From positions 1 through 64,000 of the forward strand of contig JADZEM010000217.1 in the NCBI GenBank assembly GCA_020850535.1: a DNA stretch of 64,000 nt, read 5' to 3'. The notes below the pieces were generated by a model, which made no database searches, was not told the DNA's origin, and worked only from the letters and a program-made list of their open reading frames with translations. Below, piece after piece: positions 1-64,000 of the stretch. The translations under genes and the position numbers were made by a program. The DNA is from Chloroflexota bacterium. Its GTDB lineage: Bacteria; Chloroflexota; UBA6077; JACCZL01. Position 1 is the stretch's first letter. Every line of letters begins with the position of its first letter.

Positions 1-149
1 CGCCTACACGCATGCCGTCGCTGCGCGACGGACACCGGGCACGGACAGGGACTGGTGAGACTACAGCGTCGCGCAGCGACTGCAGGATCGTAGGCGGGGC
101 TTTCAAGCCCCGACGCGGCGGCACGACAACATCAACATGCAATCGCCCT
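1..149 (-). repeat. Palindromic intergenic element, family A, copy 1 (cut by window edge)
   Basis: The right end reads CATGCAATCGCCCT, the terminal sequence shared with the copies at 10269-10923, 47305-47409 and 59277-59382. Inside is the GGGGCTTTCAAGCCCC dyad (about 97-112), next to GTAGGCGGGG, and an inverted pair built on GTCGCTGCGCGAC and GTCGCGCAGCGAC. It lies in the opposite orientation to the tandem array near 10.3 kb and continues beyond base 1. No coding function is apparent. Confidence 0.75.
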
Positions 150-324
150 GGGGCATCGACGCCCGAGCTGTACCGTGAGAAGTCCGCAACTTCGCTCTCG
201 CATGTGTATATACATACGCGATCAAAAGTTAAGGGTAGCGAGCAGGATGGACGAACTGGTGATACGTTCGCCCTGGACTGGCATCCTGCATCGACTGGCC
301 CGAATCACCAGAGGAGGCGCCACC

Positions 325-804
325 ATGAGTTCACGAGCAGCAGGACTCGCCGACGCGTTCGAGCGGGCGAACGCCGCCGTCATCGCCGCTGTCGAGGCCT
401 GTTCAGACGCGCAGGTCCGGGCCATCTGCGAGGCCGAAGGCTGGTCGGTGGCCGTGGCGGCGCACCACGTGGCGCAGACCCACGTGGCGCTGGCCGGCCT
501 GATCCAGTTGATGGCGAGCGGTCAGCCGCTCCCGCCGATCACGATGGAGATGATCGACGCCGGCAACGCCCAGCACGCCGAGGAGTTCAAGAACGTCTCG
601 AAGGCTGACACGCTGGCGGCGCTCCGGACCAACGGAGCTGCTGCCGCGAGTGTCGTGCGCGGCCTGAGCGACGAGCAGCTCGACCGACGCTCGCCGATGT
701 CATTCGTCGGCGGCGCCGAGTGGAGCACGGCGGACATCATCGAGCGCATCCTGATCGGCCACCCGACGGAGCACGTCCAGAGCATCACGGCGGCCGTCAG
801 CTAG
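325..804 (+). CDS. DinB-like / mycothiol-maleylpyruvate isomerase N-terminal-type protein
   Basis: A 159-residue, mostly helical protein starting MSSRAAGLADAF. The start is ATG 325 because GAGGAGG at 311-317 lies just ahead of it; reading further upstream enters the repeat element. The layout fits the DinB four-helix-bundle superfamily, whose members often act as metal-dependent thiol transferases or detoxification enzymes. His residues in the AAHHVAQTHVALAG stretch (about residues 48-61) and a C-terminal GHPTEHVQS motif could supply metal ligands. The gene stands alone, ahead of the convergent phosphohexomutase. The superfamily call rests on helical pattern and His placement, so the specific function is open. 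Confidence 0.6.
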   Translation: MSSRAAGLADAFERANAAVIAAVEACSDAQVRAICEAEGWSVAVAAHHVAQTHVALAGLIQLMASGQPLPPITMEMIDAGNAQHAEEFKNVSKADTLAALRTNGAAAASVVRGLSDEQLDRRSPMSFVGGAEWSTADIIERILIGHPTEHVQSITAAVS

Positions 805-836
805 CACTCCACCACGCAGAAGGCGGCGTCGTACCC

Positions 837-890
837 GTCATCCCGAGCCGAGCGAGCGTGCGAACGCAGTCGAGGGATCTTGCTCACGCT
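837..890. repeat. Single arm of GTCATCC...GGATCT repeat family B
   Basis: This half element reads GTCATCCCGAGCCGAGCGAG and continues to GAGGGATCTT. The same arm occurs as long inverted repeats at 23167-23284, 43369-43529, 50852-51017 and 52238-52380. Here only one arm is seen, after the DinB-like gene. Confidence 0.5.
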
Positions 891-956
891 ACAGAATGGC
901 AACGTGGTAGCAACAGGCGCCGTTGGGTCGGGGGGTGAGAGCCTTCTTTCCGACGA

Positions 957-2381
957 TCAGTGGCCGCCGATGGCCGGCGAGGTCGCCGTTGGCGGCCACT
1001 TGCTCATGTTGACGCTCGGCTGGGCAGCCAGCAGATCGTGCATGACCTTGTAGATCTGGTCCAGCTTCTCGGGGCTGCGCGCCTCGCAGCGGACCGTCAG
1101 CGCCGGCGACGTATTCGAGTTCCGCACCAGCGCCCAGCCATCTCCAAAATCGGCCCGTGCGCCGTCGATGTCGATGACCGGGTACTTCGCCGCGAGCTGA
1201 TCCCGCAGGGCCGCCACCACCCCAAACTTCTTGTCGTCTGGGCAGTGCAGCTGAATCAGGTGCGTGGCGTAGAGCGGCGGCAGCTGGGAGAACTGCGCCG
1301 AGAGCGGCTTGTCCGAACGGGACAGGATGCTCAACACGCGACCGGCCGCGATCAACGCATCGTCCACGGGGTAGTAGTTCTCGCCCAGGAAGATGTGGCC
1401 GGAGAGTTCGCCACCCAGCAGGATGCCCTCGGCCTTCATCCGCCGCTTCATGAATGAGTGGCCGGTCTTCCCAAGCTGCGGGTTGCCACCGTGCGCCTTC
1501 ACGTCGGCCAGGGTGTTGAGCGACGACTTCACGTCCAGCAAGACCGTCGAGCCAGGGTGACGCGTCAGCAGGTCACGCGCCAGCAGGATGTTGATGAAGT
1601 CGGCCTCCCAGCGAAAGCCCTTCTCGTCGCAGACGCCGAGGCGGTCGCCGTCGCCGTCCCAGGCCAGCCCGACCTCGGCCCCCACCTCGGGCACCAGCTT
1701 CATCAGGTCAGCCATATTGGCAGGATCCTCCGGATCCGGCAGGTGGTTGGGGAAGGTCGAGTCCGGCTCGGTGTACAGCTCGACCACCTCGCAGCCGAGC
1801 TTCCGCAGCATCTCGGGCACGAACAAGCCCGCCACGCCGTTGCCGGTGTCCACCACGACCTTCATCGGCCGCGCGAGGTTCACCAGCGAGGCGATCTTGG
1901 CGTAGTAGTCGGGGCGAGGATCCCACCGGCTGAGCGCGCCGCTGCCGGTCTCGAAGTCGCCGGCCAGGGCCAGGTCGCGGACCTCGCGGATCTCCTCCTC
2001 GGCAATCGGGAGGGCGTCGGCCTCGACCATCTTGATGCCGTTGTACTCGACGGGGTTGTGACTGGCCGTGATGTTGACGCCGCCGGAGGTCTTCCGGTGG
2101 ATCGTGGCGAAGTACATCAGGGGCGACGTGGCATCGCCGATGTCCGTCACGTCGCAGCCGGAGGCCAGCGCGCCCTCGATGAACGCGCCCTTCAGACCGG
2201 GGGTGTGTGGTCGCAGGTCGCCGCCCACCACCATGCTCGAACCGCCACGCCGTCGGAGCCACGTGCCCCAGGCCTGACCGATCAGGCGGGTCACGTCGGG
2301 TGTCAGGTCGGTGCCCGCGAGTCCGCGAATGTCGTACGCCCGAAACATGTGCGGATTGATGGTCGGCGTGCCGTCAGCCAC
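957..2381 (-). CDS. manB: Phosphomannomutase/phosphoglucomutase
   Basis: A 474-residue alpha-D-phosphohexomutase that interconverts hexose 1- and 6-phosphates for nucleotide-sugar and envelope synthesis. The N-terminal FRAYDIRG motif, the catalytic phosphoserine loop ITASHNPVEYNG, the metal-binding loop DGDGDRLG and the sugar-binding GGELSGH motif are all present in family order, and the length is normal. GTG 2381 is the chosen start: it is preceded by a GGGAGA ribosome site and puts the FRAYDIRG motif about 12 residues in. A longer reading adds unconserved residues. The family includes both ManB- and AlgC-type enzymes, and sequence alone does not settle which sugar is preferred. Confidence 0.93.
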   Translation of the reverse strand: MADGTPTINPHMFRAYDIRGLAGTDLTPDVTRLIGQAWGTWLRRRGGSSMVVGGDLRPHTPGLKGAFIEGALASGCDVTDIGDATSPLMYFATIHRKTSGGVNITASHNPVEYNGIKMVEADALPIAEEEIREVRDLALAGDFETGSGALSRWDPRPDYYAKIASLVNLARPMKVVVDTGNGVAGLFVPEMLRKLGCEVVELYTEPDSTFPNHLPDPEDPANMADLMKLVPEVGAEVGLAWDGDGDRLGVCDEKGFRWEADFINILLARDLLTRHPGSTVLLDVKSSLNTLADVKAHGGNPQLGKTGHSFMKRRMKAEGILLGGELSGHIFLGENYYPVDDALIAAGRVLSILSRSDKPLSAQFSQLPPLYATHLIQLHCPDDKKFGVVAALRDQLAAKYPVIDIDGARADFGDGWALVRNSNTSPALTVRCEARSPEKLDQIYKVMHDLLAAQPSVNMSKWPPTATSPAIGGH

Positions 2382-2498
2382 GTCCGGTCTCCCTTCGGGT
2401 CGCGGGCCTGCAACCGATGGTGGCCGAGCGCCCGCTGCCCTGCTGATATCTGCTGCAAAACTGGTGCTTCGACACTGTACCACGGCCCCAGGCGTCCA

Positions 2499-2527
2499 TT
2501 CGCACGGACATTCTGGCGTGGTACAAC
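2499..2527 (+). promoter_or_regulatory. Predicted promoter of the PHP gene, possibly leaderless
   Basis: TTCGCA (2499-2504) and TACAAC (2522-2527) are separated by 17 bases. Transcription would start about seven bases further on, at or next to the GTG start codon at 2534, and no ribosome site precedes that codon. The -35 match is partial. Confidence 0.35.
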
Positions 2528-2533
2528 GCTCGG

Positions 2534-3385
2534 GTGACCAGCCCAGCCGCCCATGATTGTTACGTCGATCTCCACCTGCACACCACGTGGTCGGACGGCC
2601 GCTGGACGCCGCGCCGGGTCGTCGAAGAGGCTGTGACGGCCAACCTTGCGGCTATCGCCATCACCGACCATGACGTGCTCGGCGGCCTTGCCGAAGCGCA
2701 GACGGCGGCGGCAGAGCACGGCGTTGCGCTCCTGCCCGGCATCGAACTGACGGCTGACTGGCACGGGCGGACCGTCCACATGCTCGGCTACGGCATCGAT
2801 CCGGCCAACGAACGGCTCGTCGCCGCGCTCGATCGGGGCCGCGAGATCATGGCCACCCACGTGGACGCGGTGCTGGCTGCCCTGGAGGCGGCCGGCACGC
2901 CGCTGACGCTCGACCATCTGAAGGGGATCAGGACGCGCTACGCCAGCGGCGCGGCGCTGGTGCTGGCGATGGTGCAGCAAGGCGTCCTCCGCAAGGCGAA
3001 GAACGGCGCAAGCCTGCTCAAACTGGCGAGCCAGGAGCCGCGCGCCTACACGGCCGCAGAGGCCATCGACCTGATCCACGCGGCGGGAGGGCTGGCCGTC
3101 CTGGCCCATCCCGCTCGAACGATCAAGAACCGCCCGCACCTGCCAGCCGACGAGCTGCGCCCGCTGGCGGATGCCGGCCTGGACGGCATCGAGGTCTGGC
3201 AGATCATCCACCGGCCGCGGGAGCGCGAGCACTACGCCGCCGTGGCCGATGAGCTTGGCCTGCTGGTGACGGGCGGCTCGGACTGCCACGGCCCGCGCAG
3301 CAAGGACGGCGCCCGGATCGGCAGCCAGCAGGTACCATACGCCGTCTACGAGCTACTTCTGGAACGGCTCACCGCCCACCCCTAG
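2534..3385 (+). CDS. PHP-domain metal-dependent phosphoesterase
   Basis: A 283-residue single-domain PHP protein. The four metal-binding motifs are visible: DLHLHTTWSDG near residue 13, AITDHD near 45, the PGIE segment with its Glu near 72, and late HPAR and DCHG motifs. The family hydrolyses phosphoesters; close relatives include RNase AM/YciV-type 5'-3' exonuclease and 3',5'-bisphosphate nucleotidases. The gene diverges from the phosphohexomutase and converges on purC. GTG 2534 is used because the conserved HLHTTWSDG motif follows it directly. Substrate not determinable. Confidence 0.88.
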   Translation: MTSPAAHDCYVDLHLHTTWSDGRWTPRRVVEEAVTANLAAIAITDHDVLGGLAEAQTAAAEHGVALLPGIELTADWHGRTVHMLGYGIDPANERLVAALDRGREIMATHVDAVLAALEAAGTPLTLDHLKGIRTRYASGAALVLAMVQQGVLRKAKNGASLLKLASQEPRAYTAAEAIDLIHAAGGLAVLAHPARTIKNRPHLPADELRPLADAGLDGIEVWQIIHRPREREHYAAVADELGLLVTGGSDCHGPRSKDGARIGSQQVPYAVYELLLERLTAHP

Positions 3386-3447
3386 CGTCGGCTGTGTTCC
3401 TTGATCGCCAATGCCGCACATGAACGGGATTTCGTCACGTACCGAGT

Positions 3448-4365
3448 TCAGTCCGGGCTTACCAGGCGCTGGAACGCCTCGCGGTAGCGGTTCGAGGTCT
3501 CCAGCACCACAGCGTCTGACAATGGCGGCGGGGGCGGCTGCTTGTTCCAGCCCATCGCTTCGAGGGCGTCGCGGATCGGCTGCTTGTCGAGCGAGGGCGG
3601 CGTCCGGCCCGGCTCGTACCCCTCCAGCGGCCAGAACCGCGACGAGTCAGGCGTCAGCACCTCGTCGATCAGGATCACTTCGCCGTCCAGCAACCCGAAC
3701 TCGAACTTCGTGTCGGCGACGATGATGCCGCGCGCCAGGGCGTACTCGTGGGCGGCCGTGTACAGCGCGATGCTCTTCGCTTCAAGGATGCCGGCCAGTT
3801 CATGTCCGATGCGGTCAGCCAGCTCGGTGCGCGTCAGCGGGAGATCGTGGCCCTCAGCCTCCTTGGTGCTCGGCGTGAAGCGGACCTCGGGCAGCTTGCC
3901 GGCCTCAAGGATGCCGGCCGGCAGCGGCTCGCCGGCCAGCGTCCCGTGCTGTCGGTATTCGGCCCAGCCCGAACCGGCCAGGTAGCCGCGCACCACGCAC
4001 TCGACATCCAGCCGCTGGCACTTCTTGACCAGCATGGCCCGACCCACCAGTTGCTCCCGTCGATGCGCGATCTCGGGCACAACCCCGGCAGGATCGTCGG
4101 TCAGGAAGTGGTTCGGCACGAGATCCTTGAACTGCTCGAACCAGAACGCCGACATCGACGACAGCACGATCCCCTTGCCAGGGATCGGCTCGCCCATCAC
4201 CACGTCGAACGCCGACAGCCGGTCGGTGGCCACGAACAGGAGCTGGTCGCCCAGATCGTAGATCTCGCGGACCTTGCCCCGGCCGATCAGCGGCAGCTCG
4301 GTGAGGCCGATCTCGGAGAGTGCCCTCGGGGCCGGCCCGCCATCGAGAAACGGGTGTCGATACAT
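3448..4365 (-). CDS. purC: Phosphoribosylaminoimidazole-succinocarboxamide synthase (SAICAR synthetase)
   Basis: A 305-residue PurC that ligates aspartate to carboxyaminoimidazole ribotide using ATP, in de novo purine synthesis. The opening IGRGKVREIYDLGDQLLFVA is the family ATP-binding start, followed by TDRLSAFDVV, the SSMSAFWF segment and the DTKFEFG and DEVLTPDSSRFW motifs near the C-terminal end. Length matches the ADE1-like class. The start lies 10 bases after the purB stop with a GGAG ribosome site, so the pair is cotranscribed. PurB acts immediately after PurC in the pathway. Confidence 0.96.
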   Translation of the reverse strand: MYRHPFLDGGPAPRALSEIGLTELPLIGRGKVREIYDLGDQLLFVATDRLSAFDVVMGEPIPGKGIVLSSMSAFWFEQFKDLVPNHFLTDDPAGVVPEIAHRREQLVGRAMLVKKCQRLDVECVVRGYLAGSGWAEYRQHGTLAGEPLPAGILEAGKLPEVRFTPSTKEAEGHDLPLTRTELADRIGHELAGILEAKSIALYTAAHEYALARGIIVADTKFEFGLLDGEVILIDEVLTPDSSRFWPLEGYEPGRTPPSLDKQPIRDALEAMGWNKQPPPPPLSDAVVLETSNRYREAFQRLVSPD

Positions 4366-4375
4366 CGTCTCCGTC

Positions 4376-5674
4376 TCAGGCCGGGATCAGGCCGAGCCGC
4401 TTGAACGGCACGTCGATCCCCTGCATGTGGTGATCCAGCTCGAAGCACTCGTCAAGCTGCGCGGCCGTGAGCCGCTCGGTGACGCGCGGATCGCTCAGCA
4501 GCACCGTCTTGAGGTCGCTCTCGCCAGCCCAGACCCGCTTTGCCCCGGCCTGCACGATCAGGTAGGCGTCGTTGCGGATCATGCCGCTCTGGACCAGCTT
4601 GAGCAGCACCCGCTCCGAGAAGATCAGGCCGCGCGTCGAGCGCAGATTCTGGAACATCCGCTCCGGGAAGACGTCGAGCCGCTCCATGATGTCGGAGAAG
4701 ATCCGCAGCATGTAGTCCAGCGCGACGGTCGCATCTGGCAGGATGATGCGCTCCGCCGACGAGTGGCTGATGTCGCGCTCGTGCCAGAGCGCCACGTTCT
4801 CCAGGGCCGGCAGCGCCGCCGCGCGGACGACCCGCGCCAGCCCGCAGATCCGCTCGGTCAGCTCAGGATTGCGCTTGTGCGGCATCGAGGAGCTGCCCTG
4901 CTGGCCGGCCGAGAACGGCTCGGCCACCTCCATGACCTCGGTCCGCTGAAGCGAGCGGATCTCCGTCGCCATCATCTCCAGCGTCGCCGCGACCACCGCC
5001 AGCGCCGAGACGTAGGCGGCGTGTCGGTCCCGCTGGAGGATCTGGGTCGAGGCCTCAGCCGGGGCGATCCCCAGCCGTTCGCAGACCACGTCCTCGACGC
5101 GGGCTGGCACGTTGGCGTGCGTCCCGACCGCCCCCGAGATCTGCCCGACGGCGATCTCCTTGCGGGCCGCCTGGAGCCGCTCTCGATTGCGCCGGATCAT
5201 CGCCACCCAGACCGCCAGCTTGTGCCCGAAGGTGGTCGGCTCAGCGTGGATGCCGTGCGAGCGCCCGATGCAGACGGTGTCTTTGTGCTCGACGGCCTTC
5301 GCGCTGACGGCCCGCTCCAGCCGGTCGACATCGGCCAGCAAGATGTCGGTGGCCTCGACCAGTTGCAGCGATGTCGCGGTGTCCCAGACGTCGGACGAGG
5401 TCAGCCCGAAGTGGATGTACCGCCCGGCCGGCCCGGCCGACTCGGCCATGCTCCGCACGAACGCGATCACGTCGTGCCGCGTCTCCTGGAAGACCTCGCC
5501 GATCCGCTTCAGGTCGAACGTCGCGGCGCGGATGGCCGGCAGCGCGTCCGTCGGCACCACCCCGATCTCGGCCCAGGCCTCGCAGACGGCGACCTCGACC
5601 CGCCGCCAGTACTCGTACTTCTGCTCATCCGCCCAGATGCGGGCCATGTCGGGGAACGAATAGCGAGGAATCAC
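4376..5674 (-). CDS. purB: Adenylosuccinate lyase
   Basis: A 432-residue fumarase/aspartase-superfamily enzyme that cleaves SAICAR to AICAR and adenylosuccinate to AMP, releasing fumarate. The superfamily signature SSSMPHKRNP carries the flexible catalytic-loop serine. The N-terminal SFPDMARIWADEQKY segment and the GRSHGIHAEPTTFGHK motif with the catalytic His are also present. The start is GTG 5674, with AGGAG roughly ten bases upstream. It is the first gene of a purB-purC pair downstream of guaA and separated from it by a hairpin. Confidence 0.96.
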   Translation of the reverse strand: MIPRYSFPDMARIWADEQKYEYWRRVEVAVCEAWAEIGVVPTDALPAIRAATFDLKRIGEVFQETRHDVIAFVRSMAESAGPAGRYIHFGLTSSDVWDTATSLQLVEATDILLADVDRLERAVSAKAVEHKDTVCIGRSHGIHAEPTTFGHKLAVWVAMIRRNRERLQAARKEIAVGQISGAVGTHANVPARVEDVVCERLGIAPAEASTQILQRDRHAAYVSALAVVAATLEMMATEIRSLQRTEVMEVAEPFSAGQQGSSSMPHKRNPELTERICGLARVVRAAALPALENVALWHERDISHSSAERIILPDATVALDYMLRIFSDIMERLDVFPERMFQNLRSTRGLIFSERVLLKLVQSGMIRNDAYLIVQAGAKRVWAGESDLKTVLLSDPRVTERLTAAQLDECFELDHHMQGIDVPFKRLGLIPA

Positions 5675-5787
5675 CGAGCATCAACTCCTGGGGCGGGTCC
5701 GCGCACGAGCGAGCGCATCGGGTGACGCCGCATGCGCTGGCAGTGGCGACGAGAACTTCGGCAAGATGTGACGGGAGGCCCACACAG

Positions 5788-5813
5788 GACGGGCGAGCAT
5801 CTGCTCGCCCGTC
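5788..5813 (-). terminator. Perfect hairpin after guaA, candidate terminator
   Basis: A 12-bp perfect stem, GACGGGCGAGCA against TGCTCGCCCGTC, sits in the 159-base gap between guaA and purB. On the minus strand no good T-run follows, so it may act as a weak terminator or a processing or stability element. It would separate guaB-guaA from purB-purC. Confidence 0.5.
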
Positions 5814-5833
5814 TCTCTGATGTCGCTACGAGT

Positions 5834-7510
5834 TTACTCCCATTCGATGGTGCCCGGCGGCTTGGACGTGATGTCCAGAGTGACACGGTTGACCCCGGGC
5901 ACCTCGTTGACGATCCGATTGGAGATCCGCGCCAGCACCTCGTAGGGAACGCGCGCCCAGTCGGCTGTCATGCCGTCATCCGAGGTGACCATCCGCAGGG
6001 CCACCATGTGGCCGTAGGTGCGGAAGTCGCCCATCACGCCGACGGTCCGCAGCGGCGTCAGGACGGCGAAGCTCTGCCACATCTCGCGGTAGAGTCCGGC
6101 CGCCTTGATCTCGCTCATGACGACCCAGTCCGCGCCGCGCACCATCTCCAGCCGCTCCTCGGTCACCTCGCCGAGGATGCGGATCGAGAGGCCAGGGCCG
6201 GGGAACGGCTGCCGCCAGACCATGTCTTCCGGCAGCCCGAGCGCCATCCCGACCTCGCGGACCTCGTCCTTGAAGAGGTAGCGCAACGGCTCGACCAGCC
6301 GGAACGGCAGATCCTTGGGCAGCCCGCCGACGTTGTGGTGGGTCTTGATCTTCGACGCCGCCTTCGTCTCCGGAGCGGTGCTCTCGATCACGTCGGGGTA
6401 GAGCGTGCCCTGCGCCAGGTAGTCGATCTTCCCGAGCTTGCGGGCCTCCTCCGCGAAGACCTTGATGAACTCGCCGCCGACGATCTTGCGCTTCTGCTCG
6501 GGGTCGGTGATGCCGTTCAGCTCGCCCAGGAAGCGGTCGGCGGCGTCCACGGCGATCAGGTTGAACTTGAGGTGCTTCCCGAACGTCGCGACGGTCCGCT
6601 CCGGCTCCTCGCGCCGCATCAGGCCGTTGTTGACGAACACGCAGGTCAGTTGATCCCCGATCGCCTCGTGGATCAGCGACGCCGCCACGGCCGAGTCGAC
6701 GCCGCCCGAGAGCGCGCAGATCACCCGGCCGTTGCCGACCTGGGTGCGGATGTCGCTGACGGCCCGCTCGATGTAGTTCCCCGAGGTCCAGGTCGGTTCG
6801 CAGCCGCAGACCTTGTAGAGGAAGTTCTTGATGATGTCCTTCCCGAGCGGCGTGTGCACCACTTCGGGATGGAACTGGATGCCGATATGCCCCCGACTGT
6901 CGGCCATCGCCGCGAAGTCGGAGTTGTCGCTGCGAGCGATGATCTCAAAGCCAGGCGGCAGCTCGGTGACCTTGTCGCCGTGGCTCATCCAGACGCCGAA
7001 GCTGTCCGGCAGCCCGTAGAAGATCGCGCCGTCGCCGGCCGCGCGGTGCAGGTTGGCCGGGCCGTACTCGCGCTTGTTGCTCGGCGCGACCTTTCCGCCA
7101 AGCTGATGCGCCAGCAGCTGCATCCCGTAGCAGATACCGAGGATCGGCAGGCCGCTCTCCAGCACAAACCGCGGGATCAGCGGCGCGCCGTCGGCGTAGA
7201 CGCTGGCCGGGCCGCCGCTCAGAATCACGCCGCGCGGGTTCAGCGACGCGAACCGCTCGGGCGTGATGTCGTGCGGCAGCAGCTCGCAGTAGACGTTGGC
7301 CTCGCGGACGCGCCGCGCGATCAACTGGCTGTACTGCGAGCCGTAGTCGAGGATCGCGACGGCGTCACGGGCGGTCGGGTGAACCAGCTCGGGCGCGCCC
7401 TCGGACACGCCCGGCTGCTTCGCCATCGCCTCGGCCTCGGCGATCTCCAGATACGTGCCAACCTCGACGTCTCCCGAGACGGAGACGCGGGATGAGGTCC
7501 CGTCGCTCAC
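5834..7510 (-). CDS. guaA: GMP synthase (glutamine-hydrolysing)
   Basis: A 558-residue GuaA that aminates XMP to GMP using ATP and glutamine. The N-terminal class I amidotransferase domain shows [19 protein letters not shown], the nucleophile segment [11 protein letters not shown] with its Cys, and a late FHPEV His/Glu pair. The synthetase domain follows with the PP-loop [12 protein letters not shown], and the protein ends in the canonical GTIEWE. It has about 45 extra N-terminal residues compared with usual GuaA; ATG 7426 is an alternative start. GTG 7510 is preferred because it overlaps the guaB stop by four bases (GTGA), typical of translational coupling. Confidence 0.96.
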
Positions 7511-8709
7511 TTGGCCCCCGCCAGCTGCCAGAGCTTGCCCTCGGTCTTGATCGAAGGAGCGATCACCATTTCGACGTCGTGCATCTCCGAGATGGTTGTC
7601 GCCCCGCAGACGCCCATGCAGGTGCGGATCGCCCCGACGAGGTTCTGCGTCCCGTCCGTCCGCGAGGTCGGGCCAAAGAGTACCTGTTCCAGCGTCCCGC
7701 TGACCCCGACGCGGATGCGGGTGCCGCGCGGCAGCGCGCCATGCGGCGTCGCCATGCCCCAGTGGTGGCCCCGCCCGGGGGCCTCGGCGGTCTGCGCGAA
7801 CGGCGAGCCGAGCATGACGGCGTCCGCGCCGCTGGCCAGCGCCTTGTTGATGTCGCCGCCGGTCCGCATGCCGCCGTCCGTGATGATCGGGACGTACCGG
7901 CCCGTCTCGCGGTAGTAGACGTCGCGCGCCTCGCTGCAGTCGATGGTCGCCGTCACCTGCGGCACGCCCACGCCGAGCACCTCGCGGCTGGTGCAGGCCG
8001 CCCCCGGCCCGACGCCGACCAGCAGCCCGCTGACGCCCGTCCGGAGCAGCTCCAGCGCCGCCGCGAACGAGACGCAGTTGCCGACGACGACGGGGATCGG
8101 CATGGCAGCGCAGAGCTTCGCAAGGTCGAGCGCCTCGCCGCGCGTGCGGTAGCGGACCGTGCTCACCGTGGACTGCACGACGAAGATATCTGCGCCGGCA
8201 GCGGCGGCCACCTGTCCGAGATGGGCGGCGTTCGCCGGGGTGGACGAGACGGCGGCCAGCACGCCAGCGGCCTTGATCTCCTGGATCCGAGCAGCGACGA
8301 GGTCGTCGCGCATGGGGGCGCGGTACAGCTGCTGGAGCAGCGACGTGACCTCGCTGGCCGGGGCCTCCGCGATCTGGGCAAGCTGTTCCTCGGGGCGCTC
8401 GTAGCGGGTCTGCAAGCCTTCCAGGTTGAGCACAGCCAGACCGCCGGCCTTCCCGAGCGTGACGGCGAACGCCGGATCAACCACGCCATCCATGGCCGAG
8501 GCGAGGATCGGGAGGCCCAGCTTGTGCGGCCCGAGCCTCCAGGAGAGATCGATCTCCTCCGGATCGACGGTCAGCGTACCGGGCACCAGGGCGACGTCGT
8601 CAAAGCCATAGGCATGGCGCAGGCGGCTTGCGCCTCGTGGCCTGTCGAGGTTTGCGCCGAGGTTTGCAGAGAGATCGGGAGTCGGGCCGCTAGTCAAACT
8701 GGTTGCCAT
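7507..8709 (-). CDS. guaB: IMP dehydrogenase family protein, CBS-less GuaB3 type
   Basis: A 400-residue (beta/alpha)8 enzyme of the IMPDH/GMP reductase family. The catalytic loop GPGAACTSR carries the active-site Cys, and [20 protein letters not shown] matches the phosphate-binding region. The CBS pair found in standard IMPDH is absent, and the length and opening ([11 protein letters not shown]) fit the GuaB3 subgroup known from Actinobacteria, cyanobacteria and Chloroflexota. Its place directly before guaA suggests a role in GMP supply, though GuaB3 members differ in activity. ATG 8709 has GGAGG nine bases upstream. It heads the operon and has a long structured leader. Confidence 0.88.
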
Positions 8710-8987
8710 CTGCGCCTCCGTATCGAGCTTGCAGAACGAACGACCGAACGCGAAAGCTGGGGGATAGCCAACGACCGCCCCCAGACAGGGGCGGCCGTTC
8801 TGTCGATCGTGCGGGAGGTGAGCGCGGTCCCACCTAAACAGAAACCCCGGGGGCGAAGGCCCACGGGGCGGCAGTCAGGGCGCACCGAGGCCGCACTGCG
8901 GCTACGGCACCTCCTCGGATGGTGGTAGTGCTCGGGCACGAGCCTCCCCGTAAGACCTACCTGGGTCGTCGTACAAGCGGTTTGTTG
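8710..8987 (-). promoter_or_regulatory. Long structured 5' leader of the guaB-guaA operon
   Basis: About 278 nt separate the predicted transcription start (near 8987) from the guaB ATG. In transcript order the leader can form a GTAGT/ACTAC stem enclosing three small hairpins, then CCGAGG...CCTCGG (8885-8918) with an inner CCGCA/TGCGG stem, then a terminator-like hairpin with T-rich tail, then a second strong hairpin with GCCGCCCC pairing GGGGGCGG (about 8775-8805). Such a layout suggests attenuation or a riboswitch, but it matches no purine, PRPP or guanidine riboswitch consensus that I recognise. Confidence 0.5.
8836..8868 (-). terminator. Intrinsic terminator inside the guaB leader
   Basis: On the minus strand CCCCGTGGGC and GCCCCCGGGG pair around a CTTC loop and are followed directly by TTTCTGTTT. 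It lies about 120 nt after the predicted start and about 130 nt before guaB, so it is well placed for attenuation. It could instead end a separate small RNA of about 150 nt. Confidence 0.6.
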
Positions 8988-8993
8988 CCTACT

Positions 8994-9022
8994 ACTGTAC
9001 GGATACGCTAGCAGGGCGTCAA
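8994..9022 (-). promoter_or_regulatory. Predicted promoter of guaB-guaA
   Basis: On the minus strand TTGACG (9022-9017) and TACAGT (8999-8994) are 17 bases apart, a near-consensus housekeeping-sigma arrangement. Transcription would begin close to 8987. Confidence 0.65.
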
Positions 9023-9106
9023 GCGGCCCGGGCACGAATTCGATGTCACAATTTCGGCGTGGACGCGCAGTCGAACGTTATGACGAGGCTGCCGTCCGCG
9101 CACAGA

Positions 9107-9139
9107 ACGACCCCGGCAACGAGCTGTCGCCGGGGTCGT
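9107..9139 (-). terminator. Hairpin terminator after the Rad52-like gene
   Basis: An 11-bp perfect stem, ACGACCCCGGC with GCCGGGGTCGT, begins about 54 bases past the stop of the Rad52-like gene. The tail on the minus strand is only TTCTG, but the stem is very stable. It separates this gene from the guaB promoter. Confidence 0.6.
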
Positions 9140-9192
9140 CCGCCGTATCGAGCGCGTCCCCCGACGCGCTCACGGGTGGAAGGGGTTCCGCG

Positions 9193-10128
9193 TTAGAACG
9201 GCACCTGCTGGAGCGCCTCATCGGCGCGCCGCTTCGCCTGGTTGGCCTCGCGGTAGTGCATCATGCAGAGCACCCGGCTGTGCTTGCGCCGCCCGAACAC
9301 GGCAAGCTGACTCGGAGGCCAGTTCGTGCCGTCCTTGAAGCGGGTCTCGGTCAGCGGCTCGCCGCACTCCTCGCAGGCGTAGACCTCCGAGTCGGACGGG
9401 GCCGCCGCGCCGCCCCCCACGATCTGCACGCCGTTCTGGCCGCTGCCGTTCGGGCCGTAGCCGCCCTGGCCGCTCCCGTTGGAGCCGCCGCCATTTCCGT
9501 ACGAGCCGTTCCCATTGCCCGAGTAGCCCGCCCCCGGCTGCCCGCCGTTCCCCAGCCCGGCCGGCGGCTCCTTCTTCCAGAGGTACAGCCCGACGCCCAC
9601 CAGCGAGGCGCACTTCTTGAGCGCGTCCGTCGCCGCGCCCTTCAGATCAAACCCGATGTCCATCGGCGTGCCGCTCGAACGCGAGCGCTTGACCTTCTGG
9701 CTGCCGAACTGCTGCCGCACGACGCTCCGGCCGGCCACGTCCACCGTCAACTCGCCTAGCACCCAGCACTCATCGGCCTCGGCGTGGATGCCGTGCTCCA
9801 GCACCCGGAAGCTCCAGGCCAGAAAGCCCAGCTCCTCGTTGAGGCGCGTCGCCACCTGTTCGCCGGTCACGTACTCCAGCTCGACGCCGCCCCGCAGATC
9901 GCGGAACGTCACATCGAACGGCGTGGCAAGGCGGGCGTACAGCTCAGACTCGGGCGGGCTGCTCTCGGGGCGACCGGACAGCGCGGCCACCATCGGCTCG
10001 TCCTCCTCGGGCGTGAACGGCGTCAGACCGTCGATCTCCGCCGCCTGCTCCGCCGCCTGCTCGGCCGCTGTCGGCGCATCCTGGCGCTCGACAGTCTCGG
10101 CGCTCTTCCCGCGTGCTCGCTTCTCCAT
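9193..10128 (-). CDS. Rad52/DdrA-like single-strand annealing protein
   Basis: A 311-residue protein. Residues about 60-205 fit the Rad52/Rad22/DdrA fold: FRDLRGGVELEYVTGEQVAT, LNEELGFLAWSF, then the signature GAATDALKKCASLVGVGLYL, close to the DdrA equivalent. The family binds single-stranded DNA ends and promotes annealing during repair. A Gly/Asn/Ser-rich linker (about 210-250) follows, then a zinc-ribbon-like tail with CEECGEPLTE and a later CMMHY. ATG 10128 is chosen because GGGAG lies seven bases ahead; ATG 10134 is too close to it. Upstream reading only enters repeats. Promoter and SOS box are described separately. The linker and Cys-rich tail are unusual additions to the core. Confidence 0.85.
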   Translation of the reverse strand: MEKRARGKSAETVERQDAPTAAEQAAEQAAEIDGLTPFTPEEDEPMVAALSGRPESSPPESELYARLATPFDVTFRDLRGGVELEYVTGEQVATRLNEELGFLAWSFRVLEHGIHAEADECWVLGELTVDVAGRSVVRQQFGSQKVKRSRSSGTPMDIGFDLKGAATDALKKCASLVGVGLYLWKKEPPAGLGNGGQPGAGYSGNGNGSYGNGGGSNGSGQGGYGPNGSGQNGVQIVGGGAAAPSDSEVYACEECGEPLTETRFKDGTNWPPSQLAVFGRRKHSRVLCMMHYREANQAKRRADEALQQVPF

Positions 10129-10200
10129 CACCATGCTCCCGATTCCCCCGCCGCACAGGTCGGCAGGTTCCCACAACACACCGCCACCAGGAGTGGCGTC

Positions 10201-10212
10201 GAACGTCTGTTC
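10201..10212 (-). promoter_or_regulatory. LexA/SOS box of the Rad52-like gene
   Basis: The sequence GAACGTCTGTTC is an exact GAAC-N4-GTTC palindrome, the SOS box core known from Bacillus and Actinobacteria LexA. It starts about nine bases downstream of the -10 element, at the predicted transcription start, where a bound repressor would block initiation. Confidence 0.75.
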
Positions 10213-10220
10213 TATATCGA

Positions 10221-10249
10221 AGTATACTCCTCCTGCCCATACGGTGCAA
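10221..10249 (-). promoter_or_regulatory. Strong promoter of the Rad52-like gene
   Basis: On the minus strand TTGCAC (10249-10244) and TATACT (10226-10221) are exactly 17 bases apart. This gives a start near 10214 and a leader of about 85 nt. Confidence 0.75.
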
Positions 10250-10268
10250 CAAGCATCGGGCCATCTGC

Positions 10269-10466
10269 AGGCCGATTGCATGTTGATGTCGTCGTGCCGC
10301 CGCGTCGGGGCTTGAAAGCCCCGCCTACCATCCTGCTGTCGCTGCGCGACGCTGTAGTCGCACCAGTGCCGGCCGTTCCCGACGGCGTGACTGTAGGCGG
10401 GGACTTCAACCCCCGACCGCCCGTTCCATGATCCTTCGGGGACACCAATGCACATGCAATCGCCCT
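10269..10466 (+). repeat. Family A palindromic element, tandem unit 1
   Basis: The unit begins AGGCCGATTGCATG and ends CATGCAATCGCCCT, near-perfect terminal inverted repeats. It holds GTCGGGGCTTGAAAGCCCCG near its left side and GTAGGCGGGGACTTCAACCC near its right, so nested dyads fill nearly the whole unit. It is about 198 bp and noncoding. Confidence 0.8.
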
Positions 10467-10480
10467 GCTGCTGCTACCAG

Positions 10481-10696
10481 TGCAATCGTATGTTGATGTC
10501 GTCGTGCCGCTGCGTCGGGGCTTGAAAGCCCCGCCTACGATCCTGCTGTCGCTGCGCGACGCTCCAGTCGCACCAGTGCCGGCCGTTCCCCACCGCCGTC
10601 GCGCAGCGACGGCGTGACTGTAGGCGGGGACTTCAGTCCCCGACCTCGCGTGTGACGGTGCCTCGGGAGCACCAACAGACATGCAGCAATCGCCCT
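10481..10696 (+). repeat. Family A palindromic element, tandem unit 2
   Basis: This is a second copy of the same unit. The left end has drifted to TGCAATCGTATG, and the right end reads GCAGCAATCGCCCT. The central dyads, the GTCGCGCAGCGACGG hairpin half and the GTAGGCGGGGACTTCAGTCC segment are kept. It is preceded by a short spacer, CTGCTACCAG, that recurs before unit 3. Confidence 0.8.
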
Positions 10697-10710
10697 GATG
10701 CTGCTACCAG

Positions 10711-10923
10711 TGCAATCGTATGTTGAGCGCGTCGTGCCGCTGCGTCGGGGCTTGAAAGCCCCGCCTACCATCCTGCTGTCGCTGCGCGACGCTCCAGTCG
10801 CACCAGTGCCTGCCGTTCCCGACGGCCGTCGCGCAGCGACGGTGTGACTGTAGGCGGGGACTTCAGTCCCCGACCTCGCGTGTGACGGTGTCTCGGGAGC
10901 ACCAACAGACATGCAATCGCCCT
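10711..10923 (+). repeat. Family A palindromic element, tandem unit 3
   Basis: The third copy is almost identical to unit 2 (TGCAATCGTATGTTGAGCGC at the left, CATGCAATCGCCCT at the right). Similarity between units 2 and 3, including the shared spacer, points to recent tandem duplication. It ends about 100 bases before tRNA-Gly. Confidence 0.8.
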
Positions 10924-10981
10924 GGGGCCATCTGGCTTCCGATTTTGGCGACTGCGTCAGCCGCGTTCGGCTCACGAAGGC

Positions 10982-11010
10982 TTGCCCGGTTGGGGCCAGC
11001 GGCCTAGAAT
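10982..11010 (+). promoter_or_regulatory. Promoter of tRNA-Gly
   Basis: TTGCCC (10982-10987) and TAGAAT (11005-11010) are 17 bases apart. The start of transcription would fall a few bases before the mature tRNA end at 11025. Confidence 0.6.
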
Positions 11011-11024
11011 TGACCGTCGCATCA

Positions 11025-11095
11025 GCGGGATTGGTGTAATGGCAGCACAGTAGCCTTCCAAGCTATTAGCAGGGGTTCGAGTCCCCTATCCCGCT
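11025..11095 (+). tRNA. tRNA-Gly (anticodon TCC)
   Basis: A complete 71-base cloverleaf. The acceptor stem pairs GCGGGAT with ATCCCGC, with discriminator T. The D arm holds TGGTGTAATGGCA, the anticodon loop is CTTCCAA giving TCC, and the T arm reads GGGGTTCGAGTCCCC. The CCA end is not encoded. TCC reads GGA and GGG glycine codons. A promoter and a terminator flank it, so it is a single-gene unit. Confidence 0.97.
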
Positions 11096-11100
11096 CCCAC

Positions 11101-11134
11101 CGCCCGCCGCTCCCGAAGGACCGGCGGGCGTTCT
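11101..11134 (+). terminator. Intrinsic terminator after tRNA-Gly
   Basis: CGCCCGCCG (11101-11109) pairs with CGGCGGGCG (11122-11130) and TTCT follows. The stem starts five bases after the tRNA, as expected for an isolated tRNA transcript. Confidence 0.65.
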
Positions 11135-11531
11135 GCTGCACGGGTGCAGGCCGTGCCCTGCACGGTCGCACCCGCCAGTGTGCGTCGGGCTACGCCGCCT
11201 GCGAGCCGTGGGCCGGACGCGCCGACCACGTCGGCTGGCGGACCGCCAGCGGCGGCGTATGGGCCAGCCGGAACGCCGCCAGCAGGGCCAGCACCAGCAG
11301 GCCGCCGATCAGCGCCCGGCTGGAGTGCGATCTCGGCGCGCAGCTCGTGCTGGATACCCTGACCGGCTTCCGCCTGGAACGTCCGAACGTCCGCTTCCAG
11401 CTCTTTCAGAGTGCCGGCGCGAGGTGGCCGACGACCACGCCAACTGACGCATTGCTCCCACTTCTGGGACGGCTGCACAATCCTGGGGCCCCGTGTATCG
11501 AGCGGCAAGCGGAGCGGGGCGGAGGTTCGAC
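11135..11531. other. Non-annotated stretch with a possible decayed minus-strand reading frame
   Basis: No confident gene is present. On the minus strand one frame reads LKELEADVRTFQAEAGQG, and a neighbouring frame gives a hydrophobic run (LIGGLLVLALLAAFRLA) that would continue it only after a one-base shift. This could be a decayed small membrane protein, but no ribosome site or family match supports it. Confidence 0.3.
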
Positions 11532-12692
11532 GTGCGAGAGCCGTCAGCGCTGATCAAGAAGCTCCTGTCCAGCGAACGGGCCGGCGCATCGAAGCCGCCC
11601 GGCCCCGGTGTCATCCAGATGCACACCGGCGACCCCGACTTCCCGACGCCTCGCTACATCGCCGAGGCGATCCTGGACGCCTGCGAGCAGGGCCACACTC
11701 ACTACGGCACGCTCCAGGGCGACCCTGAGCTGCGGGCAGTCATCGCGGATCAGCTCTCGAAGCGGAGCGGCAGCACCTGGACGGCCGCCGACGTGCTGAT
11801 CACGACGGGCGGCAGCGGCGCGATCTTCGCCGCCATGTACGCCTACCTGGACCCCGGCGACCAGATCCTGATCCCCGATCCAAACTTCTCCCTGTACGCC
11901 GACGTCGCCACGATGATCGGCGCGGAGGCGACCTACGTCCCGCAGGCCGCTGACCTGCACCTGGATCTCGACCGGCTGCGGGCCGCTGCCGGCCCCCACG
12001 CGAAGATGGTCGTCCTCTGCAACCCGAACAATCCGACCGGGGTCGTGCTGAGCCGCCGCGAGGTCGAAGAGCTCGCGGCCTGGTGCGTCGAGCGCGACCT
12101 CTGGATCCTGGCCGACGAAGCGTACGACTATCTGATCTACGACGGCCGCGAGCACGTGTCGGTGCTCGACCTGCCGGGCATCGAGGACCGGATCCTCTTC
12201 TGCCAGACATTCTCGAAAACGTTCGCGATGACGGGTCTGCGGCTGGGGTATCTGGCCGCCAAGAACGGCGCAGCGGCCACCGCGTTCGCGGCCCACCGCG
12301 CAGCCACGACGGTCGCCAACACGGCCGTGCAGCGGGCCGGCCTGGTCGCGCTGACCACGCCGTCCGACGAGCCGGCCCGGATGCTCGAAGAGTACGCCTA
12401 CCGTCGCGAGATGCTGGACGAGATCCTGAAGTCGGCTGACGGGTTGTCATGGCGCAAGCCAGAGGGCACGTTCTACGCCTTCATCAAGTACGAGTCGGCC
12501 CTCTCCTCGAAGGAGATGACGGCGTTTCTGCGCGAGCGTGGCGTGGCGCTGCGGAGCGGCACCGAGTTCGGCCCGGGCGGCGAGGGATATGTCCGCCTGA
12601 GCTTCGCCACCAGCCGCGAGGACATCCGCGAGGGCGCGCGCCGCCTCGCGGCAGCCGCCGCCGAGGCCGGCCGCCTCTACCCGAAGCCCTGA
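11532..12692 (+). CDS. PLP-dependent aminotransferase, class I/II
   Basis: A 386-residue fold-type I aminotransferase that moves an amino group between an amino acid and a 2-oxo acid. The PLP lysine sits in FCQTFSKTFAMTGLRLGYL, NPNNPTG and the ADEAYDYLIY segment are in place, and the C-terminal RLSFATS motif supplies the carboxylate-binding Arg. Length is typical of the aspartate/aromatic aminotransferase group. GTG 11532 is chosen because GGAGG lies six bases before it; an upstream start at 11493 lacks a site. Substrate cannot be set from sequence. It converges on the EamA pair. Confidence 0.92.
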   Translation: MREPSALIKKLLSSERAGASKPPGPGVIQMHTGDPDFPTPRYIAEAILDACEQGHTHYGTLQGDPELRAVIADQLSKRSGSTWTAADVLITTGGSGAIFAAMYAYLDPGDQILIPDPNFSLYADVATMIGAEATYVPQAADLHLDLDRLRAAAGPHAKMVVLCNPNNPTGVVLSRREVEELAAWCVERDLWILADEAYDYLIYDGREHVSVLDLPGIEDRILFCQTFSKTFAMTGLRLGYLAAKNGAAATAFAAHRAATTVANTAVQRAGLVALTTPSDEPARMLEEYAYRREMLDEILKSADGLSWRKPEGTFYAFIKYESALSSKEMTAFLRERGVALRSGTEFGPGGEGYVRLSFATSREDIREGARRLAAAAAEAGRLYPKP

Positions 12693-12719
12693 GGCAACCG
12701 CCGCCGTGAGGGCAGCGGC

Positions 12720-13733
12720 TCAGCCCGTCTCGCGCGTCGAGGCGGGCTGAGGCACGACGACCGGTGCCGCTTCGCCGACCGTCACGGCGTCTTCAGCCGT
12801 CACCGGCTTCTTCGGCGCTCGGTTGCGGCCGGGGCGATAGGCGTTCATCAGCCACAGCCCGAAGACGATGAAAGCGCCGCAGATGACGGTCGCCATCGTC
12901 AACTTCTCGTCCAGCAGCAGCGCGGCAAAGCCGGCCGTGAAGACGGGCATCAGGTAGGTGAACGCCATCGCCTGGGACGCCGTCACGTCGCGCAGGCCGT
13001 AGGCGTAGAGCACCTGGCTGCAGAAGCCGGCGATGAAGATCAGGTAGGCCACGCCCAGCCACGCACCAGGCGACCAGTTCACCATCTGTGGCACGTCGCC
13101 GAACGCGCCCATCGCCCCGGCGATCGGCCACATCGCCGGCGTCGCGATCATACTGGCGCTGGTGACGATCATCAGCGGCGGCCTGCGCGCCAGGAGCGGC
13201 TTGGTCAGGATGGTGTAGCCGCCCCAGGAGGTCTGGCAGCCCATCAGCAGCAGCCCGCCGATCAGCAGCGAGGCATCTGGGGCGTCCAGGTTGCCGCCGG
13301 TCGCCAGGAACGCCGCGCTCGTGAACGAGATCGCCATGCCCAGGCCCTGCAGCCGCCCGATCCGCGTCCCGACGAACGCCCGCTCCAGGACGGCGGTCCA
13401 CAACGGCCCGGTCATCATCATCAGCGAGCCGAACGTGGCCGAGACCATCGAGATCCCGATCATGAACATCAGCGCGCTCAGGGCGTAGCCGGTCAGCGAG
13501 GCGAAGGCCAGCACCGTCCAATCGCGCCGGCTCATCGGCTGCCCGATCTTCCGGATCAGCAAGAAGGCCGGCACGTAGCAGACCAGGGTGGTCACGGTGA
13601 AACGCACCAGCATCAGCAAGCCGGGCGAGGTCTCACGCAACACCAGTTTGGTAGCGATGTTGTTGCTCGACCAGATGAGCACGACGAGCGTCAGCATCAC
13701 CAGGGGGATGGCCGCTCGAACCTGCGCCGGCAT
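12720..13733 (-). CDS. EamA-family (DMT superfamily) transporter, second of a pair
   Basis: A 337-residue inner-membrane protein with two EamA repeats and about ten hydrophobic segments; the first repeat opens with VMLTLVVLIWSSNNIATKLV. The family exports amino acids, nucleosides or other small metabolites. Its ATG overlaps the stop of the upstream EamA gene by one base (TGATG), so the two are coupled and may work together. Moderate similarity to that neighbour points to duplication. A positively charged, Pro/Val-rich tail follows the last helix. Substrate unknown. Confidence 0.9.
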   Translation of the reverse strand: MPAQVRAAIPLVMLTLVVLIWSSNNIATKLVLRETSPGLLMLVRFTVTTLVCYVPAFLLIRKIGQPMSRRDWTVLAFASLTGYALSALMFMIGISMVSATFGSLMMMTGPLWTAVLERAFVGTRIGRLQGLGMAISFTSAAFLATGGNLDAPDASLLIGGLLLMGCQTSWGGYTILTKPLLARRPPLMIVTSASMIATPAMWPIAGAMGAFGDVPQMVNWSPGAWLGVAYLIFIAGFCSQVLYAYGLRDVTASQAMAFTYLMPVFTAGFAALLLDEKLTMATVICGAFIVFGLWLMNAYRPGRNRAPKKPVTAEDAVTVGEAAPVVVPQPASTRETG

Positions 13734-14713
13734 CACTGCTTGACCGGGCGAACCGAGACGGCCGGCCGCGGCTCGCGGGCCGGGCGGGCCGCGCGTGACG
13801 GCTGCGGCCGGTTCACCAGCCAGAGACCGATCAGGATGATCGCGCCGCAGACGAACGTCATCACGGTCGGCTGCTCGTCCAGCGCGAACATCGCCATGAC
13901 GGCGGTCAGCGGCGGCTGGAGGTAGGTGTACGAGACCGCTTGCGCCGCCGAAACGTCGCGGAGGGCCAGCAGGAACAGCAGCTGGCTCAGGGCGGTGTTC
14001 GCGAACGCCAGGTAGCAAATACCGAGCCAGACGCCCGGCGACCACTGCTGCGCGTCCCAGAGGAAGTTCCAGCCGCCGGTGAACAGGGAGATCGGCCACA
14101 TCGAGCAGAGCGCGAACAGGTGGGACGCCCCCATGATCAGCGCCGGCTGGCGATAGGCCAGGATCGGCTTGCCGAACAGGATGTAGATAGCCCAGGTGCC
14201 CTGCGAGAGCACCAGGAAGACGGCGCCCGTCAGCAGCTCTGGCGGCGGCGCGGCCAGCGATCCGCCGCTGACCAGGAGCGCCGCTCCAAAGAACGCGATG
14301 CCCGTCCCGATGGCCCGGATCGTGGTCAGCTTCTCGCGCAGCAGCACCCAGGCCATCAACGCCGTGAGCGGCGGCCCGATCATCGAGATGAGCGACGTGT
14401 ACGTGGCCGGCGCGTAGCTCAGCCCGATGGTGAAGCACAGCACGCTGGTACCAGCGCCGCCGGCCCCGATGCCAGCCAGCCGGACCCACTCATCGCGGCG
14501 AAAGCGCGGCGCTCGGCGGTACAGCACCAGGAAGAACGGGACGTGAAACGCCAGGACGCCCAGGCTGAAGCGCACCAGTGCAAGCTGGGCAGGCGGCACC
14601 TCGGCGACGACCATCTTCGAGATGACGGTGTTGCCCGACCAGATCAACACCACCACGAAGAGAAGCAGGTGCGGCACCCATCGACGCCGAGATTCTTCGG
14701 CCTGGGGGAACAT
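13733..14713 (-). CDS. EamA-family (DMT superfamily) transporter, first of a pair
   Basis: A 326-residue membrane protein with two EamA domains and about ten transmembrane segments, beginning LLLFVVVLIWSGNTVISKMV after a short charged N-terminus. ATG 14713 lies alone upstream with a moderate purine-rich region. The downstream EamA gene is translationally coupled to it. Family members are drug or metabolite exporters; nothing here names the substrate. Confidence 0.9.
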   Translation of the reverse strand: MFPQAEESRRRWVPHLLLFVVVLIWSGNTVISKMVVAEVPPAQLALVRFSLGVLAFHVPFFLVLYRRAPRFRRDEWVRLAGIGAGGAGTSVLCFTIGLSYAPATYTSLISMIGPPLTALMAWVLLREKLTTIRAIGTGIAFFGAALLVSGGSLAAPPPELLTGAVFLVLSQGTWAIYILFGKPILAYRQPALIMGASHLFALCSMWPISLFTGGWNFLWDAQQWSPGVWLGICYLAFANTALSQLLFLLALRDVSAAQAVSYTYLQPPLTAVMAMFALDEQPTVMTFVCGAIILIGLWLVNRPQPSRAARPAREPRPAVSVRPVKQ

Positions 14714-14774
14714 GGCGACATTCTACGCCGGGACTGCCGGCCCCGGCGTGACGCGAACCGTGGCGGTGCGGGCC

Positions 14775-15545
14775 CTAGATCAGCGAGCGCGACTGTCCGC
14801 CGTCGACGTTGAGGCAGGCGCCCACCACAAGGCTGGCGGCGTCCGACACCAGAAACGTGACGGCGTTGGCAACCTCCTCCGGCCGCCCGAACCGCCCGAG
14901 CGGCAGCTCGTTCTTGACGAACTCGGCCATCCTCTCGGGCGTCTCGTCCACCCGCCGCTGCCAGGAGCCGCCCGGGAAGATGATCGAGCCGGGTGCGATG
15001 GCGTTGACGCGGATGCCGCGCGGCGCAAGCTGACGGGCCATCGACTTCGAGAGGGCGTTCTCGGCGGCCTTGACCACGTTGTAGGCCGGCCGGCCGCCCC
15101 ACTCGCGCCCGAAGATCGACGAGATCATCACGATGGACCCGCTGCCCTGCCGCTCCATCCAAGGCACCACCAGCCGGCTGGCGCGCACGGCCGGCCAGAG
15201 CGTCAGGTCGAACGCGGCCGACCAGTCCTCGTCCGTGGTCTCGACGAAGCCATCCTTGCCGCCGCCGCCGACGTTGTTCACCAGGATATCGATCCGGCCG
15301 TACCGCTGGCCGACCTGCTCCACAAACGCCTCGACCTCGCCGTCAGCCGTGACGTCGACTGGCACGGCCAGCACCTCGCAGCCGAGCGCTCTGGCCTCGT
15401 CGGCCGTCTGGTTCAGGCGGTCCGCGCCGCGCGCGCAGAGCGCCAGCCGGCACCCCTCGGCGGCCAGCCCCAGCGCGATACTGCGACCGATTCCCCGACT
15501 CGCCCCGGTGACAGTCGCCACCTTACCTCGTAGTCCAAGCTCCAC
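14775..15545 (-). CDS. SDR family NAD(P)-dependent oxidoreductase
   Basis: A 256-residue classical short-chain dehydrogenase/reductase. The cofactor motif TGASRGIG is near residue 14, the structural NNVGG motif near 91, a Ser in VMISSIFG, and the catalytic YNVVK pair follows. The C-terminal NVDGGQSRSLI is typical. It acts in the cytosol on an alcohol or ketone that cannot be named. The start is GTG 15545 with AGGAGC upstream. It shares direction with the EamA pair, about 60 bases from the first of them, and could be part of the same unit. Confidence 0.93.
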   Translation of the reverse strand: MELGLRGKVATVTGASRGIGRSIALGLAAEGCRLALCARGADRLNQTADEARALGCEVLAVPVDVTADGEVEAFVEQVGQRYGRIDILVNNVGGGGKDGFVETTDEDWSAAFDLTLWPAVRASRLVVPWMERQGSGSIVMISSIFGREWGGRPAYNVVKAAENALSKSMARQLAPRGIRVNAIAPGSIIFPGGSWQRRVDETPERMAEFVKNELPLGRFGRPEEVANAVTFLVSDAASLVVGACLNVDGGQSRSLI

Positions 15546-15593
15546 CGTCGTGCTCCTTGTTACGAGCGCCTGGTCGCGGGCGGCAGCGTGCGC

Positions 15594-15902
15594 TCAGGGC
15601 TTTCGCCAGGACACCCGTACCGACTGCGCCGGCGGCGTCTCATCGCGCTCGCCCGCCGCGTCATACTCCCAGAACTCTGGCCACATCCTCGGGTTACGGA
15701 GGAAGCGAATAATGGCGGGCGGCTCCTCGGCCGTCAGCGTGACCGTCAGGTCATCACCCGTCTGCGCCAGCGAGTAGGCCGACAGGAGGAACTTGGCGTA
15801 CTGCACCTGTGCCTGGTCCGTGGCGAGCCAGCGGACGAAGGCCTCGTGGTCGTCGCGGCGGCCCTCCGCGACATGTCCGTGCCAGACACGCGTGCGCGCC
15901 AT
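15594..15902 (-). CDS. Small conserved-looking hypothetical protein
   Basis: A 102-residue soluble protein with no family that I recognise. ATG 15902 has a clear GGAGG five bases upstream, which supports a real gene. The middle holds an aromatic segment, FLRNPRMWPEFWEYDAAGE, and the beginning is rich in His and Arg. It lies 48 bases before the SDR gene in the same direction, so it may be cotranscribed with it. No membrane segment or signal peptide is visible. Confidence 0.65.
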   Translation of the reverse strand: MARTRVWHGHVAEGRRDDHEAFVRWLATDQAQVQYAKFLLSAYSLAQTGDDLTVTLTAEEPPAIIRFLRNPRMWPEFWEYDAAGERDETPPAQSVRVSWRKP

Positions 15903-16093
15903 ACGTCCTCCGAACGGTATCGTCCCGCGCTGCTTCCGACGATGCACACGGTAGCCAGTCAGCGGAAACGCTGCAACCGCGCGCCGGCTTCCCGGCCCGT
16001 CCGCACGACATGGCGATGCCGGCCGCCCCCAAATGGTCGTTCGACGCCGAGCGACGCCGATCCGGTACCGTTGCCCGCGGAGGGCACGGTCTG

Positions 16094-16366
16094 ATGGTGG
16101 CGTTTCGGATCGGCGACGTACAGGTCGCCTCGCTGGACGACAGTGCGTACGCAGCAGTGCTCGAAGCGGCTGCCCAGGATGGCGGCGGGGCGCGCTACCC
16201 GATACTGTTCTCACTGCCGGGCGCCGCTGACGAGGTCGAGCCGCTGGCGGTGGTCGAGGAGCTGGCGCGGCTTGCGGGCACGCCGGCAGGGCAGCCAGTA
16301 GGCCTGCTGATCGCCACGCTCCGCGACGACCTGATGGAGGCCGTGACGGCTGCCGACGAGGGGTAA
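16094..16366 (+). CDS. Small hypothetical protein upstream of the frameshifted DinB gene
   Basis: A 90-residue acidic protein starting MVAFRIGDVQVASLDD, with no recognised family. GGAGGG about ten bases ahead supports ATG 16094; starts at 16010 or 16016 would add a basic, low-conservation N-terminus. The stop lies one base before the GTG of the next gene, which implies cotranscription. No motifs beyond alternating hydrophobic and acidic stretches are seen. Confidence 0.55.
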   Translation: MVAFRIGDVQVASLDDSAYAAVLEAAAQDGGGARYPILFSLPGAADEVEPLAVVEELARLAGTPAGQPVGLLIATLRDDLMEAVTAADEG

Positions 16367-16367
16367 C

Positions 16368-16893
16368 GTGACACTCGACACCGCACGCTTCATGCTGGAC
16401 CCCTCGCGCGCCCAGCGGCGCGGCGATACTGGCGAGCGCGACCTCCTGGTCAACTTCCTCGAGTTTCAGCGGGACACCCTGCTCTGGAAGCTGAACAGCC
16501 TGACCCGCGAGCAACTGACGGCCACCCACACGCCCAGCGGGATGAGCCTGCTTGGCCTGCTCAAGCACCTGGCCTACGTCGAGCGGAGCTGGTTCCAGAT
16601 CCGGTTGCTGGGTCGGCCACTGACAGTCCCCTGGCGCGCCGGCGACCCTGGCGGCGACTTCCGCATCGAGCCGAACGAGACGCCTGACGCGGTTCTCGCG
16701 TTCTACGTCCGCGAGGTCGAGGAGTCGCGGCGCATCCTGGCCGACGCGCCATCGCTCGACGCTCGTGCTGCGAAAGGGGGAGCCGCGGCACACGCTCCGC
16801 TGGATTCTCGTCCACATGATCGAGGAGACGGCCCGCCACTGCGGCCACGCCGACTTCATGCGCGAGTATACGGACGGTCAGACCGGCGAGTAG
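16368..16893 (+). pseudogene. DinB/DUF664-family protein with a frameshift
   Basis: The first ~130 codons from GTG 16368 read as a DinB/DUF664 protein (FLEFQRDTLLWKLNSL, LLKHLAYVERSWF). At about 16761-16780 the frame breaks: the original frame turns into a Gly/Ala/Arg-rich tail, while the shifted frame continues the family with [20 protein letters not shown] and stops at 16893. One extra base accounts for this. The AAAGGGGG run at 16773-16780 is a plausible place for a slip or sequencing error. His residues in both halves would form the family metal site. The gene is either inactivated or misread. Confidence 0.8.
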
Positions 16894-16896
16894 CCG

Positions 16897-18153
16897 CTAC
16901 CCAGGCAGACGCGCCGGGCGGCCCCTGCGTGAGGGCGGATACGCCGCCAGCACCTCTGCTTCGAGCCGGTCCAGTACGCCGTCGATGATAGCCGCGCGGA
17001 CGCGCGCGGTCAGGCCCAGGAAGAACGCAAGGTTGTGGGTCGCCGCCAGCGTGTAGGCCAGGAGTTCCTCGGCAGCGAACAGGTGCCGCAGGTACGCGCG
17101 CGTGAAGGTCGTGCAGGTCGGACAGACACAGGTCGGGTCGGGCGGGCCGTCGTCCTCGCGGTAGACGACGCGCTTGATGTCGAGTGGACCAGCCGCCGTC
17201 AGCAGTAAGCCATGCGCGGCGTAGCGCGTCGGCGCGGCTGACTCGAACGTGTCGATGCCGGCCCGCGCCGCCGCAAACAGGTCTGACGGATCGCCCAGGG
17301 CCGTCAGGTGGCGCGGCCGGTCTGAGGGCAGCGCGGCGATGGTGTCTCGAAGAGCTGTCTCCGTCGCCGCCAGTATGTCGGCTCCCGGCCCGCTCAGCGC
17401 GAAGCCGTCGAAGGGCAGCTCGGCCAGCTCCACGACAGCCTCGCAGTGCGCCTCGCCCCTGGCTCTTCCCGACACCGCCACGCTGGCGTAGAGGCCCTGG
17501 CCGGTTCGCTGGCGCGCCGCCAGGGTCCGCTCGGCCCAGCGGACGGCCCGCGCCGGCGAGACTGCCCGACGCCCCGAGCCAGCCGCCGCGAACTCGTCCG
17601 ACAGCGCCACGAAGAGGTCGGCCCCACACTGCTCCTGGAGCTGCACAAACGTCTCGGGCGTCCAGCGGTGGGTCGAGCCGTCGAGGTGCGAGCGGAAGGT
17701 CACGCCGTCGTCGTCCACCTTGACGATCCGCCCCTGCGCTGCCGCCCGCTCCTGCGCCCGCCGCTGGGCGTACTGGTCTGGCGCTGGCCGGGGCCTGACC
17801 AGCAGGCCATCGTACCGTTCAAGGTCGCCGCCCAGACGCGCAAGCTGATAGCCGCCGTTATCGACGAAGATCGGCCCGGACCAGCCCGAGAAGGTGTGCA
17901 GGCCGCCGAGCGCCGACAGCTGATCCGCACCGGGCCGCATCACGAACTGGTACAGACTTACGGCTGTCGCCTGCGCGCCGAGACCGGCCACTTCGTCTGG
18001 CTGCAAACTTGCGACGACGCCCTGCCCGGCCGGAACGACGAACGCCGGCGTCTCCATCGCGCCGTGGGGCGTCTCCAGGCGACCGGCCCGTGCGCCCGAA
18101 GCCGGGTCCGTCGCCAGCACCGTGAACGAGATTGCGCTACGACTCTCGGCCAT
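16897..18153 (-). CDS. Divergent tRNA-guanine transglycosylase (TGT)-family protein
   Basis: A 418-residue TGT-fold protein. The zinc site is intact: C342, C344, C347 and H373 (CVCPTC, then THNL), with the spacing of bacterial TGT. The general-base motif is DNGGYQ (D98), close to the family DSGGYQ. The nucleophile region reads GIDTFESAAPTR where bacterial TGT has VDMFDCVLPTR, so the catalytic Asp is replaced by Glu304. The GGLAVGE-like base-recognition loop is not obvious; GFALSGPGAD occupies that region. ATG 18153 is used, with GGGGAG upstream. It may act on tRNA with altered specificity or be a paralogue with another role; no queuosine synthesis genes are nearby. Confidence 0.8.
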   Translation of the reverse strand: MAESRSAISFTVLATDPASGARAGRLETPHGAMETPAFVVPAGQGVVASLQPDEVAGLGAQATAVSLYQFVMRPGADQLSALGGLHTFSGWSGPIFVDNGGYQLARLGGDLERYDGLLVRPRPAPDQYAQRRAQERAAAQGRIVKVDDDGVTFRSHLDGSTHRWTPETFVQLQEQCGADLFVALSDEFAAAGSGRRAVSPARAVRWAERTLAARQRTGQGLYASVAVSGRARGEAHCEAVVELAELPFDGFALSGPGADILAATETALRDTIAALPSDRPRHLTALGDPSDLFAAARAGIDTFESAAPTRYAAHGLLLTAAGPLDIKRVVYREDDGPPDPTCVCPTCTTFTRAYLRHLFAAEELLAYTLAATHNLAFFLGLTARVRAAIIDGVLDRLEAEVLAAYPPSRRGRPARLPG

Positions 18154-18411
18154 CGTCTCCCCGAATCCTCGGGCAGCACCGGCCGCGCCTCGGATCTCGC
18201 GAATGATACGGCCCGCCGAGGCCGCCCACGCGCCAGAACCGGCCGCCGGCTGCGATGCGCTATACTCGGAATCCGTCCGCGCGGGCACGAGCAGGTGCGC
18301 CCCGTTTCTGCTGGGCCACCCTCGCAGCCCCAGGGATCGCTGACCGGCCCTGGCCTTCGGGCCGATGGTGACGCCAGCGCCCCGGGCACATCTGATCCGC
18401 GAGCGGGCCTG

Positions 18412-19134
18412 GTGACCGATCCGCTGCTGTCTCTCATCATCCCGGCCTACAACGAGGAGTCTCGTCTGCCCGCCACCCTGGCGCGCATCAGCGACGCCCT
18501 CGAAGTCCGTGGCGAGCCGTACGAAGTGCTGGTCGTCGTCAACGGCAGTACGGACCGCACCGAGGACGTCGTCAAGGCCGCCGCCCAGCGCGACAGCAAC
18601 ATCAAGCTGATCGTGACGCCGCTGGCGGGCAAGGGCCGCGCCGTGCGAATCGGCGTGTCCGAGGCGCGCGGCGACCGGATCGTCTTCGCTGACGCCGACC
18701 TGAGTACTCCTATCGAAGAGGTGATCGGCCTGACCGATCGGCTCTCAGCACGGCACCAGGTCGTGATCGCCAGCCGCGAGGGGGCCGGCGCGCGCCGGGT
18801 GGGCGAGCCGTACACCCGCCACCTGATGGGCCGGGTCTTCAACCTGCTGGTGCAGGCGTTGGCCGTCCCCGGCATTCAGGACACCCAGTGCGGTTTCAAG
18901 GCGTTCACCCGCGCCTGCGCTCACGACGTGTTCAGCCGGCAGCGCGTCGTCGGCTTCGGATTCGACGTCGAGGTGCTGTATGTGGCCCGAATGCTCGGCT
19001 ACGGCATCAAAGAGGTGCCGGTCACGTGGGAGTACGCCGCCAGCAGTCGGGTCGATCCGCTGCGCGACACGATTCGGATGTTCCGCGACGTGCTGCGGGT
19101 CCGCCTGAACGCGCTGCGCGGCGAGTACGCCTGA
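18412..19134 (+). CDS. Family 2 glycosyltransferase, dolichyl-phosphate glucosyltransferase-like
   Basis: A 240-residue GT-A enzyme: LSLIIPAYNEESRLPATL opens the nucleotide-sugar site, NGSTDRTED follows, FADADLSTP is the metal-binding DxD region, and DTQCGFKAF is typical of DPM1/ALG5-like members. It probably moves a sugar from a nucleotide donor to a polyprenyl phosphate at the membrane, although no transmembrane helix is present. GTG 18412 puts the catalytic domain right at the N-terminus; no strong ribosome site is visible. A TATACT box at 18261-18266 may drive it. It precedes metG and a GT-C-like gene in the same direction. Confidence 0.85.
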   Translation: MTDPLLSLIIPAYNEESRLPATLARISDALEVRGEPYEVLVVVNGSTDRTEDVVKAAAQRDSNIKLIVTPLAGKGRAVRIGVSEARGDRIVFADADLSTPIEEVIGLTDRLSARHQVVIASREGAGARRVGEPYTRHLMGRVFNLLVQALAVPGIQDTQCGFKAFTRACAHDVFSRQRVVGFGFDVEVLYVARMLGYGIKEVPVTWEYAASSRVDPLRDTIRMFRDVLRVRLNALRGEYA

Positions 19135-19239
19135 CCGGCCTGTTCCCGGGTCCGCGCGAGCGATTCGGCCTCCCGGATCGTCTGAGCAGACCCTGCGCCT
19201 CAGCCGCCTCCCGTTTTCGAGTCAGCCTGCGTCAGACGA

Positions 19240-19245
19240 TATACT
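19240..19245 (+). promoter_or_regulatory. -10 element of metG, possible leaderless transcript
   Basis: TATACT ends eight bases before the metG ATG at 19253, and there is no Shine-Dalgarno sequence between them. Transcription would begin at or next to the start codon. The -35 region is weak. Confidence 0.45.
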
Positions 19246-19252
19246 CTCCAGC

Positions 19253-20890
19253 ATGCCGGACACGATTCTCGTCTGCACTGCCTGGCCCTACGTCAACGGG
19301 TCGCTGCACGTCGGCCACCTGGCCGGCGTCTACGTGCCTGCCGATACCTTTGCTCGCTTCCAGCGCCTGCGCGGCAACCGGGTGCTGATGGTGTCCGGCA
19401 GCGACGAGCACGGCACGCCGATCACCGTGCGCGCCGAGCAGGACGGCGTGACGCCGAAGGAGATCGCCGACCGCTTCCACGAGGAGTTCCTCGGGTACTG
19501 GCGCGACCTCGGCATCAGCTACGACCTGTACACGCGGACCGGCACCGACACGCATCGCGAGGTCTCGCAGGACGAGCTGCTGCTGCTCGACGAGCGGGGC
19601 TACCTGTTCCAGGAGACCACCGAGGCGTTCTACGACGAGAAGGCCGCCCGCTTCCTGCCCGACCGCTACGTTGAGGGCACCTGCCCGAACTGCGGCTACG
19701 AGAAGGCGCGCGGCGACCAGTGCGACAACTGCGGCAAGCTGCTCGACCCGACGGACCTGATCGATCCGCGCAGCCGCTTCAGCGGGACGGCCCCGATTCG
19801 CCGCTCGACCACCCACTACTACATCGACCTGCCGAAGGTGAACGAGCCGCTGCTGGCCTGGGCCTCGAAGATGACCCACTGGCGGCCGAACGTCTACCGC
19901 TTCACCCGCAACTTCCTCGAAGGCGGCCTCCAGGCCCGCGCTATCACCCGCGATATGTCCTGGGGCGTGCCGGTGCCGTTCCCGGGCTACGAGGAGAAGC
20001 GCATCTACGTCTGGATCGAGGCCGTCACGGGCTACCTCTCGGCCAGCGTCGAGTGGGCACGCCTGAAGGGCGACGTGGACGCCTGGAAGCCGTGGTGGAA
20101 GGACGAGTCCACCCGCCAGTACTACTTCATCGGCAAGGACAACATCCCGTTCCACACGGTGATCTGGCCGGCCATCCTGATCGCTCGCGGCGACACGATC
20201 CTGCCCTACGACGTGCCCGCCAACGAGTACATGAACTTCGGCGGGCAGAAGGCGTCCAAGAGCGCCGGCATCGGCACGACCGTTCCGGCATTGCTGCAGG
20301 CGTTCGATCCGGACCCGATCCGCTACTACCTGACGGCGAACGCTCCGGAGAACAGCGACACGGACTTCTCTTCGGACGAGCTGATCCGGCGCAACAACGA
20401 CGAGCTGGTGGCGACCTGGGGCAACCTCGTCCATCGGACGCTGACCTTCACGCAGCGGTACTTCGAGGGCAAGGTGCCCGGCGATGGCACGATTGACCCC
20501 GGCCTCAAGGCCGAGATCGAGGCGACCTTTGAGGCGGTCACAGCGAAGCTTGAGAGTGCTCGCTTCAAGGAGACCATCGGCGACGTGATGGCGCTGGCCC
20601 GCGTCGGGAACCGCTACTTCGACGAGCAGGCGCCCTGGAAGGTCGTCAAGGTGGACAAGGACGCGGCGGGGCAGACGGTCGGGTCGCTGCTGCACCTGAT
20701 CAACGCCCTCAAAGTGTTGTTCGCGCCGTTCCTGCCGTTCACCTCGGCGAAGCTTCACGGGCTGCTCGGGCACGAGGACACGCTGGAGGCGCACGGCTGG
20801 CAGTGGGAGCTGTTACCGGTCGGTCAGGCGCTGCCCGCGCCGAGTCCCTTGTTCGTCAAGATCGACACGAGCAAGCTCGCCGAGGCGTGA
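19253..20890 (+). CDS. metG: Methionyl-tRNA synthetase
   Basis: A 545-residue class I aminoacyl-tRNA synthetase that charges tRNA-Met. The HIGH motif is HVGH (residues 19-22). A zinc knuckle with CPNCG and CDNCG follows near 143-160, and KMSKS appears as KASKS near 330. The anticodon-binding helical domain fills the C-terminal part, and there is no EMAP-type tRNA-binding extension, as in the shorter MetG class. The next gene starts inside the stop codon (GTGA overlap), so the two are cotranscribed. Confidence 0.97.
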   Translation: MPDTILVCTAWPYVNGSLHVGHLAGVYVPADTFARFQRLRGNRVLMVSGSDEHGTPITVRAEQDGVTPKEIADRFHEEFLGYWRDLGISYDLYTRTGTDTHREVSQDELLLLDERGYLFQETTEAFYDEKAARFLPDRYVEGTCPNCGYEKARGDQCDNCGKLLDPTDLIDPRSRFSGTAPIRRSTTHYYIDLPKVNEPLLAWASKMTHWRPNVYRFTRNFLEGGLQARAITRDMSWGVPVPFPGYEEKRIYVWIEAVTGYLSASVEWARLKGDVDAWKPWWKDESTRQYYFIGKDNIPFHTVIWPAILIARGDTILPYDVPANEYMNFGGQKASKSAGIGTTVPALLQAFDPDPIRYYLTANAPENSDTDFSSDELIRRNNDELVATWGNLVHRTLTFTQRYFEGKVPGDGTIDPGLKAEIEATFEAVTAKLESARFKETIGDVMALARVGNRYFDEQAPWKVVKVDKDAAGQTVGSLLHLINALKVLFAPFLPFTSAKLHGLLGHEDTLEAHGWQWELLPVGQALPAPSPLFVKIDTSKLAEA

Positions 20891-22419
20891 CCCGGAGCGC
20901 CCGCCTCGGCGCACGGGCGGCGTGGCTGCTGCTCGTCCCGATCTTGCTTGCGTACGGATATATCGCGGTCGGGTATGCGCGCGGCACGCCACGCTGGAAC
21001 AACCCGGACGAGCCGGCCCACGTCAACGTCGTGCGGCAGATCGCCCGGACCGGGCAACTGCCCGTCCTCCAGCAGGGCGACTGGGACAGCGAGCTGCTGT
21101 CACGCCTGACGACGCACTGGTTCCCGAACGACTACGATGTCGACGGGATTCGCTACGAGGGACACCAGCCGCCGCTCTACTACCTGCTGGCCGCACCCGT
21201 GCACTGGTTGACGGCCGGCCAGCCGATCAACCGCCAGATCCTGGCACTCAGGCTCTTTTCGATCCTGATCGCGGCGGTGACGGTCGTGGCGGCGTTCGTC
21301 GTGGCGCGCGAGGCTGCCCCAACACGGCCGGCGCTCGCCGTCCTGACGGCCGCCACCGTCGCCTTCATCCCGATGAACACCGCGATCTCGGCGGCCGTCA
21401 ACAACGATGCCCTGGCGAGCGCCCTGGCAGCCGTGGCGCTGGCCGCGCTGATGATCGGCCGGCGGCGGGGCTTCTCAGACCGGTGGGCCGTGGGGATTGG
21501 CGTCCTGATCGGGGCGCTGGTGCTGACCAAGCTGACCGTCTACGTGTACGTGCCGCTGATCCTGGGAACGCTGCTCCTGGCCGGGCGCACATCGTCCCCC
21601 GGCGATGCTGCAGGCACGGCTCGGCCTGCCGCCATCTCGTGGCTGCGGACGCTGCGCTGGCCGGCCATCGCCGTGGCTGTCTCCCTGCTGGTGGCCGGCT
21701 GGTGGGTCGTGCGGAACATGCTGGTCTACGGTCCGCTCGACCCGCTCGCCATGGCCCGCCACGACCAGATCGTCGTCGGGCAGCCACGCTGGACGAGCTA
21801 CGACCTGGAGTCCCTTGACTTCTTCTTCCGGATCCTCTTCCGCAGCTTCTGGGGCATGTTCGGCTGGATGGGCGTCGTGCTGGACGACGGCTTCTACATC
21901 CTCTATCTCGTGCTGACGGTGCTCGGCATCGCGGGGGTAGAGATCGGCTGGCTGGCCCGAACGGCGCTCGGCGTCCGCCACAAGGGGCTGCTGATCGGGG
22001 CGGCGCTGCTGGTCTTCGGCGAGGTCGCCTATTACAACCTGACGTTCATCCAGCCGCAGGGCCGCTACCTGTTTCCGGCGCTGGTTCCGCTGGCGCTCTT
22101 TCTGTCGAGCGGCTGGACCGCGCTGGCCGACCGCGCCGTCAGTCCGCTCCCGGTGCGACTGCTCACGACGGCCGTCCTGGCCGGAGCCATCGCCTGGGCG
22201 CTGGGCGAGGCTCATGGCGCGCTGCGAGCCAGCGAGCTGTGGAGCGACAACGCCCTGATCGCGGCGGCATCGGTGGGCGCGCTGGCAGTCCTGCTGTTGC
22301 CTGAGCGCGCTCGACGCTGGCTGCCGGACGGCCTGCCGCTGATGCTGGCCCTGACGCTCGGCCTGCTGGACTACGCCGCCCTGGTCAAGTTCGTGGCGCC
22401 GGCGTTCCCGGTCCGGTAG
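20887..22419 (+). CDS. GT-C-like polytopic membrane protein (DUF2142/GT39-like)
   Basis: A 510-residue membrane protein with about ten or more hydrophobic segments. The first extracytoplasmic loop carries NNPDEPAHVNVVRQI, with the acidic DE pair expected in GT-C glycosyltransferases that use lipid-linked sugars, followed by GHQPPLYYLLAAP. Length and layout fit the DUF2142/ArnT-like group. It starts at GTG 20887, overlapping metG by four bases. With the upstream family 2 glycosyltransferase it may form a lipid-linked sugar transfer route, an inference from proximity and fold. Confidence 0.75.
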   Translation: MTRSARLGARAAWLLLVPILLAYGYIAVGYARGTPRWNNPDEPAHVNVVRQIARTGQLPVLQQGDWDSELLSRLTTHWFPNDYDVDGIRYEGHQPPLYYLLAAPVHWLTAGQPINRQILALRLFSILIAAVTVVAAFVVAREAAPTRPALAVLTAATVAFIPMNTAISAAVNNDALASALAAVALAALMIGRRRGFSDRWAVGIGVLIGALVLTKLTVYVYVPLILGTLLLAGRTSSPGDAAGTARPAAISWLRTLRWPAIAVAVSLLVAGWWVVRNMLVYGPLDPLAMARHDQIVVGQPRWTSYDLESLDFFFRILFRSFWGMFGWMGVVLDDGFYILYLVLTVLGIAGVEIGWLARTALGVRHKGLLIGAALLVFGEVAYYNLTFIQPQGRYLFPALVPLALFLSSGWTALADRAVSPLPVRLLTTAVLAGAIAWALGEAHGALRASELWSDNALIAAASVGALAVLLLPERARRWLPDGLPLMLALTLGLLDYAALVKFVAPAFPVR

Positions 22420-23104
22420 CGCGGTCTGGAGGAAGTCGGTCGGGGCGTGAGCTTGTCCCCGGAGGCGACGGATCGCGGCGCATCCCGCGTACCAGGATGC
22501 CGCTAGCAGGGTCGACCGCCGCGCCCGTCAGCACGAAGCCGCGCCGCCCGTAGAATGCCACGTTCTCCGAGACGTTCGTGTCCAGGTAGGCCGGCAGCCC
22601 TTCTCGGTCGAGCCGCTCGTACATCGACGCGAGCAGCGCGCTGCCGACGCCCTGCCCCTGGGCCTCGGGCGCGGTCCCGACCGCGCACAGGTACCAGTGC
22701 GGCCCGGAGACGGCCGCACGGTGGAGCTGCGATGCGACGGCGTCGTAGGCGTCGATGCGCGCCCAGGCGACTGGCCCAACCACGGCCTGCGCCTCAGCGA
22801 GACCGCACTCAGCAAGCTGCTCGGCGGTTGGCTCGACGTGCTCCGGCGCCCACCAGATCGCCGCGCCCAGGAGCGTGGCCCGAGCGTTCTCGGCCACCAG
22901 ACACTCGCCGTAGCGGAGTCCGTAGCGCAGCATCCCGCTGAACGTGCACCTCGACGCTGCGAGGCGGCTCGGCTCGTCGTCGCCCAGGAGCCGGGTGAAC
23001 GGCCGGCCGACGAACGCACGCGCCAGCATCGCGGCGGCCGCCGCGATCTCGTCTGGTCGCAGCGACCGCACCTGCACGTGCGCTTCCTCCGTCGGGGTTG
23101 TCAA
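22385..23104 (-). CDS. GNAT-family N-acetyltransferase
   Basis: A 239-residue acetyl-CoA-dependent acyltransferase. Motif A is intact in LCAVGTAPEAQGQGVGSALL, where QGQGVG binds the CoA pyrophosphate, and the later ENVAFYGRRGFV is the common motif B region. The Pro/Arg-rich C-terminal tail is dispensable-looking and overlaps the 3' end of the convergent membrane protein gene by 35 bases. Substrate unknown. Confidence 0.88.
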   Translation of the reverse strand: MTTPTEEAHVQVRSLRPDEIAAAAAMLARAFVGRPFTRLLGDDEPSRLAASRCTFSGMLRYGLRYGECLVAENARATLLGAAIWWAPEHVEPTAEQLAECGLAEAQAVVGPVAWARIDAYDAVASQLHRAAVSGPHWYLCAVGTAPEAQGQGVGSALLASMYERLDREGLPAYLDTNVSENVAFYGRRGFVLTGAAVDPASGILVRGMRRDPSPPGTSSRPDRLPPDRATGPGTPAPRT

Positions 23105-23166
23105 GAAGGCCGGTTCGTCGCCGGCACGTCGATGGCGTCAGGTAGTGTGCCGGGCACGAACAATCA

Positions 23167-23284
23167 TGTCAGCCTGAACGCACCGAGCTTGCGAGGGAAG
23201 TGAAGGATCTCACACACCGGTGCGACGCACTGCACGGTGAGATCCTTCGGCTGCGCTCGCAGGCTCGCTTCGCTCAGGATGACA
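23167..23284. repeat. Family B long inverted repeat
   Basis: The arms run TGTCAGCCTGAACGCACCGA to GAAGGATCTCAC, and GTGAGATCCTTC back to CTCAGGATGACA. The apex is a short GC-rich loop. The inner 12 bp (GAAGGATCTCAC/GTGAGATCCTTC) are perfect and the outer parts imperfect. It lies between two minus-strand genes and next to the 18-bp array. Confidence 0.75.
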
Positions 23285-23321
23285 TTGAATCTTGCACGCT
23301 TCGCACAAGACGTCCGCCCTG

Positions 23322-23483
23322 CTCGAGGCTTCCGCTCTACTCGAGACATGCTCCCTGCTCGAGGCTTCCGCTCTACTCGAGACTTGCTCCCTGCTCGAGA
23401 CTTGCTCCCTGCTCGAGGCTTCTTCCCTGCTCGAGGCTTCTTCCCTGCTCGAGACATGCTCCCTGCTCGAGGCTTCCGCCCTG
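23322..23483. repeat. 18-bp tandem array with a CTCGAG core (nine units)
   Basis: Nine consecutive 18-base units each begin CTCGAG. They fall in a few types, such as CTCGAGGCTTCCGCTCTA, CTCGAGACATGCTCCCTG and CTCGAGGCTTCTTCCCTG. Because 18 is divisible by three, all frames stay open and give hexapeptide repeats, but no ribosome site or family supports translation. The strict spacing of a palindromic hexamer suggests either a minisatellite or a protein-binding array. Confidence 0.8.
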
Positions 23484-23615
23484 CTCGCGACGACTCTGCT
23501 GCTTCGGAGCCGTCCGCCGGCAGGCTGCGCGGGGACAGCCAAACGAACCCGCTCGCGCCGCAAAGGGGCGCGAGCGGCACAGCCACCGTCGAGGCACAGC
23601 CGACCAACGGAGCGG

Positions 23616-24404
23616 CTAGCGGACGGCTCGCTGCTCCTTCGGTAGCCAGGCGTCGAGGCCGGCCTGTGTGTCGCCAGATGGCGCGTACTCCAGCGCGACG
23701 TAGCCCTGGTAGCCGCTCTCGTCGATGGCCTTCAGGACGTTCGGGTAGTTGATCTCGCCGGTGCCCGGCTCGTGCCGGCCCGGGACGTCCGCGATCTGGA
23801 TGTGTGCGATCTTCGAGAGGTTGCTCTTGATCGTATCGATCAGGTTCCCCTCCATGATCTGCATGTGATAGATGTCGTACTGGAACTTGACGGCCGGACT
23901 GTCGACCTCGTCCACGATGCCGAACCCGAGCATCGAGTTGTCCAGGAAGTAGCCCGGCGTCTGGACCGAGTTCAGCCCTTCCGACATCAGCACCACGCCG
24001 GCCGCCTCGCAGAGCGGCGCGGCCCGCTTCAGGTTCTCGACGCAGGTGGCGCGCGCCTCCTCGAGGCTCACGCCGGCCGGCACCTTACCGGCGAGGGCGT
24101 TGAGGAGGGTCGTGCCCAGGCGCGGCGCGATGGCCAGCGCCTCCTTGACGCTCTCGTGGAACCGCTCCTTCATCGACGGATCGCACAGGTAGCCGCGATC
24201 TCCGCCGGCAAAGTTCCCGGCATCGGTGTCGAAAAGGATCATCGTCAGGTTGTGCTTCTTCAGCTCTCGCTCGATGGCGTCGAGATCGTAGTGGAAGGGG
24301 AAGAGCATCTCGACGTGGGTGAAGCCGGCCTCCGCTGCCTTGGCGAAGCGGTCCAGCACATCGACCTCGGTGTAGAGCATGGAGAGGTTTGCTGCGAACT
24401 TCAT
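23616..24404 (-). CDS. hyi: Hydroxypyruvate isomerase-like sugar isomerase/epimerase
   Basis: A 262-residue AP-endonuclease-2-type TIM barrel. MKFAANLSMLYTEVDVLDRF is the usual Hyi opening, with metal-site pieces FQYDIYHMQIMEGN, HIQIADVPGRHEPGTGEINY and a late ALEY glutamate. The family interconverts hydroxypyruvate and tartronate semialdehyde or related hydroxy-oxo acids. Two ATGs are adjacent: 24404 is six bases from GGAGG and is preferred over 24407, which is only three. The D-2-hydroxyacid dehydrogenases at 50-53 kb could act on related compounds, though they are distant. Confidence 0.85.
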   Translation of the reverse strand: MKFAANLSMLYTEVDVLDRFAKAAEAGFTHVEMLFPFHYDLDAIERELKKHNLTMILFDTDAGNFAGGDRGYLCDPSMKERFHESVKEALAIAPRLGTTLLNALAGKVPAGVSLEEARATCVENLKRAAPLCEAAGVVLMSEGLNSVQTPGYFLDNSMLGFGIVDEVDSPAVKFQYDIYHMQIMEGNLIDTIKSNLSKIAHIQIADVPGRHEPGTGEINYPNVLKAIDESGYQGYVALEYAPSGDTQAGLDAWLPKEQRAVR

Positions 24405-24470
24405 CATCGTCCTCCGCGATGGTGATGCTTGCGCGCTCGGCCCCTCGGCGTCAAGGGAAGGAAGCCGTGA

Positions 24471-24552
24471 GCCATCAGCGATCAGCGATCAGACGCATGG
24501 CGGCACAGGCCACCTTGCTATGCTGACGGCTGACCACTGATGGCTGACAGCT
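24471..24552. repeat. Opposed degenerate heptamer arrays
   Basis: GCCATCA GCGATCA GCGATCA (24471-24491) is followed about 30 bases later by TGCTGAC GGCTGAC CACTGAT GGCTGAC (24521-24548), whose units are roughly the reverse complement. The pair could fold into a loose hairpin between the isomerase and DUF2330 genes. Confidence 0.55.
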
Positions 24553-24555
24553 CGC

Positions 24556-26433
24556 TTACGCCATCCGAGGCCGCGATGCCTCCCGACCGCCGCGCAGCAG
24601 CTCGACGAGGATGCGACCGGACGCCGTGTGGAAACCGCCCACGAAGAACGCGATGACCACCGGCACGTAGAGCGCCGTGTTGTAGCCCAGGTGCAGGAAC
24701 ACCACCGGGATCCAGTAGCCGAAGATCCCGGGCGTCCCGTTCATCCCGGTCTGGATGAACTGCACCATCTTCACGACGTGCTCGACGGTGTGGAAGCCCT
24801 GGAAGAAGAACGACACCGTCAGCAGCGACATCACCGTGGCGGCATTGCGCGGGATCGCCGCCCGATTCTGACGGCAGCCCTGATAGACGGCGCCCAGCAG
24901 CGCCAGGAACCCGAGGTTGTAGATCAGGTGGACAGGCTCCACGTCGAAGACGGAGCCAAGCACGCCGGCCCCACTCCCGATCCCCAGCACAGTCCGCTGG
25001 AATACCTGCACGATGTGCTCGATCTCGTGGAAGCCCTGGAGCAGCAGCATCTCCAGGAAAAGCAGGGCCACCGTGTCGGGCCGCAGGCGCAGGGCGGCGG
25101 GCGACCACCACGCGCGCCGCCAACCGGCCGGCCGGCTGGGCCGTGCTGCGCCAGCAGCCACGACACCCTTTCGGGCCGCGCCCCTGCCGCGCTCGATCAG
25201 CACGCCGAACGCCCGCGCCGGCCGCGCCAGGGCGCTCGGCCGCCAGACGGCGAGCACCGTCAGCGCCAGGATGGTGAACATCGCCCAGCCCTTCGGCGCG
25301 CCGCCCTGGTTGAAGCGCTGGAGGTAGCGGCCACCGGCCATCATCCACGGCGGCGGCCCGGCGTCGGCCACCGGCTTGAACGTGAACGGATCGTCCGAAC
25401 AGCTCCAGGGGGCCGGCTTGCCAGACAGATCGTGGACGTTGGAGACGGTCGGCTGGCCCGGCGCAAGGTCAAAGACCGGGTCGATGGTCATCTCGTCGGG
25501 CGAGATGCGGGTGTACAGCCGCGTCAGATACGGGTGCTGTTGGAACAGTAGCTGCACGGCCGGATCGCTGGGCGGACGCACCTGGCCTGTCGGCTGGGCC
25601 AGCTCGGTGACGAACGCGCGCCCGCCGGCCTGATCGACGGCCCGTACGACGGTCTGTCGGTAGTCGTTGCCGCCGAACGGGCTGAACTTGACTTCCGAAT
25701 CGGCGATGGTGATCGGCGTGTAGTTGATCGACTGCACCTGATCCTTCGCGAACACCCAGACGATCACCGGCATGTCGGGTGTCGCGGCGACGGCGGTCAG
25801 GCGCAGCGGGATCATCGGCAGTGACGATTCATAGGTCAGCTTGACGGGGACGATGTCCGTCGCGTTCTGGCCCTGCTTCAGCTTCATGGCCAGGAACACC
25901 AGCCCCTCGTCGGTGTACGCCTTGACCAGCGGGACCATCTCGTCGGTGATGCGGTAGCCGTTCTCGCGCAGCCACTTGACAAGGTCGTCCGGGTCCGGCG
26001 AGGTGACGACGTGGTAGCCGAACGGTCCGACCTCACCACTCGCCAGCACCGTCGTGCCACCCTCGGCTGCGCGGCCGGCCGGCGCAGCCATCGACGGCAT
26101 CGGGCGCTGGAGGCAGGCTGGCGGCCGTGGCCCGATGTAGACCGGTTGGGTCAGGCGGTCCAGATCGCGGAACATCGCCATCTCCGCCGTGTCCACCTTC
26201 GGCACGGCTGGCACCGGCAGCACCCAGGCGAAATCCTCAGCCGCGCCGACGTAGTTGATCTGGACATAGGTCGAGATCGACCCTTCGTCCATCGTGAAGA
26301 TGATGCGCTCGGCTGCCTGATCGACGGGAACGGTGGTGCAGAAGAAGCCGCCGCACGCGGCTGTCGGTCCCGGGCTGACGGCGAACAGGACGATGAGGGC
26401 GGCGAGCGACGCGACAAACCATCGGACGTTCAC
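24556..26433 (-). CDS. DUF2330 membrane-anchored exported protein
   Basis: A 625-residue protein. An export signal (VRWFVASLAALIVLFAV) leads into ACGGFFC and PVDQAAERIIF, the signature start of DUF2330. The N-terminal ~400 residues are extracytoplasmic. The rest has several membrane segments, with a duplicated motif QGFHEIEH and QGFHTVEH placing His/Glu clusters at two membrane helices. GTG 26433 is the start, with GGAGG six bases before it. DUF2330 function is unknown. The duplicated His/Glu motif suggests metal or haem binding but is not part of a family I can name. Confidence 0.8.
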   Translation of the reverse strand: MNVRWFVASLAALIVLFAVSPGPTAACGGFFCTTVPVDQAAERIIFTMDEGSISTYVQINYVGAAEDFAWVLPVPAVPKVDTAEMAMFRDLDRLTQPVYIGPRPPACLQRPMPSMAAPAGRAAEGGTTVLASGEVGPFGYHVVTSPDPDDLVKWLRENGYRITDEMVPLVKAYTDEGLVFLAMKLKQGQNATDIVPVKLTYESSLPMIPLRLTAVAATPDMPVIVWVFAKDQVQSINYTPITIADSEVKFSPFGGNDYRQTVVRAVDQAGGRAFVTELAQPTGQVRPPSDPAVQLLFQQHPYLTRLYTRISPDEMTIDPVFDLAPGQPTVSNVHDLSGKPAPWSCSDDPFTFKPVADAGPPPWMMAGGRYLQRFNQGGAPKGWAMFTILALTVLAVWRPSALARPARAFGVLIERGRGAARKGVVAAGAARPSRPAGWRRAWWSPAALRLRPDTVALLFLEMLLLQGFHEIEHIVQVFQRTVLGIGSGAGVLGSVFDVEPVHLIYNLGFLALLGAVYQGCRQNRAAIPRNAATVMSLLTVSFFFQGFHTVEHVVKMVQFIQTGMNGTPGIFGYWIPVVFLHLGYNTALYVPVVIAFFVGGFHTASGRILVELLRGGREASRPRMA

Positions 26434-26602
26434 ATCGGACCTCCACGCGGGTGCTCGCGAACGAGCGGCCGTTCGAGATGCAGAGGGTGACGCCGGGAAC
26501 GGCAACTCGGTTCCAGGGGTCAGCCCGCATGGTACTCGGCGGCGGGCAGGGAGGCAGTGGGTCCGATGTAGGATCGACGAGGGCAGCGGAGATCGCTGAG
26601 GG

Positions 26603-26998
26603 CTAGCTGGCCCGCTGGCGCAGAAGCCACGTCGTCGCGCGCGCCCGCAGTTGCGAGATACTGAACGGCTTGGGCAGGTAGTCAGTCACGCCCGCCGCGA
26701 ACGCCTCGCGTACGAACTCGGGGCCGGTGCAGCCCGTCACCATGATGATCGGCAGGTCGGCGGTGCGCGGATCGCGGCGCAGGGCGCGGCAGGCGCGCAG
26801 TCCGTCCATCCGAGGCATCTGGGCATCGATGACCAGGACGTCAGGACGGTCCTGCTGAGCGCGCGCCAGCGCCTCGGAGCCATCCGACGTCACCTCGACG
26901 GCAAAATCCTCTTCCAGCACCTCGCGCATCGTCTCGGCAAGGGTGGGGTCGTCGTCAGCGATCAGTAGACGGGGCCGATGCTCGGTCTCGGGAAGCAT
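26603..26998 (-). CDS. Single-domain response regulator (CheY-like)
   Basis: A 131-residue receiver domain. LLIADDDPTLAETM carries the acidic metal pocket, VLVIDAQMPRMDG the phospho-accepting Asp, IIMVTGCTG the conserved Thr, and YLPKPF the Lys. There is no output domain, so it works by protein contact. No histidine kinase is adjacent, so its partner is elsewhere. It lies between the DUF2330 and MBL hydrolase genes, all on the minus strand. Confidence 0.93.
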   Translation of the reverse strand: MLPETEHRPRLLIADDDPTLAETMREVLEEDFAVEVTSDGSEALARAQQDRPDVLVIDAQMPRMDGLRACRALRRDPRTADLPIIMVTGCTGPEFVREAFAAGVTDYLPKPFSISQLRARATTWLLRQRAS

Positions 26999-27115
26999 AG
27001 TCGCGGAGCCTCCTCATAGGGCGGGGCGCGGTGCACCCCCAACGCGCACCTGCCAGTTGGCTCACCTAACGCACGGGCCGTGCCAGGAGCCAGCGGCCGC
27101 AGGCCGCCGGCACGA

Positions 27116-28009
27116 CTACAGGTGCAGCTCCTGGCCCTCGGCGGCCGCGAAGACTTCGAGTGCAGCCCCGGCCTCGGCCACTCGCGCACGACAGTAGTCC
27201 ACGATGCGGTCTACCGTGTCGTCGTCGTGCAGCGGGTCGTGGTGATAGAGCGCGAGCCGCTTCGCTCCCGCCATGATCGCCACGTCGGTGACGTAGTCAG
27301 CGCTGCCGTGCCCCCACCCGATCTTCCTCGGGTACTCGTCAGGCGTGTACTGGGTATCCTGAATGATGAGGTCCGCACCCTTGACCCACTCGATCAACCG
27401 GCGGTCTCCGACGTGCACGACGCCATCCCGCAGCCCGCGCCCGATCCTGTCGGCGGGCGGATCGGCCCCGAAGAGAGCCAGCCCGTACGGCTCGTGGTCG
27501 CTGACGTAGGCTACGCTCTTGCCGCCCTCCTCGATCCGGTAGCCCATGCAGATCGAGGTGTGATTCAGGTAGTGCGTGGCGATCGTCGCCGAGCCGACGG
27601 TGAACGTCTCTTCCAACAGCTCTCGATAGCTGATGACCGATGGCAGATCCGACAGCGTGACGGGGAAGTAGGTGTACTCCATCTGTCCGGCCATCACGTC
27701 TTCGAGCCGCTTATCGATGTTGCGGGCCGCGTAGATCGTCAGGGTATTGCCAGGGGCGAAGGCGGGCGGAAAGAACGGGAAGCCCGAGATGTGGTCCCAG
27801 TGGGTGTGGCTGAGCAAGATGTGGGCAGTGACCGGCTGCTCGGACATGAGCGCCAGCCCGAGCTCGCGGATACCGGTGCCTGCGTCCACGATGAACAGCT
27901 CGCCAGACGGCGTCCGAACCTCGACACAGGAGCAGTTCCCACCATACCGAATCGTGCGGGGACCGGGCGACGGAATGGACCCGCGCGTCCCCCAGAACCG
28001 GACCTTCAT
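27116..28009 (-). CDS. MBL-fold metallo-hydrolase
   Basis: A 297-residue metallo-beta-lactamase-fold protein. The opening MKVRFWGTRGSIPSPGP is typical of the subgroup related to cAMP phosphodiesterase/RNase Z-like hydrolases. HTHWDHISG supplies the HxHxDH zinc ligands, with later metal residues in SDHEP and YHHDP. ATG 28009 has GGAGGGG just upstream. Its neighbour is a single-domain response regulator; a signalling role is possible but not shown. Confidence 0.9.
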   Translation of the reverse strand: MKVRFWGTRGSIPSPGPRTIRYGGNCSCVEVRTPSGELFIVDAGTGIRELGLALMSEQPVTAHILLSHTHWDHISGFPFFPPAFAPGNTLTIYAARNIDKRLEDVMAGQMEYTYFPVTLSDLPSVISYRELLEETFTVGSATIATHYLNHTSICMGYRIEEGGKSVAYVSDHEPYGLALFGADPPADRIGRGLRDGVVHVGDRRLIEWVKGADLIIQDTQYTPDEYPRKIGWGHGSADYVTDVAIMAGAKRLALYHHDPLHDDDTVDRIVDYCRARVAEAGAALEVFAAAEGQELHL

Positions 28010-28126
28010 CAGCCCCTCCACAGGCACGCCCCCGGGCAGCCCGCGCATGATCCTGTATACGGCTTTAGGGCGGCGCTGTCAAAACCCAGGGCCGGCCCTG
28101 CAAGCCCGTCTCAGGTTCTCGGGTCT

Positions 28127-28191
28127 GGAGCGTGAGGGCCTGTCCCCGCCCGGGGCAATGGGGACCAGGCGGGCACAGGCCCTCGCGCTCC
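28127..28191 (-). terminator. Large inverted repeat after the NAD(P)HX repair gene
   Basis: GGAGCGTGAGGGCCTGT pairs with ACAGGCCCTCGCGCTCC (one mismatch) and an inner CCCGCC/GGCGGG stem extends it. The element sits 60 bases past the stop of the gene at 28251, on the minus strand. It lacks a T-run, so it may be a terminator or an RNA-stabilising hairpin. Confidence 0.5.
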
Positions 28192-28250
28192 AATGCTGCG
28201 CTTGTTGGGATAGCCCCCAACCCGTCTGCATGCCCCGCCGGTGCGTTGCC

Positions 28251-29858
28251 TCAGACGAATGGCCGAGGGCTTTCGAGGTCCGCCAGCACGGCCGGCAGCG
28301 CGGCTGGCAGGTCCGACGCCAGCAGGGTGCGCGTGCCCAGGCGGTCGGCGGCGCGGCGAGCGGCGAGCGCATGCACCACCACGCCCAGCCGCGCCGCCGC
28401 TGACGGCGTCAACCCCTGTGCGAGCAGACTCGCGGTGAGGCCGGCCAGCACATCGCCGGTGCCGGCCGTCGCCAGGGCAGCATTGGCGTGCGGCCAGACC
28501 CAGGCCGAGCCGTCTGGCAGGGCGACCGTCGTGAACGGCCCCTTGAGCACCACGATCTGGCCCCAATGCTGCGCCGCCCGACGAGCCGTCTCCCAGGTAG
28601 CCTCGCCATCCACCCGGTCGAGCTGCGGCGTGCCGTCGAGCAGCCGTGCCATCTCGCCGGCGTGCGGTGTCAGGACATGCTCGCGGCCGATCTGCTGCCA
28701 CCAGTCCGGCCACTGGGCCAGCAGCGAGAGCGCGTCCGCATCGATGACACAGGGCGTCGGCGCTGGCTGGGCCGCGTTCCCGGTCAACACGGCTCGGAGA
28801 AACGCTGCCGTGGCCGGCGCCCGCCCGATGCCTGGCCCGATCGCCAGCGCCTCCTGGTCCGCCAGCACCTCGACGACGGCCGCTGCCTCGGCATCCGTGC
28901 GGTGGGCAAGGTCCGCGAGCGTCAGCGGGTACGTCGCCTCGGGGAGCCGCGTGGCGAGCACCCGCTTGACGGCCTCGGTCGATGCCAGCCCGACGAGGCC
29001 CGCCCCGGCCCGCGCCGCCGCCTCCGACGCCAGACAGGCCGCCCCAACATACTGATCGGACCCCGCGATGACCAGGACGCGCCCCACCCGGTACTTGTGG
29101 GCGTCGGCCGCTCGGGCGGGCGCAAGGCCACGCACGCTCGGTACGTCGAGCGCCCGCAGGCTGTGGGCGCTCACGACCGTGGATGGCAGGCCGATTCGAG
29201 CAGGAATGATCCGTCCAGCGTGCCCGGCCGCCGGGAATCGCAGCAACCCCGTCTTGACGGCCCCGAACGTCACCGTGAGGTCGGCCCGGACCACGGTCCC
29301 GGGCGTCGAGCCGTCGTCGGCGTCGATGCCGCTCGGCACGTCGACGGCCACGGCCCGCCGCCCTTCGGTCCGACCGCGCGCCGCGTTGGCGACGCCAGCG
29401 ACCCGCGCCAGCTCCGGACGCATCGGGCCGCGACTGCCCACGCCGAGCAGACCGTCGATGACGACATCGCTCGCCTCGACCTCCGTCGCGAGGTGCGGTG
29501 CAAACCCCTCCTCGTCGAAGCGGGCGAAACGCAGCCCCTCAGCAGCGAGATCGATCCGCTCGGCCTGCGAGAGTGGGCAGCGCGAGCCCCACCAGAGCGA
29601 CACCCGGCCGCCGCGTGCTGCCAGCCGCCGGCCAGCCACGACGGCGTCGCGACCGTTGTTGCCGGCCCCGACCAGCACGACGATCCGTGGCCGGCGCGCG
29701 GCGTCTCGGCCTGCTGCCACAAGCTCGGCCTCGACGGCGTCGGCTACGGCGAGGCCCGCCCGCTCCTGGAGCACCCGCTCCGGCGTGCCGGCCTCGACAG
29801 CCGCCGCCTCGAGGGCGCGCATCTCAGCTACCGAGACGATCGGGAACGGCTCGGGCAC
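28251..29858 (-). CDS. nnr: Bifunctional NAD(P)H-hydrate epimerase / ADP-dependent dehydratase
   Basis: A 535-residue repair enzyme that returns damaged NADHX and NADPHX to usable cofactor. The N-terminal YjeF_N epimerase half shows VLVGAGNNGRDAVVAGRRLA. The ribokinase-like dehydratase half shows AIGPGIGR, VLTPHAGEMARL, VLKGPFTTVALPDG and GTGDVLAGLTASLLAQG. Length fits the fused bacterial form. GTG 29858 follows GAGGAGG by six bases; a start at 29879 would bypass this site. It closes a minus-strand run of five closely spaced genes. Confidence 0.94.
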   Translation of the reverse strand: MPEPFPIVSVAEMRALEAAAVEAGTPERVLQERAGLAVADAVEAELVAAGRDAARRPRIVVLVGAGNNGRDAVVAGRRLAARGGRVSLWWGSRCPLSQAERIDLAAEGLRFARFDEEGFAPHLATEVEASDVVIDGLLGVGSRGPMRPELARVAGVANAARGRTEGRRAVAVDVPSGIDADDGSTPGTVVRADLTVTFGAVKTGLLRFPAAGHAGRIIPARIGLPSTVVSAHSLRALDVPSVRGLAPARAADAHKYRVGRVLVIAGSDQYVGAACLASEAAARAGAGLVGLASTEAVKRVLATRLPEATYPLTLADLAHRTDAEAAAVVEVLADQEALAIGPGIGRAPATAAFLRAVLTGNAAQPAPTPCVIDADALSLLAQWPDWWQQIGREHVLTPHAGEMARLLDGTPQLDRVDGEATWETARRAAQHWGQIVVLKGPFTTVALPDGSAWVWPHANAALATAGTGDVLAGLTASLLAQGLTPSAAARLGVVVHALAARRAADRLGTRTLLASDLPAALPAVLADLESPRPFV

Positions 29859-29924
29859 GGAATCCTCCTCGAACAGCACGCCGCGAGGGCAGGGCGCTCT
29901 GGCATCTGCCAGAACGCCCGTCCG

Positions 29925-30218
29925 CTACGGTCGGCTGATCACCACGTCGTAGCTGCCAAGCTCCGACTTGACCGGACTGTTGGGGTTGACGTTGCTGTGC
30001 GCCTTGCTGAACGCGTCGCCATCGCGCCACGCCTCGAACGACGCCTTGTCCTGCCACTTGGTGACGACGAGGTACTCGCCACCACCCTCCACGCGCAGCA
30101 GGTCGAACGACACGAAGCCGGCCACGCCCGCCATGCCGCTGGCGTTGTGGGTGAACCCTTGCTCCAGCCGGCCGCCGTACTCGGCCGGCACGGTCAGCTT
30201 GTTGATCGCCACAAACAT
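29925..30218 (-). CDS. Antibiotic biosynthesis monooxygenase (ABM) domain protein
   Basis: A 97-residue single ABM domain (ferredoxin-like dimer). The core YLVVTKWQDKASFEAWRDGD and the short DVVISRP ending fit the HmoB/IsdG-like and quinol-monooxygenase groups, which degrade haem or oxidise small aromatics. The Asn-rich segment HSNVNPNSP is an insert-like loop. ATG 30218 has GGAGG six bases upstream. Actual substrate is not evident. Confidence 0.8.
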   Translation of the reverse strand: MFVAINKLTVPAEYGGRLEQGFTHNASGMAGVAGFVSFDLLRVEGGGEYLVVTKWQDKASFEAWRDGDAFSKAHSNVNPNSPVKSELGSYDVVISRP

Positions 30219-30314
30219 CGCTGTCCTCCATCTTGACGGTCCGTCACCAGACACGACCGCCGCTCACGTCTGTCAGGTTGTTTCGACCCCAGGGTCCATG
30301 CTTCGGGCCGCCGA

Positions 30315-30734
30315 TCAACGACCGTCCACCATCGGCAGCGGCACGGAGGCGTGTCCCCTACGCGCGTCTCCAGCCTTTTTCGCCGCCTGCGCGGCCTTCT
30401 TCAGCACACGCAGCCGTCCCTGCAAGCCTTCGACCACCGAGCGTCGGTCGGCCGCAGGACGGCGGCGGTCAGCCTTCGTCACGTCGATGGCTCGGCGTAG
30501 TACCCGCTCGGCCTCGGCGTAGTCGCCCTGGCGCTCGTAGACGGTCACCAGCCGGCTGTACGGCCAGTCGCCCGCGAAACCCTCCTCGACGTTCTGCTCG
30601 TACAGCTCGATGGCCAGATCCATCCGCCCGGCCGCCTCCAGCTCCATGCCGTCGAGGTTGCGCTGGGTCTGCTCTTCGAGGATCGCGCGCTCGTCGTCGG
30701 TGAGCGGCTCGGGCTGGGAACGTCGGGACGCCAT
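30315..30734 (-). CDS. Tetratricopeptide-repeat-like protein
   Basis: A 139-residue helical protein. The central part has at least one clear TPR-type pair: GRMDLAIELYEQNVEEGF, then PYSRLVTVYERQGDYAEAER. A basic C-terminal segment follows. It probably acts as a protein-binding adaptor. The start is set at ATG 30734, where the MASRRSQPEPLTDDERA sequence begins; the ribosome site is modest. It sits between the Memo-like and ABM genes with short gaps. Confidence 0.75.
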   Translation of the reverse strand: MASRRSQPEPLTDDERAILEEQTQRNLDGMELEAAGRMDLAIELYEQNVEEGFAGDWPYSRLVTVYERQGDYAEAERVLRRAIDVTKADRRRPAADRRSVVEGLQGRLRVLKKAAQAAKKAGDARRGHASVPLPMVDGR

Positions 30735-30771
30735 GCTGCTCTCTCGCGGCCGGACAGGCGCCCGGCCGACC

Positions 30772-32079
30772 TCAATCGAAGATGACGGATCCGAACGTGA
30801 CGGAGCCAGCCCCGCCCTCGTCGATCCACTGGTCATAGTGCAGGATCTGGCCGTTGTCGCGCTCGACAAGCCGCAGCATGGCGTAGGTTGGCGCGAGGCC
30901 GCAGATGCGGCGCGGCCCGCCCACGGCGGCGCTCTCGTTCGCCATGCCGGGGCCGGCCGGCTCCTGGACCACCTGGCGGTAGAAGCCGTCCGCGTCGCCG
31001 GCCGCGATCAGGTCGAGCATCGCCAGGTCGCCGGCGCGGACATGGTCGGCGAAGCGCGCGTCCACGGGCGACGGATCGCCGAACTGCGGCCCAACATGCG
31101 CGAAGTCGGCTCCGGCCACGAAGCAGACGCGCCGACCATCAACCTGCAACACGCCCTGGAGCGCCTGCAGGAACTCATCGGTAGCCGGGTCGTCACCTGG
31201 AACGCCGCCATCTGGCAGCTTGCTCGGCGGCACGCAGAGGATCGACACGACCTCGGCCGGCGCGCCCGCGCCGGTGTGCTCCAGGTACTTGAGGTAGACG
31301 GCCTGAAACTCCAGCGCGTGCTCGCGGCGGTGGGACAGCTCGTCCTCGTAGATGTCGAACGGCGCGATGGCCGCCAGCCGATCCAACGCGGCGCGGTCGG
31401 CCGTGACCGGCCCGAACGGCGTGTCGTAGGGCAGGCGTGTCGCCGCGAAGGGCCGCCGCATCGGCATGTGGCAGGTGCCCAGCAAGACGTACAAGTCGGC
31501 TGGCACGGACTCGGCAAGCTCGCGGTAGGCCCAGGCGTACGAGTGCCCCCCGCGATGCAGATCGATGTGCGGGACCAACAGTCCGCGTCTTGGCCCTTTC
31601 GTGACCGGGCCAGGATGGCCGCCCGGCCCGCCTTCCCGGACGTACTGTCGCCCGAGAAAGTCGCGGAGATCGTCGGGATGCCCGGGGTACGCGCCGCCAG
31701 CATGCACGGCCGGCCGGGTGGGGCCTCTTCGGAACGCTTCGGCGATGCGACGGTGGTGTAGCTGATAGCGGGTGCTTTCCAGCAAGAGGGCCTGATCCAA
31801 TCGGTCGACGAACGCGGTCAGATCCTCGGACGGGAGCGTCTGGCCGGTCCGCAACGCGAACACGGCCTGCACCGCCGACGCCGAGCGCCGTCCGTCCAGC
31901 AGGCTCGCCAGCAGCAGGCCGCCCTGCGACATGACCACCTGCGCGCCGGCCGGATCGTCGCGGTCGTAGAGGCAGACGAGGTCGTCGCCGTGCTGGGGCG
32001 GGACGCGCGCGGCGTCAACGGCCGCGCGCAGCCGTGGGAGCGGCGTGGTGTCGTCCGAGCCGCCGCTCCCCGACGTCAT
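30772..32079 (-). CDS. Memo-like (AmmeMemoRadiSam system B) protein with N-terminal extension
   Basis: A 435-residue protein. The C-terminal ~280 residues are a Memo domain: GLLVPHIDLHRGG, GTCHMPMRRPFAAT, and FVAGADFAHVGP hold the His/Cys/Asp residues expected at the metal site. Residues about 30-110 form an extension with DGRRSASAVQAVF and DRLDQALLLESTRY, resembling a PqqD-like peptide-binding domain. Memo proteins are non-haem iron relatives of dioxygenases and often neighbour AMMECR1 and radical SAM genes, but neither is here. The FAH hydrolase stop is eight bases upstream, so the two are one transcript. Confidence 0.82.
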   Translation of the reverse strand: MTSGSGGSDDTTPLPRLRAAVDAARVPPQHGDDLVCLYDRDDPAGAQVVMSQGGLLLASLLDGRRSASAVQAVFALRTGQTLPSEDLTAFVDRLDQALLLESTRYQLHHRRIAEAFRRGPTRPAVHAGGAYPGHPDDLRDFLGRQYVREGGPGGHPGPVTKGPRRGLLVPHIDLHRGGHSYAWAYRELAESVPADLYVLLGTCHMPMRRPFAATRLPYDTPFGPVTADRAALDRLAAIAPFDIYEDELSHRREHALEFQAVYLKYLEHTGAGAPAEVVSILCVPPSKLPDGGVPGDDPATDEFLQALQGVLQVDGRRVCFVAGADFAHVGPQFGDPSPVDARFADHVRAGDLAMLDLIAAGDADGFYRQVVQEPAGPGMANESAAVGGPRRICGLAPTYAMLRLVERDNGQILHYDQWIDEGGAGSVTFGSVIFD

Positions 32080-32087
32080 GCCCTGGC

Positions 32088-32981
32088 TCAGGCCCAGCGA
32101 TCCACGACCGCGTTCTTGAGGACGCCGACGCCCTCAACCTCGATCTCGACGACATCGCCAGGGGCCAGCCACTCGGGTGGCGTGCGGGCCATGCCGACGC
32201 CGTCCGGCGTGCCCGTGGCCACGATGTCGCCGGCTTCGAGCGTCAGCCCCGCCGACAGCGACTCGATGGTGGTCGGCACGTCGAAGATCATGTGCTTCGT
32301 GTTCGAGTCCTGCTTGACGACGCCGTTGACCCGCGACTGAATCTTCAGCACGCCGGGATTCGGGATCTCGTCGGCCGTCACGATCCACGGCCCGATGGGG
32401 CAGGTGCCGTCGGTGCTCTTGCCCTTGAAGAACTGGCCGCCGTGCCGCCGCTGAACGTCCCGCACGGACACGTCGTTCAGGCAGGTGTACCCGAAGACGT
32501 GGCTCAGCGCGTCGGCCTTGCTGATGTCGCGGCCGGTCTTGCCGATCACCAGGGCAAGCTCGGCCTCCCAGTCCCACTGCGGCGACAGCCGGCCGTCGAA
32601 CGGGATCGGGTCGGACGGCCCGATGACCGCCGTGACCGCCTTGGTGAAGTAGACGGGGAACTCCGGCAACTTGACGGCCTCGCCCCGTGTGCGAGCGCCC
32701 TCGGCCACGTGGTCGGCGTAGTTGAGGCCCAGCGCGAAGACGTTCTTTCGCGGGCGCGGGATCGGCGCGAGCAGCTTGACGCTGGAGAGCGCCAGCAGCT
32801 TGCCCTTGTCGGCCGCCGACACGGCCTTCTGGGCACGCTCCAGCGCGCTCGCGCCGGCGTCGATGAACGCGAGCATGTCGGACGGCACATCGGCGGCTGC
32901 CGCCAGATCGAGAACCTGATCGTCGCCGATGACCGCGCCAATGCGGACGCCGGCGGCATCCTGGAAGGTGACGAGTCGCAT
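32088..32981 (-). CDS. Fumarylacetoacetate hydrolase (FAH) family protein
   Basis: A 297-residue FAH-fold hydrolase/decarboxylase. WEAELALVIGKTGRDIS has the metal-binding acidic residue, YTCLNDVSVRDVQ and GKSTDGTCPIGPW follow, and the C-terminal DIVATGTPDGVG motif is characteristic. Members cleave C-C bonds in aromatic breakdown products or decarboxylate oxaloacetate. ATG 32981 is used, with GGAG about eight bases ahead, since the MRLVTFQD opening is the family norm. It is the first gene of the Memo-TPR-ABM-Nnr series. Confidence 0.92.
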   Translation of the reverse strand: MRLVTFQDAAGVRIGAVIGDDQVLDLAAAADVPSDMLAFIDAGASALERAQKAVSAADKGKLLALSSVKLLAPIPRPRKNVFALGLNYADHVAEGARTRGEAVKLPEFPVYFTKAVTAVIGPSDPIPFDGRLSPQWDWEAELALVIGKTGRDISKADALSHVFGYTCLNDVSVRDVQRRHGGQFFKGKSTDGTCPIGPWIVTADEIPNPGVLKIQSRVNGVVKQDSNTKHMIFDVPTTIESLSAGLTLEAGDIVATGTPDGVGMARTPPEWLAPGDVVEIEVEGVGVLKNAVVDRWA

Positions 32982-33097
32982 CGTTGAGGCTCCAGCCAGT
33001 TGGGAGCTGGCGCCCGCCCGGGAGCGAGCGCTCGTCTGATGGTGACCCCCGGCAGGCTCGCCTGTCAAACGGTGGCGCTGGGGGTCGGGGGGTGAGG

Positions 33098-34144
33098 TTA
33101 CTCTGGCGCCGGCCCCGACGACTCGCGCTGCATCAGCCGCGTGTGGAGCACCGTCTTCTGGGGCGTCGGGGCCGTTCCCCGCAGCAGCTCGACCAGCCGG
33201 CGCACGCCCAGCACGCCCATCTCGCGGCGCGGGATGCTGACCGTCGTCAGCGGCGGGATCGTCGAGGTCGCCTCGTCCACGTCGCCGATGCCGACCACGG
33301 ACAGCTCGGACGGCACGCGAACTCCTGCCCGGTGCGCCACCAGCAGGGCGCGAGCGGCCAGCCGGTCGTTGGCCGCCACCAGCGCCGTCGGGCGACGGTC
33401 CGGCGGCAGGGCCAGGAACCCGGCCATCTCGATCTCGCCAGCCCGTGGCTCGCCGGCCCGCCCTTCGGAGAGATGCGCTGGCGGCATCAGGCTCAGGTCC
33501 GGCCCGATGCCGGCCTCGGCCAGCGCGTCGGCATAGCCGCTCTGCCGGTGGACGAACTTTCGATAGGCCCGCGAGCCGGCGATCATCCCGATGCGCCGAT
33601 GCCCCAGGTCGAGCAGATGCCGGGTGGCGACGTACCCGGCCCCGTAGTTGTCCGCGACAACGGCGTGGACGTCGTGCCCGATGATGTAGTTGTCCACCAG
33701 CACAGTCGGCAGGCCGGTCCGCTCCAGGAGGGAGATCCGCTCGTCGGTCATGTCGCCGCCGCTCACCACGACGAAGCCGTCCACCTCGTCACGGGCGGCC
33801 CGCGCCACGTCGTCGATGGTCTCGGTCTCCGGCTCGAAGGCGTGCAGCCAGACCGCCAGCCTGAGCGCCTTGGCCTCGGCCTGGATGCCGGCCAGAATCT
33901 CGCCGTAGTAGTAGTCGGTGAAGATCGGGATGCCGCGTCCCTCGATCACCAGCCCGAGCCGATGCCGCCGGGTCTGTCGGCCCGGCCCGAGCGGCCGGGC
34001 GTACCCGAGATCCTCAATCGCCTGCCGCACGCGTGCTCGACGGTCGGCCGAGACGCCGGGCTTGTCGGCCAGCACCAGCGGCACTGCCGAGACAGGCACG
34101 CCAGCCGCCTTCGCAATGTCGCGCATGGTTGGACGCGCCCGCAC
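33098..34144 (-). CDS. LacI-family transcriptional regulator
   Basis: A 348-residue repressor/activator. The N-terminal HTH reads TMRDIAKAAGVPVSAVPLVL with the DKPGVSADRRARVRQAIEDLGY hinge-side helix, then a periplasmic-binding-protein-like ligand domain follows. In the HTH, VPLVL replaces the more usual VSRVL, which could alter DNA contacts. GTG 34144 keeps the standard spacing to the HTH; ATG 34126 is an alternative. It is divergent from the amidohydrolase operon, and an AAACGTTT dyad sits between them, so it most likely controls that operon and itself. Confidence 0.93.
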   Translation of the reverse strand: MRARPTMRDIAKAAGVPVSAVPLVLADKPGVSADRRARVRQAIEDLGYARPLGPGRQTRRHRLGLVIEGRGIPIFTDYYYGEILAGIQAEAKALRLAVWLHAFEPETETIDDVARAARDEVDGFVVVSGGDMTDERISLLERTGLPTVLVDNYIIGHDVHAVVADNYGAGYVATRHLLDLGHRRIGMIAGSRAYRKFVHRQSGYADALAEAGIGPDLSLMPPAHLSEGRAGEPRAGEIEMAGFLALPPDRRPTALVAANDRLAARALLVAHRAGVRVPSELSVVGIGDVDEATSTIPPLTTVSIPRREMGVLGVRRLVELLRGTAPTPQKTVLHTRLMQRESSGPAPE

Positions 34145-34189
34145 GCTCCGCCTCGCCCCCGAACCCGCGCCTCCACAGGCGGCAGGATC

Positions 34190-34197
34190 AAACGTTT
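34190..34197. promoter_or_regulatory. Candidate LacI-family operator
   Basis: AAACGTTT is a perfect palindrome with the central CG preferred by most LacI-family regulators. It lies 46 bases from the regulator start and five bases upstream of the -35 element of the divergent operon. Confidence 0.6.
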
Positions 34198-34201
34198 CGC
34201 C

Positions 34202-34230
34202 TTGACACTGTCACAGACTACAGGTATCGT
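34202..34230 (+). promoter_or_regulatory. Promoter of the amidohydrolase-transport operon
   Basis: A consensus TTGACA (34202-34207) and TATCGT (34225-34230) are 17 bases apart. Transcription would start near 34237 and give an A-rich leader with ACAAGA repeats before the AGGGGAGAG ribosome site. Confidence 0.75.
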
Positions 34231-34283
34231 AAGGCAAGAACAGAACAAGAACAAGAACAAGAACAAAACACACAGGGGAGAGG

Positions 34284-35393
34284 GTGTCGTTGAGTTCTGT
34301 GGGTGTTGACGCGCAACATCGCGTGATGATTCCGGGCGCGGCTGGCCTGCCCATCATCGATTGTGACCTCCACAATCAGGCGCCGAGCACGCAGGCGCTC
34401 ATGCCGTACCTCCCCGAGTTCTGGCGCGACGCCGTCGAGCAGACCGGCTTCAAAGGTCCGACCGACGATGCGTATCCGCCGGGCCTGCCGACCTCGATCC
34501 GCCCGGGCAGCCGGCCGAAAGGCGGCGGACGGCCCGGCACGACGGTCGAGCAGGTCCGCGAGCAGGTGCTCGATCCGTGGAACGTCGAGATCGGCATTTT
34601 GAGCTGCTCCTACGGGGTGGACGGCATCCACAATCCGTTTGGCGCGGAGGCGTTCTCGCGCGCCGCCAACGATTGGCAGATCGAGCACTGGCTGGAGCGG
34701 GACTCACGCCTGCGCGGCTCGATCGTCGTGCCGATCCAGCACCCTGACATGGCCGCTGCCGAGATCCGCCGCGTGGGCGGCCACCCGGGCTTCGTCCAGG
34801 TGGCGCTGCCGGCCCGCGCCGAGCGCCCGTACGGCAACCGCCGCTACCTGCCCGTCTTCGAGGCAGCGCTGGAGCACGATCTCGTCGTCAGCATCCAGTT
34901 CGGCGGCTCGCCGGGCGTGCCGCCGACCTCCGCTGGCTGGCCGACCCACTACGTCGAAGAGTGGGTGGGGATGGCGAGCGTCTTTCAGTCCCACCTGATG
35001 AGCCTCGTCTCCGAGGGCATCTTCGACCGCTTCCCCACGCTGCGGGTGGTCTGCGTCGAGAGCGGCTGGACCTGGCTGCCGGCCATGCTCTGGCGGCTCG
35101 ACAAGGAGTGGAAGGGCCTGCGCCGCGAGGTGCCGTGGGTCAGGCGCGCCCCCTCCGAGTACATCCTCGAACACGTCCGATTCACGCTCCAACCCGTCGA
35201 TGCGCCGCCCGAGTCCGAGTTCCTGCTGGAGACGCTCGATCAGCTTGGCTCAGATGATCTGCTGCTCTTCTCCACGGACTGGCCGCACTGGCAGTACGAC
35301 TCGCCAGCCGAGGCGTTCCCGCTCGACCTCCCGCCGGCCCTGACCGACAAGATCCTGCGCGGCAACGCCCGCTCCTTCTACAAATTCGCCTGA
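34284..35393 (+). CDS. Amidohydrolase-family (ACMSD-like) metal-dependent hydrolase, first copy
   Basis: A 369-residue TIM-barrel protein of the amidohydrolase-2 group. IIDCDLHNQ forms the first-strand metal motif, FPTLRVVCVESGWTWLP and LLFSTDWPHWQYDSP the later catalytic segments with the conserved Asp. The group includes ACMSD-type decarboxylases and aryl-acid hydrolases. GTG 34284 follows the purine-rich AGGGGAGAG. It shares layout and motifs with the next gene, so they are duplicates that may form a hetero-oligomer or handle successive intermediates. First gene of the operon. Confidence 0.88.
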   Translation: MSLSSVGVDAQHRVMIPGAAGLPIIDCDLHNQAPSTQALMPYLPEFWRDAVEQTGFKGPTDDAYPPGLPTSIRPGSRPKGGGRPGTTVEQVREQVLDPWNVEIGILSCSYGVDGIHNPFGAEAFSRAANDWQIEHWLERDSRLRGSIVVPIQHPDMAAAEIRRVGGHPGFVQVALPARAERPYGNRRYLPVFEAALEHDLVVSIQFGGSPGVPPTSAGWPTHYVEEWVGMASVFQSHLMSLVSEGIFDRFPTLRVVCVESGWTWLPAMLWRLDKEWKGLRREVPWVRRAPSEYILEHVRFTLQPVDAPPESEFLLETLDQLGSDDLLLFSTDWPHWQYDSPAEAFPLDLPPALTDKILRGNARSFYKFA

Positions 35394-35410
35394 GACCCCC
35401 GGAGGACCGT

Positions 35411-36526
35411 GTGACCGCGACGCTGCGACGCCCTCAGTCCGAGCAGCCCGTCAGGCCGACTCTGGTCGACGGCGACATCCACACCACCTTCGCCTCGGAG
35501 AAGGAGCTGCTGAAGTACCTGCCAAAGCGGTGGCACCGTCACCATGAGATGCTCGGACGGTGGTCGTACAGCGGCACCAACTACCCGAAGGAAAGCCCGA
35601 ACGCGGCCCGGGTGGACTCGTGGCCGCCAGCGGGCGGGCCGCCAGGGTCGAATCTGCCCTTCCTGCGCGAGCAGTTGCTGGACGAGTGGGGCATCGACAT
35701 CGCCATCAACAACCCGCTCTTTCACAGCGCCGTGCAGCGGCATCCGCACTACACCGCCGCCCTGGCGCGCGCCATCAACGAGTGGCAGATCGGCGAGTGG
35801 ACCGATCCCGAGCCGCGTATCAAGGCCTCGATCTGCGTGCCGCAGGAGGAGGGCGACCTCGCGGCGGCCGAGATCGACCGGCTGGGCGACGATCCGAACT
35901 TCGTCCAGATCCTGCTGGTGATCCGTGGGGCGGAGCCGCTGGGCCGCCGCCGCTACTGGCCGATCTACGAGGCTGCTGTCCGGCACAACCTGCCCATCGG
36001 CATCCATTTTGGCGGCCAGGGCGGCAACCCGCTGACCGGCACCGGCTGGCCTTCGTACTACATCGAGGATCACACGGGGATGGCTCAGAGCTTCCAGGGG
36101 CAGCTCACCAGCCTGATCTTCGAGGGCGTGTTCGAGCAGTTCCCCACCCTCCGCGTCTGCCTGATCGAGGGCGGGTTCGCGTGGCTGCCGACGCTGATGT
36201 GGCGCATGGACGCCGCCTACAAGCGGCTCCACGAAGAGGTGCCGCACCTGAAGAAGCTGCCCTCGGAGTACATCCGAGACCACATCTGGCTTTCGACCCA
36301 GCCGATGGAGGAGCCGTTCAAGCCGCACCAGTTTACGCAGCTGCTGCGGCACGGCACGCTCGCAGACCGGCTGATCTTCGCGACGGACTACCCCCACTGG
36401 GACTTCGACGCGCCGGACCAGGCGCTGCCGAAGACGAAGCTGCCCGAGGAGTTCGAGCAGAAGCTGTTCTTCCAGAACGCGCTCGATTTCTACGGCGAGC
36501 GGCTCCTGCCGCGCGTGAGGGGCTGA
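35411..36526 (+). CDS. Amidohydrolase-family (ACMSD-like) metal-dependent hydrolase, second copy
   Basis: A 371-residue protein of the same subgroup as its neighbour. LVDGDIHTTF replaces the DCDLHN start, and FPTLRVCLIEGGFAWLP and LIFATDYPHWDFDAP match the catalytic end. GTG 35411 is 17 bases after the previous stop with GGAGGA upstream. The Rieske gene starts three bases after its stop. Such amidohydrolase pairs next to Rieske proteins suggest degradation of an aromatic or heterocyclic acid. Confidence 0.88.
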   Translation: MTATLRRPQSEQPVRPTLVDGDIHTTFASEKELLKYLPKRWHRHHEMLGRWSYSGTNYPKESPNAARVDSWPPAGGPPGSNLPFLREQLLDEWGIDIAINNPLFHSAVQRHPHYTAALARAINEWQIGEWTDPEPRIKASICVPQEEGDLAAAEIDRLGDDPNFVQILLVIRGAEPLGRRRYWPIYEAAVRHNLPIGIHFGGQGGNPLTGTGWPSYYIEDHTGMAQSFQGQLTSLIFEGVFEQFPTLRVCLIEGGFAWLPTLMWRMDAAYKRLHEEVPHLKKLPSEYIRDHIWLSTQPMEEPFKPHQFTQLLRHGTLADRLIFATDYPHWDFDAPDQALPKTKLPEEFEQKLFFQNALDFYGERLLPRVRG

Positions 36527-36528
36527 GC

Positions 36529-37167
36529 GTGGCCGACACGACCGAGCAGCCCGTGCAGGAGTCCATCGCGGATCCGGCCGGCTACGGCGATCCGTCCGTT
36601 GGCGCGTCTCTGGCCAGGAAGCTGGCGGCATCCCAGGTCAGCAACGTCGCGCTCGGCGTCGATGACGGCACGCGCTTCGTGGTCGGCACGGTGGACGACA
36701 TTCCGCCAGGGAGCCGCAAGGTCATCCTGGTCAACGGCCGAGAGATCGGCGTCTTCAACGTCAACGGCGAGTACTTCGCCGTGCTCAATCGCTGCCCGCA
36801 CCAGGGCGGACCGTTGTGCAGCGGCAGGCAGACCGGGTTCCTCGTCGCGCCGCTGCCCGGCGAGTACCAATTGTCGCGGCCCGGCGAGGTCATTCGCTGC
36901 CCGTGGCACGGCTGGGAGTTCGACCTGCGGACCGGGCAGTCCTGGTGCGAGCCGTCAAAGGTGCGCGTCCGGCGCTACGATGTGTCCGTCGAGTCCGGCG
37001 AGACGCTGGTGGCGGCGGTTCCTGGCGAGGACGGGCCGACCGAAGCAGAAACCGATCCGCTTGCGCCGCCCGGATTGGTGAAGGGGCCGTACAAGGCCGA
37101 GACGTTCCCGGTGTCCATCGAGCAGCAGTACATCGTGGTCGACGTGGGCGGTCGGCGTCCATCGTAG
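36529..37167 (+). CDS. Rieske [2Fe-2S] domain protein
   Basis: A 212-residue protein holding one Rieske domain. The cluster ligands are C89-P-H91 and C124-x2-H127 (RCPHQGG and RCPWHGWEFD), with about 32 residues between, longer than usual. No non-haem iron catalytic domain follows, so it is an electron-transfer component or small subunit rather than a complete ring hydroxylase. GTG 36529 directly follows the amidohydrolase stop. An oxygenase partner is not encoded nearby. Confidence 0.9.
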   Translation: MADTTEQPVQESIADPAGYGDPSVGASLARKLAASQVSNVALGVDDGTRFVVGTVDDIPPGSRKVILVNGREIGVFNVNGEYFAVLNRCPHQGGPLCSGRQTGFLVAPLPGEYQLSRPGEVIRCPWHGWEFDLRTGQSWCEPSKVRVRRYDVSVESGETLVAAVPGEDGPTEAETDPLAPPGLVKGPYKAETFPVSIEQQYIVVDVGGRRPS

Positions 37168-37491
37168 GCCACCGTACACCCGGCGGGGAGATCGTCGGGC
37201 AGAGGCGGCGCCGCCGGCGGGCGGCACGGCGCTGACGAGGAGGAGACGGCGCAGACTGGCGTCGAGATCGCGGCCGGGGGTACCCTCCGCCGGCCATCGA
37301 AGAAGAACGGAAGCGAATCAGCGCGCCACCTCAGTGGAGTCGGGGCGGCGCGCCAGCAGCCAGGTGTGGCTGACAGCGGCACGGAGCGGTGCTCTCACGG
37401 CGGCCAGTGACGGCCGTTGATGCTCGGCGCGAATCTGCCTGTGCGCTGCCACCCCCTGACGCTCCAGACGTCACACGTGGGGAGGTGCAGG
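37168..37491 (+). other. Gap between the Rieske gene and the first binding-protein gene
   Basis: About 320 bases with no convincing gene. It is GC-rich with a GGCGGCGCCGCCGG dyad shortly after the Rieske stop that could weaken readthrough. I found no clear promoter. GGAGG at 37481-37485 is the ribosome site of the next gene. Confidence 0.4.
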
Positions 37492-39345
37492 ATGGATCGA
37501 CGACAGCTCCTGAAGGCACTCGGTGTTGGGTTCGTAACGACGGCGAGTCTGCCGCTCTTGCAGGCGTGCGCGCCGAGTGCGCCTGCCCAGAAGCCAGCGG
37601 AGAGCAAGCCGGCCGAGGCCGCGAAGCCAGCGGAGGCGGCCAAGCCCGCCGCCACGACGGCAGCAGCGGCGCCCGCCAAACCAGCCGAGGCCGCGAAGCC
37701 GGCCGAGGCAGCCAAGCCGGCCGCCCAGGCGCCGGCGGCCGCCGCCGGCGCGCCGAAGCGGGGAGGCACCCTGGAGGTCGTGGTTCAGAACGACTGGACC
37801 ACCATGGACGCTATTTACTCGACCTCTGGCTCGGGTGTGGCCGGCATGATCTGCGGCAACTGGATCCTCTGGGACAAGAACGACAAGGGCCAGTGGGGGC
37901 CGGTCCCGGAGATGGTGGCTGAGTGGGATCTGAAGCCCGATGCCGTCACGCTGAAGCTCCAGAAGGGCATCACATTCCACGACGGCACGCCCTGGGATGC
38001 CAAGGCCGCCAAGTGGAACCTCGACCGCGCCGCGTTTGACCCGGCCTCCGGGCTGCGCCCGTTCATGGGCAGCATCGACCGCTCGAAGGAGGACGCTGCC
38101 GAGCTTGAGAAGCTGAAGGCCGATCCGGAGCACTTCACCTTCTCGTCCAAGGCGATCCAGATCGTGGACGACTCGACGATCAAGGTCGCGCTCAGCTCGC
38201 CGTCGCCGGCCTTCATCACCAACATCAGCTCGGCCAACGAGTGGACGAACCCCGTCAGTCCCGACAGCTACAACAAGCAGGGCAAGGCGGCGTTCGCGCG
38301 GAATCCCGTGGGAGCCGGCCCCTTCAAGTTCGTGGAGTGGAAGTCCGGCAGCCACATCATCCTGCAGAAGAATCCGCAGTACTGGAAGAAGGGCGCGGAC
38401 GGTCAGCCGCTGCCGTACCTGGACGGCGTCCGCTACCGGCTCGTGATCGACGACTCGGCCCGCCTGCTGGAGCTCAAGAGCGGCTCGGCGAACTTCACCG
38501 AGCTGATCCAGGGGAAGGACATCAGCGGGGTCAAGTCGGACCCGCAGTTGGCGATCCTCGAATCGCAGGCGTCGGGCAACTTCTACCGCCTGATCTTCGA
38601 CTCGACCAACCCCGAAAGCCCGTTCGTCAAGCACAAGGAGCTGCGGCAGGCGATGCTGTACGCCCTCGACCGCGAGGCGATGGCGAAGACGCTCGGCTTC
38701 GGGTCGGGCTCTGGCGTGAAGTACCTCCTGCCCAAGAGCTCGTTCGCCTACGACCAGGACGAGAAGACGCCGCACTACTGGTTCGACAGGGCCAAGGCGC
38801 AGCAGCTCGTCAAGGACGTGATGACGAAGGATCCGGCCATCGCCAGCGGCGGCAAGATCAACATCACCTTCACCGTCATCGAGCGAGCCGTGGACAAGGC
38901 CCAGTCCGAGATGATCAAGCAGATGGCGGATGCCGTCGGCTTCAACATCACCCTCGAGGTGCTGGAGCGCGCCGCCTGGACCGCCAAGCTCGTGAAGCGG
39001 CCGGGCCAGCCCGGCGGCAAGTTCGAGATGGGGTCGATGCGGAACCCGGTCAAGGGCGACGATCCTGACAACCAGTGGCGGACCTTCTACCATTCGTCCG
39101 GCAGCTTCAACGTGTCCCACCTCGAAGACAAGGAGTGGGACAAGATGATTGACACGGCGGCTACCACGATGGACCAGGCCGAGCGGATCAAGCTCTACCG
39201 GGCCATCGATCAGAAGGCGTTCGACGACGCCTGGTACGGCTGGACCTGGGCGCAGGACTGGAACTTCGTCTACAGCAAGAAGCTGCAAGGCGTCCAGGAC
39301 ACCGTGGCCGGCCGTCACGAATACGCTGCCTACTGGTTCGCCTGA
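37492..39345 (+). CDS. ABC transporter substrate-binding lipoprotein, oligopeptide/nickel type (copy 1)
   Basis: A 617-residue SBP_bac_5 (DppA/OppA-like) protein. The signal has a twin-arginine-like start (MDRRQLLKALG) and lipobox LQAC near residue 26, so it is a Tat-type lipoprotein. An Ala/Lys/Pro/Glu linker of about 60 residues tethers the binding domain, which starts KRGGTLEVVVQNDW and contains GITFHDGTPWDAKAAKWNLD. It is strongly similar to the next gene, including long identical DNA, so the two are duplicates. GGAGG lies six bases before ATG 37492. Ligand probably a peptide or a small aromatic/opine-like compound; unknown. Confidence 0.93.
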   Translation: MDRRQLLKALGVGFVTTASLPLLQACAPSAPAQKPAESKPAEAAKPAEAAKPAATTAAAAPAKPAEAAKPAEAAKPAAQAPAAAAGAPKRGGTLEVVVQNDWTTMDAIYSTSGSGVAGMICGNWILWDKNDKGQWGPVPEMVAEWDLKPDAVTLKLQKGITFHDGTPWDAKAAKWNLDRAAFDPASGLRPFMGSIDRSKEDAAELEKLKADPEHFTFSSKAIQIVDDSTIKVALSSPSPAFITNISSANEWTNPVSPDSYNKQGKAAFARNPVGAGPFKFVEWKSGSHIILQKNPQYWKKGADGQPLPYLDGVRYRLVIDDSARLLELKSGSANFTELIQGKDISGVKSDPQLAILESQASGNFYRLIFDSTNPESPFVKHKELRQAMLYALDREAMAKTLGFGSGSGVKYLLPKSSFAYDQDEKTPHYWFDRAKAQQLVKDVMTKDPAIASGGKINITFTVIERAVDKAQSEMIKQMADAVGFNITLEVLERAAWTAKLVKRPGQPGGKFEMGSMRNPVKGDDPDNQWRTFYHSSGSFNVSHLEDKEWDKMIDTAATTMDQAERIKLYRAIDQKAFDDAWYGWTWAQDWNFVYSKKLQGVQDTVAGRHEYAAYWFA

Positions 39346-39532
39346 CCCGAGGCTACACTGCAAGCTACGGTGCCGGCAGCCTGAGATTCTCAGGGCAGAC
39401 TCGGTCTCGTTCACGCAAGATACACCCACACAATCCAGATCAGCGGCCGACGCCGGCCGCCGGTCGCGCCCCCCGGGCGCACCGTGCGACATCCAGGCTC
39501 AGGACACCGACGTCCACGTTGGGAGGAGACTG

Positions 39533-41383
39533 ATGGATCGACGCCAACTGCTGAAGATGCTCGGCCTCGGGGCCGCGACGGTGGCGACCGTGCCGCTGCT
39601 CCAGGCCTGCGGCCAGAGCGCCGCGCCAGCCCCGGCCAAGCCAGCCGAGAGCAAGCCGGCTGAGGCCGCCAAGCCCGCCGCCACCACGGCCGCGGCAGCC
39701 CCGGCGAAGCCGGCCGAAGCCGCCAAGCCCGCTGAAGCCGCCAAGCCGGCCGAGGCCGCGAAGCCAGCGGCCCAGGCTGCGCCAGCCGGGCCGGCCAAGC
39801 GTGGCGGGACCGCCACCGTCGTGGTGCAGAACGACTGGGTCTCGTTCGACCCGCCGTTCAACACCGCCGAGCCGGGCGGCAGCAACATGATCTACGGCGG
39901 CTGGCTGAACTGGGCGCCCAATGCTCAGGGCGTCTGGGGCGCAGTGCCCGACCTCATCGCCGAATGGGATGCCAAGCCGGACGTGCTGACGCTCAAGCTC
40001 CAGTCTGGCGCGAAGTTCCACGACGGCACGCCGTGGGACGCCAAGGCCGCCAAGTGGAACCTCGACCGGCTGATCTTCCATCCAGCGTCGGGCGTGCGCT
40101 CGAACCTGCGCGGCATCGACCTGTCGAAGGAGGACAACGCCGAGATCGAGAAGATCAAGGCGAACCCGAACGGGCCGTTCACCTTCGAGTCAAAGGCCGT
40201 CGAGGCCGTGGACGCCTCGACGGTCCGCATCCGCTTCACTGGCCCGAACCCGTCGATTCCCAGCATCCTGAGCGGCCCGGGCGCGGCCCCGATCAGCCCG
40301 GCCGCCTACAACGCGGCCGGCAAGGACGCCTACGGCCGCAAGCCGGTCGGCGCGGGTCCGTACCGCTTCGTCGAGTGGCAGTCTGGCAGCCACGTCACCC
40401 TGGAGAAGAACCCCGACTACTGGCGGAAGGGGTCCGACGGCCAGCCGCTGCCGTACATCGACAAGCTGACCTACCGCCTGATCATCGACGACTCGGTGCG
40501 GCTGCTGGAGCTGAAGAGCGGCAACGCGCACTTCACCGAGCTGATCCAGGGCAAGGACATCGGCGGCCTCAAGGGCGAGCCGAGCCTGACCGTGGTCGAG
40601 TCGCAGGTCTCGGGCAACAACTACCGGGTCATCTTCGACGCCACCAACCCCGAAAGCCCGTTCCGCAACGTCAAGCTGCGGCAGGCGATGCTGTACGCCC
40701 TCGACCGCGAGGCGATGGCGAAGACGCTCGGCTTCGCCTCGGGGATCTCGCGCAAGTACCTGCTGCCGAAGGGCTCGCTCGGCTACGACGAGACCGAGAA
40801 GGTGCCGTTCTACACCTTCGACAAGGCCAAGGCCGAGGCGCTGGTCAAGGAAGCCGTCGCTGCCGACACGTCGCTGGCCGGCGCAGACGGCAAGGTCGCG
40901 TTCACGTTCACCGTCATCGACCGCGCGGTGGACAAGGCCCAGTCCGAGATGATCAAGCAGATGGGCGAGGCGGTCGGCTTCAAGATCACCCTGGAGACGC
41001 TCGAGCGCGCCGCCTGGACCGCCAAGCTGGTGAAGCGGCCCGGCCAGCCGGGCGGCAAGTTCGACATGGCCTCGATGCGGAACCCCGTCACCGCCGACGA
41101 TCCAGACGGCCAGTGGCGCTCCTACTTCCACTCGGCCGGCAGCTTCAACGTGGCCCACGTCGAGGACAAGGAGTGGGACAAGCTCATCGACGACGCCGGC
41201 GCGAGCTTTGACAACGCCAAGCGCAAGCAGATGTACCTGGACCTGGAGAAGAAGGCGTTCGACACGGCCTGGTACGGCTGGCTCTGGCAGCAGAACTGGA
41301 ACTGGGTCTTCAACAAGAAGCTGACGGGCTTCGCGGAGCCGGTCACCAACCGCTGGGACTTCACCCAGATGTCGATGTCCTGA
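39533..41383 (+). CDS. ABC transporter substrate-binding lipoprotein, oligopeptide/nickel type (copy 2)
   Basis: A 616-residue paralogue of the preceding gene with the same architecture: MDRRQLLKMLG signal, LQAC lipobox, a longer AKPAE linker, then KRGGTATVVVQNDW and the SBP_bac_5 domain. The permease genes follow seven bases after the stop. Differences concentrate in the N-terminal half of the binding domain, while segments such as LRQAMLYALDREAMAKTLGF are shared. The copies may have diverged in ligand while sharing one permease pair. Confidence 0.93.
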   Translation: MDRRQLLKMLGLGAATVATVPLLQACGQSAAPAPAKPAESKPAEAAKPAATTAAAAPAKPAEAAKPAEAAKPAEAAKPAAQAAPAGPAKRGGTATVVVQNDWVSFDPPFNTAEPGGSNMIYGGWLNWAPNAQGVWGAVPDLIAEWDAKPDVLTLKLQSGAKFHDGTPWDAKAAKWNLDRLIFHPASGVRSNLRGIDLSKEDNAEIEKIKANPNGPFTFESKAVEAVDASTVRIRFTGPNPSIPSILSGPGAAPISPAAYNAAGKDAYGRKPVGAGPYRFVEWQSGSHVTLEKNPDYWRKGSDGQPLPYIDKLTYRLIIDDSVRLLELKSGNAHFTELIQGKDIGGLKGEPSLTVVESQVSGNNYRVIFDATNPESPFRNVKLRQAMLYALDREAMAKTLGFASGISRKYLLPKGSLGYDETEKVPFYTFDKAKAEALVKEAVAADTSLAGADGKVAFTFTVIDRAVDKAQSEMIKQMGEAVGFKITLETLERAAWTAKLVKRPGQPGGKFDMASMRNPVTADDPDGQWRSYFHSAGSFNVAHVEDKEWDKLIDDAGASFDNAKRKQMYLDLEKKAFDTAWYGWLWQQNWNWVFNKKLTGFAEPVTNRWDFTQMSMS

Positions 41384-41390
41384 GGCGCCC

Positions 41391-42341
41391 ATGGCAAGCT
41401 ACATTCTTCAGCGCGTGCTGCAGATGATCCCGGTGATGGTCCTCGCGACGATCATCTCCTTCTCGATCATCTTCCTGCTGCCGGGCGATCCGGCCCTGCT
41501 GATCCTCGGCGATCAGCTGGCGAGCGACCGCACGGTCTACGAGGCGAAGCGCGCCGAGCTCGGTCTCGACCGCCCCTTGCCGATCCAGTACCTCGACTGG
41601 CTCGGCAAGACGGCGCGCGGCGACCTTGGCACCTCGACACGAGATCGGCAGCCGGTCGTGCAGGGTCTGCGCGAGCGACTGCCGGTGACCCTCCAACTGG
41701 CCGGGCTGTCGCTGCTGCTGGCGATCGTCATCGCGATCCCGGCCGGCGTGATCTCGGCCCTCAAGCCGAACTCCGGCTGGGACATCGCGTCGAGCCTGAT
41801 CGCGTTCGGCGGGATCGCCATCCCGAACTTCTGGTTCGGCATCCTGCTGATCTACTTCTTCGCCGTCTACCTGAAATGGCTGCCGCCTTCGGGCTTCGTG
41901 CCGTTCTCAGAAGACCCGGTCCAGAACCTCACCCGTCTCCTGATGCCGGCATTCACGCTGGGCCTGGGCCTCTCGGCGGTGCTGATGCGGCAGACACGCT
42001 CGTCGCTGATCGAGGTGCTGCACCAGGACTACATGACGACGGCGCGTGCGAAGGGCCTGGGGCAGAAGGCTGTCGTGCTGGGGCACGCGCTGAAGAACGG
42101 GCTGATTCCGGTGGTCACCGTGCTTGGCCTGCAGCTCGGGCTGGTGTTCGGCGGCTCGGTCATCACCGAGAGCATCTTCTCGATTCCCGGCATCGGGCGC
42201 TGGGCCGTGGACTCGATCACCACCCGCGACTTTCCGGTGGTGCAGGCGGTCAGCCTCGTGATGGCGGTCGGGGTGCTGCTCGCCAACCTGCTGGCCGACA
42301 TCGCCTACGCCTACATCGACCCACGCATCCACTATCGCTAG
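41391..42341 (+). CDS. ABC transporter permease, DppB-like
   Basis: A 316-residue inner-membrane permease with six hydrophobic segments. ILQRVLQMIPVMVLATIISF opens it, IIFLLPGDPALLILG marks the periplasmic loop, and the EAA-type loop near the end contains TARAKGLGQKAVVLGHALKN, the ATPase contact. It pairs with the DppC-like permease. No ATPase gene is present in the island. Confidence 0.95.
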   Translation: MASYILQRVLQMIPVMVLATIISFSIIFLLPGDPALLILGDQLASDRTVYEAKRAELGLDRPLPIQYLDWLGKTARGDLGTSTRDRQPVVQGLRERLPVTLQLAGLSLLLAIVIAIPAGVISALKPNSGWDIASSLIAFGGIAIPNFWFGILLIYFFAVYLKWLPPSGFVPFSEDPVQNLTRLLMPAFTLGLGLSAVLMRQTRSSLIEVLHQDYMTTARAKGLGQKAVVLGHALKNGLIPVVTVLGLQLGLVFGGSVITESIFSIPGIGRWAVDSITTRDFPVVQAVSLVMAVGVLLANLLADIAYAYIDPRIHYR

Positions 42342-42358
42342 GCTGAAGGAGAACGATT

Positions 42359-43264
42359 GTGACAACAACGACCCTCCAACAGCCGGTCCCCGTGGCGGAG
42401 CGGGCCGCGCGCAACACGTCGCTCCAACTGGTGCGGCGGATCCTGCGGGTGCGCCTCGCGCCGCTGGCGGTGGGCATCCTCGGCGCATTCCTGCTCGTCG
42501 CGATCTTCGCCAACGTCATCCAGCGGTACGACCCGATCACCGATCAGTCGTACTCGGAGGCCAACGAGGGGCCGTCGATGGCCCACTGGCTCGGGACGGA
42601 CTACCTGGGCCGCGACATGTGGAGCCGACTGGTGCACGGCTCCCGCATCTCGCTGTTCGTCGGCCTGATCTCGGTGGGCGTGGGGCTGACGTTCGGCGTC
42701 AGCATCGGCGTGGCGGCCGGGTTCGTCGGGGGCAAGCTCGACGCCTTCCTGATGCGGATCACCGAATCGATCTGGACGTTCCCGGCCCTGATGCTGGCCC
42801 TGGCGATCACGTCGGTGCTGGGGCGCGGGCTGGTGCCGTCGATGATCGCCATCGGCATCGTCGGCATCCCGTACTTCGCACGGCTGGCGCGGGCCTCGAC
42901 GCTCACGGCCAGAGAGCTGGACTACGTCCTGGCCGCGCGGGCGCTCGGCGCACCGACGGTCCGCATCCTGACGAATCACATCCTGCCGAACATCGCGGCG
43001 CCGCTGATCGTGCAGGCGAGCCTGGGCCTCGGCACGGCGATCATCACCGAGGCGTCGCTGTCGTTCCTGGGCGTCGGCGTGCAGGCGCCGACGCCGTCCT
43101 GGGGGCTTGAGCTGCGGACGGGCTACCAGTACCTGGAGATCAATCCTGCCGTGGCGATCTTCCCCGGCGTGGCGATCTTCCTGACGGTGCTGGCATTCAA
43201 CTTCCTGGGGGATGCGCTCCGCACGGCGCTCGACCCGAGGCTGGCCCGGCGCGGCGGCGACTGA
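42359..43264 (+). CDS. ABC transporter permease, DppC-like
   Basis: A 301-residue permease with six membrane segments and the DppC-type N-terminal region. LGTDYLGRDMWSRLVHGSRI is the family signature and YVLAARALGAPTVRILTNHI the ATPase-contact EAA loop. GTG 42359 follows AAGGAG. It ends the plus-strand operon that began at 34284, and its 3' end faces the second transport set. Confidence 0.95.
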   Translation: MTTTTLQQPVPVAERAARNTSLQLVRRILRVRLAPLAVGILGAFLLVAIFANVIQRYDPITDQSYSEANEGPSMAHWLGTDYLGRDMWSRLVHGSRISLFVGLISVGVGLTFGVSIGVAAGFVGGKLDAFLMRITESIWTFPALMLALAITSVLGRGLVPSMIAIGIVGIPYFARLARASTLTARELDYVLAARALGAPTVRILTNHILPNIAAPLIVQASLGLGTAIITEASLSFLGVGVQAPTPSWGLELRTGYQYLEINPAVAIFPGVAIFLTVLAFNFLGDALRTALDPRLARRGGD

Positions 43265-43368
43265 GCGCGATGGCCCGTCACCCCCGTGTGCTCTCTCGCA
43301 TGCGGGAGAGGGGACGTCCAGTCTCAGCAAGCTGGCTGACGGCTGATGTCGAGCGCACGCACCCCACT

Positions 43369-43529
43369 GTCATCCTGAGCGCAGCGAAGGACCTCACCCG
43401 CTGACCGTCACGTGGCGCGTCAGCGGGTGACGCCCTTCACTGTCCTGAACGCGCGGCCACGGCAACAGTAGCCGCTGACCGTCAACGCTCGCGTCAGCGG
43501 GTGAGGTCCTTCGCTGCGCTCAGGATGAC
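43369..43529. repeat. Family B inverted repeat between convergent transport operons
   Basis: The arms run GTCATCCTGAGCGCAGCGAA to GGACCTCACCCGCTGACCG and back through CAGCGGGTGAGGTCCTTC to CTCAGGATGAC. Two smaller hairpins, both CCGCTGACCGTCA against a TCAGCGG half, lie inside. Placed tail-to-tail between two operons, it may also end transcription in both directions. The rest of the 43265-43613 gap has no gene. Confidence 0.75.
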
Positions 43530-43613
43530 AAGGCGGAGTCGCACGCTTTGCACGCGAGGACGTCTCGTCGGCGACCGAAACCACCCCGCCCAAACGCGCA
43601 CACGGAGTGGAGG

Positions 43614-44507
43614 TCAATCCTGCAGGCGCGGGTCCAGCACGTCGCGCAGCCAGTCGCCGACCAGGTTGATCGCCAGCACCGTCAGCATGATCCCCAGGCC
43701 TGGGAACGTGGCGATCCACCAGCCTGTGGCGAGGTACTGCCGGCCGTCCGCCAGCATCGAGCCCCAACTGGGGATGCGCGGCTCCACACCCAGCCCCAGG
43801 AACGACAACGACGCCTCCGAGATGATCATGCGGGCTACCTCGAAGGTGGCGATCACGATCACTGGCGTCATGACGTTCGGCAGGATGTGGCGAAACAGGA
43901 TGCGGAGGTCGCCCACGCCGAGCGTGCGCGCGGCCAGGACGAATTCCTGCTCGCGGACGACCAGCGTCTCGGCACGCACGATGCGGGCGTAGGTCACCCA
44001 GGCCACGATACTGAGCACCACGATGAGATTGACGAGGTTCGCGCCGATCACCGCGACCACGGCGATAGCCAGCAGGACGAACGGGAACGCCAGCTCGACG
44101 TTCGAGACCCAGCCGATCACGTCGTCCACGAGACCGCCGTAGAAGCCCGAGAGCAGTCCGAGCGAGATGCCGATGGCCCCCGAGAGGGCCACCGCCGACA
44201 GGCCCACCAGCAGGGCGACGCGCGTCCCGTAGATGATCCGACTGAGCACGTCGCGCCCGACCTGGTCGGTGCCGAGGACGTAGGCGCTGCCGGCCTGGAA
44301 CGGCGGACGCAGCCGCCGGGCGACGTCCTGATCGTTCGGGTCGTGCGGCGCGATGAACGGCGCAAAGATCGCGGAGAGCACGACCAGCGCGAGGATCGCC
44401 AGGCCGATCAGCGCCGATGGTCTGCGCGGCAGTGTCAGCCGGCGACGCCGCGCCGCGGCCGGGAGGGCCGGGGCAGTCGTGCCGGCCGAGGTGACGATTC
44501 CAGACAT
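43614..44507 (-). CDS. ABC transporter permease, DppC-like (second set)
   Basis: A 297-residue permease with six membrane segments. LGTDQVGRDVLSRIIYGTRV and FVLAARTLGVGDLRILFRHI match the DppC signature and the ATPase-contact loop. The start at 44507 overlaps the DppB stop by one base (TGATG). It is the last gene of the minus-strand set and lacks a neighbouring ATPase. Confidence 0.95.
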   Translation of the reverse strand: MSGIVTSAGTTAPALPAAARRRRLTLPRRPSALIGLAILALVVLSAIFAPFIAPHDPNDQDVARRLRPPFQAGSAYVLGTDQVGRDVLSRIIYGTRVALLVGLSAVALSGAIGISLGLLSGFYGGLVDDVIGWVSNVELAFPFVLLAIAVVAVIGANLVNLIVVLSIVAWVTYARIVRAETLVVREQEFVLAARTLGVGDLRILFRHILPNVMTPVIVIATFEVARMIISEASLSFLGLGVEPRIPSWGSMLADGRQYLATGWWIATFPGLGIMLTVLAINLVGDWLRDVLDPRLQD

Positions 44508-45424
44508 CAGCTGAAGCGCACCCGTGGATTGAGATAGGCGTAGAGCACGTCGACCAGGAAGTTGACGACAGTGTAGGCGACAGCTACCAGGAAGACCGCG
44601 GCCTGAACGACCGGGTAGTCGCGCCCGCCGATGCTGCTGACGGCCAGCCGGCCTATGCCCGGCCACGCAAAGATCGTCTCGACGATGATCGCGCCGCCGA
44701 TCAAGTGCGCGAGATCCAACCCGAGCACCGTCACGACCGGCAGCAGCGCGTTGCGGAGGGCATGGCGGCGCAACACCAGCGCTTCCGACAGGCCCTTGGC
44801 GCGCGCCGTGCGGATGTAGTCCTGCCCGAGCACGTCGATCAGCCCGGAGCGGACCAGCCGCGCCGTCCGCGCCATGCTGTACATCGCCAGCGTGACGGCG
44901 GGCAGGATCAGGTTCTGCCAGCCGCCCCGCCCGAACGGCGGCAGCAGCTCGAGCTGGACCGAGAAGAACAGCAGCAGCATGATCCCGAGCCAGAAGCTGG
45001 GGATACTCTGCCCGAGCAGCGCCACGAACATCGCGGCCTGATCGACGATGGTGCCGCGCCACGCCGCCGCGATCAGCCCGGCCGGGACGGCCACCAGCAC
45101 GGCAATTGCCATCGCCGCGAGGGTCAGCTCCAGCGTGGCCGGCAGCCGCTCGATGACCAGGGAGAGGGCCGGCTCGGACTGGCGAATCGAGCGGCCGAAG
45201 TCGCCGCGCACCGCCCCCGAGAGGAACCGTCCGTACTGCACGAGGATCGGATCGTTGAGGCCGAGCCGCTCGCGGACCTGATCGCGCTCCTGCTGGGTCG
45301 CGTCGAGCGGCAGCAGCAGCGCGGCCGGGTCACCGGTCGCGAAGAGCAGGCCGAACGTGACCAGGGAGACGCCGAAGACGACGGCGACTCCCTGGATCAG
45401 ACGACGAAGGATGTACCGCTGCAC
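44507..45424 (-). CDS. ABC transporter permease, DppB-like (second set)
   Basis: A 305-residue DppB-type permease: YILRRLIQGVAVVFGVSLVT, FATGDPAALLLP in the periplasmic loop, and YIRTARAKGLSEALVLRRHA as the contact loop. It starts 12 bases after the binding-protein stop. It is diverged from the plus-strand DppB, so the two sets are distinct transporters rather than a recent duplication. Confidence 0.95.
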   Translation of the reverse strand: MQRYILRRLIQGVAVVFGVSLVTFGLLFATGDPAALLLPLDATQQERDQVRERLGLNDPILVQYGRFLSGAVRGDFGRSIRQSEPALSLVIERLPATLELTLAAMAIAVLVAVPAGLIAAAWRGTIVDQAAMFVALLGQSIPSFWLGIMLLLFFSVQLELLPPFGRGGWQNLILPAVTLAMYSMARTARLVRSGLIDVLGQDYIRTARAKGLSEALVLRRHALRNALLPVVTVLGLDLAHLIGGAIIVETIFAWPGIGRLAVSSIGGRDYPVVQAAVFLVAVAYTVVNFLVDVLYAYLNPRVRFS

Positions 45425-45436
45425 GATGGCGGCTGA

Positions 45437-47155
45437 CTAGCTGACCGACGCCGACCAGATGATGATCGGCTCCAGGTTGGTCGGCTCGAAGCCCTTGACG
45501 CGCTTGTTGACGCCGTAGAGGTAGGTGATCTGTTGCAGGAAGATCATCGGGGCCTCGTCGTGCTGGATCAGCTGGGCCTTCATCAGCGCCTCGCGCCGCT
45601 TGGCCTCGTCCAGGGTGGTCCGCCCGATGTCGGCCAACTGGTTGAACTCGTCGTTCTTCCAGCGCGCCCAGATCGTCCCACGCCCGGAGTGGAAGTGCGT
45701 CGAGAACGTGTTGTCCGGGTCGAACAGCTCGGTCGACATGCCGATGTCATGGATCGGCGCGCGCTTCTTGGCCTGGACGCCGTCGTAGAAGCTGCCCCAC
45801 TCAAACGTCTGCACCTTGACGTTGACGCCGACCTTCGCCAGTTGCCCGGCGACGACCGTGGCGATCTCCTTGTCCTGCGGATAGCGCCCATCGGTGCTGT
45901 CAAGCTGCACGTCGAAGCCGTTCGGGAAGCCGGCCTCGGCCAGCAGCGCCTTGGCCTTGTCGATGTTGTGCTCGTACGGCTTGATCGAGGCGTTGTAGGC
46001 GAAACATTCGGGGATCACCGAGCTCGCCAGCCGCTTGCCGTAGCCGTTGAGCGTGTTCTTGATGATCGCGTCCACGTCGACGGCGTGATTCAGCGCCTGC
46101 CGAACCCGCTTGTCTTTGAACGGCTCGAAATTGATCGTATCGAGGTTCATCAGGAAGGCGCGGTTGCTGGTGACCTCGATGCCGGTGGTCTTGTCGCCGT
46201 TCTTGATCGACTCGAAGTCGATGGGCGGGATCGCAGCGGCGATGTCGACGGCCCCGGTCTTGACGGCAGCGACGCGCGCCGCGCCCTCCGGAATCGGCTT
46301 GAAGACGACCGTCTTGACCTTTGGCTCGCGCCAGTGGCCCGGCACGGCTTCGAGGGTGACGGCCTCGTCCTTCTGCCAGGACACGAACTTGTACGGGCCG
46401 GCCCCAACCGGCTTCTTGGCGACGCCCTCCGGCCCGACCTCCTTCGCGTACTTCGGCGGCAGCATGTGGCCATAGTTCATCGAGAGGCGGCTCGGCAGCG
46501 AGGGATCCGGCGCCTTGGTGACCAGCCGCACCGTCAGCGGATCGACGATCTGAACCTCGCCGATGGTGTTCAGCGTCGAGGCCATGACCGCCTTGGTGGC
46601 CGGGTCCAGCACCCGCTCGATGGAGTACTTCACCGAGTCGGCGTTGAACGGCTCGCCGTTGTGGAAGGTGACACCGTCGCGGAGCTTGATCTCCCAGGTC
46701 TTGTCGTCGATGCTCTTGTACGACGTTGCTAGCCCCGGCTGGAGCTTTCCTTCCTTGTCGCGCGTGAGCAGCGTGTCGTAGATGTTGAGCGTGATGCTCC
46801 ACACAGCAGCCGAGGCGGTGGCCTGCGGATCGAGCGTATCGGGATCGATGCCCTGGGCGATGGTGAGCGTGCCGGCCGGCGCAGCGCCGGCGGCCGGCTT
46901 GGCATCGGCGGCCGGCTTGGCGGCCTCAGCCGGCTTCGCCTCCGTCTTGGCGGCCGGCGCATTGGTCGCGGCCGGTGCGGCCGCGGCGGGCTTGCTCTCG
47001 GCCGGCTTGCTCTCGGCCGGCTTCGACTCCGCTGGCTTGGCGGGCGCGGCGGGCTGTTGCTGGCAGGCGGCCAGCAGTCCGCCGCTCACCACGGCCAGCA
47101 GCCCGACGAAACGGCGACGCGTCAGCACGGTGCTACGTCGCATCTGATCTCCCAT
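45437..47155 (-). CDS. ABC transporter substrate-binding lipoprotein (second set)
   Basis: A 572-residue SBP_bac_5 protein. The signal shows a twin-arginine motif (LTRRRFVGLL) and lipobox LAAC, then an AKPAESKPAE-type linker of about 70 residues. The mature domain begins GTLTIAQGIDPDTLDPQATA and includes LRDGVTFHNGEPFNADSVKY, typical of dipeptide/oligopeptide binding proteins. ATG 47155 is supported by GGGAGC upstream; ATG 47143 is possible. First gene of the minus-strand transport set. Confidence 0.93.
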   Translation of the reverse strand: MGDQMRRSTVLTRRRFVGLLAVVSGGLLAACQQQPAAPAKPAESKPAESKPAESKPAAAAPAATNAPAAKTEAKPAEAAKPAADAKPAAGAAPAGTLTIAQGIDPDTLDPQATASAAVWSITLNIYDTLLTRDKEGKLQPGLATSYKSIDDKTWEIKLRDGVTFHNGEPFNADSVKYSIERVLDPATKAVMASTLNTIGEVQIVDPLTVRLVTKAPDPSLPSRLSMNYGHMLPPKYAKEVGPEGVAKKPVGAGPYKFVSWQKDEAVTLEAVPGHWREPKVKTVVFKPIPEGAARVAAVKTGAVDIAAAIPPIDFESIKNGDKTTGIEVTSNRAFLMNLDTINFEPFKDKRVRQALNHAVDVDAIIKNTLNGYGKRLASSVIPECFAYNASIKPYEHNIDKAKALLAEAGFPNGFDVQLDSTDGRYPQDKEIATVVAGQLAKVGVNVKVQTFEWGSFYDGVQAKKRAPIHDIGMSTELFDPDNTFSTHFHSGRGTIWARWKNDEFNQLADIGRTTLDEAKRREALMKAQLIQHDEAPMIFLQQITYLYGVNKRVKGFEPTNLEPIIIWSASVS

Positions 47156-47304
47156 CTGATCGCTCCCCTACTCACCGACGCCGCCACGCACAACACGCTT
47201 TCCGAGACGTCGAGGTGCCTTCAGAAACGTCACAATGTCGAGCGGGCTACTCAAGTACATGCCACAAAGTGTAGCAGGCATCCAGAGGCGTCGGGGACGG
47301 GCAT

Positions 47305-47409
47305 AGGGCGATTGCATGATGGCCTCGTCGTGCGGCCCCGTCGGGGCTTTCAAACCCCGACCGCTCATTGACGGCGTTTCGGGAACACAGACGAACACGC
47401 AATCGCCCT
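47305..47409 (+). repeat. Family A palindromic element, short form
   Basis: A 105-bp copy bounded by AGGGCGATTGCATG and CGCAATCGCCCT, with GTCGGGGCTTTCAAACCCCG inside. It represents the minimal unit of the family: two terminal inverted repeats and one central dyad. It lies between the binding-protein gene and the methyltransferase-like gene. Confidence 0.8.
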
Positions 47410-47462
47410 GGGAACCGACGTCCCCGACCTCCGGATCGGACGCTCCTTGTGGACCTCGGCGC

Positions 47463-48458
47463 TCAGGCCCTTGCGCGCAGGGCGTCACGTGCCGCCGACG
47501 CCACGCTGTCGGCAACAGACGGCGTGTTGGAGCATCCCGGTGCGACCAGCAGGCCCCGACCGCCGGTGTTGTCGATGGCGGCCTGGACCTCGCGGGCCAC
47601 GTCCCCGGGCTTGAGGTTGAGGTCGGCCGGCTTGGTGGTCACGCCGCCGGCCACCGCCTTGCCGGTCCGGTCGGCCAGGGCGCGCAGGCTCGGGTTGCGG
47701 CCGCCCAGCGAGTAGTTGAAGGCGTGGGCGGGATACTCGGCGAAGATGTCGAAGAAGACGGCCTCACCGCAGGTGTGCAGCAGGTTGAACGCGCCGTCCG
47801 ACACCGCGTCGAGGATCTTCAGGTCGTCGGCGACGGCCCACTCACGGTACTCATCCTGCGTAACCAGCCCGTCGGTCCCGATGTTGGTGGCGTAGAACAG
47901 ACCGTCTGCGCCCGCCGCCAGCGCCGCGCGAGCGTAGCCGGCCATCGTCTCGGTCACGGCATCGAGCGCGGTCCGCAGCGCGGCCGGGTGCTCCTGCATG
48001 GCCGACCGCAGCGCAACAACGTCGCCCGGCTGCAGACGCCGCACGATCATCAACGGGTTGAAGATCGTCCAGATGATCGGGATGTCGCCAACGGCCGCCC
48101 GGATCAGCTTCAAGGCTTCGAGCTGCTCCCCGAGCGGGCCGGACGTCCAGTCGACCGGGCGGAGCGAGTCCAGCTCCCGCGGCGTTGACACGGCGGTCTT
48201 GACCAGCGTCGGGTTGACGGTCCGCTCGCCTGACGCCTGCCAGACGGATCCGAACGCCTCTTCGAACGCCTGCGCCCGGGTCTGCGGCTTCAGAAAGTCG
48301 AAGTCGAAATCGGCCAGGACGCGCAGCGTCTCGGCAGCCAGATCCTCAGCGCTGTTCTCCCGCGCAAAGTTGTGCGCCCAGAAGGCGTAAGGCGGACGGT
48401 CAACTTCCTGGCCGGCCAGTGCCGCCAGTACGCGCTCGCGCTTGGTCATGTTGGACAC
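47463..48458 (-). CDS. Uroporphyrinogen-decarboxylase-fold protein, corrinoid methyltransferase-like
   Basis: A 331-residue UroD-fold protein. The HemE N-terminal Arg motif is not evident. Instead, a His-x-Cys pair in LLHTCGEAVFFD and a later Cys in VAPGCSNTP match the zinc ligands of MtaA/MtbA-type cobalamin-dependent methyltransferases. It probably transfers a methyl group involving a corrinoid protein, but no corrinoid protein is encoded nearby. GTG 48458 is chosen for GGGAGGG five bases upstream; ATG 48449 is 14 bases from it. HemE function is unlikely. Confidence 0.8.
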   Translation of the reverse strand: MSNMTKRERVLAALAGQEVDRPPYAFWAHNFARENSAEDLAAETLRVLADFDFDFLKPQTRAQAFEEAFGSVWQASGERTVNPTLVKTAVSTPRELDSLRPVDWTSGPLGEQLEALKLIRAAVGDIPIIWTIFNPLMIVRRLQPGDVVALRSAMQEHPAALRTALDAVTETMAGYARAALAAGADGLFYATNIGTDGLVTQDEYREWAVADDLKILDAVSDGAFNLLHTCGEAVFFDIFAEYPAHAFNYSLGGRNPSLRALADRTGKAVAGGVTTKPADLNLKPGDVAREVQAAIDNTGGRGLLVAPGCSNTPSVADSVASAARDALRARA

Positions 48459-48513
48459 GAGAACCCTCCCGAGTTCTCCACCCTCTCTCCAGGGCAGGCG
48501 TCCCGCGTCGTCG

Positions 48514-49686
48514 TCAGCCGAGCAGCCGCTCCAGCAACGCGAGGTAGCCACGAACACCCCGCACGAGCTGCTCTGCCGCCACGCGCTCGTTCGGTTGGTG
48601 CGCCAGCTTGTCATCGCCCGGCCCGAAGATGACCATCGGGATCCCGGCGCCGACCCACATGCCGCCATCAGTGTAGTACGTCGCGCCGCGTACCTTCGCC
48701 TCGGCGCCCGAGATTTCGGTGACCGCGGCGGCGGTTGCGCGGATCAGCGGGTGCCCGGTGGGCGTCTCCACGGGCGGCATGTCGTTCCCGACGTTGATCT
48801 GGAGCCGCAGGCCCGGCGTCGTCGACTCCAGCTCGGCGGCCATGTCGCGGATCTCCTGCACGATCTGGTCGTGATCCTGCCCGGGCAGCGTCCGCAGATC
48901 GACGGTCGCCTCGGCGCGGTCCGGCACGACGTTCGTCTTGATGCCCCCGCTGATCGTCCCGAGGTTCATGGTGGGCGGGGCCAGCAGCTCGTGCGGGGTG
49001 TACGGGACCTTCGGCCAGCGGTCGCCGAGCCAGCGCAGCAACGTGATGACGTGCTCGATGGCGTTGATGCCGAGATGCGGCATCGAGCCGTGCGCCGTCT
49101 TCCCCTGCCCGATGATCTGGAGCCAGATCGCGCCCCGATGCGCCGCGACCACGTCCAGGTTGGTCGGCTCGCCGATGACGATCCAGCCGACGCCGTCCAG
49201 ACCGCCGGTGTCGCGCAGGTGCTGCGCGCCGGCGCAGTCCACCTCCTCGCCGATGGTCACGGCGAACCGCACGTCGCCTTTCGGCCGCCAGCCCTGTCGG
49301 CGCGCGGAGGCCATCGCCACCAGCATCGCGGCCAACCCGGCCTTCATGTCAGTCGCGCCGCGCCCCCACAGCTCGCCATCCACCAGATCGCCCGAAAACG
49401 GCCCATGGTCCCAGGCGACATCGCCGGGCGGGACCGTGTCAGCATGGCCGGACAGCATGACGGCCGGGCGCTCGCCGGTCCCTGTGAGGGTCACCAGCAG
49501 GTTTGGTCGACGGGGCAGGACGTCGACGATCTGAGGCGCAAAGCCCCAGGCGGCGGCTCGCTCGGCCAGCACCCGAACGACACCCTCCTCGTCGCCGGGC
49601 GGGTTCACGCTGGACGTGCGGAGCAGGTCGCGGAGCAGCTCGACGACGGCATCGGACTCGGCGGCGGACAGGTTCTCGTGCAGCAT
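48514..49686 (-). CDS. M20-family metallopeptidase (ArgE/DapE-like)
   Basis: A 390-residue di-zinc hydrolase. AVMLSGHADTVPPG and LWGRGATDMKAG carry the first metal and bridging Asp, TIGEEVDCAG the catalytic Glu pair, and GEPTNLDVVAAHRG the substrate loop start. A late GPGDDKLAHQPNE holds the last metal His. Members deacylate N-acyl amino acids or cleave short peptides. The 3' neighbour begins 55 bases on, in the same direction. With two peptide-type transporters upstream, peptide use is plausible but unproven. Confidence 0.92.
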   Translation of the reverse strand: MLHENLSAAESDAVVELLRDLLRTSSVNPPGDEEGVVRVLAERAAAWGFAPQIVDVLPRRPNLLVTLTGTGERPAVMLSGHADTVPPGDVAWDHGPFSGDLVDGELWGRGATDMKAGLAAMLVAMASARRQGWRPKGDVRFAVTIGEEVDCAGAQHLRDTGGLDGVGWIVIGEPTNLDVVAAHRGAIWLQIIGQGKTAHGSMPHLGINAIEHVITLLRWLGDRWPKVPYTPHELLAPPTMNLGTISGGIKTNVVPDRAEATVDLRTLPGQDHDQIVQEIRDMAAELESTTPGLRLQINVGNDMPPVETPTGHPLIRATAAAVTEISGAEAKVRGATYYTDGGMWVGAGIPMVIFGPGDDKLAHQPNERVAAEQLVRGVRGYLALLERLLG

Positions 49687-49772
49687 GCTTCAGGATAGCC
49701 CGTCTTTCCAGCCGACGAGTAGGCAGGGGGTGAGCGCGCGTGCTACCGTCCCTGGCCAGAAGGGGTCTACCG

Positions 49773-50762
49773 ATGCCAACCGTGTTCATCGCTATTCCGT
49801 TCTTTGTGACCCGAGATCCATCGCCGCTGGACAAGCTTGAAGCCGCCGGGTGGACCGTCAAGCAGGTTCCCGAAGGTGTCCGACCGAACGAGGATCAGCT
49901 GATCGAGCTGCTCGAAGGCGTCGACGCGACGGTGGCCGGCGGCGAGCCGTACACCCGCAAGGTGCTGTCCCAGGCCCGGAGCCTGAAGCACGTCGCCCGC
50001 TGGGGCGTCGGCTTCGACCGGGTGGATCTGGACGCGGCCACCGACGAAGGCGTCCTGGTCACGACGACGCAGGGCGCGAACGACTGGGGCGTTGCCGATC
50101 ACGCCGTGGCACTGATGCTGGCCTGCGGGCACCTGGTGGTGTCGGCGCACCTGGAGATGATGGAGAAGGGCTGGACGCGTGCCATCGGCGACGACCTCTG
50201 GCGGCAGAAGGTCGGCATCTTCGGGCTGGGGCGGATCGGGCGCGGCGTGGCGCAGCGGGTGCACGGCTTCGAGGCCGAGATCCTGGGCCACGACCCCTGG
50301 GCCGACCCGAAAGCGTGCGCCGAGCTGGGCATCAAGCTCGTCTCGCCCGAGGAGCTGCTCCGCGAGGCTGACTACGTCACGCTGCACCTGCCGCTCAACG
50401 CGGACACGCACCATTTCGTGAACCGCGAGCGGCTGGCGCTGATGAAGAAGACGGCCTACCTTGTGAACACGGCACGCGGCGGCCTGGTGAACGAGGACGC
50501 GCTGTACGACGCGCTCACCTCGGGGCAGATCGCCGGGGCCGGGTTGGACGTGCGGGAGCAGGAGCCACCCACGGACACGCGGTTCAACACGCTGCCCAAC
50601 GTCATCCTGAGCCCGCACAACGCCGGTATCACCCATCAGACAGTGTCCGCCATGAGTCACATGGCGGTGGACAGCATCCTGAGCGGCTGGCGCGGCGAGA
50701 AGCCGCACGGGCTGCTGACGCCCGGAGCCTGGGAGAAGCGCCGGACGTTTTCGGGGTCGTAG
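49773..50762 (+). CDS. D-2-hydroxyacid dehydrogenase (SerA-like), tandem copy 1
   Basis: A 329-residue enzyme that interconverts 2-oxo acids and D-2-hydroxy acids with NAD(P)H. GLGRIGRGVAQRV is the nucleotide-binding loop, VNTARGGLV has the catalytic Arg, the Glu lies in DVREQEPP, and the catalytic His in SPHNAG. ATG 49773 has AAGGGG eight bases upstream. It shares the unusual TTTQGANDWGVADHA segment with the next gene. No ACT domain is present. Confidence 0.92.
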   Translation: MPTVFIAIPFFVTRDPSPLDKLEAAGWTVKQVPEGVRPNEDQLIELLEGVDATVAGGEPYTRKVLSQARSLKHVARWGVGFDRVDLDAATDEGVLVTTTQGANDWGVADHAVALMLACGHLVVSAHLEMMEKGWTRAIGDDLWRQKVGIFGLGRIGRGVAQRVHGFEAEILGHDPWADPKACAELGIKLVSPEELLREADYVTLHLPLNADTHHFVNRERLALMKKTAYLVNTARGGLVNEDALYDALTSGQIAGAGLDVREQEPPTDTRFNTLPNVILSPHNAGITHQTVSAMSHMAVDSILSGWRGEKPHGLLTPGAWEKRRTFSGS

Positions 50763-50764
50763 GC

Positions 50765-50798
50765 CGTGGATCGTGGATCGTGGATCGTGGATCGTGGA
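50765..50798 (+). repeat. Heptamer array CGTGGAT (about five units)
   Basis: Four perfect copies and a partial fifth start two bases after the dehydrogenase stop. Read as GTGGATC, the unit is nearly the reverse complement of the GACCCAC units at 51050-51140. Confidence 0.85.
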
Positions 50799-50851
50799 AG
50801 CAAACGGGTTCACGTGTACGGCGGTTTCAGTGCATCCTTGCAAGTTCCCAT

Positions 50852-51017
50852 GTCATCCTGAGCGCAGCGAAGGATCTCACCCGCTGACCGTCAACGCTCG
50901 CGCCACCCGCCGAGCGTCACGTTGCACCCCACCCGCTGACGGTCAACGTTCGTGTCACCCGCTTGACCGTCAGCGTTCGCGTCAGCGGGTGAGGTCCTTC
51001 GCTGCGCTCAGGATGAC
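50852..51017. repeat. Family B long inverted repeat
   Basis: The outer arms GTCATCCTGAGCGCAGCGAA and TTCGCTGCGCTCAGGATGAC are perfectly complementary. They extend inward through GGATCTCACCCGCTGACCG and CAGCGGGTGAGGTCC with small mismatches. The centre repeats ACCCGCTGAC and TCAACG-type words. It is flanked by the two opposed heptamer arrays. Confidence 0.85.
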
Positions 51018-51049
51018 AATTGGAGCTTGCATGCTTTCACCAACATCTA

Positions 51050-51140
51050 CGACCCACGACCCACGACCCACGACCCACGACCCACGACCCACGACCCACG
51101 ACCCACGACCCACGACCCACGACCCACGACCCACGACCCA
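51050..51140 (+). repeat. Heptamer array CGACCCA (13 perfect units)
   Basis: Thirteen exact 7-bp units fill 91 bases and end 16 bases before the ATG of the next dehydrogenase. No spacers occur, so this is not a CRISPR array. A perfect array of this length is expected to be length-variable. Confidence 0.95.
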
Positions 51141-51156
51141 ACACCCTGGAGTTGCC

Positions 51157-52134
51157 ATGCCAAAGGTGCTGATTACCCAGCCCTCCGTGACCGGGCTGGA
51201 CGATCCCTATCTGGAGAGCCTCCGCGCGGCCGGCTGGGAGATCCGCTACGAGCCGACCGGCGCGCGCGCAAAGCCCGAGGAGTTGCTGGAGCTGGTGCAG
51301 GGCCATGACGCCGTCCTGGCCTCGTCGGAGACGTACAACCGCCACGTGCTGGAGCGGGCCGACACGCTGAAGCACATCGCGCGGTGGGGCGTCGGGTTCG
51401 ATCAGGTGGACGTGCCGGCCGCCACTGAGCTGGGCATCATGGTCACGACCACGCAGGGCGCGAACGACTGGGGCGTGGCGGACCACGCCTTCGCGTTGAT
51501 GTTCGCGCTCGGGCGGCGGGTGGTCGAGAACGACGCCATCGTGCGGAAGGGCGGCTGGTCGCGCCCGCCCGGCCGCGACATCTGGCGGAAGACGCTGGGG
51601 GTCGTCGGGCTTGGGCGCATCGGGCGCGGCGTCGCGCAGCGCGCCTCCGGGTTCGAGATGAAGGTGCTGGCCTACGAGCCGTACCCTGACAAGGCGTTCT
51701 GCGAGAAGTGGGGCGTCGAGCTGGTCTCGCTCGACGAGCTGTTGGAGCGGGCCGACTACGTCACGCTGCACGCGCCCGGCGGCTCGGACAACAAGCACCT
51801 GATCGGCGCCGAGCAGCTCGGGCGGATGAAGACGACGGCCTTCCTGGTCAACACGGCGCGCGGCGCGCTGATCGACGAGGACGCGCTGTACGCGGCGCTC
51901 GCGGGTGGTCGGTTGGCGGGTGCGGGCCTCGACGTGCGCGAGCAGGAGCCGCCGACAGACATGCGCTTCAACGAGCTGCCCAACGTGATCCTGACGGCCC
52001 ACGTGGCCGGCGTCACAGTGGAGACCTGCGCCGCGATGACGGCGATGGCGTCCGAGAGTATCGTGCAGGGCTGGAAGGGTGAGAAGCCAGACGGCCTGCT
52101 CAACCCGCAGGTGTGGGACCACCGCCGAACGTAG
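51157..52134 (+). CDS. D-2-hydroxyacid dehydrogenase (SerA-like), tandem copy 2
   Basis: A 325-residue paralogue with GLGRIGRGVAQRA, VNTARGALIDEDALYAAL, DVREQEPP and the catalytic His in TAHVAG. TGGAG lies seven bases before ATG 51157. Motif agreement with copies 1 and 3 is high along the whole length. The heptamer array ends 16 bases upstream, so any promoter must overlap the array or lie in the inverted repeat. Confidence 0.92.
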   Translation: MPKVLITQPSVTGLDDPYLESLRAAGWEIRYEPTGARAKPEELLELVQGHDAVLASSETYNRHVLERADTLKHIARWGVGFDQVDVPAATELGIMVTTTQGANDWGVADHAFALMFALGRRVVENDAIVRKGGWSRPPGRDIWRKTLGVVGLGRIGRGVAQRASGFEMKVLAYEPYPDKAFCEKWGVELVSLDELLERADYVTLHAPGGSDNKHLIGAEQLGRMKTTAFLVNTARGALIDEDALYAALAGGRLAGAGLDVREQEPPTDMRFNELPNVILTAHVAGVTVETCAAMTAMASESIVQGWKGEKPDGLLNPQVWDHRRT

Positions 52135-52237
52135 GCTGGCGGGGAGACCTCCCCCCTGACCCGTTCGGAAGAGCGCTTCACCCCCGGACCACCTGGCGGC
52201 TCATGTGGCGTCAATCAGAGAGTTGCTCAGTGTCAGT

Positions 52238-52380
52238 CGTGATCCCGACTGAAGCGAGGTACGAGCGGAATGGAGGGATCTTCCCCACATCTGTACTCGG
52301 TTCGCCCAAGAAGATCCCTCGATTTCGCTCCGGATGCTTGCCCTTGGCCTGCCGAATGGGCCGCTTCGCTCGGGATGACG
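52238..52380. repeat. Family B inverted repeat
   Basis: GAGGGATCTTC and GAAGATCCCTC form a perfect 11-bp inner stem. The outer parts (CGTGATCCCGACTGAAGCGA against TCGCTCGGGATGACG) pair imperfectly, and the right arm is longer. It lies in the 400-base gap between dehydrogenase copies 2 and 3. Confidence 0.7.
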
Positions 52381-52474
52381 GGAGAAGCGTCGGCGGGGCC
52401 TCTCTGCTTCGCGGGATCTCCATGGCCTGATGTGCGTGAGCGGGCAGCGCAATACCCCGCGCACGCTCCACCTC

Positions 52475-52523
52475 CGAAACCCGAAACCCGAAACCCGAAA
52501 CCCGAAACCCGAAACCCGAAACC
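52475..52523 (+). repeat. Heptamer array CGAAACC (seven perfect units)
   Basis: Seven exact 7-bp units end 18 bases before the ATG of dehydrogenase copy 3, in the same place relative to the gene as the CGACCCA array before copy 2. The rest of 52135-52541 holds the inverted repeat and no gene. Confidence 0.95.
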
Positions 52524-52541
52524 ACGGAGTGTGAGGCAACG

Positions 52542-53522
52542 ATGCCAAAGGTACTCGTGACCGCGCCAGGCTCGCGCGGTGCTGACGATCCGCGTTTTCA
52601 GCCGCTCCGCGATGCGGGCTGGCAGATCACCGCTCACCGCTGGCCGGGCGGCCGGCCCAATGAGGAAGAGGTTGTCGAGCTTGTCCAGGGGTTCGACGCC
52701 GTCATCGCCTCGTCCAATGAGCTGTACACCCGGAGCGTCTTCGAGCGCGCCGACACACTCAAGCACGTGGCGCGCTGGGGCGTCGGCTACGAGACGGTGG
52801 ACGTGGACGCCGCCTCGGACAACGGCGTCATCGTCACGACGACGCAGGGCTCGAATCACTGGGCCGTGGCGGATCACGCCTGGGCATTGATGCTGGCCGT
52901 CTCGCGGCGCATCGTGGAGCTGGACCGGATCGGCAGGACGCCGACATGGTCGCGCCCACTGGCCCGCGATGTCTGGCAGAAGACGCTCGGCGTCGTGGGG
53001 CTGGGGCGGATCGGCAAAGGCGTCGCTCAGCGGGCGTTCGGCTTCGAGATGAAGGTGGTCGCCTACGAGCCGTACCCCGACCGCGAGTTCTGCGAGAAGT
53101 GGAACATCGAGCTGGTGGACAGCATCGACGAGGTGTTCCGTCGAGCCGACTTCGTCACGCTGCACGCGCCGGGCGACAATCGGTCGCTGGTGAACACCGA
53201 GCGGCTGGCGCTGATGAAGCCCTCGGCGGTCCTGATCAACACGGCGCGCGGTGCGCTGGTAGACGAGGACGCCCTGTATGCGGCGCTGACCGGTGGCAAG
53301 CTGCGCGGCGCCGGCCTCGACGTGCGCTTGCAGGAGCCGCCGGAGAACGACCGCTTCGCCGCGCTGCCCAACGTCGTGCTGACGCCGCACGTGGCCGGCT
53401 CGACCGAGGAAGCCTCCGTGGTCGGCGCGGCGATGGCCGTCGAGCAGATCGCCGCCGCGGGGCGTGGCGAGGTGCCGCACGGCATCCACAACCCGGAAAT
53501 CTGGGACAGACGCCGCCGCTGA
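52542..53522 (+). CDS. D-2-hydroxyacid dehydrogenase (SerA-like), tandem copy 3
   Basis: A 326-residue paralogue. GLGRIGKGVAQRA, INTARGALVDEDALYAAL, DVRLQEPPEN (with the Glu) and TPHVAG (catalytic His) are intact. It differs from copies 1 and 2 in TTTQGSNHWAVADHA. The short interval between array and ATG has a modest GGAG. Three intact copies suggest different but related substrates. Confidence 0.92.
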   Translation: MPKVLVTAPGSRGADDPRFQPLRDAGWQITAHRWPGGRPNEEEVVELVQGFDAVIASSNELYTRSVFERADTLKHVARWGVGYETVDVDAASDNGVIVTTTQGSNHWAVADHAWALMLAVSRRIVELDRIGRTPTWSRPLARDVWQKTLGVVGLGRIGKGVAQRAFGFEMKVVAYEPYPDREFCEKWNIELVDSIDEVFRRADFVTLHAPGDNRSLVNTERLALMKPSAVLINTARGALVDEDALYAALTGGKLRGAGLDVRLQEPPENDRFAALPNVVLTPHVAGSTEEASVVGAAMAVEQIAAAGRGEVPHGIHNPEIWDRRRR

Positions 53523-53605
53523 CAGAAGAATCCTTGCCCCGGGGCCGCGGCTCGCTCGACCATTGGCCCGAGCCGCGGCCCACTCAGCGCGGATGGGGGC
53601 AATGG

Positions 53606-54436
53606 ATGATCGACCGGATGACTGATGCCGCGAATCTTCAGTACCAGTATGGCGACTCGGAAAAGCTGAAGATCCGGTACGAAGCCCACACGCTGTACAG
53701 CGAACGGACCTCCCACTGGCACGCGCTCTTCACCGAGGTGCTGGACATCGTGCCGGGTGAACAGGTCGTGGACGTTGGATGCGGGCCGGGCGGCATCCAT
53801 GTCCAATTGTCACGCGCAGGCGCGCAGGTGACCGGCATCGACGCGTCGCCGGGTATGGTGGCCGAAGCGCGAGCGCAGGCAGAGCAGGAAGGGTTGAACG
53901 TCCAGGTACGGGTGGGTGACGCCGAGCGCCTCCCGTTCGCTGACGGCCAGTTTGATGCGGCGCTGTGCTGCCACATGCTCTACCACGTTCCTGACATCCG
54001 CGCGGCGCTCACCGAGCTGCGTCGCGTGCTGCGGAGGGGCGGGCGCGTCCTGATCTCGACGAATGCCGCCGACCATTGCGCTCGTCTGAACGATCTGCAC
54101 GCCCAGGCCGCGCGCGAACTCGGATTTGTCCCGGTGGTCGGCGACCTTGCAGGCGGAGGGCGCTTCTCGCTCAGCAACCTTCCGCTGGTGCAAAGCGTCT
54201 TCCCAAACGTCCAGCTACACGAACTGCCGAACGCGTTCATCTGGCCAACGGTGGAATCAGCCCTCCGCTACTACGCCAGTGGCCGCATCGACGCCATCCA
54301 GCGAGTGGCCGACGAAACCGGACACCGCGAGTTGCTCTTGGAGCGCATGCGTGAGCTGATCGGAGAGATCGTCGCTCGCGAGGGCGTGTTCCGGGTGCCA
54401 AAGGACGCCGGCTACTTCCTGGCGACCGTCCCCTGA
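53606..54436 (+). CDS. Class I SAM-dependent methyltransferase
   Basis: A 276-residue Rossmann-fold methyltransferase. Motif I is VVDVGCGPGGIHVQL, the acidic loop follows in VTGIDASPGM, motif II shows in VGDAERLPFADGQFDAALCC, and HMLYHVPDIRAALTELRRVL is typical of the UbiE/COQ5-like group. ATG 53606 is used, with GGGGG seven to nine bases upstream; an overlapping ATG at 53602 is out of frame. It is 83 bases after the last dehydrogenase. Substrate unknown. Confidence 0.88.
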   Translation: MIDRMTDAANLQYQYGDSEKLKIRYEAHTLYSERTSHWHALFTEVLDIVPGEQVVDVGCGPGGIHVQLSRAGAQVTGIDASPGMVAEARAQAEQEGLNVQVRVGDAERLPFADGQFDAALCCHMLYHVPDIRAALTELRRVLRRGGRVLISTNAADHCARLNDLHAQAARELGFVPVVGDLAGGGRFSLSNLPLVQSVFPNVQLHELPNAFIWPTVESALRYYASGRIDAIQRVADETGHRELLLERMRELIGEIVAREGVFRVPKDAGYFLATVP

Positions 54437-54453
54437 ACGAGCGCCAGGGCCGC

Positions 54454-55683
54454 TTACCGCAGCAGGATCTCGGCGTCGCGGGTCAGATCGCGGGTGATGT
54501 TCTTCTGGTGGGCCTCGTTGGTGCCGCCGCCGATCTCCAGCAGTTTGGAGTCCCGCCAGAGCCGCTCGACCACGCCATCTGCGACGTAGCCGTACCCTCC
54601 GAGCACCTGGATGGCGCGATCGGCCACGTCCTTGGCCATGGTGGCCGCCACCAGCTTGACGCCGTCCGAATCGACCCGGTTGCCGGCCCGGTCCAGGCGC
54701 ATACGGCGCGCCACGTCGTAGACGTAGGTGCGGGCCGCCCGCCACTGGGCGTACGACTCGCCGATGTGCCGCTGAATCTGGCCGAAGTCGCGGATCGGCC
54801 GGCCGAAGGCGATGCGCTGGTCGGCCCAGCGGACCATCTCGCGCAGGCAGCGCATCCCGATACCCAGCGACATGGCCGCCAGGGTCACGCGCTCCAGTTC
54901 GAGATTCCGCATCATGTGACGGATGCTGCCGCCCTCGTCGCCCACGAGGTTGGCGGCCGGCACCGGGCAGTCGTCAAACACCAGCTCAGCGGTCGGGGAG
55001 GCCCGGCAGCCGAGCTTGCCCACGATCTTCTGCCCGAGGCTGAAGCCGGCGAAGCCGCGCTCCACGATGAAGGTCGAGATCGCGCCCTCGCCGGTCCGGG
55101 CGTAGATCAGAAACCGATCTCCCAGCGTGCGGTCGTCGGTGGCCCCGTTGGTGATCCACATCTTGCGGCCATTCAGGATATAGCGGTCGCCCTCGCGGCG
55201 CGCGGACGTACGCATCGCCAGCACGTCAGTGCCGCCCTCTGGCTCGGACATGCCCATACCGCAGACGGCCTCGCCCGAGATGGCCGACGGCAAGAGGCGT
55301 TGGCGCTGCTCGGCGCTGGCGTTGCGGGTCAGGTTGTTGACAAAGAGGATGGTGTGGGCAAGGTACGAGAGGCAGAAGCCCGGATCCGAGGTTGAAAGCT
55401 CCTCGTGCACGATGGCCGCTGCCACGGCGTCCATGCCAGCCCCGCCATCCTCGACCGGGACGGTGAGGCCCAGCAGGTCGAGGTCGGCGCAGCGCCGGAA
55501 GAGGGGCAGATTGAGCCGCTCGTTGCGATCGTGCTCGGCGGCCTGCGGCTCCACCTCCGCCTGCACGAACTCGCGCATCGTCTCCCGCAGCAGCCGATGC
55601 TCATGGGTCGGGTTGAACGTGTCGAGCGTCGTCCACGCGGCGGCGTCGCCAGCGTCGTTCCGATCGGTTCGCATCTCAGCCAC
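54454..55683 (-). CDS. Acyl-CoA dehydrogenase
   Basis: A 409-residue flavoenzyme that oxidises acyl-CoA to enoyl-CoA and passes electrons to ETF. MGMSEPEGGTDV lines the FAD/substrate site, the AFGRPIRDFGQIQRHI helix is typical, and VLGGYGYVAD leads to LLEIGGGTNEAHQ, which carries the catalytic Glu as in many short- and branched-chain enzymes. Length is normal. Convergent with the methyltransferase; no other beta-oxidation gene adjoins it. Confidence 0.94.
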   Translation of the reverse strand: MAEMRTDRNDAGDAAAWTTLDTFNPTHEHRLLRETMREFVQAEVEPQAAEHDRNERLNLPLFRRCADLDLLGLTVPVEDGGAGMDAVAAAIVHEELSTSDPGFCLSYLAHTILFVNNLTRNASAEQRQRLLPSAISGEAVCGMGMSEPEGGTDVLAMRTSARREGDRYILNGRKMWITNGATDDRTLGDRFLIYARTGEGAISTFIVERGFAGFSLGQKIVGKLGCRASPTAELVFDDCPVPAANLVGDEGGSIRHMMRNLELERVTLAAMSLGIGMRCLREMVRWADQRIAFGRPIRDFGQIQRHIGESYAQWRAARTYVYDVARRMRLDRAGNRVDSDGVKLVAATMAKDVADRAIQVLGGYGYVADGVVERLWRDSKLLEIGGGTNEAHQKNITRDLTRDAEILLR

Positions 55684-55848
55684 CTCCCGAGTGCGCGCAC
55701 GTCCGGACAGGTCCGGCGCCAGTCCCAGCGCCCAATTCAGTCCCAGGATTCGATCATAGGCAGCGCGTCACGGAGAGGCAACTCTGCGCGCGGTGGCGCT
55801 TGACGACTGGGGTATCATGAACGTAGCCGCGGAGGAGAGGGTACGGGC

Positions 55849-56073
55849 ATGCTACGAGCAGGCGCTGGCCTGTGGATGGCGGTCATGTGCGTCGGAATCC
55901 TGGTGACGTCGCTTGCGGCGACCGTCTGCCTCAGCATGATCGCCTACTACTCAGCCGTGCCCGGCAAGGTCTACCCTGCGCTGGCAGCGTTCGGGGGCGG
56001 GGCCGTACTGATGCTGATGGCCGGCGCGCAGCTTGACCGGCTGGCCGCCGCGCGCCGCCGGAACGGCGAGTGA
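55849..56073 (+). CDS. Small two-helix membrane protein
   Basis: A 74-residue protein with two hydrophobic segments (about residues 8-33 and 44-60) joined by YYSAVPGKVYP and a basic tail ending RRRNGE. GGAGGAGAGGG lies about 10-20 bases upstream, which supports translation. No family recognised. It sits alone between the acyl-CoA dehydrogenase and the convergent clpS. Confidence 0.65.
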   Translation: MLRAGAGLWMAVMCVGILVTSLAATVCLSMIAYYSAVPGKVYPALAAFGGGAVLMLMAGAQLDRLAAARRRNGE

Positions 56074-56127
56074 CGCGCGCGCCGACCTCGGCCCGGGTTA
56101 TGTCGGTCCAGCCCAAGTCAGCCCAGG

Positions 56128-56430
56128 CTATGTCGGCTCGATGGTCGCCGTCAGGCTGAAGCTCTCCAGCCGCTCTCGGTACAGCTCAGCCGGCTCCAGC
56201 GGACAGACGATCACCACGGCCCGCCCCTGGTTGTGGGCTTCGAGCATGATCTTGATCGCCTTCGTCATGCCGACGCCTGGCACGGACTTCATCAGCGACC
56301 GCACGACGTGATCCATCGAGTTGACGTCGTCGTTGTGCAAGATGACGGCGTACGGATCGAGCGCCCGCGAGCGCGTGCGCTGCTCCTGTTCTTCACGTGG
56401 GATCGTGGCCGGGCCGGGTGAGGTCGCCAT
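56128..56430 (-). CDS. clpS: ATP-dependent Clp protease adaptor ClpS
   Basis: A 100-residue N-end-rule adaptor that delivers substrates with bulky N-terminal residues to ClpAP or ClpCP. YAVILHNDDVNSMDHVVRSL carries the N-degron pocket Asn-Asp pair, and MTKAIKIMLEAHNQGRAVV the remaining pocket and the Clp contact. The first ~20 residues form the flexible tail. No clpA or clpC gene is adjacent. Confidence 0.96.
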   Translation of the reverse strand: MATSPGPATIPREEQEQRTRSRALDPYAVILHNDDVNSMDHVVRSLMKSVPGVGMTKAIKIMLEAHNQGRAVVIVCPLEPAELYRERLESFSLTATIEPT

Positions 56431-56463
56431 GCTGCCCTCATTGTACCCATCGCTGCCCCGCCA

Positions 56464-57183
56464 CTACGACGCATGCGTCCGTTCGCTCCGCGACTCCAGC
56501 CACGCCTGCGCCTCGCGGTACAGTGCGATGCTCAGGGCCAGCCAGACGCCGCCGATGAGATACCCGCCCAGGACGTCTGTCGGCCAGTGCGCGCCGTCGT
56601 AGACTCGCGAGACGCCGATAGTCAGGACCGGCGCCGAGAGCAGTACGACCAGCAGGCGTCGCCAGAGGGCATTGCCGATGGTGACGATAGACAGGAAGAT
56701 CAGGAACCCGAAGATCGCCGTCAGGTTCAGGACATGGCCGCTCGGAAAGCTGCCCGTGGGCAACTGCGTAGCGACGTGCACGAGGTCGGGCGACGGACGC
56801 GGGCGGTCAACCAGCGGCACGATCAGGAACCACAGGCCGGCGCTCCCCACCGCCGAGAAGGCCAGCATCGCCGATTCCAGCCGCAGCCCCAGCAAGAACA
56901 GCCCCAGGATCACCACACCCCAGACGATGTTGCTCTGTGGCGGGAATCCGACCCAGGCGATGGCCTGCAGAAGCGCGCCAAGGCCGGGGATGCTGAGCGC
57001 CTGAATCCAGCGCGTCAGTTCGAGATCCATCGGCAGTTGTCCGACGGTCCGGCCGAGATAGGCCAACAGCGCGGCGGTAGCCGTCGCGACCATGACAAAG
57101 ATCAGAAACCGTGACGAGCGAAGGTGGCTGCTGTGTCGTCGTACTTCGCGATACGCGCTGGCCGACAGCGCCCCGGTTGCCAT
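56464..57183 (-). CDS. PAP2-superfamily phosphatase with altered first motif
   Basis: A 239-residue membrane protein with about six helices. The PAP2 motifs read VPLVDRPRP, GSFPSGHVLN and SRVYDGAHWPTDVLGG. Val occupies the place of the usual Lys of KxxxxxxRP, while the PSGH His and the SRxxxxxHxxxD His/Asp are intact. The family removes phosphate from lipid phosphates such as undecaprenyl pyrophosphate or phosphatidic acid. ATG 57183 follows GGAGGGG. Its similarity to the next gene upstream shows duplication. Confidence 0.9.
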   Translation of the reverse strand: MATGALSASAYREVRRHSSHLRSSRFLIFVMVATATAALLAYLGRTVGQLPMDLELTRWIQALSIPGLGALLQAIAWVGFPPQSNIVWGVVILGLFLLGLRLESAMLAFSAVGSAGLWFLIVPLVDRPRPSPDLVHVATQLPTGSFPSGHVLNLTAIFGFLIFLSIVTIGNALWRRLLVVLLSAPVLTIGVSRVYDGAHWPTDVLGGYLIGGVWLALSIALYREAQAWLESRSERTHAS

Positions 57184-57273
57184 GGCTCCACCCCTCCAGC
57201 GCCTCACGGTGAGCGTGAGGCGCGGCGCCTCGCGGAAAAGCAGAAGCCGTGCCAGGACCCAGGCTGCTTCAGG

Positions 57274-58026
57274 TCAGGATGACGTCGGCGACCGCGGTGG
57301 CGCAGGCGGCGACGGCCGCATCAGGCCGGTCAGCCAGCGGTAGAACTCCAGAAGGACCAGGAGATACGCTGCGCCGAAGGCGTACCCGCCGGCCACGTCG
57401 CTGACCCAGTGGTGCCCCAGGTAGATGCGCGAGACGCCAACCAGCGCGATCATCGCCGCGCAGAGCGTGAGAACGGCGAGCCGGCGCCAGCCGGGCCGTG
57501 CGCGGATGTAGACCAGCGCGAAGACCAGCCCGTAGAACGCCACGTAGCCGGTGACATGGCCGCTCGGAAAGCTCGACTCGCCCACGCGGCTGAACACCTG
57601 GACCAGATCCGAGGGCGGGCGCGGCCGGTCGATCGCGAGTTTGACCAGCGACGCGAGCCAGAATGCCCCCGGTGTCGCCAGGAGCAACAACCCTTCTCGA
57701 TACCACCGGACCCCGATGAAGGCCGCCACGGCGATGGCGAGGATCAGGTCGCTCCACGGCCAGTACCCCACCGCGCTGACCGCGACCATCAGCTGTATTG
57801 TCAGCGGATGGTCGAGCCGCTGGATCCACAGGGTGACGGCAATATCCAGTGGCGTGCCACGGGCATCGCGGAGCACGCTGGCAAGCAGGCCGAAGGCCGC
57901 GAGCAGCGCGACGAGCGCCAGGATGACGAGCCGTGCGCGCCGGTCGAGGCGTCGGCGCAGCCACGCCCGGAACCGGGACCGCCGCCGGCGCGGACCAGAC
58001 CGCGGTTCGTGCGCCAGCGTTGCCAT
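57274..58026 (-). CDS. PAP2-superfamily lipid phosphatase
   Basis: A 250-residue membrane phosphatase with all three motifs: KLAIDRPRP, SSFPSGHVTGY and SRIYLGHHWVSDVAGG. Very basic N-terminus (RRRRSRFRAWLRRR) before the first of about six helices, giving an N-in topology. It lies 90 bases upstream of the related PAP2 gene in the same direction. Likely substrate is a polyprenyl or glycerolipid phosphate. Confidence 0.93.
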   Translation of the reverse strand: MATLAHEPRSGPRRRRSRFRAWLRRRLDRRARLVILALVALLAAFGLLASVLRDARGTPLDIAVTLWIQRLDHPLTIQLMVAVSAVGYWPWSDLILAIAVAAFIGVRWYREGLLLLATPGAFWLASLVKLAIDRPRPPSDLVQVFSRVGESSFPSGHVTGYVAFYGLVFALVYIRARPGWRRLAVLTLCAAMIALVGVSRIYLGHHWVSDVAGGYAFGAAYLLVLLEFYRWLTGLMRPSPPAPPRSPTSS

Positions 58027-58091
58027 GACTCTCGGTCTCTGCGCGGGATTCTGAGGGGATCAAACAAGCCCCCTCGAACCTCGCAGGCGAT

Positions 58092-58186
58092 GCAACCCGC
58101 ATGCCGCATGGCAACCCGCATGCCGCATGACAACCCGCATGCCGCATGGCAGCCCGCATGCCGCATGGCAGCCCGCATGCCGCATG
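58092..58186. repeat. 19-bp tandem array (five units)
   Basis: Five adjoining units of GCAACCCGCATGCCGCATG with one or two base changes (GCAGCCC in the last two). Each contains the CATGCCGCATG sequence, with GCATGC at its centre. The array lies in the divergent gap between the PAP2 gene and the DUF1206 gene, about 100 bases from the latter's start. Confidence 0.9.
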
Positions 58187-58284
58187 GCACGTCCCATGCG
58201 TTTTGCACGGACCAGTGCGAGCGGCGTGGGCGCTCTGCCGGCGGCCCGCACCCATCACGCGCGATTGAAACGGGAGTCCTGGTC

Positions 58285-59163
58285 ATGCACGCACCTGCCG
58301 CGACGGCACCGCGAACCCAGGGGCCGCTGGACGATGTCGGACGAGGAATCGAGGCCGGCGCACGGGCGACCAGGCCAGGAATCGAGATCCTCGGGCGGCT
58401 CGGATACGCCGCGAAAGGCGCAGTCTACATCCTCATCGGCGTGCTGGCTGTCCAGGCGGCGGTGGGCGAGGGCGGCCAGGCGACTGACCAGGCCGGCGCA
58501 CTCACCCGCATCGCGAGCCTGCCGTTCGGCAAGGCGATTCTCGGCCTTCTGATCGTCGGCTTGATCGGCTATGCGCTCTGGCGCACCGCTCAGGCCGCTA
58601 TGGACACCGAGCACCAGGGCAGCGACGCCAAGGGCCTCCTGACGCGCGCGCTCTGCCTGGGCATCGCCGGCACCTACGGCGGACTCGCACTCTCGGCGCT
58701 GAAGCTGCTGACCAGCGGCCAGGCGAGCGCCAGCAGCAGCGAGAAGACCCAGGGGTGGACGACCTGGCTGATGGATCAGCCGTTCGGCATCTGGCTCGTC
58801 GGACTGGTTGGCGCGGCGATCGTCGCGAACGGCCTGGCGCAGTTCTACAGGGCCTACAAGTCGAGCCTGACCGACGATCTCCACCTGACTGACGTTGGCG
58901 CGCAGCACGCCGACCTCGTCACGAAGATCGGGCGGGCAGGCTACGCGGCCCGTGGTGTGGCGTTTGTCATGATCGGCGGCTTCCTGGTCGGGGCGGCAAT
59001 GCACCACAACCCGAGCGAAGCCCAGGGTCTCGATGGCATCCTCGCCACGCTGGTAGCGCAGCCGTTCGGGCCGTACCTGCTGGGCGTCGTCGCCATCGGG
59101 CTGGCTGCGTACGGCGTCTTCGCACTGGTCGAGGCGCGCTACCGTCGGATGGTGATTCTGTAG
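58285..59163 (+). CDS. DUF1206 membrane protein
   Basis: A 292-residue protein with six membrane helices arranged as three DUF1206 hairpin repeats. Two begin alike (GRLGYAAKGAVYILIG and GRAGYAARGVAFVMIG). ATG 58285 has GGGAG nine bases upstream; longer readings cross the tandem array. Function of DUF1206 is unknown. It diverges from the PAP2 genes. Confidence 0.85.
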   Translation: MHAPAATAPRTQGPLDDVGRGIEAGARATRPGIEILGRLGYAAKGAVYILIGVLAVQAAVGEGGQATDQAGALTRIASLPFGKAILGLLIVGLIGYALWRTAQAAMDTEHQGSDAKGLLTRALCLGIAGTYGGLALSALKLLTSGQASASSSEKTQGWTTWLMDQPFGIWLVGLVGAAIVANGLAQFYRAYKSSLTDDLHLTDVGAQHADLVTKIGRAGYAARGVAFVMIGGFLVGAAMHHNPSEAQGLDGILATLVAQPFGPYLLGVVAIGLAAYGVFALVEARYRRMVIL

Positions 59164-59276
59164 GTCGGCACGAACGGTTGACCGAGCAGAGGCTCGCGCC
59201 AGCTCACCGGAGGTCCAGCGCGGCGGCCCGGACAGCGTGCCGCAGTCTGGGCCGCCCGCGCTCTCGGCGCGTGGCC

Positions 59277-59382
59277 AGAGCGATTGCATGTTCGTCGGTG
59301 TTCCCATACCGGCGTGAGACGCGTCGTCGGGGCGTGAAAGCCCCGACGACGCTGCACGACGCAGTCATCATGCGATTGCCCT
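59277..59382 (+). repeat. Family A palindromic element, short form
   Basis: A 106-bp copy bounded by AGAGCGATTGCATG and CATGCGATTGCCCT, with CGTCGTCGGGGCGTGAAAGC pairing to GCCCCGACGACG. Same size and plan as the copy at 47305. It lies after the DUF1206 gene; the remaining 59383-59453 has no gene. Confidence 0.8.
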
Positions 59383-59453
59383 GCTCCGGTGCGGAGAGGG
59401 GGCTCAGGTGCGACCCCCCACGCTACCGGTCTCCGTCCACGCGAGATCGCCTC

Positions 59454-61484
59454 TCAGCGGCAGCTCTCCGAGGGGCGAACGCGCGTCTCCTGCCAGTCCT
59501 TGTTGTCGTCGCCACCGTAGATCCACGGGGCCGGATCCATCTTGACGCCGTCCACCGCGACGAACATCTCCAGCCAGCGCTCGCCATTCTCGGTGCGGGC
59601 GTACGAGACGTCCACGTTGTTGAAGTCCCAGACGGGGTAGGTCACGCCGTTCTCGGTGGCGTAGCGCTTGGAGCCCTTTGCCAGCAGAACCGGATCCTTC
59701 TCGCGCTTCTTCACGCCTTCCGGCCGGGCCGTTGGCGATGCGGAGGGCGTCGGGCTGGCCGCTGCTCGTGGACCCGCCGCCGATGGCGACGGCACGACGA
59801 CCGGCGTCGTCTCGACCGGGACTTCCTCGTAGTGCCGCCACGCGTACAGCTCGACCGAGTCAGGGTCGTAGCGGCACGCCACCGAGGCCGTGCTGCCCGG
59901 CATCAGGAGCTGAGCCGTGACGTTTGCACGAGTCGCCTCGGTGACTGGCGCGCTGCCAATCGGCCAGACGACCTCGATCCGGCTCGCCAGCCGGTCGGTC
60001 GGCAACGGCATCACCTGCTCGTCGACGATGACCGGGTCGCCGCCGATCAGGTAGATGCTCGGGTCGCGCGGGTCGGCGTTATGGCTGGATGGCTGCAGGT
60101 CGAGCGCGTAGACGCCGTTCTTCGCCTGAATCGTCTCGGTCTTGCCGGACTTGTAGATGAGGGTCGCCTGCTTCGCCGAGGCCAGGACGTTGTGCGTCAC
60201 GGCTTCCGGCGAGGTGTTCCAGGCAACGATGGTGCGGTGGTCGCCGCGCTCCATCACGACCTGGGCCACCTGCGATGGCCAGATGAACTGGGTGCGGCTA
60301 TCATTCGAGCGGACTAGCTGGGTGTAGTCGGCCGGACCGGGCTTGTCCTTGCCCGGCCAGGAGAAGACGGCGGACTGCACGTCCGAGAAGTACTGTGCGC
60401 CGATCTGGAACGCCACGTACGCTGGCTTGGCCGTCCCGTTGTTGCGGATCAGCCCCCACAGCTCGACGTCGTTCTCGGCCTTCTCGTCCGTGGCCTTGTA
60501 GACAGCGTACCGCTCGACGTTGGCGGCCACGGCCAGCGCCATCGCCTGGATGATGTAGGCCGCCTGCTGATCCAGTGACGCCCGCATCTGGCCGGCCGGC
60601 AGGTTGTTCTGGACGTCGTCATGCGGGATGACGTTGCTCTCGCCGATCCAGATCGGTTTCTTCATGTTCCGCTGGGCCAGGATGTCCCGCATGATCATCG
60701 GTTCGGCAAACGAGTTGAGCGGCGCCGTGTAGGTGTGGACGCTCACGATGTCGAAGTAGTGATTGTTCTTCGCCCGATCCGGATCCTTCCCGATGACCTC
60801 CAGGAGCGGCCCCAGGAAGGGTGGCCGCTGGTGCTCCTTGTCCCACCAGTAGGCCATGCCGCCGAGGATGACCTTGGCGCTGGGGTTGATCTCCTTGGTG
60901 TTCAGGTAGGCCACCTTCAGCAGCTGCGCGTACTGCTCGAACGAGCCATCGAACGTGTAGCGCAGGCCGGGCGTGTAGAGGTCCGGCTCGTTCCAGACGA
61001 TCCAGTGATCGACCACGCCCTTGTGGCGCTCGACCACCTTTCGGACGAACTGGCCCCAGGTGTTGTTCGGATCCTTGTAGTCCAGTTCGAGGCCACGCGG
61101 CGGGTCGACCGGCCGGCCCCTGTCGGGCCACGGCGACGCCCACTGCGGCGTGTAGATCAGGATGCCGGCCATGGTCACGCCACGGCGGGCCTGGGCCTTG
61201 ATCGCCTCATCGGTGAAGTAGAGCTGCGTCCAGGAGTTCGGGCCGTCCTTCTGGATCAGCGACCAGGGAAAGATGATGCGATCCCAGCGAGCGCCGGCCT
61301 GCCACGCCAGGTCGGGCTGGACGATGCCCTGCACCATGCCGAAGCGCCCATCGTCGGTATCGACGGCTGGAAGTGGCGACACGACGGCGGTGCGTGGCTC
61401 GGCGGCGTGGGTAATGGACGATGGCAGCGACGCGAACAGGACGGTGGCGGCGAGCACGGCGAGGAGGAGCGGTCTCGACTGCAT
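59454..61484 (-). CDS. Secreted clan GH-A-like glycoside hydrolase
   Basis: A 676-residue exported protein. A signal peptide (LLLAVLAATVLFASL, cleaved near THAAEP) precedes a TIM barrel of about 330 residues. DHWIVWNEPDLYTPG supplies the acid/base Glu, and KKPIWIGESNV the nucleophile Glu, the clan GH-A pattern seen in GH39/GH5-like enzymes. A beta-rich segment follows, then a Pro/Ser/Thr linker (VVVPSPSAAGPRAAASP) and a C-terminal domain of about 75 residues, perhaps for binding. ATG 61484 is used. Target polysaccharide unknown. Confidence 0.82.
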   Translation of the reverse strand: MQSRPLLLAVLAATVLFASLPSSITHAAEPRTAVVSPLPAVDTDDGRFGMVQGIVQPDLAWQAGARWDRIIFPWSLIQKDGPNSWTQLYFTDEAIKAQARRGVTMAGILIYTPQWASPWPDRGRPVDPPRGLELDYKDPNNTWGQFVRKVVERHKGVVDHWIVWNEPDLYTPGLRYTFDGSFEQYAQLLKVAYLNTKEINPSAKVILGGMAYWWDKEHQRPPFLGPLLEVIGKDPDRAKNNHYFDIVSVHTYTAPLNSFAEPMIMRDILAQRNMKKPIWIGESNVIPHDDVQNNLPAGQMRASLDQQAAYIIQAMALAVAANVERYAVYKATDEKAENDVELWGLIRNNGTAKPAYVAFQIGAQYFSDVQSAVFSWPGKDKPGPADYTQLVRSNDSRTQFIWPSQVAQVVMERGDHRTIVAWNTSPEAVTHNVLASAKQATLIYKSGKTETIQAKNGVYALDLQPSSHNADPRDPSIYLIGGDPVIVDEQVMPLPTDRLASRIEVVWPIGSAPVTEATRANVTAQLLMPGSTASVACRYDPDSVELYAWRHYEEVPVETTPVVVPSPSAAGPRAAASPTPSASPTARPEGVKKREKDPVLLAKGSKRYATENGVTYPVWDFNNVDVSYARTENGERWLEMFVAVDGVKMDPAPWIYGGDDNKDWQETRVRPSESCR

Positions 61485-61657
61485 CCGAACCCCAGGACTG
61501 TGAGGTAGGTGTGGGTATTGGGGCGAACTCAGGCGTTCACCCGCGACCAACGGTTGACGGAACGTAGACGCAGACCAGTATCGGGGATCGGTCCCGACGC
61601 GGTCCATTTACAGAACGCCCCGCCAGAGGGTTGGTTTCGTTTGGCCGAATCACGAAC

Positions 61658-61924
61658 GTGCTACACTCGCCGCCGCTGAGGGAGGGCGACGCGCCGAACC
61701 GCGCGGGACTGGACGCCGACGACGCCGTCAGCGTGATCCTCAAGGATCTCGTGCTGATTCACGAGTTCGCGCGGGACCACGGCGCCCGGCTCCCCCTGGG
61801 CGGGATGTCGCGGGAGCTGTACCGGGAGGCCGTCGCGCTCGGGCACGCCAACACGGACATGTCGGCCATGTGCCTGCCCCTGGAGCGCATCGCCGACACC
61901 GAGATTCGCCCAAGATGCGACTGA
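61658..61924 (+). pseudogene. Remnant of a 3-hydroxyisobutyrate dehydrogenase-type gene (C-terminal part)
   Basis: The last ~65 residues (DADDAVSVILKDLVLIHEFA onward, with LYREAVALGHANTDMSA) match the C-terminal helical domain of beta-hydroxyacid dehydrogenases, including the Lys-Asp pair of ILKDL. The NAD-binding Rossmann domain is missing, and no start codon with a good ribosome site is seen; GTG 61658 merely opens the frame. It is most likely a truncated relic rather than a stand-alone domain. Confidence 0.6.
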
Positions 61925-62334
61925 TGCGCGGCGGATTCCGACCGTTTTTTCGCATATCTCGCCCTGACCCTCTTGTCAGCTTGATGCGCTGAGGCGTATA
62001 CCGTCTCTGGCGAGTCGTTCGTTTGTGTTTTGGGCAGTTCAGGCGTGAGTTGCCCCTCACCCTCGCGAACGGACGACAGGCTCTGTCGCGACCCCCGTTG
62101 CCGCTGCGCCCGTGCGCGGATCGCGATGTTGACGGACTGACCGGCTCCGACGTTCCTCATCCCTGGACCCGGCCTGTCCGTCGCGGATGACGGTCGATGC
62201 TGCTTGCACGCCGCCAGCGCCAGACGTGGCAATGGTTCGACGTGGCAGGAGAAGTCGCCGCGTCCACCGTCCGCGTCTCGTCCGGCCCACAGGCCCGGTT
62301 CTGGATGCGGTCGATCACGCGCTCAGGAGAGCTC
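61925..62334 (+). other. Long untranslated region before the 3D-domain gene
   Basis: A 410-base stretch with a promoter near its left end and no assured gene. If that promoter drives the 3D gene, the leader is about 325 nt. Possible stems include GGGCA...TGCCC (near 62033-62055). An in-frame ATG at 62197 would move the start 46 codons upstream. I recognise no riboswitch, including the c-di-AMP type often linked to cell-wall hydrolases. Confidence 0.4.
61973..62002 (+). promoter_or_regulatory. Predicted promoter upstream of the 3D-domain gene
   Basis: TTGTCA (61973-61978) and TATACC (61997-62002) are separated by 18 bases. Confidence 0.5.
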
Positions 62335-63039
62335 ATGCCGCTGGCAGCGGTTGCATGCGCGTTTGCCGCGCTGGTTCATGCTGGAATATCGCTTGCGTCG
62401 ATCGTGCCCCTGTCGACGATGCCAGTGGGCGACGTCGTCCAGGCATCGGCGTCGGAGGCCAGACAGGCCGCGGCGGCGCTGGTGAAGGCTCGCAGGCCGC
62501 GTCCACAGGCGCGGCCCGTCTGGGTTGCGCCGCACGCTGAGACGGTGCTGTATGCCGGGCCTGACCCCCAATCCGAGGAGGTGGCCCCCCTCCACCAGTG
62601 GGCCGGTCTGCAGGTCGAGGGGCCCTCTCGCGGGCATCGCATCCCCGTGCTCGATCCATCCCGACAGCTCCACGGCTGGGTGCCGGCCGCCGACGTGGGG
62701 CCAATCGATCCGTCCCTGCTGGGGACGGCGTACCTGCCGCCGATCGGCCGGCCGATTGCCTGGGCCGGGCCGGCCCGCGTGACGATGTACACCTGCGTGG
62801 AGCTGGGCGGCTGCGCTCCGACAGCATCCGGCCTCTGGCCGGAGCCGGGGATGGTGGCCGTCGATCCGAGCGTGATTCCGCTCGGATCGACCGTCTGGAT
62901 CCAGGGCGTCGGGACGTTCCTGGCGACGGACACGGGATCGCTGGTACGCGGTGCGCACCTGGACATCTACAGCCTGAGCTACCAGGAGGCGCTCAACTGG
63001 GGCGTCCAGCAGCGTTCGATCCTGGTCTTCGACCGTTGA
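62335..63039 (+). CDS. 3D-domain (RlpA-like double-psi beta-barrel) exported protein
   Basis: A 234-residue protein. Residues 1-25 form a signal peptide, an SH3-like segment (VWVAPHAETVLYAGP...LHGWVPAADVGP) follows, and the C-terminal 3D domain holds MVAVDPSVIPLGSTVWI and FLATDTGSLVRGAHLDIY, with the three Asp residues that name the domain. Related proteins bind or cleave peptidoglycan. ATG 62335 is preferred to 62197, because AGGAGAG precedes it and it places the signal peptide at the N-terminus. Confidence 0.82.
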   Translation: MPLAAVACAFAALVHAGISLASIVPLSTMPVGDVVQASASEARQAAAALVKARRPRPQARPVWVAPHAETVLYAGPDPQSEEVAPLHQWAGLQVEGPSRGHRIPVLDPSRQLHGWVPAADVGPIDPSLLGTAYLPPIGRPIAWAGPARVTMYTCVELGGCAPTASGLWPEPGMVAVDPSVIPLGSTVWIQGVGTFLATDTGSLVRGAHLDIYSLSYQEALNWGVQQRSILVFDR

Positions 63040-63080
63040 GCTGAGGTGCGCCGGGTGGCCGCGTCGTGCGACACTCGCGC

Positions 63081-64000
63081 ATGCCCGATGCCGCCGTCGA
63101 CCGCTACCGCTGGGTGGCGCTCGCCGTCGTCAGCTTCGGGACGCTGGCCGTCCACCTGGACACGACCGTCAACGTGGCGCTGCCGGCGATGGCGGCAGCG
63201 CTCGACGTGCCGATCTCCACGCTCCAGTGGATCATCATCGGCTACGTGCTGACGACGGCCAGCACGCTGGTGGGCGTCGGACGGCTGGCCGACCTGTACG
63301 GCCGCCATGCGGTCTGGAACTGGGGGGTGCTGGCGCTCGGCATTGCGCTGGTGCTGGTGGGCTTCTCGCAAGACATCGTGATGCTGGTGGCGTGCCGCAT
63401 CCTGCAGTCGTTCGGCGCGACGATGATCTACGCCGCCGGGCCGGCCATCGTCACCGAGGTGTTTCCCCACGCCGAGCGGGGGAGGGCGCTCGGCATCATG
63501 ACGATGGCCGGCCAGCTCGGCATGGCCATCGGCCCGCTGTTCGGCGGGTGGCTGGTCGGCACGTTCGGCTGGCCCGCCATCTTCTGGGGCCGCGTGCCCA
63601 TCGTGCTGCTGATCGCGCTGGCGTCCTGGCGGCTCGTGCGCGCGGGCCGCGCCCCGAAACGAGCCGCCCGGTTCGACCTGGCCGGGGCCCTGACGCTCGG
63701 GCCGGCGATGGTTGCGCTCCTGCTCGGCATCAACCGGGCCGGCCTGCTTGGCCCGCTCGACCCGCTGCCGCTCGGGCTGTTCGCCGCTGGCGCGCTGTTG
63801 CTGGCCGCGTTCGTCTGGACTGAGAGCCGGCTGGCCGCCCCGATGCTCGATCTTCGACTGTTCCGCAACCGCATGTTCGCCGCGGCCAACGCCATGAACC
63901 TGCTCAGCAACCTGACGATGTTCGGCGTCTGGCTGCTGGTGCCGTTCTACCTGGTGGACGGGTTGAAGCTCGCGCCGCTGACGGCCGGGCTGTTCCTGAG
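63081..64000 (+). CDS. MFS transporter, DHA2/EmrB-like (runs off the window)
   Basis: At least 306 residues of a multi-helix exporter, cut by the right edge. The opening WVALAVVSFGTLAVHLDTTV with the Asp in helix 1, followed by LPAMAAALDVPISTLQWIII, is the DHA2-family start, and GRLADLYGRHAVW is the MFS loop 2-3 motif. The family has 14 helices and exports drugs or amphipathic compounds by proton antiport. ATG 63081 is 41 bases after the 3D gene; the ribosome site is weak. Confidence 0.9.
   Translation, partial: MPDAAVDRYRWVALAVVSFGTLAVHLDTTVNVALPAMAAALDVPISTLQWIIIGYVLTTASTLVGVGRLADLYGRHAVWNWGVLALGIALVLVGFSQDIVMLVACRILQSFGATMIYAAGPAIVTEVFPHAERGRALGIMTMAGQLGMAIGPLFGGWLVGTFGWPAIFWGRVPIVLLIALASWRLVRAGRAPKRAARFDLAGALTLGPAMVALLLGINRAGLLGPLDPLPLGLFAAGALLLAAFVWTESRLAAPMLDLRLFRNRMFAAANAMNLLSNLTMFGVWLLVPFYLVDGLKLAPLTAGLFL

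Follow-up and report, generated by a model that had tools for sequence, protein, structure and literature searches.

A gene on the minus strand of the window, by which we mean the whole 64,000-nt stretch of Chloroflexota contig JADZEM010000217.1 analysed here, encodes a chromosomal Rad52-superfamily protein with kin in phages. We consider it probable (at roughly 0.7) that it is a single-strand annealing protein (SSAP) which one Chloroflexota order has in its SOS regulon and which acts in strand annealing or end protection after DNA damage.

The coding sequence (9193 to 10134, minus strand; 313 residues) likely starts with the ATG at 10134, or else at 10128, ends at 9193, and comprises a Rad52/Rad22-family domain, a linker and a C-terminal Cys/His tail. 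The Rad52-type annealing domain covers approximately residues 62–189 (9568 to 9951, minus strand), and the Pfam profile Rad52_Rad22 (PF04098) matched residues 71–189 with 28.6 bits against a cut-off of 20.3. This gene was the only PF04098 match in its own 7.65-Mb genome (29.9 bits in the genome search), and among 14 control genomes the profile matched only in Thermus and Deinobacterium. In the PDB, a search with the single sequence returned only low-complexity matches to the linker and the Cys motifs, and a profile search reached RAD52 only at E ~0.03; the likeness to RAD52 structures is therefore carried by the fold comparison. The AF2 model, of low overall confidence (pTM 0.43) and with disordered ends, has a helix (residues 91–102), three strands (107–117, 122–133 and 136–147) and a long helix (160–188) with pLDDT values of ~88–96 over residues 91–180, and thus contains the core beta-beta-beta-alpha annealing fold. 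Comparison of this model with PDB folds gave 15 matches at E ≤ 0.001, all of them RAD52 or yeast Mgm101, the top ones with E values from 2.6e-6 to 2.2e-4 and with moderate TM-scores to RAD52 (0.39–0.55, depending on the target). The sequence-only reading had placed the domain in the Rad52 superfamily and had proposed a structure-based search, and both the Pfam score and all 15 fold matches bear this assignment out.

Upstream of the gene, on the minus strand, lies a proposed −35 element, TTGCAC (10244 to 10249), which is weak (three of six positions matching TTGACA) and was unscored in the promoter scan, followed after a 17-nt spacer by the −10 element TATACT (10221 to 10226; five of six positions matching TATAAT). 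The −10 element stands 8 nt ahead of a predicted LexA box, GAACAGACGTTC (10201 to 10212, minus strand), which lies at the predicted transcription start and leaves a leader of ~66 nt to the ATG at 10134. A re-reading of the sequence located the promoter and the box exactly where they had first been noticed. Taken singly, the box is at chance level: the window holds one perfect GAACN4GTTC and 39 of 100 shuffles hold at least one as well, and the genome-wide number of perfect sites is 57 versus 56 in a reversed control. Its significance comes from conservation, as described below. At the other end of the gene, 3' of the stop codon, an 11-bp GC-rich hairpin read directly from the sequence (9107 to 9139, minus strand) could serve as a terminator; it has no strong T run and was not reported by the same scan that left the −35 element unscored. 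The region closely upstream of the gene also contains several copies of a palindromic repeat core, GTAGGCGGGGCTTTCAAGCCCCGAC, which is found in the window at 90–114, 10304–10328, 10393–10417, 10514–10538 and 10744–10768. With up to two mismatches and on both strands, this core occurs 459 times in the genome and 0 times in the control, often in pairs ~227 bp apart and also near contig ends, and looks like a family of REP-type dispersed elements.

An ortholog search covering 60 relatives turned up nine further genomes with the gene, all of the same order, the window copy being the tenth. In every one of the ten orthologs, a perfect GAAC-N4-GTTC lies at the corresponding point of the promoter, directly 3' of a −10-like element and, except in genomes G003 and G009, 30–91 bp ahead of the assigned start; TATAAT-, TATACT- or TACACT-like elements occupy a similar place in most of them. 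When the promoters were aligned on the box, the half-sites were 100% identical in all pairs, with flank identity averaging 29% on the upstream side (−50 to about −16) and 31% on the downstream side. The ten promoters share descent and are hence non-independent; their flanks, however, are randomised, and a perfect box is expected by chance only ~0.001 times per 150 bp. Because it has been kept in all ten orthologs amid flanks of ~30% identity, we regard the box as significant. In G003 and G009 (promoters among loci L024, L026 and L027) the box overlaps the ATG start codon (GAACAGATGTTC), implying, from the sequence, a leaderless or near-leaderless message, and the box of G010 contains an in-frame ATG.

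The same box precedes the repressor gene itself. The lexA gene of the same genome (contig C71) has GAACGCCTGTTC 48 bp upstream, and a perfect GAACN4GTTC stands upstream of every one of the 15 lexA genes examined in the order, 35–140 bp before the matched LexA domain. The recA gene has GAACAGACGTGC, with one mismatch, directly ahead of TATAAT; the proposed check on whether lexA and recA share the box thus comes out positive for lexA, and for recA only in imperfect form. A survey of about 50 of the 57 genomic sites, made manually and with a simple gene-calling program, also placed boxes ahead of dnaE (PHP and DNA polymerase III alpha domains; L004:1501, G000:C16:49401) and of a gene for a PolX-like HHH_8/HHH_5 protein (L105:1690, G000:C154:19089). 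Another box lies ahead of a gene that, by eye, looks like the phage Gp37/DUF5131 type (L096:1768, G000:C114:19567). Judging from these sites, the three genes are likely further SOS genes of this genome. This same motif has been reported from Bacillus and Gram-positives (PMC3323433). Our literature search, which covered few subscription journals, found no paper on a GAACN4GTTC box in Chloroflexota, no description of a Rad52 homologue controlled by LexA and no paper describing the tail discussed below. LexA control of the window gene, as the sequence-only reading had predicted, is very likely because of the ten ortholog boxes out of ten and the 15 lexA boxes out of 15.

Outside the order, the proteins nearest to it in sequence are those of phages. 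A full-length scan of viral contigs (IMG/VR) gave 157 relatives, the best of which, on L131, is 65% identical, carries the tail and is encoded on a phage contig with a terminase, a DnaB-like helicase and a Holliday junction resolvase. Tails of the CxxC...CxxC/H form are also present on the proteins of L133, L135, L137, L138, L143, L144 and L177, with a near variant on L134, and in tailed proteins of both the Rad52-like and the Erf type, among them an Erf protein of Dulem virus 33 (XCD07566.1), the tail gives a match to the C-terminus of phrog_13782; a scan of viral contigs with the tail only gave no confirmed match. In a related Chloroflexota genome, a protein at L075 (G017:C26:347-526) has an Erf-like stretch and, after a Gly/Asn-rich linker, the same Cys tail, as identified by profile. 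The idea that the architecture is unique was accordingly rejected, since phage proteins share the layout and tailed Erf proteins exist; the earlier statement that no described example was known is too strong for the sequence databases. The stretch of L131 examined (9.8 kb) contains no perfect box; we found none at the gene in the phage loci inspected, and no relatives in a plasmid search. A tree with little resolution within the key clade and no Deinococcus DdrA row placed the ten orthologs in one supported set (98/87) together with seven proteins of phages and a single row on a long branch, which supports gene exchange between phages and host in either direction.

The setting of the gene is chromosomal. 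The window copy adjoins guaB, guaA, purB and purC (so named after inspection of their translations), the G002 ortholog adjoins the same four genes, and the G001 ortholog adjoins the same aminotransferase gene that flanks the window copy. No phage genes are evident near the gene in the window, G001 or G002, and the gene does not lie in a prophage there. A family profile search found the gene in 10 of the 16 genomes of the order. It was not found in the other six, one of which is 97% complete, and is therefore not essential; in G013, whose assembly lacks the gene, gene C (see below) lies at a contig edge, so a missing piece is possible. Among 400 genomes sampled phylum-wide, weak matches (E ~1e-4), some of them to the tail only, came from five that lie outside the order; a scan of the genome collection with the single protein gave no matches, whereas a scan with the alignment succeeded. 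More distant bacterial Rad52 relatives that we inspected (Methylomirabilis, Deltaproteobacteria, Bacteroidota and others) have neither the Cys tail nor a box at the gene. In G003, G006, G008, G009 and G011, two small genes come after the Rad52 gene, namely B (~84 residues, with a weak winged-helix match) and C (~93 residues, with no Pfam match), located at L216:5093-5621, L213:10141-10676, L215:9000-9697, L219 ~700-1250 and L036. Gene C also lies downstream in G007, on the tail-bearing contig, and in family f1 it lies elsewhere, with no box in the stretch inspected. It is present in 13 of the 16 genomes of the order and may represent a new repair-associated family.

Beyond the annealing domain, a Gly/Asn/Ser-rich linker (approximately residues 190–248; 9391 to 9567, minus strand) is predicted to be disordered over residues 194–248 and varies in length and sequence between orthologs. 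It leads to the C-terminal tail (residues 249–313; 9196 to 9390, minus strand), which contains CEEC (254–257) and CMMH (290–293) and ends in VPF. The Rad52-type motif, the Gly/Asn/Ser linker and the paired Cys motifs of the first description are thus real, with CMMH as the second motif. C254, C257, C290 and H293 are invariant in the seven full-length orthologs and are also present in a fragment from G007. The tail model consists of the CxxC motif, short strands, a helix and then the CxxH motif, which opens a long helix; compared with the PDB it gave no match at E ≤ 0.001 (the best were RING/U-box chains, E 0.45), and homologous phage proteins showed weak Pfam treble-clef matches below the cut-off. 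Of the proposed zinc-ribbon-like tail, the paired CxxC and CxxH motifs stand; the zinc-ribbon label is uncertain, since the elements are predicted in an order nearer to that of a treble clef and the tail model matches no PDB entry significantly. We read the tail as an accessory module that probably binds metal. The orthologs of G003 and G009 end right after the Rad52 domain, yet they retain the box; the tail is therefore dispensable in nature.

A similarity of this tail to that of SSB had also been proposed, and a strict form of this idea, in which the terminal VPF mimics the SSB tail and recruits SSB's clients, draws on the VPF, MPF or APF ends of five of the eight tails with a known end and on an SSB of the same genome that ends in DDELPF. 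This is a hint only. The tails of G007, G010 and G011 do not end in PF, PF is absent from the phage tails, and the residues before PF are predicted to be helical and include QQ or EE, unlike the flexible acidic run of SSB; mimicry of this kind seems to us rather doubtful. As for the box, it might be coincidental and the gene outside LexA control, as the control-level genomic count and the lone box in the window, expected by chance, would allow. This explanation, plausible from the window alone, was discarded on the ortholog conservation: ten of ten boxes at the same position in otherwise unalignable promoter DNA, where ~0.001 are expected per 150 bp, together with the shared box of the lexA genes, leave a coincidence already very unlikely, and we attach almost no weight to it.

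The main rival to annealing is end protection, according to which the gene would encode a LexA-controlled, DdrA-like protein that shields single-stranded 3' ends from nucleases and does no annealing of its own. DdrA, a Rad52 homologue and the best-known relative in bacteria, binds to 3' ends and protects them, but no annealing by it was detected in vitro (PMC515370); the protein is part of the Deinococcus radiation-response regulon that is controlled by DdrO (PMC8533742, PMC8072749). The PF04098 matches in the Deinobacterium and Thermus controls fit with this as well. However, the closest relatives outside the order are phage proteins in replication and recombination neighbourhoods, as in L131 with its helicase and resolvase, settings in which the superfamily is known for annealing; protection with no annealing at all is, in our judgement, unlikely. 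Phage kinship and the shared tail module could instead mark the gene as a leftover of an old prophage, an annealing gene that kept its SOS-type promoter and has no host function, and temperate phages are often damage-induced. Against such a relic stand the occurrence of the gene in 10 of 16 genomes, the G002 copy next to the guaB-guaA-purB-purC genes that the window copy also adjoins, the conservation of domain and box next to randomised flanks, and the lack of a perfect box in the examined part of L131, and we give it only a slim chance.

The reading we prefer, a host SSAP under SOS control, suggests the following sequence of events. In the undamaged cell, LexA bound to GAAC-N4-GTTC at the transcription start would block the promoter. 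LexA repressors leave such operators after RecA activation; DNA damage would thus lead to RecA-triggered loss of LexA and to firing of the gene. Once made, the protein would assemble into rings or filaments on single-stranded ends and, working alongside RecA, would anneal complementary strands or protect them, annealing of complementary strands being an established role of Rad52-superfamily SSAPs. The disordered linker and the CxxC...CxxH tail may bind metal and dock to a partner or to DNA; C-terminal regions of SSAPs in this superfamily are unneeded for annealing and serve interactions with partner proteins (PMC11783212). The gene itself may have been exchanged with phages and then retained by the host. 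A more specific version, which we put forward tentatively and at less than even odds, is that a captured phage-type Rad52 recombinase was made into an SOS gene, in several lineages the first of an operon with the winged-helix-like B and the helical C, and provides LexA-switched annealing beside RecA, with a metal-binding tail, shared with phages, that docks it to repair partners.

Among known systems, DdrA of Deinococcus radiodurans (DR0423) resembles the window protein in being a chromosomal bacterial Rad52-family protein of a DNA-damage regulon, which for the window gene is predicted. DdrA is under DdrO/RDRM, and reportedly DdrI too, whereas the window gene has a LexA-type box; the passages on DdrA that we consulted describe no Cys/His tail, which the window protein has. 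The window protein groups with phage proteins in a tree that held no DdrA, so that its likeness to DdrA is one of family level. Phage Rad52-like SSAPs (the phrog_37405 group; Polaribacter phages P12002L/S; L131, L133, L135, L137 and L143) have a homologous annealing domain, and several of those in IMG/VR share the linker and the CxxC...CxxC/H tail, but they are phage-encoded and without a perfect LexA box in the inspected loci, whereas the window gene sits in the chromosome behind an SOS box. Human RAD52 and yeast Mgm101 share the predicted fold of the domain at 14–20% identity and have no C-terminal regions in common with it. Erf-type SSAPs (Dulem virus 33, in which the tail is the C-terminal part of phrog_13782, and L075) have the same tail module on another annealing-domain family (Pfam ERF).

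SSAPs have been studied mostly in phages and eukaryotes, and DdrA, which is under another repressor, is the main damage-regulated bacterial example of the SSAP type. The natural tail-less orthologs make the role of the tail directly testable, and the comparison exposes a tail module common to different annealing families. If our reading is true, bacteria can place an annealing pathway under direct SOS control.
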